Part shown: positions 1 through 36,600 of the stretch, piece by piece | Position numbering within the stretch: position 1 is the first letter of the stretch | Layout: the number at the start of each line of letters is the position of its first letter | Assembly: GCA_025936735.1 (NCBI GenBank) | Contig: JAICSU010000006.1 | Location: forward strand, 1-36,600 | Length of the DNA stretch: 36,600 bases | Direction: 5' to 3' | Source: Amnibacterium sp. | GTDB lineage: Bacteria > Actinomycetota > Actinomycetes > Actinomycetales > Microbacteriaceae | Notes under the pieces: model-generated | The model's database searches: none | Seen by the model: the letters and a program-made list of their open reading frames with translations, nothing else | Told to the model about the DNA's origin: nothing | Made by a program: the position numbers and the translations under genes

Positions 1-47
1 ACAACGGCTACCGAGCGGCGAACGCCTTTCTCGCCGCCCACCACTGA
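1..47 (+). CDS. C-terminal end of an unidentified protein (partial, enters from the left edge)
   Basis: An open frame enters from the window edge and stops at TGA 45-47. The last 14 residues read NGYRAANAFLAAHH, an amphipathic helix-like end. Only 14 nt separate this stop from the end of the convergent OsmC gene, the spacing expected of a real gene pair. Too little is visible to name a family. Confidence 0.45.
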   Translation, partial: NGYRAANAFLAAHH

Positions 48-61
48 CGGGAACGCCGGGA

Positions 62-613
62 TCAGCCCTTCCGGATGCTCGCGGTCACCGGGGTCGCATT
101 GGCCACGAGGTCGAGCACGGGGCAGTGCTCGTCGACGGCGGCCTTCAGGTGCTCGTAGCGCTCGGCGGTCTCCGGGCCCGTCACCGTGATGGCCAGCCGC
201 ACGGCGGTGAACCCCGCGCGAACCGTGTCGTCGATGCCGAACAGGCGGCGGGCGTCGAGATCGCCCTCGGCCGTGACGTCGATGTCGTCGACGGCGATCC
301 CGAGCGCATCCGCGTACAGGCGGTAGACGACGACCTGGCAGGCGATGAGCGCGCCGAGGGCGACCTCGACCGGGCTCGCCGCGACGTCGTCTCCGGCGAG
401 GGCGGCCGGCTCGTCGATGAGGAACTCGTGGGCGCCGGCCCGGAGGCGGGTGGCGACCGAACCCTCACCCGTGCCGCGCACGCGGTAGGTCAGCTGCGCG
501 GCTGCGGGGTCGGCGGCGATGCGGCCCTGCCAGGCGGCTCCGGCCTCCTGAAGGCGTATGCCGCGCTGGCCGGCGTCGACGTCGGGGATGGTGGGCGAAT
601 CGAGAAGCGTCAT
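62..613 (-). CDS. OsmC/Ohr-family protein
   Basis: This 183-residue protein has OsmC-family features: a central stretch with RAGAHEFLIDEPAALAGDD, the helix with VEVALGALIACQVVVYRLYA that holds the conserved first cysteine, and a C-terminal part with the second cysteine in DEHCPVLDLV. OsmC/Ohr proteins are cytoplasmic thiol peroxidases that reduce organic hydroperoxides with this cysteine pair. The start chosen is ATG at 613-611, because the open frame further upstream codes for arginine-rich, non-family sequence and because a TACGGT -10 element lies 6 nt before this ATG, pointing to a leaderless message. The family is clear; the physiological substrate (peroxide or other) is not. Confidence 0.85.
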   Translation of the reverse strand: MTLLDSPTIPDVDAGQRGIRLQEAGAAWQGRIAADPAAAQLTYRVRGTGEGSVATRLRAGAHEFLIDEPAALAGDDVAASPVEVALGALIACQVVVYRLYADALGIAVDDIDVTAEGDLDARRLFGIDDTVRAGFTAVRLAITVTGPETAERYEHLKAAVDEHCPVLDLVANATPVTASIRKG

Positions 614-619
614 GCGGCG

Positions 620-625
620 ACCGTA
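620..625 (-). promoter_or_regulatory. -10 element of a leaderless promoter for the OsmC gene
   Basis: Read on the minus strand, TACGGT (620-625) ends 6 nt before the ATG at 613. No Shine-Dalgarno sequence fits in between. The same TANNNT plus 6-7 nt layout recurs at five other starts in the window, which supports it. Confidence 0.55.
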
Positions 626-741
626 GGGATCACCCGGGTCCCGCCGCCGACTGTGACGACATGCGACGACACGCGGCGTCATCCGCCGCTCGCCGACGTC
701 CGGACGACCGTGAGGGCGGGCGACGACAGATGGGGGGATCC

Positions 742-777
742 ACGTATGGCTCACGGGGAGGCCCCGACGTATGGCTC
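742..777 (+). repeat. 11-bp direct repeat upstream of the flavin/F420-binding-fold gene
   Basis: ACGTATGGCTC occurs at 742-752 and again at 767-777, with starts 25 nt apart. It lies in the 205-nt divergent region between the OsmC gene and the next plus-strand gene. Both copies contain TATGGC, so they could be duplicated -10 regions or paired regulator sites. This is inference from position only. Confidence 0.45.
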
Positions 778-818
778 CTCGACGGCGCCGCGGGCGGTGC
801 CGGAGGGGAGCCCCCGAG

Positions 819-1274
819 ATGGAGCAAGGGGATCGCGGGCTGCTCGAGGAGCCGACGGCGCAGCAGCTGCTCCGGTCCTCGAACCCGGCGCGGCTGGCCT
901 ACACGTGGCGCGACGGGTCGCCGCGCGTCGTGGCGATGTGGTTCGAGTGGAGCGACGGCCGAGTGGTCATGGGTACGCCCGCGCGGGCACCCAAGCTGAA
1001 GGTGCTGCGGGAGCGGCCGCAGGTCGCCCTCACCATCGACGACGCGGGCTCGTTCCCGTACCGGGAGCTGATGATCCGCGGGCGGGCCGAGGTGGAGCTG
1101 CTCGACGACGTATCGGAGGAGTACGCCCGCTCGGCGACCCGCTACTTCGGGCAGGAGCAGGGCGAGGCGTGGGTCGCGAGCCTGCACGGCAAGCCGATGG
1201 CACGCATCTCGGTGGCACCGGAGTGGGTCGGGCTGCTCGACTTCGAGACGCGCTTCCCGAGCGCCCTGAGCTGA
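819..1274 (+). CDS. Pyridoxamine 5'-phosphate oxidase-fold protein (split-barrel flavin/F420/heme-binding family)
   Basis: This 151-residue protein matches the split beta-barrel family. It shows NPARLAYTWRDGSPRVVAMWFEWSDGRVVMGTPARAPKL in two segments (an inner strand pair followed by the basic cofactor-binding loop), then a VALTIDD strand, RGRAEVEL, and a C-terminal MARISVAPEWVGLLDF strand. Actinobacterial relatives are mostly F420H2-dependent reductases or heme/flavin binders acting in the cytosol; which cofactor applies cannot be read from the sequence. ATG 819 is chosen because GGAGGGGAG lies 9 nt upstream. The longer frame beginning at 771 would add an arginine-rich leader unlike the family. 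Confidence 0.8.
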   Translation: MEQGDRGLLEEPTAQQLLRSSNPARLAYTWRDGSPRVVAMWFEWSDGRVVMGTPARAPKLKVLRERPQVALTIDDAGSFPYRELMIRGRAEVELLDDVSEEYARSATRYFGQEQGEAWVASLHGKPMARISVAPEWVGLLDFETRFPSALS

Positions 1275-1306
1275 GCCGCCGCCGTCCCGTCCGCCGCGCC
1301 GTCCGG

Positions 1307-1387
1307 TCTGCAGGACTACGCGCGCTCTGCAGGACGACGCGCCGGATCCGATCCTGCACACCGCCCCGGATCCTGCAGACCGCCCCG
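1307..1387. repeat. Cluster of four 19-bp repeats, two direct pairs with inverted CTGCAG cores
   Basis: Two near-identical 19-mers beginning TCTGCAGGAC lie head to tail at 1307-1325 and 1326-1344. GATCC follows (1345-1349), then two 19-mers beginning GATCCTGCA at 1350-1368 and 1369-1387 that differ at one base. The outer ends form a perfect 12-bp inverted repeat (CGGTCTGCAGGA at 1304-1315, complement at 1371-1382). The array lies between convergent genes, so it may act as a terminator-like structure or be a small dispersed palindromic repeat. Confidence 0.75.
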
Positions 1388-1411
1388 CGGATGGACGCCG
1401 GGGTGCAGCGG

Positions 1412-1633
1412 TCAGTGGCCGAGGATGAGGCTCAGCACGATCGTCGTGACGAAGCGTGAGAGCACGACCGTCACCGGCACGCCCAGGACGACCGCTGCGC
1501 CGAGCACCACGAGGCGACCGGCGCCGAATCGGGCGCGAACCCGCTCGGCGGGAACGTCCTCGACCGAGGTCTCCTCGACGAACGGGGTGGCGGACACGGC
1601 GTGCTTTCTCCAGCGGAACGGATTCCCATTCAC
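1412..1633 (-). CDS. Small single-pass membrane protein of unknown function
   Basis: The frame gives 73 residues: a polar N-terminal half of about 38 residues, then a hydrophobic C-terminal segment (LVVLGAAVVLGVPVTVVL and VTTIVLSLILG) long enough for one or two membrane spans. The start shown is GTG at 1633-1631, with no convincing Shine-Dalgarno sequence. It is divergent from the next small membrane gene at 1792. I do not recognise a family. The hydrophobic segment and the clean intergenic placement support a real gene, but the start is uncertain. Confidence 0.5.
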   Translation of the reverse strand: MNGNPFRWRKHAVSATPFVEETSVEDVPAERVRARFGAGRLVVLGAAVVLGVPVTVVLSRFVTTIVLSLILGH

Positions 1634-1791
1634 GCTATTCGGATAACGCGATCTCGAATCGACCCAGAACGGGGCACTAACGGCGCGCGATCAGCGGAAA
1701 CGTGCCTATTGCATTCGCGCGGGCCGCTGTCGGGGGCCCCTGTCATCCTCGGATCCCGCGACCCGATGTCGCGGAGTGGAGGTAGGCCGAG

Positions 1792-2016
1792 ATGCGCGCG
1801 ATCATCGAATCCGCGGACGTGGGATATGTGATCGGCGAAGTCATCGCCGTCGTGATCGTTTTCGTGGTCCTCGCCGCCGTGCTCGGCACCGGGTTCCTCC
1901 TGCTCGCCTTCTTCTGGCGCCTCGCGTTCGGCCTCCGCAGACCCCTGCCGCCGCGTCCGCCGTCGCCGCCCGACGACTGGGACGACGAGGAGTACATCTC
2001 CCGGCACCACCACTGA
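1792..2016 (+). CDS. Small membrane protein of unknown function
   Basis: This 74-residue protein has one strong membrane span (about residues 14-46, VIGEVIAVVIVFVVLAAVLG followed by more aliphatic residues), a positively charged segment, then a proline-rich, acidic tail ending EEYISRHHH. A GGAGG Shine-Dalgarno at 1778-1782 sits 9 nt before ATG 1792. The positive residues after the span suggest that the tail is cytoplasmic. No family is recognised. It ends 125 nt before the sugar transporter operon, from which it is separated by that operon's promoter. Confidence 0.6.
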   Translation: MRAIIESADVGYVIGEVIAVVIVFVVLAAVLGTGFLLLAFFWRLAFGLRRPLPPRPPSPPDDWDDEEYISRHHH

Positions 2017-2059
2017 CCGCTCAGCCCGTACTCGCCTGCCGGACGCGCCACCGGCTCCC

Positions 2060-2088
2060 TTGCGGAAACGTCATACGTCTGATGTACT
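2060..2088 (+). promoter_or_regulatory. Promoter of the sugar operon with an operator-like dyad in its spacer
   Basis: TTGCGG (2060-2065), a 17-nt spacer and TGTACT (2083-2088) form a plausible sigma-70 promoter. The imperfect dyad CATACGTCTGATG (2072-2084) lies across the spacer into the -10 element, the classic position for a repressor site. Its GTCTGA core resembles operators of GntR/FCD (FadR-subfamily) regulators, and a GntR/FCD gene lies in the same operon at 12280. The regulator-site link is inference. Confidence 0.55.
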
Positions 2089-2141
2089 GCCTTCGCGCGA
2101 ACGCGCAGTCGTCAAGGAAGTCGACCAGAAACGAGGACCAG

Positions 2142-3509
2142 GTGGTACGTCCCGCACCGTTCCTGCAGCGTCGCATCTCGCGCATCGCCGCAGCATCACT
2201 CGCCGCAGCGGCACTCGCTGTCGGCCTCACCGCCTGCGGCGGCTCCAGCTCGTCAGGAGGCAAGGCGTACGGCTTCGACGAGACGAAGCAGGTGAAGAAC
2301 AGCACGATCACCGTCTGGGTCGACGCGACACGCGCGCCGGCGGCCAAGGCGTTCGAGACCGCGAACCCCGGCGTGAAGATCAAGGTCGTCACCTACGACG
2401 GCGCGGCCAACGGATCGAACTCGTTCAAGACCAAGATGCAGCTGTTCGACCGCGCCGGCAGCGGCTGGCCCGACGTCGTCTGGTCCACGCAGGACAACGA
2501 CCCGGCCTGGGCGAGCCAGAAGACGAACGGCAAGCAGGCGTTCGCCGCGGTGCTGAACCAGGGGCTGGTACCCGCGAAGACCCTCGCCGGCTTCGCCAAG
2601 GGCGCGAACGACCCCTGCACGGTGAGCGGCAAGCTCTACTGCCTGCGCAACGATCTCGCCCAGAACGTGCTGTATTACAACAAGACGCTGCTCGACAAGT
2701 TCGGCTACACGGTCCCCACGACCTGGGAGCAGTACCAGGCCCTCGGCGAGAAGGTCGCCGCTCAGCACCCCGGCTACATCATCGGCACGGCCGGTGACCC
2801 GTGGACGCCCGAGATCTACATGTGGGCCAGCAAGTGCCAGGCGAACGACATCACCGGGCCGAAGACCGTGACGGTCAAGACCGACACCACGGAGTGCAAG
2901 CGCGCAGCGTCCATGCTCGACACCCTCATCGCGGACAAGTCCGTGCCGAACGTGAGCGTGTTCACGCCCGAGTTCATCAAGGAGTACAGCGGCAAGGTGC
3001 TGATGATGCCCGGGCCGTCCTGGTACGCCGGCGCGATCTTCGCCAACAAGGACTCCCTGAACGTGCCGGCCGGCCAGCTCGGTGTCGCGGCTCCGCTCGC
3101 CTGGCAGGGCGAGGGCGCCGTCACCGGTGACGTCGGTGGAGGCACCTGGTTCGTCTCCAGCCACTCGAAGAATCTGAGCGCGGCCGCGAAGTTCGTCGAG
3201 TTCGTCACGACCTCGACCGCGTATCAGGTCGATCTCGCGCCCGGCTATCCGGCCTACGCGCCGGCCGCCGCCAAGTGGGTCGCGAAGCTGGAGGCGAGCA
3301 AGTACTACGCCACCTCGCTCCAGCCCATGGTCACGGCCGCCTCGCAGATCTGGAGCGGCTGGGGATCCGGCGTCTTCAGCCAGGAGGCGGTCTGGGCGAA
3401 GACGATCACGCCCGCGGTCTCGAGCGGCAAGAAGATAGTCGACCTCCTGCCCCAGTGGCAGCAGGCGATCAAGAACGAGGCCCAGGTCGACGGCTACACG
3501 GTCAAGTGA
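2142..3509 (+). CDS. Sugar ABC transporter substrate-binding lipoprotein (CUT1 type)
   Basis: This 455-residue secreted lipoprotein would capture an oligosaccharide or monosaccharide outside the membrane and pass it to the two permeases encoded next. Residues 10-32 form a signal peptide (RRISR, an alanine-rich core, lipobox LTAC) with the lipidated Cys at 32. The mature part has the fold of family-1 extracellular solute-binding proteins, with ITVWVDATRAPAAKAFE near the start, GWPDVVWSTQD, YYNKTLLDKFGYTVPTTWEQY and an SHSKNLSAAAKFVEFVTT segment. GTG 2142 is chosen because GAGG sits 5 nt upstream and it places the signal peptide correctly; ATG 2082 is possible but lies at the -10 element. It is the first gene of the operon. 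Confidence 0.85.
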   Translation: MVRPAPFLQRRISRIAAASLAAAALAVGLTACGGSSSSGGKAYGFDETKQVKNSTITVWVDATRAPAAKAFETANPGVKIKVVTYDGAANGSNSFKTKMQLFDRAGSGWPDVVWSTQDNDPAWASQKTNGKQAFAAVLNQGLVPAKTLAGFAKGANDPCTVSGKLYCLRNDLAQNVLYYNKTLLDKFGYTVPTTWEQYQALGEKVAAQHPGYIIGTAGDPWTPEIYMWASKCQANDITGPKTVTVKTDTTECKRAASMLDTLIADKSVPNVSVFTPEFIKEYSGKVLMMPGPSWYAGAIFANKDSLNVPAGQLGVAAPLAWQGEGAVTGDVGGGTWFVSSHSKNLSAAAKFVEFVTTSTAYQVDLAPGYPAYAPAAAKWVAKLEASKYYATSLQPMVTAASQIWSGWGSGVFSQEAVWAKTITPAVSSGKKIVDLLPQWQQAIKNEAQVDGYTVK

Positions 3510-3510
3510 C

Positions 3511-4458
3511 GTGGCGACCGTGACTGCACCTGCGGTGGCCACCGAGGCGGGCGTCCAGCCCGCCCCGGTGGCCACTGGGGCGCGGCGCAGGCGGAACAGC
3601 ACCGCGTCGGCGATCGGGTACGTCTTCGTCTCGCTGTACGCGCTGCTGGCGCTCGCCTTCGGCGTCCTGCCCGCCCTGTACGCCGTGATCCTCGCCTTCA
3701 CCACCGGCGACGGCGCGTTCGCCGGGTTCGACAACTTCGGCAAGGTGATCGCCGACTTCCGGTTCGGGCCGGCGGTGGTCCACGTCGCGCTCTACCTGCT
3801 CGTGTGGCTCATCGCTCTCACGGTCTTCGTGGTGGTGCTGTCGCTCGTCGTCCACGCCATCCGGGTGCGATGGCTCAGCACCGCCTTCCGGTTCGTGTTC
3901 TACCTGCCGGGCGCGCTGGCCGGCGCGTCGAGCGTCCTGCTCTGGCTCTTCGTGCTCGATCCCACGGCCAGCCCGGTGAGCGGGATCCTCCACGCGCTCG
4001 GCTTCAGCTCCTTCGTCCAGGTGATCTCGCCGGCGAACCTGCCCGTGATCTTCGCGATCATCGCCTTCTGGACGGGGGCGGGCGGCTGGATCGTCATCAT
4101 GTACGGCGCGCTCAACAACATCAGCAACGACGTGATGGAGGCGGCGCGGATCGACGGGGCCAACGCCCTGCAGATCGCCCTCCGGATCCAGCTGCCGATG
4201 CTCCGCAAGTGGATCTCCTACATGGCGGTCATGTCGCTCGCGGCGGGCACGCAGCTCTTCGTCGAACCGCAGCTGCTCTCGCAGGCCAGCAACGCCGTGG
4301 TGCCGAACAGCTACTCGCTGAACCAGCTCGCCTACCAGTACGCCTTCCAGCAGAACGACTTCAACGGCGCCGCCGCCATCTCGATCCTGCTGCTCGTCGT
4401 CGCCCTCGCGCTCTCCGCGGTCTTCGTGACCCGCGGCGGCCTGTTCGAGAAGGACTGA
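3511..4458 (+). CDS. Sugar ABC transporter permease (MalF-like)
   Basis: This 315-residue inner-membrane permease is the first of the two transmembrane subunits of a CUT1 importer. About six membrane spans are visible, starting with AIGYVFVSLYALLALAFG. The cytoplasmic EAA loop that docks the ATPase is present (EAARIDGANALQIALRIQLP, about residues 210-230). The GTG start lies 1 nt after the stop of the binding-protein gene, so translation is tightly coupled. No ATP-binding subunit is encoded in the operon; as is common for actinobacterial CUT1 importers, a shared MsiK-type ATPase encoded elsewhere probably energises it. Confidence 0.85.
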   Translation: MATVTAPAVATEAGVQPAPVATGARRRRNSTASAIGYVFVSLYALLALAFGVLPALYAVILAFTTGDGAFAGFDNFGKVIADFRFGPAVVHVALYLLVWLIALTVFVVVLSLVVHAIRVRWLSTAFRFVFYLPGALAGASSVLLWLFVLDPTASPVSGILHALGFSSFVQVISPANLPVIFAIIAFWTGAGGWIVIMYGALNNISNDVMEAARIDGANALQIALRIQLPMLRKWISYMAVMSLAAGTQLFVEPQLLSQASNAVVPNSYSLNQLAYQYAFQQNDFNGAAAISILLLVVALALSAVFVTRGGLFEKD

Positions 4459-4460
4459 CC

Positions 4461-5369
4461 GTGACCACCACTGCTCCGCCCCGCGCCGTGCGCACCGCCG
4501 GCCTCGCCGGCTGGAGCGGCCGCACCATCGCCGGTGTCGTCCTGCTCCTCTTCACGCTCTTCTTCCTGATCCCGATCCTGTGGCTGCTGCTCGCGGCCGG
4601 GAAGTCGGCCAGGGCCCTGCTCGTGCAGAACCCGTTCTCGCCCGGCACGTGGCAGGACCTCGCCGCGAACTGGAACCAGCTCTTCGGCTTCCAGGGCGGT
4701 GCGGTCGGCGGCTGGGTCGGCAACTCGGCCCTCTACGCCCTCGGCGCGCTCGTCATCACGCTGATCGCCGGCATCCCCGCCGGGTATGCGCTGGCGCTCA
4801 CCGAGTTCCGGCTCCGGCGGCCCCTGCTCATCCTCACCCTCGTCGTGATGCTGATCCCGAACACGGCGCTCGTGCTGCCGATCTTCCTCGAGCTGAACAC
4901 GGTGGGACTCATCGGATCCCCGCTCTCGGTGATCCTGCCGATGTCGTTCTTCCCGTTCGGCGTCTACCTCGCCTACATCTACTTCTCGACGAGCATCCCG
5001 CGCGATCTGCTCGCCGCGGCCAGGATCGACGGCTGCAGCGAGATCCAGGTGTTCGCGCGCATCGCGCTGCCCCTCGCCGCGCCGGTCGTCGCCCTCGTGG
5101 CCTTCTTCAGCTTCGTGCAGAACTGGAACAACTTCTTCCTGCCGTTCGTGATGCTGCCCTCGAGCGACGGCTACCCGATCCAGGTCGGGCTGACGACGCT
5201 GCTGTCGTCGACGCCTGCGTTCAACCCGAGCTCCGCCGGCTCCGACTCGGTCCAGCTGCCGACGCTCGCGCTCGCGACGATCGTGTCGGTGCTGCCGGTG
5301 CTGCTCGTCTTCCTCTTCTCCCAGCGCTTCCTCGTGTCGGGACTCACCGCAGGAGGGACGAAGGAATGA
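4461..5369 (+). CDS. Sugar ABC transporter permease (MalG-like)
   Basis: This 302-residue second permease subunit pairs with the product of the previous gene. A hydrophobic span (IAGVVLLLFTLFFLIPILWLL) follows a short cytoplasmic start, with further spans up to LLVFLFSQRFLVSGL near the C-terminus. The EAA docking loop reads AAARIDGCSEIQVFARIALP. The C-terminal SGLTAGGTKE is typical of MalG-type permeases. The GTG start is 2 nt after the previous stop, and the stop overlaps the next ATG (ATGA at 5366-5369). Confidence 0.85.
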   Translation: MTTTAPPRAVRTAGLAGWSGRTIAGVVLLLFTLFFLIPILWLLLAAGKSARALLVQNPFSPGTWQDLAANWNQLFGFQGGAVGGWVGNSALYALGALVITLIAGIPAGYALALTEFRLRRPLLILTLVVMLIPNTALVLPIFLELNTVGLIGSPLSVILPMSFFPFGVYLAYIYFSTSIPRDLLAAARIDGCSEIQVFARIALPLAAPVVALVAFFSFVQNWNNFFLPFVMLPSSDGYPIQVGLTTLLSSTPAFNPSSAGSDSVQLPTLALATIVSVLPVLLVFLFSQRFLVSGLTAGGTKE

Positions 5370-6577
5370 GGATCACCGGCTACCGCAGCCTCACGACACG
5401 GCACGACTGGGGCCGCCTCGTGGGCGACGCGAACGGCACCACCGACAGCACCCACACCGAGGTGCCGGTGCTGCTCCTCGAGACCGACGCCGGCATCGAC
5501 GGGGTGGGCCTCGGCGCCCACGCCGACATCGACCGCGTGTTCCCGGCCGTCGAGGGCGAGGACCCGCGCGCCGTCACCGCCTTGTACGACCGGATGCTCG
5601 CCCACGTCTTCAAGTCCGGCCATGCGGGCTCGGTCTTCGGCGCGATCGGGGCCGTCGACATGGCCCTCTGGGATCTGAAGGCGAAGTTGGCGGGCGAGCC
5701 GCTCTGGCGCACCCTCGGCGCCCGGGACCGGTTCGTGCCCGGCTACGCGTCCGGCCTCGACATGGCCCTCGACGACGAGTCGCTCGTCGCGCTCTACGCG
5801 CGGTTCGCGGACCGTGGCTTCAGCGCGGGCAAGCTCAAGGGCGGCCGGGACGCCGACCACGACGTGCGCCGGCTGCTCGCGATCCGCGACGAGCTCGGGC
5901 GTAATTCGACCTCACCCGCCCTGATGTTCGACGCGAACGAGTCGTGGAACCGGTCCCAGGCGGTCCGCTTCGTCACCGCGCTCGAGCGCGCCGTCGATCT
6001 CACCTGGATCGAGGAGCCGGTGCGCCGCTGGGACGCGGCCGGGCTCGCGTCCGTGCGCCACGGCATCCGCGCCGCGGTCGCCACCGGCGAGAACCTGACC
6101 GGTCTGGAGCAGTACCGCCCGCTGCTCGACGCCGATGCCGTCGACGTGGTGCAGGCCGGCAGCATCTGGGGGATCACCCACTTCCTGCGCGTCGCCGTCC
6201 TCGCGCACGGACGCGACCTGCCGGTGAGCCCCGTCGGCTACAACGGCAACCCGCTCGCGCACGCCGCCGCCGCTGTCCCGAACCACCTGGCGACCGAGGT
6301 GCAGGACCTGACGTTCCCGACGGGCCTCCTCATCGACCAGGAGCTCGCGGACGGAGGGATCGTCCTCGGCGACCGGCCGGGCCTCGGCATCGAGGTGGAT
6401 GAAGCCGCGATCGCTGCCGCGGACGGCGCCGGGACGTGGTCGACCGAGGGTGGTCCGCACGTCCGGCCCGCCCGGGCCGGCCTACGTCTCGTCCCCGAGC
6501 CCGAGCGCACCGTCGCTTCCGACCTTCGCGCCGACCACCGGCGCCGACCGACCCCCGAGCTGGAAGGCATCTCATGA
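5366..6577 (+). CDS. Enolase-superfamily sugar-acid dehydratase-like enzyme (mandelate racemase/muconate lactonising group)
   Basis: This 403-residue enzyme of the mandelate racemase/muconate lactonising group probably dehydrates a sugar acid to a 2-keto-3-deoxy acid. The N-terminal capping domain covers about residues 1-120, and the barrel begins near 125. Visible active-site features are the KxK motif (K156, K158), metal ligands D189 (MFDAN), E216 (WIEEP) and E242 (TGEN). The usual second half of the site is altered: the QPD motif that supplies the dyad Asp reads QAG (263-265), and the usual PH motif reads SPVGYNG. The lysine pair may therefore act alone. The ATGA overlap with the permease gene, and the lactonase, SDR and FAH genes downstream, point to an L-fuconate/L-rhamnonate-type dehydratase. 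The exact substrate is unproven. Confidence 0.75.
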   Translation: MRITGYRSLTTRHDWGRLVGDANGTTDSTHTEVPVLLLETDAGIDGVGLGAHADIDRVFPAVEGEDPRAVTALYDRMLAHVFKSGHAGSVFGAIGAVDMALWDLKAKLAGEPLWRTLGARDRFVPGYASGLDMALDDESLVALYARFADRGFSAGKLKGGRDADHDVRRLLAIRDELGRNSTSPALMFDANESWNRSQAVRFVTALERAVDLTWIEEPVRRWDAAGLASVRHGIRAAVATGENLTGLEQYRPLLDADAVDVVQAGSIWGITHFLRVAVLAHGRDLPVSPVGYNGNPLAHAAAAVPNHLATEVQDLTFPTGLLIDQELADGGIVLGDRPGLGIEVDEAAIAAADGAGTWSTEGGPHVRPARAGLRLVPEPERTVASDLRADHRRRPTPELEGIS

Positions 6578-7299
6578 CCCTTGAATCGACCACCGCACCC
6601 GCCCTCGAGTGGTCCGACCGGGCCCGGGTGGCCAAGGCCATCCAGTACACGAACGTGAACCCCGACCTCACGCGGGACGGCGTGCTCGCGCACCTCGCGA
6701 CCTGCGCCGAGTACGGCTTCGACGCCGCGATGATCGCCCCGGTGTGGGCGAGCCTCGCCAAGGACGTGCTGAAGGGCACGGGGGTGCGGGTCGCCACGAC
6801 CCTGAACTTCCCGATGGCGAACGACACGCTCGCGATGAAGCTCGCGGCCCTCCGCGCGCTGGCGCAGACGGGCGCCGACGAGTTCGACTTCCCGCCCAAC
6901 CCCGGCTACCTCGTCGGCGGCCAGGTCGCCGAGTACGCGGAGGAGCTGAACGAGATCGTGCGCGTCGCACACGAGGAAGGGCTCGTCGTGAAGGCGATGC
7001 TCGAGTTCGGCTTCCTGAACGAGGAGCAGAAGGTCACCGCCACCCGGATCGCCTACGAGGCCGGCATCGACTGGGTGAAGCAGTCGAGCGGATGGGGGAA
7101 GGGCGGCCTCGCCGCCACCGTCGAGGACGTACGCATCCTGAAGGCGAACATCGAGCCGCCCTGCCGGGTCAAGGTGTCCGGCAAGGTGAACAGCCTCGCC
7201 AAGATGCAGGAGCTGTTCGCGGCGGGCGCCGAGCTCGTCGGCACGAGCTCGGGTCCCGCGATCGTCGACGGGCTCACCGGGGACGCGGATGCGTACTGA
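6574..7299 (+). CDS. DeoC-family (deoxyribose-phosphate aldolase-like) class I aldolase
   Basis: This 241-residue single-domain barrel enzyme is related to deoxyribose-5-phosphate aldolase. It has the Schiff-base lysine in VKQSSG (K169, the KTSTG motif of DeoC), the second lysine in RVKVSG (K200), the acid in DEFDFPPN (D105), and a phosphate-cup-like VGTSSG near the C-terminus. The early Asp of E. coli DeoC (D16) appears to be Gln here (AIQYTN, Q24), so the substrate may differ from deoxyribose 5-phosphate. It sits between the dehydratase (ATGA overlap) and the PfkB kinase. This suggests aldol cleavage of a phosphorylated deoxy-sugar or keto-deoxy acid made in this pathway. Confidence 0.75.
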   Translation: MTLESTTAPALEWSDRARVAKAIQYTNVNPDLTRDGVLAHLATCAEYGFDAAMIAPVWASLAKDVLKGTGVRVATTLNFPMANDTLAMKLAALRALAQTGADEFDFPPNPGYLVGGQVAEYAEELNEIVRVAHEEGLVVKAMLEFGFLNEEQKVTATRIAYEAGIDWVKQSSGWGKGGLAATVEDVRILKANIEPPCRVKVSGKVNSLAKMQELFAAGAELVGTSSGPAIVDGLTGDADAY

Positions 7300-8254
7300 T
7301 CCCGCGCCCGCCGGGACACCCGCTCGCCTCACCGTCCTCGGCTCCTACGCCAAGGCGATCGTGATCACCGCCGACCGGATCCCGCTGTCCGGCGAGACGC
7401 TCGTCGGCCGCGACTACCGGCAGGAGTTCGGCGGCAAGGGCTCGGACATGGCCGTGCAGGCCGTCCGGCTCGGCGCCGAGGTCGCCTTCGTCGGCGTCGT
7501 CGGCGACGACGACCTCGGGCGCGAGTTCCTCGCGCTGATGGCCGACGAGGGCGTCGACACCGCGGCGACCCGGGTAACGACCGAACGGACCACGGGCGTC
7601 GGGCTCATCGTCAAGGACGAGGCGGGCCACAACCTCATCGTCGTCGACCTGGGCGCCAACGAGCTCTTCGGGCCCGACGACGTCGCTGCGGCAGGGGAGC
7701 GAGTGACCGGCGCACCCGTCGTGCTCGCGCAGCTCGAGATCCCGCTCGACACCGCGCTGCACGGCCTCCGGGTCGCGCACGACGCGGGCGCGACCACCGT
7801 GCTGAACCCCGCCCCGGCGGTGCGACTCGATGGTCGCCGCCTCGACATGGTGGACGTGCTGACGCCGAACCAGACGGAGGCCCGGCTCCTCGTCGGTCGC
7901 GACCCGGACGCGCCGGTCGACAACGCCGTGCTCGCGGCGGAGCTCGCCGCGTTCGGCGTGCGGAACCTCGTGATCACCCGCGGGGAGGACGGCGTCGACG
8001 TGTTCACCACCGACGGCTTCACCCACGTCGCCACGCACGCCGTGGACGTCGTCGACTCGAACGGGGCGGGCGACAGCTTCAGTGCGGCGCTCGCGGTCGG
8101 GCTAGCGGAGGGCATGCCGCTGGAGGACGCCGTCCGGCTCGGCAACGCCGCCGCCGCCCTCTGCTGCGAGGGCTGGGAGACCGTGCCCTCCTATCGGGAT
8201 CGCGCCGCGGTCGACGCGCTGATCGCCCGTCTGGAGACGGAGGTGCCGGCATGA
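7289..8254 (+). CDS. PfkB-family carbohydrate kinase (ribokinase-like)
   Basis: This 321-residue kinase transfers the ATP gamma-phosphate to a sugar or sugar acid. The first PfkB signature is EFGGKGSDMAVQAVRLG (about 46-62). The second is VDSNGAGDSF (255-264), with the anion hole GAGD and the catalytic base D262. NPAPA (173-177) and LTPNQTEA (191-198) match the ribokinase/2-keto-3-deoxygluconate kinase group. It overlaps the aldolase gene by 11 nt and the RbsD-like gene by 4 nt (ATGA). The substrate could be ribose, deoxyribose or a 2-keto-3-deoxy sugar acid; the position between aldolase and mutarotase does not decide this. Confidence 0.8.
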   Translation: MRTDPAPAGTPARLTVLGSYAKAIVITADRIPLSGETLVGRDYRQEFGGKGSDMAVQAVRLGAEVAFVGVVGDDDLGREFLALMADEGVDTAATRVTTERTTGVGLIVKDEAGHNLIVVDLGANELFGPDDVAAAGERVTGAPVVLAQLEIPLDTALHGLRVAHDAGATTVLNPAPAVRLDGRRLDMVDVLTPNQTEARLLVGRDPDAPVDNAVLAAELAAFGVRNLVITRGEDGVDVFTTDGFTHVATHAVDVVDSNGAGDSFSAALAVGLAEGMPLEDAVRLGNAAAALCCEGWETVPSYRDRAAVDALIARLETEVPA

Positions 8255-8748
8255 GGCGCGGCGCCCTCCTGCATCCCCAGCTCGCCGGCGCGTTCGCGGC
8301 GCTCGGCCACACCGATCTCGTCGTCGTCACCGACGCCGGGTTCCCGATCCCGGCCGGTGCGAACCGGGTCGACCTCGGCATCGTCGACGACCTCGTCGAC
8401 GTCCGAGACGTGCTGCGGACCGTCCTCCGCTTCGTCGACGTGGAGCTCGCCGAGTTCGCGCCCGAGCTGAAGACCCACCACCCGAGCCTGTACGCCGAGG
8501 TGCAGGAGATCTTCACCGGCTCGGGCGCGGTGTTCGCCGGAGCGAGCCACGAGACGCTGATCGCGGACCACGTGCGGCGGGCGAAGGTCGTGATCCGATC
8601 CGGCTCCTTCGAGCCCTGGGCGAACTTCGCCCTTACGGCGAGTACGCAGCCGTTCGACTGGTTCGACGACGAGAGGGTCGAGATCCTGCCTGCCTATGTC
8701 GAGCGGCGCGCCCGCATCCGCGATCGCGCCGTGCCAGACCTGCCGTGA
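8251..8748 (+). CDS. RbsD/FucU-family sugar mutarotase (pyranase)
   Basis: This 165-residue protein of the RbsD/FucU family would interconvert ring or anomeric forms of an incoming sugar. Family signatures are a GALLHPQL start, LGHTDLVVVTDAGFPIP (about 18-34; the His and Asp are in the active site), and VIRSGSFEPWANFAL near residue 110-127. The sequence resembles RbsD (D-ribose pyranase) at least as much as FucU. It is somewhat longer than RbsD because of a C-terminal extension (PAYVERRARIRDR). The ATGA overlap with the kinase gene and GTGA overlap with the next gene indicate coupled translation. Confidence 0.8.
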   Translation: MRRGALLHPQLAGAFAALGHTDLVVVTDAGFPIPAGANRVDLGIVDDLVDVRDVLRTVLRFVDVELAEFAPELKTHHPSLYAEVQEIFTGSGAVFAGASHETLIADHVRRAKVVIRSGSFEPWANFALTASTQPFDWFDDERVEILPAYVERRARIRDRAVPDLP

Positions 8749-9086
8749 GCGCGGCCGGGCCGAAGCGGCACGCGCTCGTCGTCGGTGTGCGACCCGAGCA
8801 CCGCGAGGAGTACCTCGCCCTGCACCGGGCGGTCTGGCCGCAGGTGGAGGCGACGCTGACCGCCTGCCACGTGACGAACTACTCGATCTTCCTCACCGGC
8901 GACACGCTCTTCGCGTACTACGAGTACACGGGGGAGGACCACGACGCCGACATGGCCCGCATCGCCGCCGACCCGGTGACCCGCAAGTGGTGGACGCACA
9001 CCGACCCGTGCCAGGTGCGGATCGCGCAGGAGCGCGTGCCCGGCGCGCTCTGGCAGCCGCTGGACGAGATCTGGCATCTGCCGTGA
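8745..9086 (+). CDS. RhaM-family L-rhamnose/L-fucose mutarotase
   Basis: This 113-residue protein of the L-rhamnose mutarotase family catalyses anomer exchange of a 6-deoxy sugar. Typical motifs are VRPEHREEYLALHRAVWP (16-33), the strand TNYSIFL, LFAYYEYTGEDHDADMARIA, and TRKWWTHTDPCQ followed by a C-terminal PLDEIWHLP. The GTG start at 8745 overlaps the RbsD-like stop. Members of this family also occur in L-fucose oxidation operons, in agreement with the lactonase and aldose dehydrogenase that follow. Two mutarotase families in tandem suggest that the operon handles more than one sugar or ring form. Confidence 0.85.
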   Translation: MSAAGPKRHALVVGVRPEHREEYLALHRAVWPQVEATLTACHVTNYSIFLTGDTLFAYYEYTGEDHDADMARIAADPVTRKWWTHTDPCQVRIAQERVPGALWQPLDEIWHLP

Positions 9087-9922
9087 CCCTCGCGCTCGAC
9101 GCGCACGTGCACCTCTGGGACCGCGCGCGGCATCCGCAGGACTGGATCGACCCGGTGACGATGGCGCCGATCGCCCGGGACTTCGGCGTCGAGGATCTCC
9201 TCGGCATGCTGGCCGCGACACGGTCGGACGCGGCCGTGCTCGTGCAGTCGACGAACTCGCTCGAGGAGACCCGTGACCTGCTCACGCTCGCGGTCGACGC
9301 CCCCGTGGTCGCCGTCGTCGGCTGGATCGACCTCACCGGGGACGTCCGGCCGCAGCTCGATTCGCTCGTCGAAGGTCCGGGAGGCGGCCTCCTGCGCGGC
9401 ATCCGGCATCTGGCCCACCTCGACCCCGACCCCGCGTGGCTCGCCCGGCCCGACCTCGGCCGCGGTCTCGACGCGCTCGCCGACGCCGGTCTCGTCTTCG
9501 ACCTCGTGGTCCGGGCGGACCAGCTGCCGGTCGCCGTGCAGGTCGTGAGGGACCACCCCCGAGGAACGTTCGTGCTCGACCACCTCGGCAACCCGCCGTT
9601 CGGGGCCCTCGACGACTGGCGCAGGCACATGCAGGAGCTCGGCGCCCAGCCGAACGTCGCGGCGAAGCTGTCGGGACTGGCCACCGGCGTCCCGTCGCCT
9701 TGGCGGGTCGAGGACCTGCTGCCGGCGATCGATGCCGCGTTCGCGACGTTCGGTCCCGCCCGCCTGCTGTACGGATCCGACTGGCCCGTCGCCGAGCTGG
9801 CCGACGGGGGCGCAGCGGCATGGGCCGACGCGGTGCGGACCATCGCCGACGCCTCGAGCGCCCACGAGCGCGCCGCGCTGCTCGGGGGCACGTGCGCTGA
9901 GGTCTACGGCGTGCGGCCGTGA
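9083..9922 (+). CDS. Amidohydrolase-family sugar lactonase (L-fucono/L-rhamnono-lactonase type)
   Basis: This 279-residue metal-dependent hydrolase of the amidohydrolase-2 group should open the sugar lactone made by the aldose dehydrogenase next to it. The metal site is visible as HVHLWD (H8, H10), RHLAH in the middle, LDHLGNPPF, KLSGL and the late YGSDWPV with the catalytic Asp. These motifs match characterised L-fucono-1,5-lactonases and L-rhamnono-lactonases. GTG 9083 overlaps the mutarotase stop, and the stop overlaps the next start (GTGA), so the gene is inside the coupled run. Confidence 0.82.
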   Translation: MTLALDAHVHLWDRARHPQDWIDPVTMAPIARDFGVEDLLGMLAATRSDAAVLVQSTNSLEETRDLLTLAVDAPVVAVVGWIDLTGDVRPQLDSLVEGPGGGLLRGIRHLAHLDPDPAWLARPDLGRGLDALADAGLVFDLVVRADQLPVAVQVVRDHPRGTFVLDHLGNPPFGALDDWRRHMQELGAQPNVAAKLSGLATGVPSPWRVEDLLPAIDAAFATFGPARLLYGSDWPVAELADGGAAAWADAVRTIADASSAHERAALLGGTCAEVYGVRP

Positions 9923-10923
9923 GCGCGGTGGTGCGCCGCGCGACGATCGGCTCGAGCGGCGTCGCCGTCTCCGAGCTCGCGTTCGGCGCTGCCGGGCTGG
10001 GCAACCTCTACCGCCCGACGACGGACGACCAGGCCGTCGCCGCCGTCTCGCGCGCCTGGGAGCGGGGGATCCGGTACTTCGACACGGCACCCCACTACGG
10101 GCTCGGCCTCTCGGAACGGCGGCTCGGCGCTGCCCTACGCGGACTGCCGCGCGAGGACCTCGTCGTCTCGACGAAGGTCGGCAGGCTGCTCGTGCCGAAC
10201 CCGCGCCCGACCGCGCAGGACACCGAGGGCTTCGCCGTCCCCGGCGATCTCGTGCGCCGGTGGGACGTCACGCCGGACGGCGTCAGGGCCTCCCTCGAGG
10301 GGAGCCTCGACCGACTCGGCCTCGACCACGTCGACATCCTCTACGTGCACGATCCCGACCAGGCCTGGCCCGCGGCCGCCCGAGAGGGGCTCGAGGCGCT
10401 CGCCGAGCTGAAGCGGGACGGCCTCGTGAAGGCGGTCGGCGTGGGTACCAACGCGGTCGAAGGCCTCGCCGAGCTGCTGGCCGCCGGCCTGCTCGACGTG
10501 GTGATGCTCGCGGGCCGGTACTCCTTGCTGGAGCAGCCGGGCCTCCGCACCGTCCTCGATCCGGCCGCCCGCGCGGGCGTCGCGGTGGTGGCCGTCGGCG
10601 TCTTCAACTCGGGCCTGCTCGGCACCGAGCGCCCGCAGCCCGGCGCGAAGTACGACTACGGCGACGCACCCGCCGCGGTGATCGACCGTGCCCGCCGCAT
10701 CGCGGAGATCTGCGAGTCGCACGGCACCACTCTCCCCGCGGCAGCCATCGCCCTGCCGCTGCGGCACCCCGCCGTCGTCGCCGTCGCCCTCGGCATGCGG
10801 GACGCGGGCCAGGTCGACGAGAACCTGGCGAGGTACGGATCGGACGTCCCCGACGGGCTCTGGGCTGACCTCGTCGCCGACGGCCTGCTCGATCCGGCCG
10901 TCCCCACCCGGAAGGAACCATGA
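9919..10923 (+). CDS. Aldo/keto reductase: L-fucose/D-threo-aldose 1-dehydrogenase type
   Basis: This 334-residue AKR should oxidise the C1 of an aldose to the lactone with NAD(P)+ in the cytosol, the first step of the oxidative 6-deoxy-hexose route. The catalytic tetrad is intact: D55 (FDTAP), Y60 (PHYG), K86 (STKVGR) and H144 (YVHDPD). The segments GVFNSGLLG and DYGDAPAAVIDRA are characteristic of the D-threo-aldose/L-fucose dehydrogenase branch. GTG 9919 overlaps the lactonase stop, and the stop overlaps the FAH-family ATG (ATGA at 10920-10923). Confidence 0.83.
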   Translation: MSAVVRRATIGSSGVAVSELAFGAAGLGNLYRPTTDDQAVAAVSRAWERGIRYFDTAPHYGLGLSERRLGAALRGLPREDLVVSTKVGRLLVPNPRPTAQDTEGFAVPGDLVRRWDVTPDGVRASLEGSLDRLGLDHVDILYVHDPDQAWPAAAREGLEALAELKRDGLVKAVGVGTNAVEGLAELLAAGLLDVVMLAGRYSLLEQPGLRTVLDPAARAGVAVVAVGVFNSGLLGTERPQPGAKYDYGDAPAAVIDRARRIAEICESHGTTLPAAAIALPLRHPAVVAVALGMRDAGQVDENLARYGSDVPDGLWADLVADGLLDPAVPTRKEP

Positions 10924-11771
10924 AGTACCTGCAGCACCGCACCGATCGCGGCCTCGTCCCGGCCCTCCTGCTCGGCGACACCGTTCACGACGTCGACACC
11001 GCCACGGACGCGATCACGGGCGGCTTTCTCGCCTCGGGCGACCATGCGGCGCTCCTCGCCGCCGCACGGGCCGGGGAGCTGCCCCAGCATCCGCTCGCCG
11101 GGATCACCCTCGCCCCGCCGATCGCGGCGCCCAGCAAGGTCGTCTGCATCGGCCTGAACTACCGGGACCACGCCGAGGAGACCGGGGCGGCGATCCCTGC
11201 GGAGCCGATCGTGTTCCTGAAGGACCCGGGCACCGTCGTGGCGGCGGACGCGACCGTGCTGCTGCCGCGCGGCTCGACGAAGGCCGACTGGGAGGTGGAG
11301 CTCGGCGTCGTGATCGGCGCCGAGGCGCGGTACCTGGAGTCGCCGGAGGAGGCCGCGGCCGTGATCGGCGGGTACGTGCTGTCGCACGACGTGTCCGAGC
11401 GCGAGTTCCAGCTCGAGCGCGGCAGCCAGTGGGACAAGGGCAAGAGCTGCGAGACCTTCAACCCGCTCGGCCCGTACGTCGTCACGGCCGACGAGATCGC
11501 CGACCCGCAGGCGCTCGGGCTGCGGCTCTGGGTGAACGGCGAACTGAAGCAGGACGGCACGACGGCCGACATGATCTTCGGGGTGCTCGCGGTCGTCCAG
11601 TACCTGAGCCGGTTCATGGTGCTGCGCCCCGGGGACCTGATCAACACCGGCACCCCGGCCGGGGTCGCCCTCGGGCAGCCGGATCCGAAGCCCTATCTGC
11701 GGGCCGGCGACGTCGTCGCGCTCGAGATCGATCACCTCGGCCGCGCGACCCAGACGGTCGCGCAGGCCTGA
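10920..11771 (+). CDS. Fumarylacetoacetate hydrolase-family enzyme (probable 2,4-diketo-3-deoxy-L-fuconate hydrolase)
   Basis: This 283-residue FAH-fold enzyme is likely the last step of the route, cleaving a 2,4-diketo acid to pyruvate and lactate. Visible are the KVVCIGLNYRDHAEE loop (73-87), metal ligands E125 and E127 (DWEVELG) and D157 (SHDVSE), and INTGTPAGVALGQ near the C-terminus. The segment QWDKGKSCETFNPLGPY is typical of the diketo-deoxy-fuconate hydrolase branch. Its expected substrate is made by an SDR, but the SDR encoded next is internally deleted, so supply of that substrate is doubtful. Confidence 0.8.
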   Translation: MKYLQHRTDRGLVPALLLGDTVHDVDTATDAITGGFLASGDHAALLAAARAGELPQHPLAGITLAPPIAAPSKVVCIGLNYRDHAEETGAAIPAEPIVFLKDPGTVVAADATVLLPRGSTKADWEVELGVVIGAEARYLESPEEAAAVIGGYVLSHDVSEREFQLERGSQWDKGKSCETFNPLGPYVVTADEIADPQALGLRLWVNGELKQDGTTADMIFGVLAVVQYLSRFMVLRPGDLINTGTPAGVALGQPDPKPYLRAGDVVALEIDHLGRATQTVAQA

Positions 11772-11785
11772 CAAGGAGGACCACC

Positions 11786-12190
11786 ATGACCGACGACTTC
11801 GCCGGGCTCGTCGCGGCGGTCGTGAGCACCTGCTCGGTCGGGGGGACCGCGGGGCTGCCCGAGCGCGCCGTCTACAGCGCGAGCAAGGGAGCCGTGCTCG
11901 CGCTCACGAGAGCGATGGCGGCCGACCACCTGCGGGAGGGCATCCGCGTCAACTGCGTGAACCCGGGCACCGCCGACACCCCGTGGGTGCAGCGGCTCCT
12001 CGAGTCGGCCGACGACCCGGCGGCGGAGCGCGCCGCGCTCGACGCCCGCCAGCCCCGCGGCCGGCTCGTCACGGCCGACGAGGTCGCGGACGCCGTCGCC
12101 TACCTCGCGGGCCCCAGGGCCGGCTCGCCGACGGGCACCGCCCTCGCCGTGGACGGCGGCATGCAGAACCTGCGGCTGCGGCCCGAATGA
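11786..12190 (+). CDS. Internally deleted short-chain dehydrogenase, probably inactive remnant of 2-keto-3-deoxy-L-fuconate dehydrogenase
   Basis: The frame encodes 134 residues against about 250 for a complete SDR. It starts well (AAGGAGGA 5-6 nt before ATG 11786) with MTDDFAGLVAAVV, the usual first strand. It then jumps straight to STCSVGGTAGLPERAVYSASKGAV, the catalytic Ser and YxxxK region that normally comes after residue 130. The TGxxxGIG cofactor motif, the NNAG motif and everything between are missing, about 115 residues, with the reading frame kept. The remaining C-terminal half (RVNCVNPGTADTPWV, AVDGG) is normal. Without the NAD site it cannot act as a dehydrogenase alone. The gap could also be an assembly collapse, which raw reads would settle. 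Confidence 0.8.
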   Translation: MTDDFAGLVAAVVSTCSVGGTAGLPERAVYSASKGAVLALTRAMAADHLREGIRVNCVNPGTADTPWVQRLLESADDPAAERAALDARQPRGRLVTADEVADAVAYLAGPRAGSPTGTALAVDGGMQNLRLRPE

Positions 12191-12206
12191 GCGCACTCGA
12201 TCCGCG

Positions 12207-12226
12207 CGCGCCGGGGCCCCGGCGCG
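12207..12226. terminator. 20-bp perfect palindrome after the SDR gene, terminator-like
   Basis: CGCGCCGGGGCCCCGGCGCG is fully self-complementary and lies 17 nt after the SDR stop. As RNA it would form a stem of 8 bp with a 4-nt loop, but no T-run follows. It probably reduces read-through from the enzyme genes into the regulator gene, which has its own promoter. Confidence 0.5.
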
Positions 12227-12233
12227 ACGCCCG

Positions 12234-12256
12234 CCGGACGTCCGGGACGGTCCCGG
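12234..12256. promoter_or_regulatory. Overlapping palindromes upstream of the GntR gene, candidate autoregulatory operator
   Basis: CCGGACGTCCGG (12234-12245, perfect) overlaps CCGGGACGGTCCCGG (12242-12256, perfect around one central base). They lie about 24-46 nt before the GntR start codon, covering the expected -35 region of its leaderless promoter. Binding there would block transcription. No matching palindrome occurs at the operon promoter at 2060, so the two sites may answer to different proteins. Confidence 0.4.
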
Positions 12257-12267
12257 GGCCCGGCGGA

Positions 12268-12273
12268 TACAGT
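12268..12273 (+). promoter_or_regulatory. -10 element of a leaderless promoter for the GntR gene
   Basis: TACAGT ends 6 nt before ATG 12280, and the sequence between holds no Shine-Dalgarno. Transcription is predicted to begin at or within a base or two of the start codon. Confidence 0.6.
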
Positions 12274-12279
12274 GCACCC

Positions 12280-13056
12280 ATGTCGGACGACGGGGCCGGG
12301 ACGCTGGCGGAGCATCCCCTCGTGCTGGCCGCTCGTCTTCCGCCCGCCCGCCTCGGGGTCGCCGTCGTCAGCGACCTCGTCGAAGCCATCGTCACCGGTC
12401 AGGTGCAGCCGGGGCAGCTCCTGCCGCCGGAGGGCCCGCTCGCGGAGCAGTTCGGCGTGAGCCGCACCGTGATCCGCGAATCGGTCAAGCGCCTCGAGGA
12501 GAAGGGGCTCGTCACCGTCGCCCAGGGTCGCGGCACGCAGGTGACGCCATTCGGGACATGGAACGTGCTCGATCCCGTCGTGCTGTCCGCGCTCATCGAC
12601 AACGACGACTCCCTCGGTGTTCTCGACGAGCTGAGCGACGTGCGCAGCAGCCTCGAGTCGTCGATGGCGGGCGACGTGGCGGGGAAGCGCACGGCTGACC
12701 AGCTGCGGCGCCTCCAGCACAGCCTGGAGGTGATGCAGGACAGCCGGCACGATTCCGACTCGTTCCGCTCGGCGGACATCGTCTTCCACTACACCGTCAT
12801 GGAGCTGTCGGGGAACCGATTGGCCGAGAACATCGCCAAGAACCTCTTCAAGCGGGCCCTTGAAAGCAGCCGCTATCAGGGCATCGACCCCGAGGGCGCG
12901 TTCGACCTCACGCTCGACGAGCACACGAAGGTGTTGGAGGCGATCGAGCGGCGGGATGTGCTCGCCGCGCAGGCCGCGATGCGGGAGCACATCGAGCGCG
13001 CGTGGGAGCGCCGCCGCCTACCGGACCACGACCCGCATCGGCCGGGCGAGCCCTGA
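12280..13056 (+). CDS. GntR-family regulator with FCD effector domain
   Basis: This 258-residue DNA-binding regulator probably controls this sugar operon in response to a pathway acid. The N-terminal winged helix-turn-helix spans about residues 25-92 (GQLLPPEGPLAEQFGVSRTV, IRESVKRLEEKGLV, QGRGTQV). The C-terminal FCD domain has the expected metal/acid-binding Asp and His residues (ADIVFHYTV, DEHTKVLEAI, MREHIERAW). The start is ATG 12280, preceded by a -10 but no Shine-Dalgarno, suggesting a leaderless transcript independent of the operon promoter. Genes of this type commonly repress their own operon, and the dyad at 2072-2084 is a candidate site. The last genes of the operon follow within 12 nt. 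Confidence 0.85.
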   Translation: MSDDGAGTLAEHPLVLAARLPPARLGVAVVSDLVEAIVTGQVQPGQLLPPEGPLAEQFGVSRTVIRESVKRLEEKGLVTVAQGRGTQVTPFGTWNVLDPVVLSALIDNDDSLGVLDELSDVRSSLESSMAGDVAGKRTADQLRRLQHSLEVMQDSRHDSDSFRSADIVFHYTVMELSGNRLAENIAKNLFKRALESSRYQGIDPEGAFDLTLDEHTKVLEAIERRDVLAAQAAMREHIERAWERRRLPDHDPHRPGEP

Positions 13057-13067
13057 TCGGACAGAAC

Positions 13068-14012
13068 GTGGCCGAGCAGCAGATCGCCGTGATCGTCTCC
13101 GTACCCGACGGCGACCTCCTGGCGGCACTTCAGCCGCTTCCGGACGGCGTCACCGCCGTCGTCTGGGACCTGGCCTCGCCCCCGCCCGTCGAGCGGATCG
13201 ACCTCGTCGTGCCGCCGTACATGGGGGACTGGAAGGACCGCCTCTGGTCGGTCGCGAGGGTGCATCCCCGGCTGGTGCAGAGCCAGATGCTCGGCTACGA
13301 CGGCGTGGACCAGCTGCTGCCGCCCGGCGTCCCGTTTGCGGCCGCGGTCGGGGTGCACGAGGCGTCGACCGCGGAGCTCGCCGTCGGGCTGATCCTCGCG
13401 TCGCTCCGCCACATCGACACGTACGTGCGGGAGGCCGCCACGGGCCGGCCGCAGATCCCGGTCCGAGGGACGAGCCTCGCCGATCGCCGCGTGCTGCTGC
13501 TCGGCGTCGGCGGCGTGGGCGGAGCGATCGCCCAGCGGCTCGAACCCTTCGAGGTGGATCTCGTCCGGGTCGGACGGGCCGCCCGCACCGACCGGCACGG
13601 GGCTGTGCACGGCCTCGCCGACCTCTCCGCGCTCCTGCCGGGAGCGGAGGTGGTGATCCTCGCCGTGCCCCTCGACGCCTCGACCACGGGGATGGTCGAC
13701 CGGGCCTTCCTCGCGGCGCTGCCGGAGGGCGCGCTGCTCGTCAACGTCGGGCGCGGCCCGCTCGTCGACACGGCGGCGCTGGTCGAGGCGACGGCGGACG
13801 GTCGCATCCGCGCCGCCCTCGACGTCACCGATCCGGAGCCGCTGCCGATCGGCCATCCGCTGCTCGTCTCGCCCCATGTGCTCGTCGTGCCGCACGTCGG
13901 GGGCAACTCGACGGCCATGCGTCCCCGGGTCGTGAGGCTGGTGCGTGCCCAGGCGGCCCGGCTGGCCGCAGGGGAGCCGCCCCTGCACGTCGTGCTGCCG
14001 CTCCCGGGCTGA
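13068..14012 (+). CDS. D-isomer-specific 2-hydroxyacid dehydrogenase
   Basis: This 314-residue NAD(P)-dependent oxidoreductase reduces a 2-keto acid to the D-hydroxy acid or does the reverse. The nucleotide motif is LLLGVGGVGGAIAQRL (GxGxxG at 146-151). The catalytic residues are R229 (NVGRGPLVD), E257 (DVTDPEPLP) and H276 (PHVGGNS). GTG 13068 is chosen, 11 nt after the GntR stop; an earlier start at 13002 would overlap the regulator by 55 nt and add a proline-rich leader unlike the family. In this operon it may act on pyruvate, a diketo or keto-deoxy acid, or glycolate. The substrate is not readable. Confidence 0.8.
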   Translation: MAEQQIAVIVSVPDGDLLAALQPLPDGVTAVVWDLASPPPVERIDLVVPPYMGDWKDRLWSVARVHPRLVQSQMLGYDGVDQLLPPGVPFAAAVGVHEASTAELAVGLILASLRHIDTYVREAATGRPQIPVRGTSLADRRVLLLGVGGVGGAIAQRLEPFEVDLVRVGRAARTDRHGAVHGLADLSALLPGAEVVILAVPLDASTTGMVDRAFLAALPEGALLVNVGRGPLVDTAALVEATADGRIRAALDVTDPEPLPIGHPLLVSPHVLVVPHVGGNSTAMRPRVVRLVRAQAARLAAGEPPLHVVLPLPG

Positions 14013-14025
14013 CCGAGCGGACTCG

Positions 14026-14673
14026 CTAGCGGGTCTGGCGCCGCTTGCGCTGCTGGCCCGCCCGCTTCGGCCGGGCCTTCGACTCCTTCGCCACCCGGCG
14101 GGGCTTCGGCTGCGGCGCCGGCGGCTCCGCGGATCCACGGGAGCTGTTCGCCGTGCGCCCCCGCACGATGCCGATGAACTCGTCGACCAGTGGTCCCTCG
14201 GTCGTCCGCCGCCACACCAACCCGATCCGGGTCGGCTCCGCGTCGGTGATCGGCCGTCCGACCACGTCCCGGCGGCCCGTCGCCCGCAGCACGGCCTGCG
14301 GCATGCGCGCGACGCCGTGTCCCGCGGCGACGATGTCGAGCGTCGCGTCGTCCCACCCGGGGTAGAGCTCCTCATCCGCGATGTCGGCGAGGGTCACCGT
14401 GTCGAACACCTTGATCGGATGGTCCTTCGCCGCGACGACGACCGGCGTCTCCTCCCAGAGGGGGATGACGTGGAGCTCGCCGGCCTCGACGCCGTCGACC
14501 GGCAGCCGCGCGAACGCCATGTCGAGCGTGTCGCCGAGGGCCGGTCCGGCCTGCTCGTCCGTGATCGCCTCGATCCGCAGCGCGGCCTCCGGCATCCGGT
14601 CGTGCCAGGTGCGCACCCACTTGTCGGGCGTCACGCCGGTCACGACGCCGATCACGAGCCCGTCGGTGGTCAT
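14026..14673 (-). CDS. HTH-less LysR-type effector-binding domain protein with basic tail
   Basis: This 215-residue protein begins directly with a LysR substrate-binding domain (LVIGVVTGVTPDKWVRTWHDR, then MAFARLPVDG, VVVAAKDHPI, VARMPQAVLRAT and VWRRTTEGPLVDEFIGIVRG). The usual N-terminal DNA-binding winged helix of about 90 residues is absent, and there is no room for it: ATG 14673 lies 23 nt from the divergent start and directly behind its own -10. The last 30 or so residues are rich in Lys and Arg (PKPRRVAKESKARPKRAGQQ), possibly contacting nucleic acid. This arrangement beside a DUF5997 gene appears from memory to be conserved in actinobacteria. A joint regulatory role is inference. Confidence 0.75.
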   Translation of the reverse strand: MTTDGLVIGVVTGVTPDKWVRTWHDRMPEAALRIEAITDEQAGPALGDTLDMAFARLPVDGVEAGELHVIPLWEETPVVVAAKDHPIKVFDTVTLADIADEELYPGWDDATLDIVAAGHGVARMPQAVLRATGRRDVVGRPITDAEPTRIGLVWRRTTEGPLVDEFIGIVRGRTANSSRGSAEPPAPQPKPRRVAKESKARPKRAGQQRKRRQTR

Positions 14674-14680
14674 CCCGACG

Positions 14681-14690
14681 ACGGTAGCGT
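14681..14690. promoter_or_regulatory. Overlapping divergent -10 elements for two leaderless genes
   Basis: ACGGTAGCGT holds two -10 elements that share the central TA. TAGCGT (14685-14690) on the plus strand ends 6 nt before GTG 14697. TACCGT on the minus strand (14681-14686) ends 7 nt before ATG 14673. Neither gene has room for a Shine-Dalgarno. Polymerase can open only one direction at a time here, so the two genes should compete. Confidence 0.6.
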
Positions 14691-14696
14691 GGCGGG

Positions 14697-15071
14697 GTGG
14701 CGCAGGAGCAGACGATGAAGGCCGAGACCGCGGCGAAGAAGCTCGGCGTGCTGCTCGACGCGACCCCCGAGGACTTCCGGACGGGCACCGTGACGCGCAG
14801 CAGGCTGAACGAGCTGCTCGAGTCCCCGCCCGAGTGGCTCGTCGAGCTGCGCCGCAGCGGCCCGCATCCCCGCCCCGTGGTGGCGGCCAAGCTCGGCGTC
14901 TCCATCGCCGGCCTCCGCCGCGCCGGCATCGAGGAACCGCTGACGTCGGACCAGATCCAGGAGCTGCTGCAGGAGAAGCCCGAGTGGCTGGTCCGCGAGC
15001 GCGCGACGCACGCCGAGGTGATGGCGGAGAACGCACGCGTCAAGCGTGAGCGCGCGGCGAAGGCCGACTAG
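14697..15071 (+). CDS. DUF5997-type small protein with two tandem helical repeats
   Basis: This 124-residue protein consists of two similar units. Unit one runs AAKKLGVLLDATPEDFR to ELLESPPEWLVELRR. Unit two runs VAAKLGVSIAGLRRAGI to ELLQEKPEWLVRER. Shared elements are a KLGV turn, a T-x-x-(L/I) helix start, ELL-x3-PEWLV and a closing Arg. The KLGVS-x3-LRRAGI segment looks like a helix-turn-helix. I believe this is the DUF5997 family, of unknown function, found beside HTH-less LysR-domain genes. A short charged helix ends the protein. The leaderless start at GTG 14697 overlaps promoters with the neighbour. It could supply the DNA-binding part the neighbour lacks. Confidence 0.7.
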   Translation: MAQEQTMKAETAAKKLGVLLDATPEDFRTGTVTRSRLNELLESPPEWLVELRRSGPHPRPVVAAKLGVSIAGLRRAGIEEPLTSDQIQELLQEKPEWLVRERATHAEVMAENARVKRERAAKAD

Positions 15072-15132
15072 CGCCGCTCGGGTCGGTGTCCGCGCCCGAA
15101 ACGGCCCGTCGTCCGCGTCGAGCGGCGCCCAC

Positions 15133-15138
15133 TACCCT
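15133..15138 (+). promoter_or_regulatory. -10 element of a leaderless promoter for the small membrane protein gene
   Basis: TACCCT ends 7 nt before ATG 15146, with no Shine-Dalgarno between them. Confidence 0.5.
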
Positions 15139-15145
15139 CGACGCC

Positions 15146-15349
15146 ATGCTGCAGGCACGTCTCTGGGGGCGACCGACCGTCGCCTGGGCGCTCGACGGGT
15201 GCGTCGTCGTGCTCGCTCTGGCGCTGCTGCTCCTCGGCGACAGCACCCTGCAGCTGCTCGGCGTGCTGATGCTGCTCTGGCGCCTCGTGAGCGTCGCGCT
15301 CGGCGTCCTCGTCTGGCGACGCAGCGCCGAGGGCCGCGGGAAGCCGTAG
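15146..15349 (+). CDS. Small two-span membrane protein of unknown function
   Basis: This 67-residue protein has a short cytoplasmic start (MLQARLWGRP), two hydrophobic spans (WALDGCVVVLALALLLLG and LLGVLMLLWRLVSVALGVLV) separated by a tight DSTLQ turn, and a basic tail (WRRSAEGRGKP). The hairpin topology with basic ends suggests both termini face the cytoplasm. The start is set by the -10 element 7 nt upstream. No family recognised. Confidence 0.6.
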   Translation: MLQARLWGRPTVAWALDGCVVVLALALLLLGDSTLQLLGVLMLLWRLVSVALGVLVWRRSAEGRGKP

Positions 15350-15427
15350 AGGCCGGTCGGAGTCGACGCCCGAGCCGCAGCTGCGACGCGCCCGCATGAC
15401 GCGCCGATGCCGGCGTCCGTCGCTGGA

Positions 15428-15433
15428 TAGCGT
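15428..15433 (+). promoter_or_regulatory. -10 element upstream of the coupled upstream ORF and GIY-YIG-like gene
   Basis: TAGCGT, preceded by GGA, gives a predicted transcript start near 15440. This leaves a short 5' leader with the Shine-Dalgarno GAGGGGGG before ATG 15457. Confidence 0.4.
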
Positions 15434-15456
15434 CGTGGAGACCTGAGGGGGGCGCC

Positions 15457-15507
15457 ATGGCGGAGTCAGGATTGGGAACCACGGAGCCGACGGCGGTGCG
15501 CCGGTGA
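15457..15507 (+). CDS. Possible 16-codon upstream ORF translationally coupled to the GIY-YIG-like gene
   Basis: MAESGLGTTEPTAVRR is encoded behind a good Shine-Dalgarno (GAGGGGGG ending a few nt before ATG 15457). Its TGA (15505-15507) overlaps the GTG start of the next gene (GTGA at 15504). The main gene lacks its own Shine-Dalgarno apart from sequence inside this ORF, so ribosomes finishing the small ORF may feed the main start. Confidence 0.4.
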   Translation: MAESGLGTTEPTAVRR

Positions 15508-16013
15508 CGGGCGGCCAGGAGGTGCGCCCCTGGTCCGCGGATGCCTTGCGGGAGGGCGGATTCGTCGGCTTCGTGCCGCTCGTGGCCGTGCAGCCGAGCG
15601 ATGTCCCGACCGCGCCCGGCGTGTACGCGGTGATCCGAGCGACGACCGCGTCGCCGGTCTTCCTGGACGCGAGCGCAGCGGGCCGGTTCAAGGGCAAGGA
15701 CCCCTCCGCGCCCGCCGATGTCCTCGCTCGGAAGTGGGTCGACGGTGCCGACGTGCTCTACATCGGCAAGGCCACTCCCGGCTCGGCGGGACGCCGCGGG
15801 CTCCGGAGGCGCCTGGACGAGTTCCGGCGCTTCGGCGCCGGCGAACCCGTCGGCCACTGGGGCGGCCGCTACATCTGGCAGCTCGCCGACCGCGACGAGC
15901 TCCTGGTCGCATGGAACGCCACGGACGAGGACGCGTCCGCCGTCGAGTCGCGGATGCTCCGCGACTTCATCGCGCACTACGGCGCGCTGCCCTTCGCGAA
16001 CCTGCGGCGCTGA
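15504..16013 (+). CDS. GIY-YIG-like nuclease-fold protein
   Basis: This 169-residue protein carries the parts of a GIY-YIG domain: PGVYAVIR (the GIY strand, about 37-44), DVLYIGKA (the YIG strand, about 82-89), a conserved Arg in GLRRRLDEF, a metal-binding Glu candidate in AVESRML and a closing Asn in FANLRR. The loop between the two signature strands is about 40 residues, far longer than in UvrC or homing enzymes. It may be a divergent stand-alone nuclease or a degenerate member. The GTG start overlaps the upstream ORF. It converges with the next gene, with stops 11 nt apart. Confidence 0.6.
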   Translation: MTGGQEVRPWSADALREGGFVGFVPLVAVQPSDVPTAPGVYAVIRATTASPVFLDASAAGRFKGKDPSAPADVLARKWVDGADVLYIGKATPGSAGRRGLRRRLDEFRRFGAGEPVGHWGGRYIWQLADRDELLVAWNATDEDASAVESRMLRDFIAHYGALPFANLRR

Positions 16014-16024
16014 TCGGGGCTCGG

Positions 16025-16927
16025 TCAGGACGAGCGGCGGTCCGCCTGGGAGCGCAGGTGCTCCTCGCCCTGCGGGGTGATCCGGATGGTGCCGTCCTGG
16101 ATGGAGCGCCGCACCTGCTCCGCCTTGCGGAGGGCGTCGAAGTGCACGCCGATGTGCTTGGACTGCACGGCGTCGCCGTACTGGTCGGTGAGCCACTCGA
16201 TCGCCCGGTTGGAGAGGCCGTCCACCCCCGCGCCCTTCGCGGCCGCGAGCACCCACAGCACCTTGTCCCGCTTCAGCTCGAGGTCGTGGAACGGCGGCAC
16301 GCCGTCCGGCGCATCGGGGAGCTCGTCGAGCGCCGCGAGCTCGGCCGGCTTCGCGGCGCTTCGTGCCCGCCCGGTGGCCGCGTGATGCGCGGACCCGCGC
16401 CCCGCGGGGGAGCGGCGTCCCTGCTGCGGGAAGCCGCCGGTCAGCGCCTCCTCCGCCCGGGCGGTGAGCAGGTACTCGCCACGCGTCTCGGTGGGGATCA
16501 CGAGGCCGGCCCGGATGGCGGAGTCCACGTCCCGGTTGAGGTTGCCGGGGAGCGGCTCCCGGGCGCGGCGGAAGACCTGCCGCAGGTCGTTGACCGTGAA
16601 CGCCTCGATCGCCTCCGACCGGGTGAGGTAGCCGGCGAAGGCCACGATCTTCTCCACGTTCGTCTTGGCGCCGGTCAGCTGCAGAAGCTCCCGAGGGGTC
16701 GGGGCGGGGGAGGGAGCCGGCGCCGGTTCAGATGGCCGGCCGGGGGTCCGCTCCTCACCCGCCAGCGAGGTGTCCGACCGGACGTCGAGCGCGAAGCCCG
16801 ACGGAGCCGCGGGGGAGAGCGGCTGACCCGTCAGGTACGCCAGGATCTGCGCGGCCTGGGCCAAGGAGATGTCCTCGTCGAAGGTCATACGACCCGACAG
16901 GCTGAGGTGGACGGCCGCATCGCTCAT
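16025..16927 (-). CDS. Uncharacterised protein with two predicted winged-helix-like regions
   Basis: This 300-residue protein is not recognised. Residues 1-45 are acidic and helical. Residues about 50-85 are a Pro/Ala-rich linker. Residues about 88-165 (VEKIVAFAGYLTRSEAIEAF to GEYLLTARAEEAL) look like one winged helix. A second linker leads to a similar region at about 225-295 (DKVLWVLAAAKGAGVDGLSN, IGVHFDALRKAEQVRRS, DGTIRITPQGEEHL). Both end in a strand followed by a T-x(3)-EE-x-L helix, suggesting a duplication. ATG 16927 is chosen because a TACCTT -10 lies 7 nt upstream. A DNA- or protein-binding role is inference. Confidence 0.6.
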   Translation of the reverse strand: MSDAAVHLSLSGRMTFDEDISLAQAAQILAYLTGQPLSPAAPSGFALDVRSDTSLAGEERTPGRPSEPAPAPSPAPTPRELLQLTGAKTNVEKIVAFAGYLTRSEAIEAFTVNDLRQVFRRAREPLPGNLNRDVDSAIRAGLVIPTETRGEYLLTARAEEALTGGFPQQGRRSPAGRGSAHHAATGRARSAAKPAELAALDELPDAPDGVPPFHDLELKRDKVLWVLAAAKGAGVDGLSNRAIEWLTDQYGDAVQSKHIGVHFDALRKAEQVRRSIQDGTIRITPQGEEHLRSQADRRSS

Positions 16928-16934
16928 GTCCGCC

Positions 16935-16940
16935 AAGGTA
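16935..16940 (-). promoter_or_regulatory. -10 element of a leaderless promoter for the two-winged-helix gene
   Basis: On the minus strand TACCTT ends 7 nt before ATG 16927. No Shine-Dalgarno lies between them. It decides the start codon over the TTG nine bases further upstream. Confidence 0.5.
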
Positions 16941-17123
16941 CGCCAGGGCGACCCCAGACGGTACTGGTCGGAGACGCGCGCGACGCCGCCGGCGCCAGCC
17001 GTCCCCTGCCCCAGCCGTCACGCCCCGGTGCGGTCGACCCGGATCCAAGCAGGGGGAGGAGGCGCGCGCCACCCGCCGAAATCGACACACCACCGAGACC
17101 CCCGCTCTGCCAGCATCAAGGTC

Positions 17124-18485
17124 GTGAGCATCGATCGTGTCCTCCCGGTGCCCGACGCCGCTGCCCTCGACGCCGCTGCGGCCTCCCTCGCCGAGCGCGG
17201 CGTGCGGATCGTCGTCGGCACCATGGTGAACAACGCGGGCCTCACGCTCGCGAAGACCGTCGCGCCCGATCGGCTGGGCACGTTCGCCCGGTCCGGGCTC
17301 GGCGCCTCGCCGACGTGGAACGTGTTCTGCATCGACGGGGGCATCGCCTTCACACCGGACCTCGGCGTGGTCGGCGACATGCGGCTGCGACTCGATCTCG
17401 ACGCCCTGACGATCCTCGAGGGCGGTCTCGCGTGGGCGCCGGTGGGGCTGTTCGATCAGGCCGGTGAACCGTTGCCGATCGACTCGCGTGCGCGTCTCCG
17501 GCGGGTGCAGCGGGACATCGAGGACTCCGGATCCGTGGTCCTCGCTGGCCACGAGCTCGAGTTCGTCGTCACGGCCGCCGACGGTGAGGCGTTCCCGCGC
17601 CCCGGCTGGACGCCGTACGGCCTCGGCCCCGTCATCGACCACGAGGCCTTCCTCGCCGACGTGCTCACCGAGTCGGCCGCGGCGGGCCTCGGACTCGAGC
17701 AGCTGCACGCCGAGTACGTCCCGGGCCAGTTCGAGTTCTCCCTGCCACCCGCGCCACCCGTGCAGGCGGCGGACGCGGCCGTGCTCGCGCGCGTGGTCGT
17801 CGGTCGCATCGCACGCCGGCACGGGCTCCGCGCCTCTTTCTCGCCGTTCCCGTTCGCGGGAGGCGGCGGCAACGGGGCGCACATCCACTTCTCGTTCACC
17901 CGCGACGGGCGGCCGGTCTTCTCCGGCGGCGACGGCCCCTACGGCATCACCTCGGAGGGCGGCGGGGCCATCGCGGGGATCGTCGAGGCGCTGCCGGGGA
18001 TCCAGGCAGTGCTGGGCGGGTCGATCCTCTCCGGTGCGCGCCTGCAGCCTGGCTACTGGTCGGGCGCCTTCGCCTGCTGGGGCCGGGAGAACCGGGAGGC
18101 GGCCGTGCGCTTCCTCGAAGCGACGCCCGGCAACCCCTACGGGGCGAACGTCGAGGTGAAGCCCGTGGACCCGTCGGCGAACCCCTACCTCTCCTCGGCC
18201 GCGATCCTGGGCGCCGCTTTGGAGGGCATCCGGGCGCAGTCCGCGCTGCCCGAGGAGGTCACGGAGAACCCGGCCGACGTCGCCGCCGAGCGGGGCATCG
18301 CCCAGCTGCCCTCGGACCTCGCGTCGGTGCTCGAGGCGTTGCGCGGATCCGAGATCGCCGAGCGGGTGCTCGGTCCCGAGATCGTTGCGGCGGTCGCCGC
18401 GGTCCGCGGCTGGGAGCTCGAGCACCACGGCTCGACCCCACCGGATGACCTGCCGGCCCGCTTCCGTTTCGCCTGGTCGATCTGA
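17124..18485 (+). CDS. Glutamine synthetase-like gamma-glutamyl ligase (GlnA3/GlnA4/FluG C-terminal type)
   Basis: This 453-residue ligase of the glutamine synthetase family joins glutamate to an amine with ATP. Metal/substrate residues are visible in GHELEFV (E144, E146), EYVPGQFEF (E197, E204), NGAHIHFSF (H253), RENREAAVR and DPSANPY. The N-terminal beta-grasp part is short and diverged from true glutamine synthetase. Its neighbours, a FluG-type amidohydrolase and an amino-acid/amine permease rather than nitrogen-control genes, point to amine (polyamine, ethanolamine or similar) glutamylation or FluG-like chemistry. The start is GTG 17124. CAGCAT lies 7 nt upstream, so a leaderless start is possible; AAGG just before the GTG is too close for a Shine-Dalgarno. 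Confidence 0.8.
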   Translation: MSIDRVLPVPDAAALDAAAASLAERGVRIVVGTMVNNAGLTLAKTVAPDRLGTFARSGLGASPTWNVFCIDGGIAFTPDLGVVGDMRLRLDLDALTILEGGLAWAPVGLFDQAGEPLPIDSRARLRRVQRDIEDSGSVVLAGHELEFVVTAADGEAFPRPGWTPYGLGPVIDHEAFLADVLTESAAAGLGLEQLHAEYVPGQFEFSLPPAPPVQAADAAVLARVVVGRIARRHGLRASFSPFPFAGGGGNGAHIHFSFTRDGRPVFSGGDGPYGITSEGGGAIAGIVEALPGIQAVLGGSILSGARLQPGYWSGAFACWGRENREAAVRFLEATPGNPYGANVEVKPVDPSANPYLSSAAILGAALEGIRAQSALPEEVTENPADVAAERGIAQLPSDLASVLEALRGSEIAERVLGPEIVAAVAAVRGWELEHHGSTPPDDLPARFRFAWSI

Positions 18486-19657
18486 TGACCGCCGTGGACG
18501 CGCTGCGCGAGTGGGTGGAGGGCCTGCCCCTCGTCGACCACCACGTGCACGGTCCCTTCCGTGCCTCCGCGTCGCGCGCGCGGTTCGAGAACGCGCTGAA
18601 CGAGGGCAGTACCGATCCGCTGCCCGACTTCGTCAGCGGCTTCGACTCGCAGCTCGGGTTCGCGGTCCGCCGCTGGTGCGCACCGCTGCTCGACCTCGAG
18701 CCGCACGTCGCCCCCGACGCGTACTGGGCTCGCCGCGCAGAGCTCGGCGAGCCGGAGGTGGACCGGCGCTTCCTCACGGCCGCCGGCGTCTCCGACTGGG
18801 TGGTCGACACCGGCTTCGGCGCCGAGGACGTGCTCTCCCTCGAGGAGCTGCGGTCCCTCACGGGTGCCGCGGTGCACGAGGTGGTGCGGTTGGAGGCGAT
18901 CGCCGCGCGACTCCTCACCGACGGCGCGGACGGCTACGTCGAGCGGTTCCGCCGGGAGATCGCGGATGCGGTCCAGCGCGGGGCGGTGGCCGCGAAGAGC
19001 GTGCTCGCCTACCGCACCGGCTTCGACGTCGACTGGCGTCGTCCGTCGGACGCCGACGTGCAGCGCGCGGCGGAGGCGTGGACGACCGGGGCCGGTGACG
19101 GTCCCCTCGCCGACCCCCGCCTGATCGTCTTCGGCATCTTCACCGCCGTGGACGCCGGACTGCCGGTGCAGCTCCACGTCGGCTTCGGCGACCGCGACCT
19201 CGACCTGCACCGCGTGAACCCGACGCTGCTGCTGCCCCTGCTCCGCACCCCGGAGGTGGCGCGGGTGCCGGTGCTGCTGCTGCACTGCTACCCGTACGAG
19301 CGCGAGGCGGGCTACCTCGCCCAAGCCTTCGGCAACGTGTACCTCGACGTCGGCCTCGCCCTGAACTATGCGGGCGCCCGGGCGCCCGCCCTCGTCGCCC
19401 GCAGCTACGAGATGGCGCCGTTCGCGAAGGTCCTCTACTCGTCCGACGCCTGGGGGCCCGCGGAGCTGCACTACCTCGGCGCCCGCCTCTGGCGCAACGC
19501 CGTCGCGCGGGTGCTGGGCGAGTGGGTGGACGACGGCGACTGGTCGCTGGACGACGCCTGCCGCGTGCTCGAGCTCGCCGCGCAGACCAACCCCCGACGC
19601 CTCTACCGCCTCGATTCAGCCGTTCCCGACCTCCCGGCACGGCCCACGCACCACTGA
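18485..19657 (+). CDS. FluG-type amidohydrolase
   Basis: This 390-residue metal-dependent hydrolase has HHVHG (H20, H22) at its start, AAKSVLAYRTGF (candidate carboxylated or basic Lys) near 180, HVGFGD, LHCYPYEREAGYLAQAF, YLDVGLALNYAG and the late SSDAWGPAELHYLGA with the catalytic Asp. This pattern matches the amidohydrolase half of fungal FluG and bacterial relatives. The ATG overlaps the ligase stop (TGATG at 18483-18487), so the two proteins are made together and may form one functional unit. The likely role is hydrolysis of an amide or gamma-glutamyl product, but the substrate is unknown. Confidence 0.78.
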   Translation: MTAVDALREWVEGLPLVDHHVHGPFRASASRARFENALNEGSTDPLPDFVSGFDSQLGFAVRRWCAPLLDLEPHVAPDAYWARRAELGEPEVDRRFLTAAGVSDWVVDTGFGAEDVLSLEELRSLTGAAVHEVVRLEAIAARLLTDGADGYVERFRREIADAVQRGAVAAKSVLAYRTGFDVDWRRPSDADVQRAAEAWTTGAGDGPLADPRLIVFGIFTAVDAGLPVQLHVGFGDRDLDLHRVNPTLLLPLLRTPEVARVPVLLLHCYPYEREAGYLAQAFGNVYLDVGLALNYAGARAPALVARSYEMAPFAKVLYSSDAWGPAELHYLGARLWRNAVARVLGEWVDDGDWSLDDACRVLELAAQTNPRRLYRLDSAVPDLPARPTHH

Positions 19658-19668
19658 AAGGACAGCTC

Positions 19669-21171
19669 GTGACCGATGAAGCGCTCGTCCGTGAGAACGA
19701 GAGCGAGACGGGGGCCGACGGCCCGCAGCTCCGCCGGAACCTCAGCGTCTGGGAGGCGATCGGCGTCAGCGTCGCGCTGATGGCGCCCTCCATGGCGATC
19801 AACATCAACCCGCAGGGGTCCGCCGGTCTCGTCGGCCGCGCGGTTCCGCTGACGTTCGCGATCGCGACCGTCGCCGTGCTCCTGATCGCCTACACGTTCG
19901 TGCGGCTCAGCCAGCGGTTCAACCACTCCGGGTCCGTCTACGGATTCGTCGGGGTGACCCTCGGAGCACGTTCCGGAGCCTTCAGCGGCTGGGCGATGGC
20001 CGGCACCTACATCTTCTACGGCGGGGTGACGAGCATGGCCTCGGGCATCTTCGTCACCACGCTCATCCAGGAGTCCGTCTGGAAGGGCGCGCCCGAATGG
20101 CTCGGCTTCCCGATCGGCGCGGTCGTGCTCGCGCTGGTCTGGTTCCTCGCCACCCAGCCGGCGAAGGGCGGCACCCGGTTCCTCTTCATCGTCGAAGCGG
20201 TGACCGTGACGCTCATCGTGATCGTGACGATCGTCGTGGCGGTGCGGTTGATCGCCGGGAACGCCCCCGGTGGCCACCACTTCGACCTCAGCGTCTTCGC
20301 CATCGAGCCCGGTAGCGACATGTCGGCCGTCTTCCTCGGCGTCGTGTTCGCGTTCCTGTCGTTCGCCGGGTTCGAGGCGTCCGCGACCCTCGGGGAGGAG
20401 GCGCGCAACCCGCGCCGCGACATCCCGCGGGCGATCCTCGGCACCGCGATCTTCGGCGGTGTGTACTTCATCGTCGTCTCCGCGGTCGAGGTGATGGGCT
20501 TCGGCACCGACCCGAAGGGCGTGAAGGCCTTCATCGCCTCGGGTGCGCTCGTCGGCGATCTCGGCTCGGAGTACATCGCGCCGTGGATCGGCACACTGAT
20601 CACCCTGGGTGCGGCGGTCAGCGCGGTGGCATGCTGCCTCGCCTGCGTCGTGGGAGCCTCGCGGCTGATCTTCGCCCTCTCGCGCGACGGCCTCGGCCCG
20701 GCCCCGTTCAAGCGTGTCTCCGCGAAGCACGGCGTGCCCCACGTCGCGGTCGCGGCGGTGGCGGTCGTGGTCTACGTGCTCATCGCGGCGGCGTGGTTCG
20801 TGCTCCACGCGAAGCCGTACGACCTGTTCGTCACCTCGGGCACGACCGGCACGCTCATCCTGCTCGTCGCCTACGTGCTCGCCACGATCGGCGCGATCAA
20901 GCTGCTCTTCTTCAGCGGGGAGCGCCGGGTGGCCGGATGGGAGATCGTCATCCCGGTCCTCGCGCTCGTCGTGCTCGCCTACACCCTCTTCCGGAACATC
21001 TTCCCGTTCCCCGAGGGTGCCGCCTGGTGGGGTCCCGGCCTCGCCATCGCCTGGCTGGTCATCGCTCTGGTCGCGGTGCTCGCCCGGCCCGCCGCCGCGG
21101 CGCGCGCCGGCCAGCTGCTGAGCCGCTCGGAGGGGCTGGCGCCGTCCGAGGCCGGTCGCGTCGTCCGCTGA
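19669..21171 (+). CDS. APC-family amino acid/amine permease
   Basis: This 500-residue inner-membrane transporter probably imports the amine or amino acid used by the ligase encoded upstream. After a 30-residue hydrophilic start comes the family pattern LSVWEAIGVSVALMAPSMAI. About twelve spans follow, including FVGVTLGARSGAFSGWAMAG, the helix with FLSFAGFEASATLGEEARNP (the consensus APC loop) and RLIFALSRDGLGP. GAAAGGA about 7 nt before GTG 19669 fixes the start, 11 nt after the amidohydrolase stop. It is the last gene of the operon, followed by a strong terminator. Confidence 0.85.
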   Translation: MTDEALVRENESETGADGPQLRRNLSVWEAIGVSVALMAPSMAININPQGSAGLVGRAVPLTFAIATVAVLLIAYTFVRLSQRFNHSGSVYGFVGVTLGARSGAFSGWAMAGTYIFYGGVTSMASGIFVTTLIQESVWKGAPEWLGFPIGAVVLALVWFLATQPAKGGTRFLFIVEAVTVTLIVIVTIVVAVRLIAGNAPGGHHFDLSVFAIEPGSDMSAVFLGVVFAFLSFAGFEASATLGEEARNPRRDIPRAILGTAIFGGVYFIVVSAVEVMGFGTDPKGVKAFIASGALVGDLGSEYIAPWIGTLITLGAAVSAVACCLACVVGASRLIFALSRDGLGPAPFKRVSAKHGVPHVAVAAVAVVVYVLIAAAWFVLHAKPYDLFVTSGTTGTLILLVAYVLATIGAIKLLFFSGERRVAGWEIVIPVLALVVLAYTLFRNIFPFPEGAAWWGPGLAIAWLVIALVAVLARPAAAARAGQLLSRSEGLAPSEAGRVVR

Positions 21172-21175
21172 TCGA

Positions 21176-21214
21176 GTCGGTGGGCCCGGCGCGTCTCGTG
21201 CCGGGCCCACCGAC
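21176..21214. terminator. Bidirectional terminator between convergent operons
   Basis: GTCGGTGGGCCCGGC (21176-21190) pairs perfectly over 15 bp with 21200-21214, leaving a 9-nt loop. It starts 4 nt after the permease stop and ends 2 nt before the end of the facing amidotransferase gene, so it can stop transcription from both sides. It has no clear T-run, as is common in actinobacteria. Confidence 0.85.
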
Positions 21215-21216
21215 CG

Positions 21217-21969
21217 TCAGACGGCGGGGACGCGCGCGACGTCGAGGATCTCGGTCTCCAGCGTGTGCCGCTGCACGACGAGCATCTGACCGTTCTCGAG
21301 GGTCTGCCATCCGCTGCCCCAGCCGCTGGAGGCGACGACCACCGCGTCGGGCGTGATGCGATACCGCAGCCGGTAGTACTCGGGGCCCTCCGCGGCCTCC
21401 GCCTCCGGGCGGAACCGGTTCAGCGCGATCAGCCGGTCGTCGGTGAGGAGCATGGCGTTCAAGCAGGTGAAGTCGTAGCCGCCGTCGACGATGTCGTTCG
21501 CGACGCTCGCCAACGCTTCCGCCGGCCCCATCGTCCGCGCGCGGCCGAGGACGGCGAGGAAGTACCGCTCGCTGTCGGTCGTGCCGTGCCGCCCGGCGGC
21601 CAGCTCGGGCGGCACCAGCGCGTCGAGGGCGTCGGCCGGGCGGATCGCTCCGTTGTGCGCGAAGCCGACCGTGCCGTCCGTGAATGGATGCGTGTTGTTC
21701 ACGTCGATAGCGAGACCGTCGGTCGCCCAGCGGGCGTGCGCGATCGCGAGGTCGGTGCGGTGCTCCTGGGACACGCGCACGAACTCGGGGCTGCTGTGGG
21801 CGGGTTCCGGCACCCGGATGGTGCCGACGCCCTGGTCCTCGGCCCAGGAGAGGCCCCACCCGTCGCAGTGCAGGCGGGACAGCTGCACGAACTCGTCGAG
21901 ATCGTCCGCCCCGAGCAGGTCGGTCAGGCTGACGGGCGTCCGCGACGCGTAGGCGAGGAGTCGGCACAT
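21217..21969 (-). CDS. Class II glutamine amidotransferase (EgtC/YafJ-like)
   Basis: This 250-residue N-terminal-nucleophile amidohydrolase begins MCRLLAYASRTP, so Cys2 becomes the nucleophile after removal of Met. The glutaminase pocket is visible in AIAHARWATDG, NTHPFTDG and GFAHNGAIR, and GTTDSERYFLAVL follows. Size and sequence match stand-alone class II proteins such as EgtC, which removes a gamma-glutamyl group, and the YafJ family. AAGGAG lies a few nt before ATG 21969. It is downstream of, and 41 nt from, an SDR gene on the same strand, and converges with the gamma-glutamyl ligase operon. A role in cleaving gamma-glutamyl compounds made by that operon is attractive but unproven. Confidence 0.8.
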   Translation of the reverse strand: MCRLLAYASRTPVSLTDLLGADDLDEFVQLSRLHCDGWGLSWAEDQGVGTIRVPEPAHSSPEFVRVSQEHRTDLAIAHARWATDGLAIDVNNTHPFTDGTVGFAHNGAIRPADALDALVPPELAAGRHGTTDSERYFLAVLGRARTMGPAEALASVANDIVDGGYDFTCLNAMLLTDDRLIALNRFRPEAEAAEGPEYYRLRYRITPDAVVVASSGWGSGWQTLENGQMLVVQRHTLETEILDVARVPAV

Positions 21970-22010
21970 GGATGCTCCTTCAAGGGGGTGGAGGGCTGGG
22001 GGATACGCCG

Positions 22011-22754
22011 CTACAGCATCACGTCGCCACCGTTGGGCCCGAGCGTCTGTCCGACGTAGTAGGAGCCCTCGGCGGATGCGAGCAGCACGGCGGTGGGGGT
22101 GACCTCGGTCACGCGGCCGAAGCGTCCGATGGGCAGTTCCGCGAGCTTGGCGGACCGCCACGCCTCGGTCTCGTTCTCGAGCAGCGGCGTCTCGATCGGC
22201 CCCGGTGCGATGGCGTTCACGAGCACGCCGCGCGAGGAGACCTCCCGGGCCAGCGCCGTGGTGAAGCCGATGACGCCGGCCTTGCTCGCCGAGTAGTGGA
22301 CGGCGCTCACCCCGCCGATCTGCCCGAGCTGGGAGGCGATGTTGATGATGCGCCCGTCACCCCGCTCGAGCATCGGGCCGATCAGGGCCCGCGTGCAGAG
22401 GAAGACGCTACGGAGGTTGGTCTTCAGCACCCGGTCCCATTCGGCGGCGCTCATGTCCTCGAGCAGCGACTCGGAGAAGATGCCGGCGTTGTTCACGAGG
22501 ATGTCGACGCGGCCGAAGCGGTCGATCGCCGCCGTCGCCATCCGCTGCACCTGGGCCTCGTCGCTGACGTCAGTCTCGACGAAGAGCGCCTCGCGGCCCT
22601 GCGTCCGCACCCCCTCGACCGTCGCCGGGGCCTCGGAGGCGCGGTCGGCGATCACGACGTCGGCCCCCTCGGCGGCGAAGGCGATGGCGATGCCCTGCCC
22701 GATCCCGGATGCGCCGCCCGTGACGAGCGCGGTCCTGCCGGCGAGGCGGTTCAT
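22011..22754 (-). CDS. SDR-family oxidoreductase (complete, glucose-1-dehydrogenase/FabG-like)
   Basis: This 247-residue NAD(P)-dependent dehydrogenase is intact: cofactor motif TGGASGIG (12-19), an acidic D37 that favours NAD over NADP, NNAG (88-91), and catalytic S141, Y154 and K158 (YSASK). The C-terminal part has VNAIAPGPIETPL and a final GGDVML. A Shine-Dalgarno (AGGAAGG) lies 8-9 nt before ATG 22754. It probably shares a transcript with the amidotransferase gene 41 nt downstream. The substrate is not evident. It could functionally replace the deleted SDR of the sugar operon, but nothing in its location demands that. Confidence 0.82.
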   Translation of the reverse strand: MNRLAGRTALVTGGASGIGQGIAIAFAAEGADVVIADRASEAPATVEGVRTQGREALFVETDVSDEAQVQRMATAAIDRFGRVDILVNNAGIFSESLLEDMSAAEWDRVLKTNLRSVFLCTRALIGPMLERGDGRIINIASQLGQIGGVSAVHYSASKAGVIGFTTALAREVSSRGVLVNAIAPGPIETPLLENETEAWRSAKLAELPIGRFGRVTEVTPTAVLLASAEGSYYVGQTLGPNGGDVML

Positions 22755-22821
22755 CGGGGTCCCTTCCTGTCGACTGCCCCCTCTGTTGTAGTCCCCCCCA
22801 CCGGTGATCCCCGCTCAGGAT

Positions 22822-22837
22822 GACCGGGGCGCCGGTC
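22822..22837. terminator. Short hairpin after the helicase-nuclease gene
   Basis: GACCGG (22822-22827) pairs with CCGGTC (22832-22837) around the tetraloop GGCG, 3 nt beyond the end of the large minus-strand gene. It is a modest 6-bp stem without a T-run, plausible as a weak terminator before the SDR promoter. Confidence 0.35.
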
Positions 22838-22840
22838 GGG

Positions 22841-25800
22841 TCAGGTGTGCGAGGTCAGCCGGAGGAATCCGCTCAGCTCCGCGACGCCCTCCGCCGAGGT
22901 CGGCAGGTAGTCGGCGAGCGCGGGGGAGTGGATCAGGTAGCTGGCCCACTTCGCTCGGGAGATCGCGACGTTGAGCCGGTTCCGCATGAGCACGAAGGAG
23001 ATCCCGCGCGGCACGTCGGCGGGCGACGAGGCGGTGAGGGACACGATCGCGATGACGGCTTGCTGCCCCTGGAACTTGTCGACCGTGCCCACCGGCACGC
23101 GGGGGAAGCCGGCCGCGTTCAGCCGTTCGCGGAGCAGCGCGACCTGAGCGTTGAACGGCGCGACGACGATCAGGTCGGACTGCTGGAGCGGCTCGTCCCT
23201 CCGTCCGTCGGACGGGTCGCTCCACGAACGGCCGAGGGAGCCACGGACGAGCTCGACCACCCGATCCGCCTCGGCCGCCGACTGCACCGAGTCGCCCCCG
23301 TGCTCGACGGCGACCGCCGTGAGGCCCGGCGCGACGCCGTCGAGGTGCCGGTCCGTGGTCTCGGGCAGGTGGGAGCGGAGCCGCCCCTCGTAGGACAGCG
23401 CGGAGACGGCGTCCGTGAGGGCCGGATGCATCCGCCAGGTCTCGGCGAGGAAGTAGCCGAGGCGGTCGGGGAGCACGTCGTGGCCGTCGGACAGCCAGCC
23501 GAGCGCCGACTGGTCGACCGGTTCCGGATGCAGCCCCTGGCTCACCTGCGGCAGCTGCTGCGGATCGCCGAGCAGGAGGAGGTTGCGGGCGCTCACGCCG
23601 ACGGCGATCGTGTTGGCGAGCGAGAACTGGCCGGCTTCGTCGATGACGAGAAGATCGAGCTCACCCCGCGGCACCTGGTTGGGGTTGCTGAAGACCCAGG
23701 CGGTGCCACCCAGCACGTAGCCCTCGCGTCGGTGCTGCAGCACGAAGGGCAGGACGCCCTTGTCGGCGAGGGGCGTCCACGTGCCCGCGCTGCCACCCTT
23801 CGCGGGCCGCTTGACGACGAGGGTCGGGTCGACCCCGGCGGCCACGACCCGGTCGAGGAGGTTCTCGACGACGGCGTGGGACTGCGCGACCACGCCGACG
23901 CGCCATCCGTGCCGGCGGACGAGCGTGGCGATGACCTGCGCTCCGAGGTGGGTCTTGCCGGAGCCGGGAGGTCCCTGCACGGCGAGGTAGGAGCCGTCGA
24001 GGCGGAGGGCGGTCGTCACGATGGCGCCCGCGACCGACGCCCTGACCGGGGCGAGTGCTCCTCCGTCCCGGAGGCGCGGGGGCTGCCGGCGGAGGAGGTC
24101 GAGGGTCACGTCCGAGCGGTCGGGCCGATCGACGAGCGCTTCGCCCCACTCGAGGATCGCTTCCCGCTGGGTCTTGGTGTTGATCGGCGGCCCGGGGGTG
24201 AGCGCGATGGGCAGGTCGAGCCACGGGTCGCAGGCCACCCGGTTCTCGTCGCGCCCGGCGCTCTCGTCGAGGTCGAGCTGCACCCGGCCGTCCGGCAGCT
24301 GCCGCACGGCGAGGATCTCCCCGCCGCTGTGCTCGCCCCGCTGCCCTTCGGGTACGGAGTTGCAGCCGACCGGCGGCGGATCGTCGTACATGACGAAGCA
24401 GCCGTCGCCCGGCTTCAGCGAGCTGCCCGGCGCGAGCGTGCCGACGAGGCGGAGCACCCGGTTGTCGGACTTGCGCGTCCCATTCCGCGCCCAGTCGTGC
24501 AGCACCCTCGTCGCGTCGGGATCGACGACGAGCACGTCCTTCTGCTCGGCCCACGCGTCGATCGGGGCGATCTCGCGGTTGTAGTGCTCCCACCAGAAGG
24601 ACTTGTCCTCGCGCCGGTGGTACTCGATGGCCGCCGCGGCGAGGGCGACCGCGGTCTGCTCGGGCGTGCGGGCGTCCGCCGGGATCCCCGTGATGCCGGC
24701 GAGCAGCGCGTCGCGGGCGACGTCCTCGCGCCGGGCGAGCTGGACGTCCTTCGCCGTGTCCGGCGGCAGGGGAGGACGGCGCCGGATTCCGAGCTCGTCC
24801 GCTCGGTCGAGCATCCAGTCGCGCAGCCCGAGGGTGGAGGCGCAGTCGTACTCGTTGTAGTCGGCGATCTCCCGCAGCTGGGCCTCCGCCTCGGCCGTGC
24901 GGCCCTCGTCGCGGAGGCGGCAGTAGACGACGTAGGCGTCGACGGAGTCGGCGGCGTTCGTCACGTCGCTCTCGCGCAGGCGGTCGCCCATGTAGATGGG
25001 CTCGAGCTTCTTCAGGCTGTAGGACCGCTCCGAGATGCGCATCGTGCGCAGGACGATCGGATAGAGGTCGACGAGCACGTGGTCGCGGAGGAGGTCGTCG
25101 AGGATCGCCTCGCCCACGCCGTGCCGGGCGCACAGCTGCTGCAGGTGGCTGCGCTCGTAGTCGGCGTAGTGGTAGATGTGCAGGCCCGGGTGCCGCTTGC
25201 GCCGCTCGTCGACGTAGTGCAGGAAGTCGAGCAGTGCCTGCTTCTCCTGCGCGCGGTCGTGCGCCCAGAACGGCCGGAAGTGCTCACGCTGCCCGTCGTG
25301 GTCGATGACCCCGAAGAGGTACTCGAGCCCCCACTCGCGGTGGTCGTCGCTCCACAGCGGGTCGCCCTCGAAGTCGAAGAAGATGTCGCCGGGATCCGCC
25401 GGGGGGAGGGCGGCGAAGCCGTCCGGGTCGATCACCTGCACGTCGACGCGGTGCCGCCCTGGCTCCGTCGTCGTCTCCGCAGCGAGCTGCAGCTCCGCCT
25501 GGAGCCGGAGCCGCTGCAGTGCCGCCGGTCCGATGCCGTCGATCGGGCCCGTGCTCGCGGCGAACTCGTCGATGGTGCGGATGCCGACCTCGTGCAGTCG
25601 CTGCCGCTGGTTGACGGTGAGGCGCCCGACGAGCAGCACGTCGCGGACGGCTTCGACCTGCGCGGCGCACTCGGCACAGCGGCCGCACGCCCGCACCTCC
25701 TCCGCTCGCCATCCGATCGCGTCGGTGTCCGCCATCCGCGCATCGACGAGCCGGCGTAGGCGCCCCATTCGCAGATCGAAGACGGGACGGATGTCGTCGA

Positions 25801-26374
25801 GCCGGTGCGAGGAGCGGGTTCCGTCGCCGAGCAGCAGGTGCACCGTGTCGCCGACCGGGATCCCGAGCCGCTCGAGCTGCTGCGCATAGGCGGCGAGCTG
25901 CAGCAGCGCCGTGACCTTCGCCCGACGGGCCAGCTTCGTGTCGTAGACGTCCCAGCGGTCGCCGGTCTCGTCGGTCGCGCGGACCAGGAAGTCGGCGAAC
26001 CCGAGGAACGACCCGTCGAAGAGCGTGGCCTGGAAGACGACGTCGGCCCCGTCGCGCATGGCGGCGATCGTCTCGGCCTGCGCGCCCCGCAGCGCTTCGA
26101 AGTCGGTGGAGTCCTCCGGCCGCTCGATCACGGCGACGCCGCCCGAGCGCCCCGGCTCGTACGGACCGAACATGCGCACGTACTCCTCGAGCCGCCGCCG
26201 CTCGTGCTCGTCGCCGAGCGCGGCCGCGCGCCGGTTCATCGAGTCCTCGGGCTCGGCGACCGCGTCGACGCGGCCGAGCTTCGCGTCGAGGCGGCGCATC
26301 AGGCCCCACTCGCACTCGACGGCGGCCTTGAGGTCGGAGGCGCTGCACACCACCGCTCCATCACGAACGAACAT
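22841..26374 (-). CDS. Fusion of Fe-S RecB-like nuclease (TM0106/Cas4-like), RNase H-like domain and SF1 helicase
   Basis: This 1177-residue protein is predicted to process DNA ends or foreign DNA. Residues about 1-270 form a RecB/Cas4-like nuclease, with a Cys near residue 21 and the CGRCAEC cluster near 230-237 (four Cys for an iron-sulfur cluster), and the YDTKLAR active-site motif near 146. About 270-310 is a helix-hairpin-helix-like segment (IDGIGPAALQRLRL). An RNase H-like domain begins at DIFFDFEGDP (about 333), continuing with HIYHYADYE and YNEYDCAST. A linker leads to an SF1 helicase: Walker A GPPGSGKTHL (about 800), VIDEAG (about 911), LLLGDPQQLPQ, VDKFQGQQ and NVAISRAK (about 1135). 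GGAAGGAGG precedes ATG 26374. It appears to stand alone, not in a recognised defence operon. Confidence 0.85.
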   Translation of the reverse strand: MFVRDGAVVCSASDLKAAVECEWGLMRRLDAKLGRVDAVAEPEDSMNRRAAALGDEHERRRLEEYVRMFGPYEPGRSGGVAVIERPEDSTDFEALRGAQAETIAAMRDGADVVFQATLFDGSFLGFADFLVRATDETGDRWDVYDTKLARRAKVTALLQLAAYAQQLERLGIPVGDTVHLLLGDGTRSSHRLDDIRPVFDLRMGRLRRLVDARMADTDAIGWRAEEVRACGRCAECAAQVEAVRDVLLVGRLTVNQRQRLHEVGIRTIDEFAASTGPIDGIGPAALQRLRLQAELQLAAETTTEPGRHRVDVQVIDPDGFAALPPADPGDIFFDFEGDPLWSDDHREWGLEYLFGVIDHDGQREHFRPFWAHDRAQEKQALLDFLHYVDERRKRHPGLHIYHYADYERSHLQQLCARHGVGEAILDDLLRDHVLVDLYPIVLRTMRISERSYSLKKLEPIYMGDRLRESDVTNAADSVDAYVVYCRLRDEGRTAEAEAQLREIADYNEYDCASTLGLRDWMLDRADELGIRRRPPLPPDTAKDVQLARREDVARDALLAGITGIPADARTPEQTAVALAAAAIEYHRREDKSFWWEHYNREIAPIDAWAEQKDVLVVDPDATRVLHDWARNGTRKSDNRVLRLVGTLAPGSSLKPGDGCFVMYDDPPPVGCNSVPEGQRGEHSGGEILAVRQLPDGRVQLDLDESAGRDENRVACDPWLDLPIALTPGPPINTKTQREAILEWGEALVDRPDRSDVTLDLLRRQPPRLRDGGALAPVRASVAGAIVTTALRLDGSYLAVQGPPGSGKTHLGAQVIATLVRRHGWRVGVVAQSHAVVENLLDRVVAAGVDPTLVVKRPAKGGSAGTWTPLADKGVLPFVLQHRREGYVLGGTAWVFSNPNQVPRGELDLLVIDEAGQFSLANTIAVGVSARNLLLLGDPQQLPQVSQGLHPEPVDQSALGWLSDGHDVLPDRLGYFLAETWRMHPALTDAVSALSYEGRLRSHLPETTDRHLDGVAPGLTAVAVEHGGDSVQSAAEADRVVELVRGSLGRSWSDPSDGRRDEPLQQSDLIVVAPFNAQVALLRERLNAAGFPRVPVGTVDKFQGQQAVIAIVSLTASSPADVPRGISFVLMRNRLNVAISRAKWASYLIHSPALADYLPTSAEGVAELSGFLRLTSHT

Positions 26375-26412
26375 CGCGCCTCCTTCCGAACCGCCTGATG
26401 GACGCTAAACGG

Positions 26413-26426
26413 CAGGTCCGACAGCG
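26413..26426. repeat. 14-bp direct repeat, copy at the 3' side of the HNH gene
   Basis: CAGGTCCGACAGCG here is identical to 27833-27846. It lies 27 nt beyond the HNH gene's stop and 38 nt before the start of the helicase-nuclease gene, so it may also be part of that gene's promoter region (TAGCGT on the minus strand at 26402-26407 lies just downstream of it). Confidence 0.7.
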
Positions 26427-26453
26427 GTTTCGCTCCTGTGCAGCGAGGGTCGC

Positions 26454-27805
26454 TCAGAAGGGGCAGTCGTCGGCCTGGAGTGGTGTGCCGTGGGTGCGGA
26501 CTCGAAGCGAGGGGCGTACCACCCGGATCGCGCCCCAGCGGGATCGCCAGATGGTGCTCCCGTCGTCGCCGACAGTGACCGTCCAATGCCCGCCCTCGTC
26601 CTTCATCTGGTGGGAGGGGCGGCAGAGGGGTTGCAGGTTGGTGTGCCGGGTGCGGCCGTCGTGCTCGAGGCGGGTGATGTGGTCCAGATCCGCCCGATGC
26701 GCCGGCAGTCCGCAGTCGTCGCCGGTGCAGGTCGGGGTCCGCACGTGGATCAGCCTCTTCAACCCGGCCGGGATGAAGCGTTCCGTCGAGTCGATGCCGA
26801 TCACCGCGTCGTCGACCGGGTCCGTCACCACCCGGGTCCAGCACCGGGTGTGCTGCACGATCCGGCGGGCGACGTCCGCGTCGATGGGACCCATCCCGGC
26901 CAGCTCGCCCGGCTCATCCGAGGCCCCGGTCGCGGTCTCCGCGGACATGATGACCAGCACCGTGGCCTGCACCGCCTTGCGGTGCGGGACGCGGAGACTG
27001 CCCAGCCGCTCCATCGGGTAGGCGGGGTCGGCCATCTCGGGGGCGTCGACGGCGGCGCCGTGCAGGATCAGATCGATCACGATGTCCGCCATCAGCTGAC
27101 CCAGGCTGCGGCACTCGCCCTCACGCCCATGGGCCTTGACCGCCGCCTGCCGGACCGCGTCATAGACCGCCGCGACATCCGTCGCGTCGGTGCTGATCGT
27201 CAACGACGCCTGCCCGTCCATCCCCGGCCGGGCCGACACATGCCGGCGGCCGGACGCCCGACCATGCCGCACCGTCGCCGCCTGCGGATCCAGCCGATCC
27301 CGGAGCATCGCCAGCTTCCGGATCAGCACGGTCGGCTTCTCCTCCTGCACCAGCTGCGCCGCCGCCAGATCGAACGCGGCCAGCGCATCCCCGTCCAGGC
27401 CCCCGGACTCGTCCGCCGCGATCCCGCGGCCGTGTCCGAGCAGAAGCCGTCGAGGAACACCGCCCACGTCGCCGGCAGCCGATCCCGCAGCGTCCACCCG
27501 GTGGCCAGCTGCCGCTCCACCGTCTGCCGCGGGATGCGCAGCACGGTCGCCTGGTGCAGCAGGAACGCCCGCACGATCGCGTCATCCACCCGCACCGTGC
27601 GGCCCTGCTGCTGCTCCTCCAGCACCATCGCATCGAACCCCGCCAGCATCACCTGCCGGCGCAGCGCCGCCGCCCGATTCGCCACCCGATCCGCCTGCGC
27701 CAACGCGCCCGTGAACAACGCCTCACGCGCATCCAGATCCGCGAACTCGCCCTCACCACACCCGTCCCCGCTCCTCGGAGGGGGATCCGTCGACTCCTTC
27801 GTCAT
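26454..27805 (-). pseudogene. DUF222/13E12-repeat HNH endonuclease, broken by a frameshift
   Basis: Two overlapping frames together make one 13E12-family protein. The first, from ATG 27805 (MTKESTDPP), covers the start of DUF222 and ends as recognisable family sequence at about LPATWAVFLDGF. The second continues from about GIAADESGGLDGDALAAFDLAAAQL through the rest of DUF222 to the HNH domain (ADLDHITRLEHDGRTRHTNL, then QPLCRPSHQMK) and stops at 26454. The switch lies near 27420-27450 and fits loss of one base. If real, the nuclease domain is not made; a sequencing error is the alternative. Such genes are multicopy in many actinobacteria and are linked to REP13E12 repeats in Mycobacterium. 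Direct repeats of 14 bp lie 27 nt outside each end. Confidence 0.8.
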
Positions 27806-27832
27806 ACCCGCAGTGAACACCCCAGGTCCGAC

Positions 27833-27846
27833 AGCGACTCGCGCGC
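27833..27846. repeat. 14-bp direct repeat, copy at the 5' side of the HNH gene
   Basis: CAGGTCCGACAGCG, identical and in the same orientation as 26413-26426. It lies 27 nt before the ATG of the HNH gene. The pair could be a target-site duplication, element ends, or a promoter motif shared by two genes. Confidence 0.7.
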
Positions 27847-27899
27847 TCACCAGGGAAAAGACCGCCTCCGGGAAAGCCCTGATCGCCAGAGTGAATGGC

Positions 27900-28196
27900 T
27901 CAGAGCGAGCGGTCGACGTAGACGGGCGGGGCGGTGATCGGCCTGAAGGCCGGCCTCCGCACCGCTGCCATCCGCAGCGCCACGCCGCCCTGCTCCTCCC
28001 GCAGCCGGGCCAGCAGCGCCCGCTGCCGGCCGAGCACGCGGGTCGCCCGCTCGACGTCCGCAGGCGTCATCGGGCCCGGTCCGGGGGGCGGCGTCCAACC
28101 CTCGAGGCGCTCGAGGGCGCCCTGCTCGGCGCCCGCGACGCGATCCTCGAGGTCGTCGAGAACGGGTGTCCAGGCCGACAGGACCGGCTCAGCCAA
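27900..28196 (-). CDS. FliT-like small flagellar protein (position-based)
   Basis: This 98-residue, mostly helical protein (WTPVLDDLEDRVAGAEQGALERLEGW, a PPPGPGPMTPADV turn, then RATRVLGRQRALLARLREEQG) resembles FliT chaperones in size and helix layout but has no diagnostic motif. It follows fliS with an 8-nt overlap; the start is a TTG at 28196. FliT-type proteins bind FliD and keep it soluble for export. The gene order fliD-fliS-(fliT) is the main argument. No terminator was seen in the 95 nt that follow before the HNH gene. Confidence 0.55.
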   Translation of the reverse strand: MAEPVLSAWTPVLDDLEDRVAGAEQGALERLEGWTPPPGPGPMTPADVERATRVLGRQRALLARLREEQGGVALRMAAVRRPAFRPITAPPVYVDRSL

Positions 28197-28605
28197 CGGC
28201 GTCGCGGCGGAGCGCCGCCTGCTCCATGGACACCTTCAGCGCGGCCTCGTGCCAGGCGGTGCGCAGGGGCTCGAGCAGGACGATGCACTCGCGCGTCTTG
28301 CCGATGTCCCGCTTGATGTTCGCGGTGACGAGGTTCTGCACGACGTACCCGTAGAGCGCGAGGAGCGCCGGACCGCCGTCCCAGATCTCGGGGCGGAGCG
28401 AGCTCATCAGCTCGGTCACGATCTCCTGCGCGTGCAGCAGGCACGGCGTCGCGGTCGTCCAGTCCTCCTGCCGCTGCGCCGTCTCCGCCCGCTGCAGGTC
28501 GAGCAGCAACCGGTCGTAGAGCATCGTGAGGATCCGCGCGGGCGACGCGGACAGCACCGAGTCGCGGTTGTAGAGGTTGCGCGCGGCGGCGTATTCGTTG
28601 GCCAT
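28189..28605 (-). CDS. fliS: Flagellar export chaperone FliS
   Basis: This 138-residue four-helix chaperone binds the flagellin C-terminus in the cytoplasm and prevents early polymerisation. The start MANEYAAARNLYNRDSVLSA, then SPARILTMLYDRLLLDLQRAE, and later the helices ELMSSLRPEIWDGGPALLALYGY and NLVTANIKRD are typical of the family. ATG 28605 is chosen over an upstream in-frame start that would add 26 unrelated residues. The gene begins 14 nt after the fliD stop and overlaps the next gene. Confidence 0.9.
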   Translation of the reverse strand: MANEYAAARNLYNRDSVLSASPARILTMLYDRLLLDLQRAETAQRQEDWTTATPCLLHAQEIVTELMSSLRPEIWDGGPALLALYGYVVQNLVTANIKRDIGKTRECIVLLEPLRTAWHEAALKVSMEQAALRRDAVG

Positions 28606-28619
28606 CGGGGTCAGCCGTT

Positions 28620-30041
28620 CTACTTGGATGAGGAGGAGGACGAGGAGTAGCTCGGGAGCGAGTTGATCTGCCCGGTGAGCCACGACGCCTGCGAGCTGAG
28701 CGTGTTCAGCGCGGTCTCCATGGCGTTGAACTGGTTCTGGTAGTTCTGCTGGATCGTCGCGAGCCGGGTGTCCCAGTCGCTGATCTGCGAGTTGAGGCTC
28801 GACTCCTGCGACTGCTCGGATGTGATCTTCTGCGTCAGGGTTCCGCTCAGCGGGTCGGACGCCGCGGACGCGGCGTCGCTGATCCGGCCGGCGATGGTCT
28901 GGAACATCGCCATCGTCCCCGTCGGATCGCTCGCCATCGCCCTCGTGAAGACGCCCTGGTCGAAGGTGATGGTGCCGGTCTTCGTCAGCGTGATCCCGAT
29001 CGACGAGGGGCTCGTCAGCACCCCGTTCACGGTGACCGCGCCCGTCGCCGCGGAGAGCATCTGGTCGTTCAACGCGCGGATCCCGGTGTCGCCGGTGAAT
29101 ACTGCGCCAGTGGTCGAGGTGCTGCTCGTGCCGCCGCTGGTGCTCGAGCTCGTCGTGACGGCCGTGTCCGTGGCGATGGTGGAGAAGAAGGCGATGAGGT
29201 TGCCCGTCAGCGAGGAGGCGGCGCCGGCGGCCTTGCTCGAGTCGGGCTTCACCGTGATGGTCGCCGGGGAGGTCGTCACGGCGGACACGGTCACGTTCAC
29301 GCCGGTCATGAGGCCGGTGAAGGTGTTCGAGGACGACGTGACGGTCTGCTCGGCACCGGTGCCGCCGTAGAGCGTGATGCTGGCGTCCTGGGCGGTGGTC
29401 ACCGTCGTCACGGGGAGGACAGTTCCGGTCGCGCTGTCGACCCCCTCGTATGCGGTGAACGCGCCCGCGGCGCCGGTGCCGGTCGACCGGAGCTGCAGCC
29501 GGTACTGCGGGTTGCCCTGGGCGTCGGTGCCGGCGTTGATCTTCGTCGCGGTCACGCCGGTGTTGCCGCCGTTGATGGCGGCGACGATGTCGTCGAGGTT
29601 GGTGGAGAGGGCGGTGACGGTCTTCTCACCCGTCCCGGTCTTGATGGTGATGCTCGGCGTCGAGGAGGATGCGTCCGGCCATGCGGTCATCACTCCGGTG
29701 ACGGACGTCTGCGCGGTGGCGACCGCGCCGACCGTGAAGGAGACGCTGCCGGCGGCCGCTGTCGAGTCGGCCGTGGCCGTGATCCCGCTCGTGTCGCTCG
29801 ACGCGGTGAAAGCCGTGAGTGAACCGGCAGTCGACGCGGTCTTGGCCGCGGTGGCGATCGCGGCGAGCTGCGTGTTCACCGACTGCAGCGCGTTTCGGTA
29901 GGTGGAGACGTTCGAGAGCTGGTTCTTCAGCAGCGTCTGCGGTTGCTGTTCGATCGCCATCAGCTTGGTGATGATGCCGCTGGTGTCGAGGCCGCTCGAG
30001 AGCCCCGACAAGCCGAGCCCGGACGTCGAGGTCGTCGTCAT
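28620..30041 (-). CDS. fliD: Flagellar filament cap protein FliD (hook-associated protein 2)
   Basis: This 473-residue protein caps the filament and helps flagellin fold into place outside the cell. The N-terminal D0 region (LGLSGLSSGLDTSGIITKLMAIEQQPQ in two parts, residues about 7-35) and QLSNVSTYRNALQSVNTQL are diagnostic. The C-terminal D0 helix contains SEQSQESSLNSQISDWDTRL, YQNQFNAMETALN and a serine-rich end. The middle is rich in Thr, Ser, Ala and Val, as usual for the exposed domains. ATG 30041 starts the gene, 100 nt after flagellin, with a terminator-like hairpin between. Confidence 0.92.
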   Translation of the reverse strand: MTTTSTSGLGLSGLSSGLDTSGIITKLMAIEQQPQTLLKNQLSNVSTYRNALQSVNTQLAAIATAAKTASTAGSLTAFTASSDTSGITATADSTAAAGSVSFTVGAVATAQTSVTGVMTAWPDASSSTPSITIKTGTGEKTVTALSTNLDDIVAAINGGNTGVTATKINAGTDAQGNPQYRLQLRSTGTGAAGAFTAYEGVDSATGTVLPVTTVTTAQDASITLYGGTGAEQTVTSSSNTFTGLMTGVNVTVSAVTTSPATITVKPDSSKAAGAASSLTGNLIAFFSTIATDTAVTTSSSTSGGTSSTSTTGAVFTGDTGIRALNDQMLSAATGAVTVNGVLTSPSSIGITLTKTGTITFDQGVFTRAMASDPTGTMAMFQTIAGRISDAASAASDPLSGTLTQKITSEQSQESSLNSQISDWDTRLATIQQNYQNQFNAMETALNTLSSQASWLTGQINSLPSYSSSSSSSK

Positions 30042-30088
30042 CGCGCGGCTCCAGGGATGTCAGGACGGGGTCTGCCGGTCACGCCCGA

Positions 30089-30120
30089 ATGGCGCGGGAG
30101 CGATACCGCCCCCGCGCCAT
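30089..30120 (-). terminator. Hairpin downstream of the flagellin gene
   Basis: ATGGCGCGGG (30089-30098) pairs perfectly with 30111-30120 over 10 bp around a 12-nt loop. It lies 21 nt after the flagellin stop on the minus strand and before fliD. A partial terminator here would let flagellin be made in excess of FliD. Confidence 0.65.
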
Positions 30121-30141
30121 CCGAGTGGTGATGCTTCAGGA

Positions 30142-31263
30142 TCAGCCGAGCAGCTTCAGCGCGAGCTGCGGCGCCTGGTTCGCCTGAGCGAGCATCGCCG
30201 TACCCGACTGGGCCAGGATGTTCGCGCGGCTGTAGTTGACCATCTCCGACGCCATGTCGACGTCGGTGATCCGGCTCTTCGCGGCGGTCAGGTTGGTGAC
30301 CGACGTGGAGATGGTCGACACGGCGCTTGCGAAGCGGTTCTCGAGGGCACCGATCGTGGACCGGGCCGAGGAGACGTTCGCGATCTGCGTGTCGATCGCC
30401 GTGATGGCGGCCTGCGCGTGCGCAGCCGTGTCGAACTGCACCGTCGCCGCGGTGACCGTACCGGCCGCGATGCCCGTTCCGGGCGCCGTCCCCGACACCG
30501 TCGTGCCGAGCTTCGACGAGACGATGAGGTTGTTGCTGCTGTCGGCGGTCGCGCTGAAGGCGTTCGCGAAGTCCGAGTTCGCGTTCAGTGCGTCGGCGAG
30601 GCCCTGCGTCGTCGACGGGACGCTACCCGCGGCGATCGTGTAGGCCACCGAGGTCTTGCCGGTGGTGAAGGTGTACGTGCCGGCCGCGAGCGTCCCCGGG
30701 GTCACCGCGAACGATGCCTGCGAGGTCGAGCCGAGCGCCGAGGCGACCGACGTGAGGTCGAAGCCCGCACCGCTCAGCGTGACACCGATCTGGCTCTGCG
30801 AGTTGCCGTCCGCGCCCACCTGGAAGTTCATCGTGCCGGCCGTGCCGTCGAGCAGGGTCTTGCCGTTGAAGTTGGTGGACTGGCCGAGACGGGTCAGCTC
30901 GTTCTTGATGCTGGTCGCCTCGGTACCGATCGCCGTGCGGGCGCTCGTGCTGTTCGAGTCGTTCGCGGCCTGGACCGCGAGGTCGCGAAGCCGGCCGAGG
31001 AGCGACTGCGCCTGGCTGAGCGCACCGTCCGCGGTCTGCACGACCGAGGTGCCGTCCTGAGCGTTGCGGCTGGCCTGCTGGAGGCCGGACACCTGCGAAC
31101 CCAGGGTGGTGGCGATGGTCAGACCGGCGGCGTCGTCGCCGGCGTTGTTGATGCGCAGACCGCTCGAGAGCTTTGCGAGCGAGTTCGAGAGCGAGTTCTG
31201 CGTGTTCTGCAGGTTCCGATACGTGTTGAGCGCATCGAGGTTGGTGTTGACTGAGAATCCCAT
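30142..31263 (-). CDS. fliC: Flagellin
   Basis: This 373-residue filament subunit has a complete N-terminal D0/D1 region (MGFSVNTNLDALNTYRNLQ, SLSNSLAKLSSGLRINNAGD, DAAGLTIATTLGSQVSGLQQ, QSLLGRLRDLAVQAANDS) and C-terminal region (IGALENRFASAVSTISTSVT, SRITDVDMASEMVNYSRANI, ending LAQANQAPQLALKLLG). The variable middle is short. GGAGGAACTA before ATG 31263 fixes the start. A sigma-28 promoter lies upstream at 31327-31353, and the sigma factor gene is just upstream of that. Confidence 0.93.
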   Translation of the reverse strand: MGFSVNTNLDALNTYRNLQNTQNSLSNSLAKLSSGLRINNAGDDAAGLTIATTLGSQVSGLQQASRNAQDGTSVVQTADGALSQAQSLLGRLRDLAVQAANDSNSTSARTAIGTEATSIKNELTRLGQSTNFNGKTLLDGTAGTMNFQVGADGNSQSQIGVTLSGAGFDLTSVASALGSTSQASFAVTPGTLAAGTYTFTTGKTSVAYTIAAGSVPSTTQGLADALNANSDFANAFSATADSSNNLIVSSKLGTTVSGTAPGTGIAAGTVTAATVQFDTAAHAQAAITAIDTQIANVSSARSTIGALENRFASAVSTISTSVTNLTAAKSRITDVDMASEMVNYSRANILAQSGTAMLAQANQAPQLALKLLG

Positions 31264-31326
31264 TAGTTCCTCCGTGATCTGGGATCTGGTGTGTAATCCG
31301 GTCCATCCGTGGTCCGACGCGAACAC

Positions 31327-31353
31327 CTATCGGCGTCCGGGCCAGGGCTGTTA
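31327..31353 (-). promoter_or_regulatory. Sigma-28 (FliA) promoter of the flagellin gene
   Basis: On the minus strand TAAC (31350-31353) is followed by a 15-nt spacer and GCCGATAG (31327-31334). This matches the enterobacterial FliA consensus TAAA-N15-GCCGATAA except for one base in each element. Transcription should begin near 31319, giving a leader of about 55 nt before the flagellin ATG. Confidence 0.8.
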
Positions 31354-31360
31354 GCGGTCG

Positions 31361-31378
31361 CCCCGAAGTGGGGACGTC
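31361..31378. promoter_or_regulatory. CCCC-N5-GGGG-ACGTC motif next to the flagellin promoter
   Basis: CCCCGAAGTGGGGACGTC starts 7 nt upstream of the flagellin -35 element. A near copy with the same ends lies at 32325-32342 in the fliA/flgN divergent region. The position, about -42 to -59, suits an activator. A simple 4-bp hairpin is the alternative reading. Confidence 0.45.
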
Positions 31379-31382
31379 CATC

Positions 31383-31411
31383 CGCGTGCCGTCTCTAGGA
31401 CACGGCACGCG
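31383..31411 (-). terminator. Hairpin at the end of fliA with the stop codon in the loop
   Basis: CGCGTGCCGT (31383-31392) pairs perfectly over 10 bp with 31402-31411. The 9-nt loop contains the TAG stop of fliA. It would limit fliA transcription from entering the flagellin gene, leaving flagellin to its sigma-28 promoter. Confidence 0.55.
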
Positions 31412-32210
31412 AGACGTCGAAGCGGGCGGCTACGCCCGGCGTCATGCCCGCGGTCGCAGTCTCCGCGAGGCGCGCCAGGTAGGCGGCGCGACGCGCCGGG
31501 GCGACCCGTGAGTGCTGCTCGGCCGGCGCGGCGTCCGCGTAGTGGGCCTCGAGGCCGTCCCGCATCAGGCGGACGGCCTCGGAGCGCTGCTGCGACACCG
31601 CGGAGTGGGTGAGGCCCAGCTCCTCCGCGAGGTCGTTGACGCTGCGGTCGTGGAAGTAGATCTGCTCGACGATGTAGCGCATCCGCTCCGGCAGGGCCGT
31701 CACGGCAGCCGACACGTAGCGGGTGCGCTCGGTGTCGAGCATCGCGTCCTCGGGGTTCGCGATCTCGGAGGCGACGAGGTCACCCATCGTCTCGTCGAGG
31801 CTCGCCACGCTGCGGGACGCGTCGGCGAGCGCCTCGGCGGCCGCCTTCCGGTCCACGCCGAGCGACTCGGCGAGCTCGTCGATCGTCGGGGTGCGACCGA
31901 GCGCCTGGGTGAGGGACTCCTGCACCTGCAGGGACTCGCGGATGCGCCTCCGCGTCGCGCGGCTCGCCCAGTCCGCCGCGCGCATCTCGTCGGCGATCGC
32001 ACCGAGCACGCGCCGGCGGGCGAAAGCGCCGAAGGGCACGCCCTGGGCGGGGTCGAACGTCTCGGCCGCCATCAGCAGGCCGAGCGAGCCCGCGGAGGCG
32101 AGCTCGTCGCGTGAGAGGTGGGTGGCCCGCCGGGCGACCTCGTTCACGAGGTAGCCGACGATCGCGAGGTTCTCGCGCACCAGGCGGTCGCGCTGCTCCC
32201 GTGCCGTCAT
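31395..32210 (-). CDS. fliA: Flagellar sigma factor FliA/sigma-28 (WhiG-like)
   Basis: This 271-residue sigma factor of the FliA/WhiG group recruits RNA polymerase to late flagellar promoters. Region 2 is seen as LSRDELASAGSLGLLMAAETFDP and FGAFARRRVLGAIADEMRAADW. Region 3 is seen as TRRRIRESLQVQESLTQALGRTPTIDELAESLG in sequence. Region 4 follows with ALPERMRYIVEQIYFHDRSV and NDLAEELGLTHSAVSQQRSEA. The start is ATG 32210 behind a GGGGGA Shine-Dalgarno. The gene is divergent from the flgN-flgK-flgL-fliW operon. No anti-sigma gene flgM is visible in this window. The first target is probably the flagellin promoter beside it. Confidence 0.88.
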   Translation of the reverse strand: MTAREQRDRLVRENLAIVGYLVNEVARRATHLSRDELASAGSLGLLMAAETFDPAQGVPFGAFARRRVLGAIADEMRAADWASRATRRRIRESLQVQESLTQALGRTPTIDELAESLGVDRKAAAEALADASRSVASLDETMGDLVASEIANPEDAMLDTERTRYVSAAVTALPERMRYIVEQIYFHDRSVNDLAEELGLTHSAVSQQRSEAVRLMRDGLEAHYADAAPAEQHSRVAPARRAAYLARLAETATAGMTPGVAARFDVSRAVS

Positions 32211-32480
32211 CCGTCCCCCAAGGGATCCCGTGCACGCGGAAAGGGCGTGCCGCGGTCGCGAGCGTATGGGCGGCCGCGGGCGGGATCGGGGAGCGCCACG
32301 GGGCACGGAGGATCCCCCGCCTGCCCCCAGTTCGGGGACGTCGCGCCTCCCGCGGATCACCTCCGCACCGTCCTATGCTCCGGCCGGTCCCGCCGCGACC
32401 CGCGCGCCGTTCCTTACATATGGCGCTTGCGGACCGAGAGTGGGAGTCGCGCCGTTCTCCGGCGCCGGAAGGAGCGGACT
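32211..32480. promoter_or_regulatory. Divergent regulatory region between fliA and flgN
   Basis: This 270-nt region has no gene. For fliA, TACGCT (minus strand, 32261-32266) is a -10 candidate. For flgN, TATGCT (32374-32379) is a -10 candidate without a clear -35, and an AT-rich patch TTACATAT lies at 32414-32421. The motif CCCCAGTTCGGGGACGTC is at 32325-32342. No sigma-28 box is visible, so both operons are probably read by the main sigma factor with an activator. Confidence 0.45.
32325..32342. promoter_or_regulatory. Second CCCC-N5-GGGG-ACGTC motif, fliA/flgN region
   Basis: CCCCAGTTCGGGGACGTC shares CCCC, GGGG and ACGTC with the site at 31361. The 13-bp cores match at 12 of 13 positions when one is reverse-complemented. 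It is about 31-36 nt upstream of the flgN -10 candidate. Confidence 0.45.
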
Positions 32481-32972
32481 GTGGGCGCCAACGACCTGTC
32501 GACACTGCTCTGGCGCGAGCGCGAGCTGCTCGAGCTGCTCGTGTTCAAGCTCGAGGAGGAGCAGCTGCTGCTCACCGCGGGCCGCTCGAAGTGGCTGCAC
32601 CACGCCACCCGGGAGGTCGAGGCCGTGCTCGCCCGCCTCCGCACCGCGGGCATCGAGCGCACCGTCGAGGCGTCGGCGGTGGCCGTCGAATGGGGTCTCG
32701 GCGAGGACGCGACGCTCCGCCAGCTCGTGGAGCACGCGCCCAGCGATGTCTGGCGCGACATCCTGCAGTCCCACCTCACCGCCCTGACCGCACTCACCGC
32801 GCAGATCGCCGACGTGCGCGACACGAACCTCACCTACCTGCGCGCGGCGACCCGGGCCACTCAGGAGACGCTCGCCACCGTCGGCGCCGCCGAGCCCGTC
32901 GGCGTCTACACGGGGCGGGGGACGCACAGCTCGTCGAGCACGTTCGCCCACCTGTTCGACCGGCAGGCCTGA
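32481..32972 (+). CDS. FlgN-type flagellar chaperone
   Basis: This 163-residue, mostly helical protein begins with ANDLSTLLWRERELLELLVF and KLEEEQLLLTAGRSKWL, the long coiled-coil-prone helix usual in FlgN, and continues with helical stretches to a polar end (STFAHLFDRQA). FlgN holds the hook-filament junction proteins FlgK and FlgL for export, and both genes follow directly. The GTG start at 32481 is 6 nt after GGAAGGAG (32467-32474). Sequence motifs alone are weak; the position supports the call. Confidence 0.75.
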   Translation: MGANDLSTLLWRERELLELLVFKLEEEQLLLTAGRSKWLHHATREVEAVLARLRTAGIERTVEASAVAVEWGLGEDATLRQLVEHAPSDVWRDILQSHLTALTALTAQIADVRDTNLTYLRAATRATQETLATVGAAEPVGVYTGRGTHSSSSTFAHLFDRQA

Positions 32973-32974
32973 GC

Positions 32975-34399
32975 GTGGCGAGCACCTTCGGCACGCTCAA
33001 CACCGCGTACAGCGGCCTCGCCGCAGCCCGCGCGGCGATCGACGTCACCGGGCAGAACATCGCGAACGTCAACACCGAGGGCTACACCCGCCAGCGCGTC
33101 TCGCAGGTGTCCGTACCCGGCACGCAGACGCCGGCGCTGTTCAGCAAGGGCGTGCTCATCGGTGCGGGCGTGGCCGTGACCGGCATCGCCCGCCTCAACG
33201 ACACCGTCATCGACAACCGCGTGCGCACCACCGCGTCGACGAGCGGGTACTGGGACACCGCCTCCGCCGCCGTCTCCTCGGTCGAGGGGGCGCTGAACGA
33301 GCCCGGCCCGAGCGGCCTGTCCTCGACGCTGAACGACTTCTGGGCTCAGTGGCAGAACATGGGCAACAGCGCCGGATCGAGCACGGCCGCGGGCCAGGCG
33401 AGCGTGCTGATCGGGCAGGGGCAGCTGCTCGCGTCCCGCATCGCCGCGGGCTACACCGCTGTCCAGAACGCGTGGAGTGGCCAGCGCGCCTCCACGGCCG
33501 ACGCGGTCACCACGATCAACAGCACCGCGCAGCACGTGGCGGACCTGAACAAGGCCATCCTGCAGACCACCACCGCCGGCGGGAACGCGAACGAGCTGAT
33601 GGACCAGCGGGACGCCGCCCTCACGTCGCTCGCGCAGATGACGGGCGCGACGACGCGGCAGAACGCGGACGGGACGATCGACGTCTACCTCGGCGGAAGC
33701 ACGCTCGTGTCCGAGAACACGGCCCGATCGGTGGCCCTCGCCGGCTCGACCGTTCTCGGCGGGGCGGGCGCGGACCCGGTGCACCTGCAGTGGACGGACA
33801 GCGGCTCGCCCGCCACCATCGACGGCGGCTCCGTGGCCGCCCGGCTCGCCACGCTCGCGGGCCCGTCAGGGGGCACCGGCGGCGTGTACGCCGAGACGGC
33901 GGAGGTCTACAACGCGCTGGCGACCTCGCTCGCGACGACCGTCAACGCCGCGCTCGCCCAGGGCACCACCTCGGCCGGGGTCTCGGGCGGCGCCGCACCG
34001 TTCTTCTCCCTCGGCTCGGGTCCGGCGGCGACGGCGCTGTCGGTCGTCCCCACCTCCCTGTCCGGCATCGCGATGAACAGCAGCGCGGGCTCGGACGGCG
34101 CCGTGGCCGACGCCGTCTCGCAGCTCGGCGCGGCGACCGGCTCGCCCGACTCCGCGTGGGCGGCGTTCGTGTCGAACATCGGCGTGCAGTCCCAGAACGC
34201 GAGCGCGCAGGCCGGCATCGCCGACTCGGCCGCGTCGAGCGCGGTCAGCGCCCAGACGTCCCAGAGCGGCGTGGACCTCGACGAGGAGACGACGAACCTC
34301 GTGACCTACCAGCACGCCTACCAGGCGGCGGCCCGGGTGATCACCACGATCGACTCGATGCTCGACACCCTCATCAACCACACCGGACTCACCGCCTGA
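32975..34399 (+). CDS. flgK: Flagellar hook-associated protein 1 (FlgK)
   Basis: This 474-residue protein forms the junction between hook and filament. Its N-terminal rod-type motif (TAYSGLAAARAAIDVTGQNI, then ANVNTEGYTRQRV) is diagnostic, as is the C-terminal DLDEETTNLVTYQHAYQAAA followed by RVITTIDSMLDTLIN. The start is GTG 32975, 2 nt after the FlgN stop; no ATG fits better. The stop overlaps the FlgL ATG (TGATG at 34397-34401). Confidence 0.92.
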   Translation: MASTFGTLNTAYSGLAAARAAIDVTGQNIANVNTEGYTRQRVSQVSVPGTQTPALFSKGVLIGAGVAVTGIARLNDTVIDNRVRTTASTSGYWDTASAAVSSVEGALNEPGPSGLSSTLNDFWAQWQNMGNSAGSSTAAGQASVLIGQGQLLASRIAAGYTAVQNAWSGQRASTADAVTTINSTAQHVADLNKAILQTTTAGGNANELMDQRDAALTSLAQMTGATTRQNADGTIDVYLGGSTLVSENTARSVALAGSTVLGGAGADPVHLQWTDSGSPATIDGGSVAARLATLAGPSGGTGGVYAETAEVYNALATSLATTVNAALAQGTTSAGVSGGAAPFFSLGSGPAATALSVVPTSLSGIAMNSSAGSDGAVADAVSQLGAATGSPDSAWAAFVSNIGVQSQNASAQAGIADSAASSAVSAQTSQSGVDLDEETTNLVTYQHAYQAAARVITTIDSMLDTLINHTGLTA

Positions 34400-35310
34400 T
34401 GAACCTCCGCATCACCAGCCAGCAGCTCGCCTACGGCTCCGCCGGCGACATCGCGACCACGAAGGCGCGGCTCGCGAAGCTGCAGCAGCAGGCCTCGTCG
34501 GGGGCCGCCATCACGAAGCCGTCGGACGACCCGGCGGGCACGGCCGCCGCGATGCGGGTGCGTGCGCAGCAGCGGGCGAATGCGCAGTACTCGACGAACA
34601 TCGACGACGCGAACTCGTGGCTGACGACCACGGACTCCACCCTGACGGCGTCCGAGAACCTGCTTCGGCAGGCGATCGACGTCACCACGCAGGGCGCGAA
34701 CACCGGGGCGCAGACGCCGACCTCCCGCGCCGCGCTCGCGACGCAGCTCGACGGCATCCGGGCCGACCTGCTCGGGCAGGCGAACACCAAGTACCTCGGC
34801 CGGTCGGTCTTCGCCGGCACGTCCGACGCCGCGAACGCGTTCGACGCATCCGGCACCTTCGCGGGCGTGGCCGGCGGCGCCGTGCAGCGACGCATCAGCG
34901 GCACGGAGACGGTCTCGGTGAGCGCCGATGGCGCCGCGGCGTTCGGCGACGGCAGCAGCGCCGCGTCGCCGTCGGTGTTCCAGACGATCGACGCGATCTC
35001 CGCGGCGCTGCGCGACACGAGCGGCCAGAGCGACGCTCAGATCACCGCGGGTCTCACGGCGCTGCAGAACGGCCTCACCCAGATGAGCGCCGTCCACGCG
35101 ACGGTGGGCGCCGACTATGCTCGCGTGACCGCCGCGAAGACCACGAACGCGAACGAGTCCCTCACGCTGGAGACCCAGCGCTCGGGGATCGAGGACGCCG
35201 ACACGACCAAGGTGCTGCTCGACCTGAAGACGCAGGAGGTCGCCTACCAGACGGCGCTCCAGGTCACCGCGCAGTCCATCCAACCGACCCTGATGAGCTT
35301 CCTGCGATGA
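34399..35310 (+). CDS. flgL: Flagellar hook-associated protein 3 (FlgL)
   Basis: This 303-residue flagellin-like junction protein sits between FlgK and the filament. N-terminal sequence NLRITSQQLAYGSAGDI, LAKLQQQASSGAAITKPSDD and the C-terminal DLKTQEVAYQTALQVTAQSI with QPTLMSFLR are typical. NTKYLGRSVFAGT matches the family's middle strand. The ATG overlaps the FlgK stop, and the stop overlaps the next ATG (ATGA at 35307-35310). Confidence 0.92.
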   Translation: MNLRITSQQLAYGSAGDIATTKARLAKLQQQASSGAAITKPSDDPAGTAAAMRVRAQQRANAQYSTNIDDANSWLTTTDSTLTASENLLRQAIDVTTQGANTGAQTPTSRAALATQLDGIRADLLGQANTKYLGRSVFAGTSDAANAFDASGTFAGVAGGAVQRRISGTETVSVSADGAAAFGDGSSAASPSVFQTIDAISAALRDTSGQSDAQITAGLTALQNGLTQMSAVHATVGADYARVTAAKTTNANESLTLETQRSGIEDADTTKVLLDLKTQEVAYQTALQVTAQSIQPTLMSFLR

Positions 35311-35711
35311 TCACGAACACCCTGTCCCGTGCCGGCCGCCTCGTCTTCACGACGCCGCCTCCCGGCCTCTCCCCCGTCGTCGACTTCGAGCTCGACGAGG
35401 TCGAAGGGGCCTTCGGCCTCTACGCGATGCGCGACACGGTCGGCGCCGACCTGCGCCTGTTCCTGCTCGACCCGGCGGTGTTCGTGCCGGAGTACAGGCC
35501 GCAGCTGTCGGACGAGCATCTCGCGCCGATCGGCGCCGAGGACCCGGAGCAGGTGGACGTGTACGTCGTCGCGACGCTCTCGGACGGGGCGCCGGTCGTG
35601 AACCTGCTGGCGCCGATCCTCGTGCACCCCGAGACGCACGCTGCCACCCAGGTGATCCTGGACGGCGCGGACTGGCCCCTCCAGGCGGAGCTCATCTCAC
35701 CCGAGGGCTGA
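35307..35711 (+). CDS. fliW: Flagellar assembly factor FliW
   Basis: This 134-residue protein binds flagellin and, in bacteria with CsrA, also sequesters CsrA so that flagellin translation is adjusted to assembly. Family features are the DFELDEVEGAFGLYAM segment, LRLFLLDPAVFVPEY, DVYVVATLSDGAPVVNLLAP and the final strand APILVHPETHAATQVILD. It is translationally coupled to flgL. A csrA gene normally follows fliW, but here a convergent unrelated gene comes next. Confidence 0.88.
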   Translation: MITNTLSRAGRLVFTTPPPGLSPVVDFELDEVEGAFGLYAMRDTVGADLRLFLLDPAVFVPEYRPQLSDEHLAPIGAEDPEQVDVYVVATLSDGAPVVNLLAPILVHPETHAATQVILDGADWPLQAELISPEG

Positions 35712-35759
35712 CGCCCGCCCCGCCCTTCTGCGGCCGATACGGACATCTCGGCGCCCGGG

Positions 35760-36164
35760 TCAGCCGGCGAGCTCCTCCAGGAGCAGGGCGGCCATGTGCT
35801 GCACCTTCGGCTCCACGTAGGCGTCCAGCGTGCGCAGGATCACCGGCTTCTGCCGCGTGATCCAGGCGGTCGCATCCCCGCGCAGCTGCGTGCGCATGGC
35901 GTCCACCTCGTCCTGGGGCAGGAAGGGCTCGAGGGCCAGCGACCGGCGGATGTGCTCGGTGATGAGGCCGTCGATCGACACGGTGAGGGCGTGCAGCACG
36001 CCGTGCGGAACGTCCTCGAGGCCGAGCTCCGCGGCCCAGACCGGGCAGACCGGGCAGAGCCGCTCCCGCTTCCGCATCGCGGCCGGGTCCCAGCGGGGCA
36101 GCCAGGCGAGCCACTGGGCGACGGCTCGGTCGAGTTCGCGCTCGAGGCGGTAGGGGCGCAGCAT
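35760..36164 (-). CDS. Uncharacterised small protein with a CPVC motif
   Basis: This 134-residue, mainly helical, tryptophan-containing protein has two clustered cysteines (LCPVCPVW, about residues 37-43) and long amphipathic helices (VLHALTVSIDGLITEHIRRSL, AMRTQLRGDATAWITRQKPV). I do not recognise a family. The CPVC pair could bind metal or be redox-active. GGGGAGCG lies before ATG 36164. Just upstream is a G-rich 10-bp tandem repeat on the opposite strand. It converges with fliW; whether it has a motility role is unknown. Confidence 0.65.
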   Translation of the reverse strand: MLRPYRLERELDRAVAQWLAWLPRWDPAAMRKRERLCPVCPVWAAELGLEDVPHGVLHALTVSIDGLITEHIRRSLALEPFLPQDEVDAMRTQLRGDATAWITRQKPVILRTLDAYVEPKVQHMAALLLEELAG

Positions 36165-36180
36165 CAGCGCTCCCCGTGTC

Positions 36181-36207
36181 GGGCAGGGGTGGGCAGGGGT
36201 GGGCAGG
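36181..36207 (+). repeat. 10-bp tandem repeat with G-quadruplex pattern
   Basis: GGGCAGGGGT is repeated 2.7 times in a row. It gives five runs of three or four Gs with 1-2 nt loops, the canonical quadruplex pattern. The G-rich strand is the template of the minus-strand gene, ending 16 nt before its start codon. Confidence 0.7.
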
Positions 36208-36390
36208 ACGCGCTCCTCGGAGCGGGTACGGCCACGGTGGGGTGCGTGGTCACTTGGGGGGATCCGTTGGGTGCGGAAGCGATCGTCGCGGGGGTACGCG
36301 ACAAGCACCGGATGGGTGGCCGGCGCCCTCTCACGCTACTGACAGGGGCCGTCGCCTCATATCCCCCGTAGGGGGGGGACCCCGGAAGGG

Positions 36391-36445
36391 CTGTTGCCAC
36401 TTTCTGCGGCCATGGGCACGCCAAGACAGCAGAAAGTGGCAACAG
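36391..36445. repeat. Perfect 17-bp inverted repeat with 21-nt loop
   Basis: CTGTTGCCACTTTCTGC (36391-36407) and its exact complement at 36429-36445 enclose 21 nt. It is AT-richer than its surroundings, lies in non-coding DNA and has no T-run. It may be a dispersed palindromic (REP-like) element rather than a simple terminator. Confidence 0.75.
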
Positions 36446-36459
36446 TCGGGGAGGACGGA

Positions 36460-36491
36460 GGGCCCGCCGTCCCTCGCGGGATGACGGGCCC
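36460..36491 (-). terminator. Terminator of the gene entering from the right edge
   Basis: A 14-bp stem with a single mismatch and one G-T pair (36460-36473 with 36478-36491) closes on a TCGC tetraloop. It begins 14 nt after the TAG stop of the partial minus-strand gene. Confidence 0.75.
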
Positions 36492-36505
36492 TTCGTGGCT
36501 CGCAT

Positions 36506-36600
36506 CTAGTTGTAGGTGCCGGGGGTGTAGTCGTCGCTCGAGAACGAGTCGAAGTCGACGAAGGACAGGTCGGCGTCGTTGAACACCGTCTCGTCCCCGA
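36506..36600 (-). CDS. C-terminal end of an unidentified protein with an acidic, aromatic tail (partial)
   Basis: Thirty residues are visible before TAG 36506-36508. They are rich in Asp, Ser, Phe and Tyr (FNDADLSFVDFDSFSSDDY, then TPGTYN). The strong hairpin just after the stop supports a real gene end. Such a tail suggests a surface-exposed or disordered end, but no family can be named. Confidence 0.65.
   Translation of the reverse strand, partial: GDETVFNDADLSFVDFDSFSSDDYTPGTYN

Follow-up and report, generated by a model that had tools for sequence, protein, structure and literature searches.

We detected a short C4/G4 element, CCCC-GNACT-GGGG, in the intergenic DNA upstream of fliA in much of the family Microbacteriaceae, where it stands at helically phased distances from -10-like sequences and in a preferred orientation towards them. 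We infer that it is probably the operator of a transcriptional activator of the LuxR/NarL type in Microbacteriaceae, with the response regulator RR-A as the first candidate for the protein that would bind it. The window, the whole stretch of 36,600 nt that was analysed, belongs to an Amnibacterium-like member of the family whose genome is a 2.94-Mb draft in 322 contigs (84% complete). A first-pass annotation of the window had read a CCCC-N5-GGGG-ACGTC motif in two flagellar regulatory regions as the possible site of an uncharacterised flagellar activator. In substance it was right: the box is very probably an activator's operator, which much of the family shares and which stands in phase with promoters.

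By sequence check, the two sites, CCCCGAAGTGGGGACGTC and CCCCAGTTCGGGGACGTC, occupy positions 31361-31378 and 32325-32342 of the window, as had been reported, and the match of their cores at 12 of 13 positions once one is inverted was reproduced. The boxes and the parts around them are listed in Table 1, with genes called by our own codon-usage script. The further claim that these are the only two regulatory regions holds for the part of the flagellar block that the window covers (about 28-36 kb); other flagellar genes lie outside it. The fliA product matches its family at 1.7e-38 (132.6 bits, under the curated cut-off of 189.6); its closest named match, at 97%, is to an Amnibacterium MAG, and loci from other Amnibacterium, from Naasia and from Microbacteriaceae come next. 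A search of the window against Rfam gave no match at the gathering threshold.

Table 1. Positions of the boxes, promoter elements and genes in the window.
Feature	Position	Strand	Remarks
Flagellin	30142..31263	-	named from its own sequence
Presumed sigma-28-type flagellin promoter, GCTAAC...GCCGATAG	31327..31355	-	from sequence; kept in near loci
Box 1, CCCC-ACTTC-GGGG read towards flagellin (reversed polarity)	31361..31373	-	adjoins the sigma-28-like -35
fliA, sigma factor, 271 aa	31395..32210	-	FliA/WhiG subfamily, TIGR02479
Candidate fliA -10, TACGCT	32261..32266	-	57 nt from box 2, fourth phased slot (25, 35, 46, 57)
Box 2, C-CCCC-AGTTC-GGGG (+)	32324..32337	-	reads CCCC-GAACT-GGGGG towards fliA, the consensus polarity
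Candidate flgN -10, TATGCT	32374..32379	+	36 nt from box 2
flgN-like gene, followed by flgK-, flgL- and fliW-like genes	32481..32972	+	names from sequence and order
Possible third box, CCCCC-GTA-GGGGGG	36363..36376		about 200 nt before the 134-aa gene

The exact string CCCC-N5-GGGG-ACGTC has two matches in the draft genome, which are the window's pair; with one mismatch there are 19, and a reversed control pattern with at most one mismatch gives 17. Within the window, CCCC-N5-GGGG has four matches (two of them overlapping) against 2.1 expected, and 21 of 100 shuffles reach four, so that this count is at chance level and non-significant. Since the in-window counts are at chance and the one-mismatch count is close to that of the reversed control, the case for the motif rests on relatives. 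The ACGTC flank, which had been taken as part of the motif, was rejected: only 3 of 60 boxes upstream of fliA, the one in the window among them, have it (or its reverse) as a neighbour, and the side on which it lies differs between flagellin and flgN.

We detected fliA in 79 of 249 Microbacteriaceae genomes and fetched 40 of these 79 loci. The pattern CCCC-N4..6-GGGG occurs 56 times in the 97.8 kb of upstream-type intergenic DNA of the 40 loci (0.57/kb), compared with 21 occurrences in their coding DNA (676.8 kb; 0.031/kb) and not at all in 3.8 kb of convergent DNA. A strict box is present upstream of fliA in 27 of the 40 loci and absent from 13. All 4-mers were compared as spaced palindromes with arms 0-12 nt apart (13 spacings) in 32 fliA-upstream regions from 25 genera; nine of the 40 fetched loci, in which the gene caller found no fliA start, were dropped and the window was added. 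CCCC-N5-GGGG ranked first, in 17 of 25 genera against 1.3 expected from dinucleotide shuffles, and CCCC-N6-GGGG, for the most part this element again where it has five Cs or Gs, ranked second (16 genera against 1.33). The copy conserved in these other genera is box 2.

Within the genus, CCCCASTTCGGGG has 22 matches in seven genomes compared with two for its reversed control. All 22 copies are intergenic, none of them between convergent genes, and three are in a genome in which fliA was not found (G005). Over the 249 genomes, CCCCGNACTGGGG was counted 247 times in those with fliA (control 60) and 224 times in those without it (control 110); the motif is thus enriched two-fold even in genomes that lack fliA. 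Enrichment upstream of flagellar genes in relatives, on which the first-pass annotation had staked its reading, is what we found, and the reading survives.

Genes for the cell surface and for motility are prominent among the predicted targets, which are not restricted to flagella. In one relative (G006), boxes stand before flhA, a gene of the flagellar rod, a fliM-like gene and the genes for a PilB-type ATPase and a pilin; in a second (G003), they stand before a scanned pilin gene and before genes that occupy the positions of flhA and PilB. Except for three that were scanned, the gene names in G003 and in G026 rest on order and length. With limits drawn by eye, the motility cluster of G006 holds eight boxes in 3.75 kb of upstream DNA against one in 6.1 kb of neighbouring DNA, and that of G003 nine in 2.8 kb against one in 7.0 kb. 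Other targets in the genus are two LuxR-type response regulators, a sugar transferase, an RTX-repeat protein and a carboxylesterase, and a prepilin peptidase is box-preceded in the window's own genome (C94). Across this and other genera, we also found boxes before genes for a CWB2 cell-wall protein, an MFS transporter, a TetR regulator, a protein kinase, a Bmp protein, a CshA-repeat adhesin, CTP synthase and DUF6541. Among 97 rows examined (26 of them from the same genus, and with some places counted twice), 86 are intergenic, including five between convergent genes, and 11 are inside genes. Since the targets also include genes for type IV pili, exopolysaccharide and adhesins, as well as unrelated ones (CTP synthase, Bmp, carboxylesterase), the regulon would be wider than flagella. 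The idea of a flagellar activator site agrees with the flagellar enrichment and with the phasing described below, but is too narrow.

If a protein on the box touches RNA polymerase, the distance from the box to the -10 is expected in whole helical turns. We measured this offset from the end of the box to a -10-like TANNNT in 230 boxes, obtained by merging 254 instances by similarity. The offsets peak at 25 (7), 35 (12), 46 (9) and about 57 nt. Offsets of 34-36 were seen 22 times, compared with a shuffled mean of 3.1 and a maximum of 10 in 500 shuffles; offsets of 24-26 and 45-47 were seen 10 and 15 times, and those between the peaks 4 (29-31) and 3 times (39-41). The phased slots (25/35/46/57), which were defined after the peaks had been observed and which include partly non-independent homologous promoters of related genera, are filled by 61 of 230 boxes against 12.8 in shuffled downstream DNA (maximum 23 in 300 shuffles), and the remaining 169 boxes have no TANNNT in a phased slot. 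A second compilation with additional loci gave 232 boxes and a Rayleigh statistic of 41.9 at 10.5 nt (n=95); the non-flagellar loci alone give 18.5 (n=53). Five control patterns (the side away from the gene, GGGG-N-CCCC, CCGG, CCGC patterns and wider-spaced C4/G4 pairs) stay at or below 3.3, but with only 6 to 20 TANNNT each they are weak controls, and the shuffling of downstream DNA is the stronger one. The phasing is the signature of a putative helically phased activator site. On the fliA side, an offset of 34 or 35 is the commonest (14 of 37 regions with a box); on the flgN side, the offset of 36 is found in 4 of 37 regions, all from Amnibacterium (the window, L022, L025 and L031).

The core is polar and reads CCCC-GNACT-GGGG towards the predicted -10. 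Among the phased boxes with an N5 core (n=57), 40 read CCCC-GnnnT-GGGG towards the -10, four read in reverse (AnnnC) and 13 are of other types, whereas polarity over all boxes is balanced (68 vs 60). A TTG(A/C/T) 15-26 nt upstream of the -10 is found in 5 of the 61 phased promoters, which is background (5.7% in shuffles). This polarity, together with promoters poor in -35 elements, has the appearance of an orientation-dependent activator site. At some promoters with a box at offset 45-46 (L206, L207, L218, L224, L250, L251 and L267), a GACAGAC..GTCTGTC sequence, which resembles a TetR-type operator, lies between the box and the -10, and these look like an activator site and a repressor site at one promoter.

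Phasing and fixed polarity also bear on whether a protein is needed at all. The box could be a short GC-rich hairpin, a terminator remnant or a chance palindrome in GC-rich intergenic DNA, as the non-significant count within the window, the stem of only 4 bp, the variable spacing (N4-N6) and the five rows between convergent genes might suggest. We consider this very improbable: the boxes are phased and polar, the convergent DNA of the 40 loci contains none of them, and no T-run terminator was found in 31200-32600 of the window.

An activator bound to the box would sit on one helix face upstream of main-sigma promoters that lack a recognisable -35 and would recruit RNA polymerase. If the -10 hexamer is taken to begin at -12, the centre of the box lies at about -44, -54, -65 or -76. 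Box 2 would serve fliA at offset 57 and, on its other side, flgN at offset 36, and would thereby start the flagellar cascade. FliA would then make flagellin, whose promoter has a box of its own in Amnibacterium. The first candidate for the regulator is RR-A together with the neighbouring histidine kinase.

The role of the flagellin box is less clear. Amnibacterium and its neighbours have the C4/G4 element upstream of both fliA and flagellin; the flagellin copy is found mainly in Amnibacterium and near relatives, and most genera tie the box to fliA. Box 1 lies at a nearly fixed distance from a promoter that we assign to the sigma-28 type by its likeness to the sigma-28 consensus (6-7 nt upstream of the -35-like element in six of the nine nearest loci, window included), yet its polarity is reversed and it faces away from flagellin. 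This arrangement, a box abutting the -35 in reversed polarity, would suit a repressor operator, at least at flagellin. We regard a repressor as improbable, since the phased promoters mostly centre the box at about -54 or further up. Sites at about -54 or further upstream are usual activator positions.

Separate from the box, the flagellin leader contains a GGA-loop hairpin (31299-31316, minus strand) of the form CCCA-Y-GGA-Y-GGG or similar. Of 40 relatives, 31 have such a GGA-loop in the stretch from fliA to flagellin (L166-L204), mostly 43-54 nt before the called start. The flagellin-leader hairpin is a likely CsrA site. A csrA gene was found in the flagellar cluster of one relative (G006), and the window has a fliW-like gene at 35307-35711.

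A looser third site had been proposed at 36363, before a gene at 36164-36505. The string is present, but the codon-usage script did not call the named reading frame as a gene; it calls a 134-aa gene at 35760-36164 on the minus strand. In the two relatives compared, the homologue of this gene is preceded by a box in G003 and has none before it in G006. The 134-aa protein, encoded next to the fliW-like gene, is conserved in Amnibacterium (67-71% in G003 and G006) and matched no Pfam or NCBIfam family. The leader of the gene contains a CGGTCACCCAGCCGG-like sequence, and a 25-nt inverted repeat with a 5-nt gap (36391-36445, 88% complementary), possibly a terminator or the end of a mobile element, lies beside the possible third box.

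As for the regulator, FlhDC, FleQ, CtrA and other flagellar master regulators stand at the top of the hierarchy and act from a site in front of the sigma-28 gene. Among the subset of flagellar-cluster genes scanned in G006, we found no gene of the FlhDC, FleQ or CtrA kind and no other DNA-binding initiation regulator, and a regulator inside the cluster was set aside. Operators of the NarL/DosR type are short inverted half-sites bound by GerE-domain response regulators; by their description, NarL heptamers and the GGGAC boxes of DosR differ from the C4/G4 box in sequence and orientation.

RR-A is a NarL/LuxR-type response regulator encoded beside a histidine kinase, with a tRNA methyltransferase also present in two of the three loci scanned. 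Boxes precede 6 of 10 same-genus copies of RR-A, the other four being in genomes without resolved gene calls there (G002 and G005), and none of the seven other-genus copies among those listed. In Amnibacterium the RR-A boxes occupy three different in-phase slots (25-26, 35 and 46). In raw counts, made without correction for phylogeny or genome size, CCCCGNACTGGGG has 434 sites against 143 for the control in the 175 genomes with RR-A, compared with 37 against 27 in the 74 genomes without it; 10 of these 37 (and 2 of the 27) come from two fliA-positive drafts, the window's own genome (G000, 84% complete) and G071. RR-A was found in neither draft, and both carry boxes. Because the profiles carry no phylogenetic correction and the window's own incomplete genome yielded no RR-A, this regulator is a lead and not a result.

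The same operator might instead be read by RR-B, an orphan response regulator of about 256 aa that was found in the window's own genome (G000:C148:1513-2280), unlike RR-A. A box lies upstream of RR-B in all seven same-genus genomes (three full C4/G4, four degenerate), RR-B is present in 26 of 30 fliA-positive genera against 16 of 48 fliA-negative ones, and CCCCGNACTGGGG gives 353 sites against 98 for the control with RR-B and 118 against 72 without it (249 genomes, uncorrected for phylogeny). We nevertheless hold RR-B to be an unlikely activator: its own boxes show no clear phased TANNNT, and three genera without RR-B at the cut-off used (g3, g96 and g97) keep the motif excess, which rejects it as a required regulator. 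A second motif, GGGGGACA...TGTCCCCC or GTCCCCC, was observed near the promoters of RR-B and sugar-transferase genes (L068, L073-L075 and L136-L138).

A regulator other than RR-A and RR-B, with a specificity like that of RamA, is a possibility to which we give somewhat more weight, although it too is rather unlikely. According to an excerpt of the report on RamA of Corynebacterium glutamicum (PMC4847777), this LuxR-type global regulator has many targets and binds the motifs A/T/C-CCCC-N and A/T/C-GGGG-N, so that a LuxR-type regulator is able to read C4/G4 stretches. The halves of our box are likewise CCCC and GGGG, but the RamA motifs described there are single stretches and the element here is the polar CCCC-GNACT-GGGG. 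RamA itself was set aside: its equivalog NF041673 was above cut-off in none of 60 genomes, the window's own included, while the C. glutamicum positive control matched, and no same-genus genome has a full-length match (extended matches were found only in G013, G025 and G031, from other genera). Among 20 GerE matches in G006, one LuxR protein with a weak, sub-cut-off GAF match lies about 40 kb from fliA, but it has no box in the 300 nt upstream.

TcrA of Actinoplanes missouriensis has flagellar targets. In the available excerpt of its description (PMC12691653), TcrA is an orphan response regulator and a global activator of development; it resembles the regulator proposed here in being a global activator in a motile actinobacterium, but its box is a direct repeat, GCA(A/C)CCG-n4-GCA(A/C)CCG, in contrast to our inverted C4/G4 element. 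The TcrA box was rejected, since it is at chance level in the window (five two-mismatch matches against 4.7 expected, none of them in the fliA/flgN or flagellin gaps).

To our knowledge, the switching-on of actinobacterial flagella has been worked out mainly in Actinoplanes. Among the open-licence papers screened we found no description of this C4/G4 element, nor is it named in the available part of a survey of actinobacterial flagella (PMC10746217). With RR-A as the preferred candidate, we tentatively suggest, at less than even confidence, that one global activator, probably a two-component system of the NarL type, acts through the box to couple flagella with type IV pili, exopolysaccharide and adhesins and regulates its own gene in Amnibacterium. 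If true, this would amount to a single master switch for surface and motility in flagellated Microbacteriaceae. For these soil and plant bacteria, the analysis provides a concrete candidate operator, a predicted regulon of flagella, type IV pili and surface genes, and two candidate regulators.
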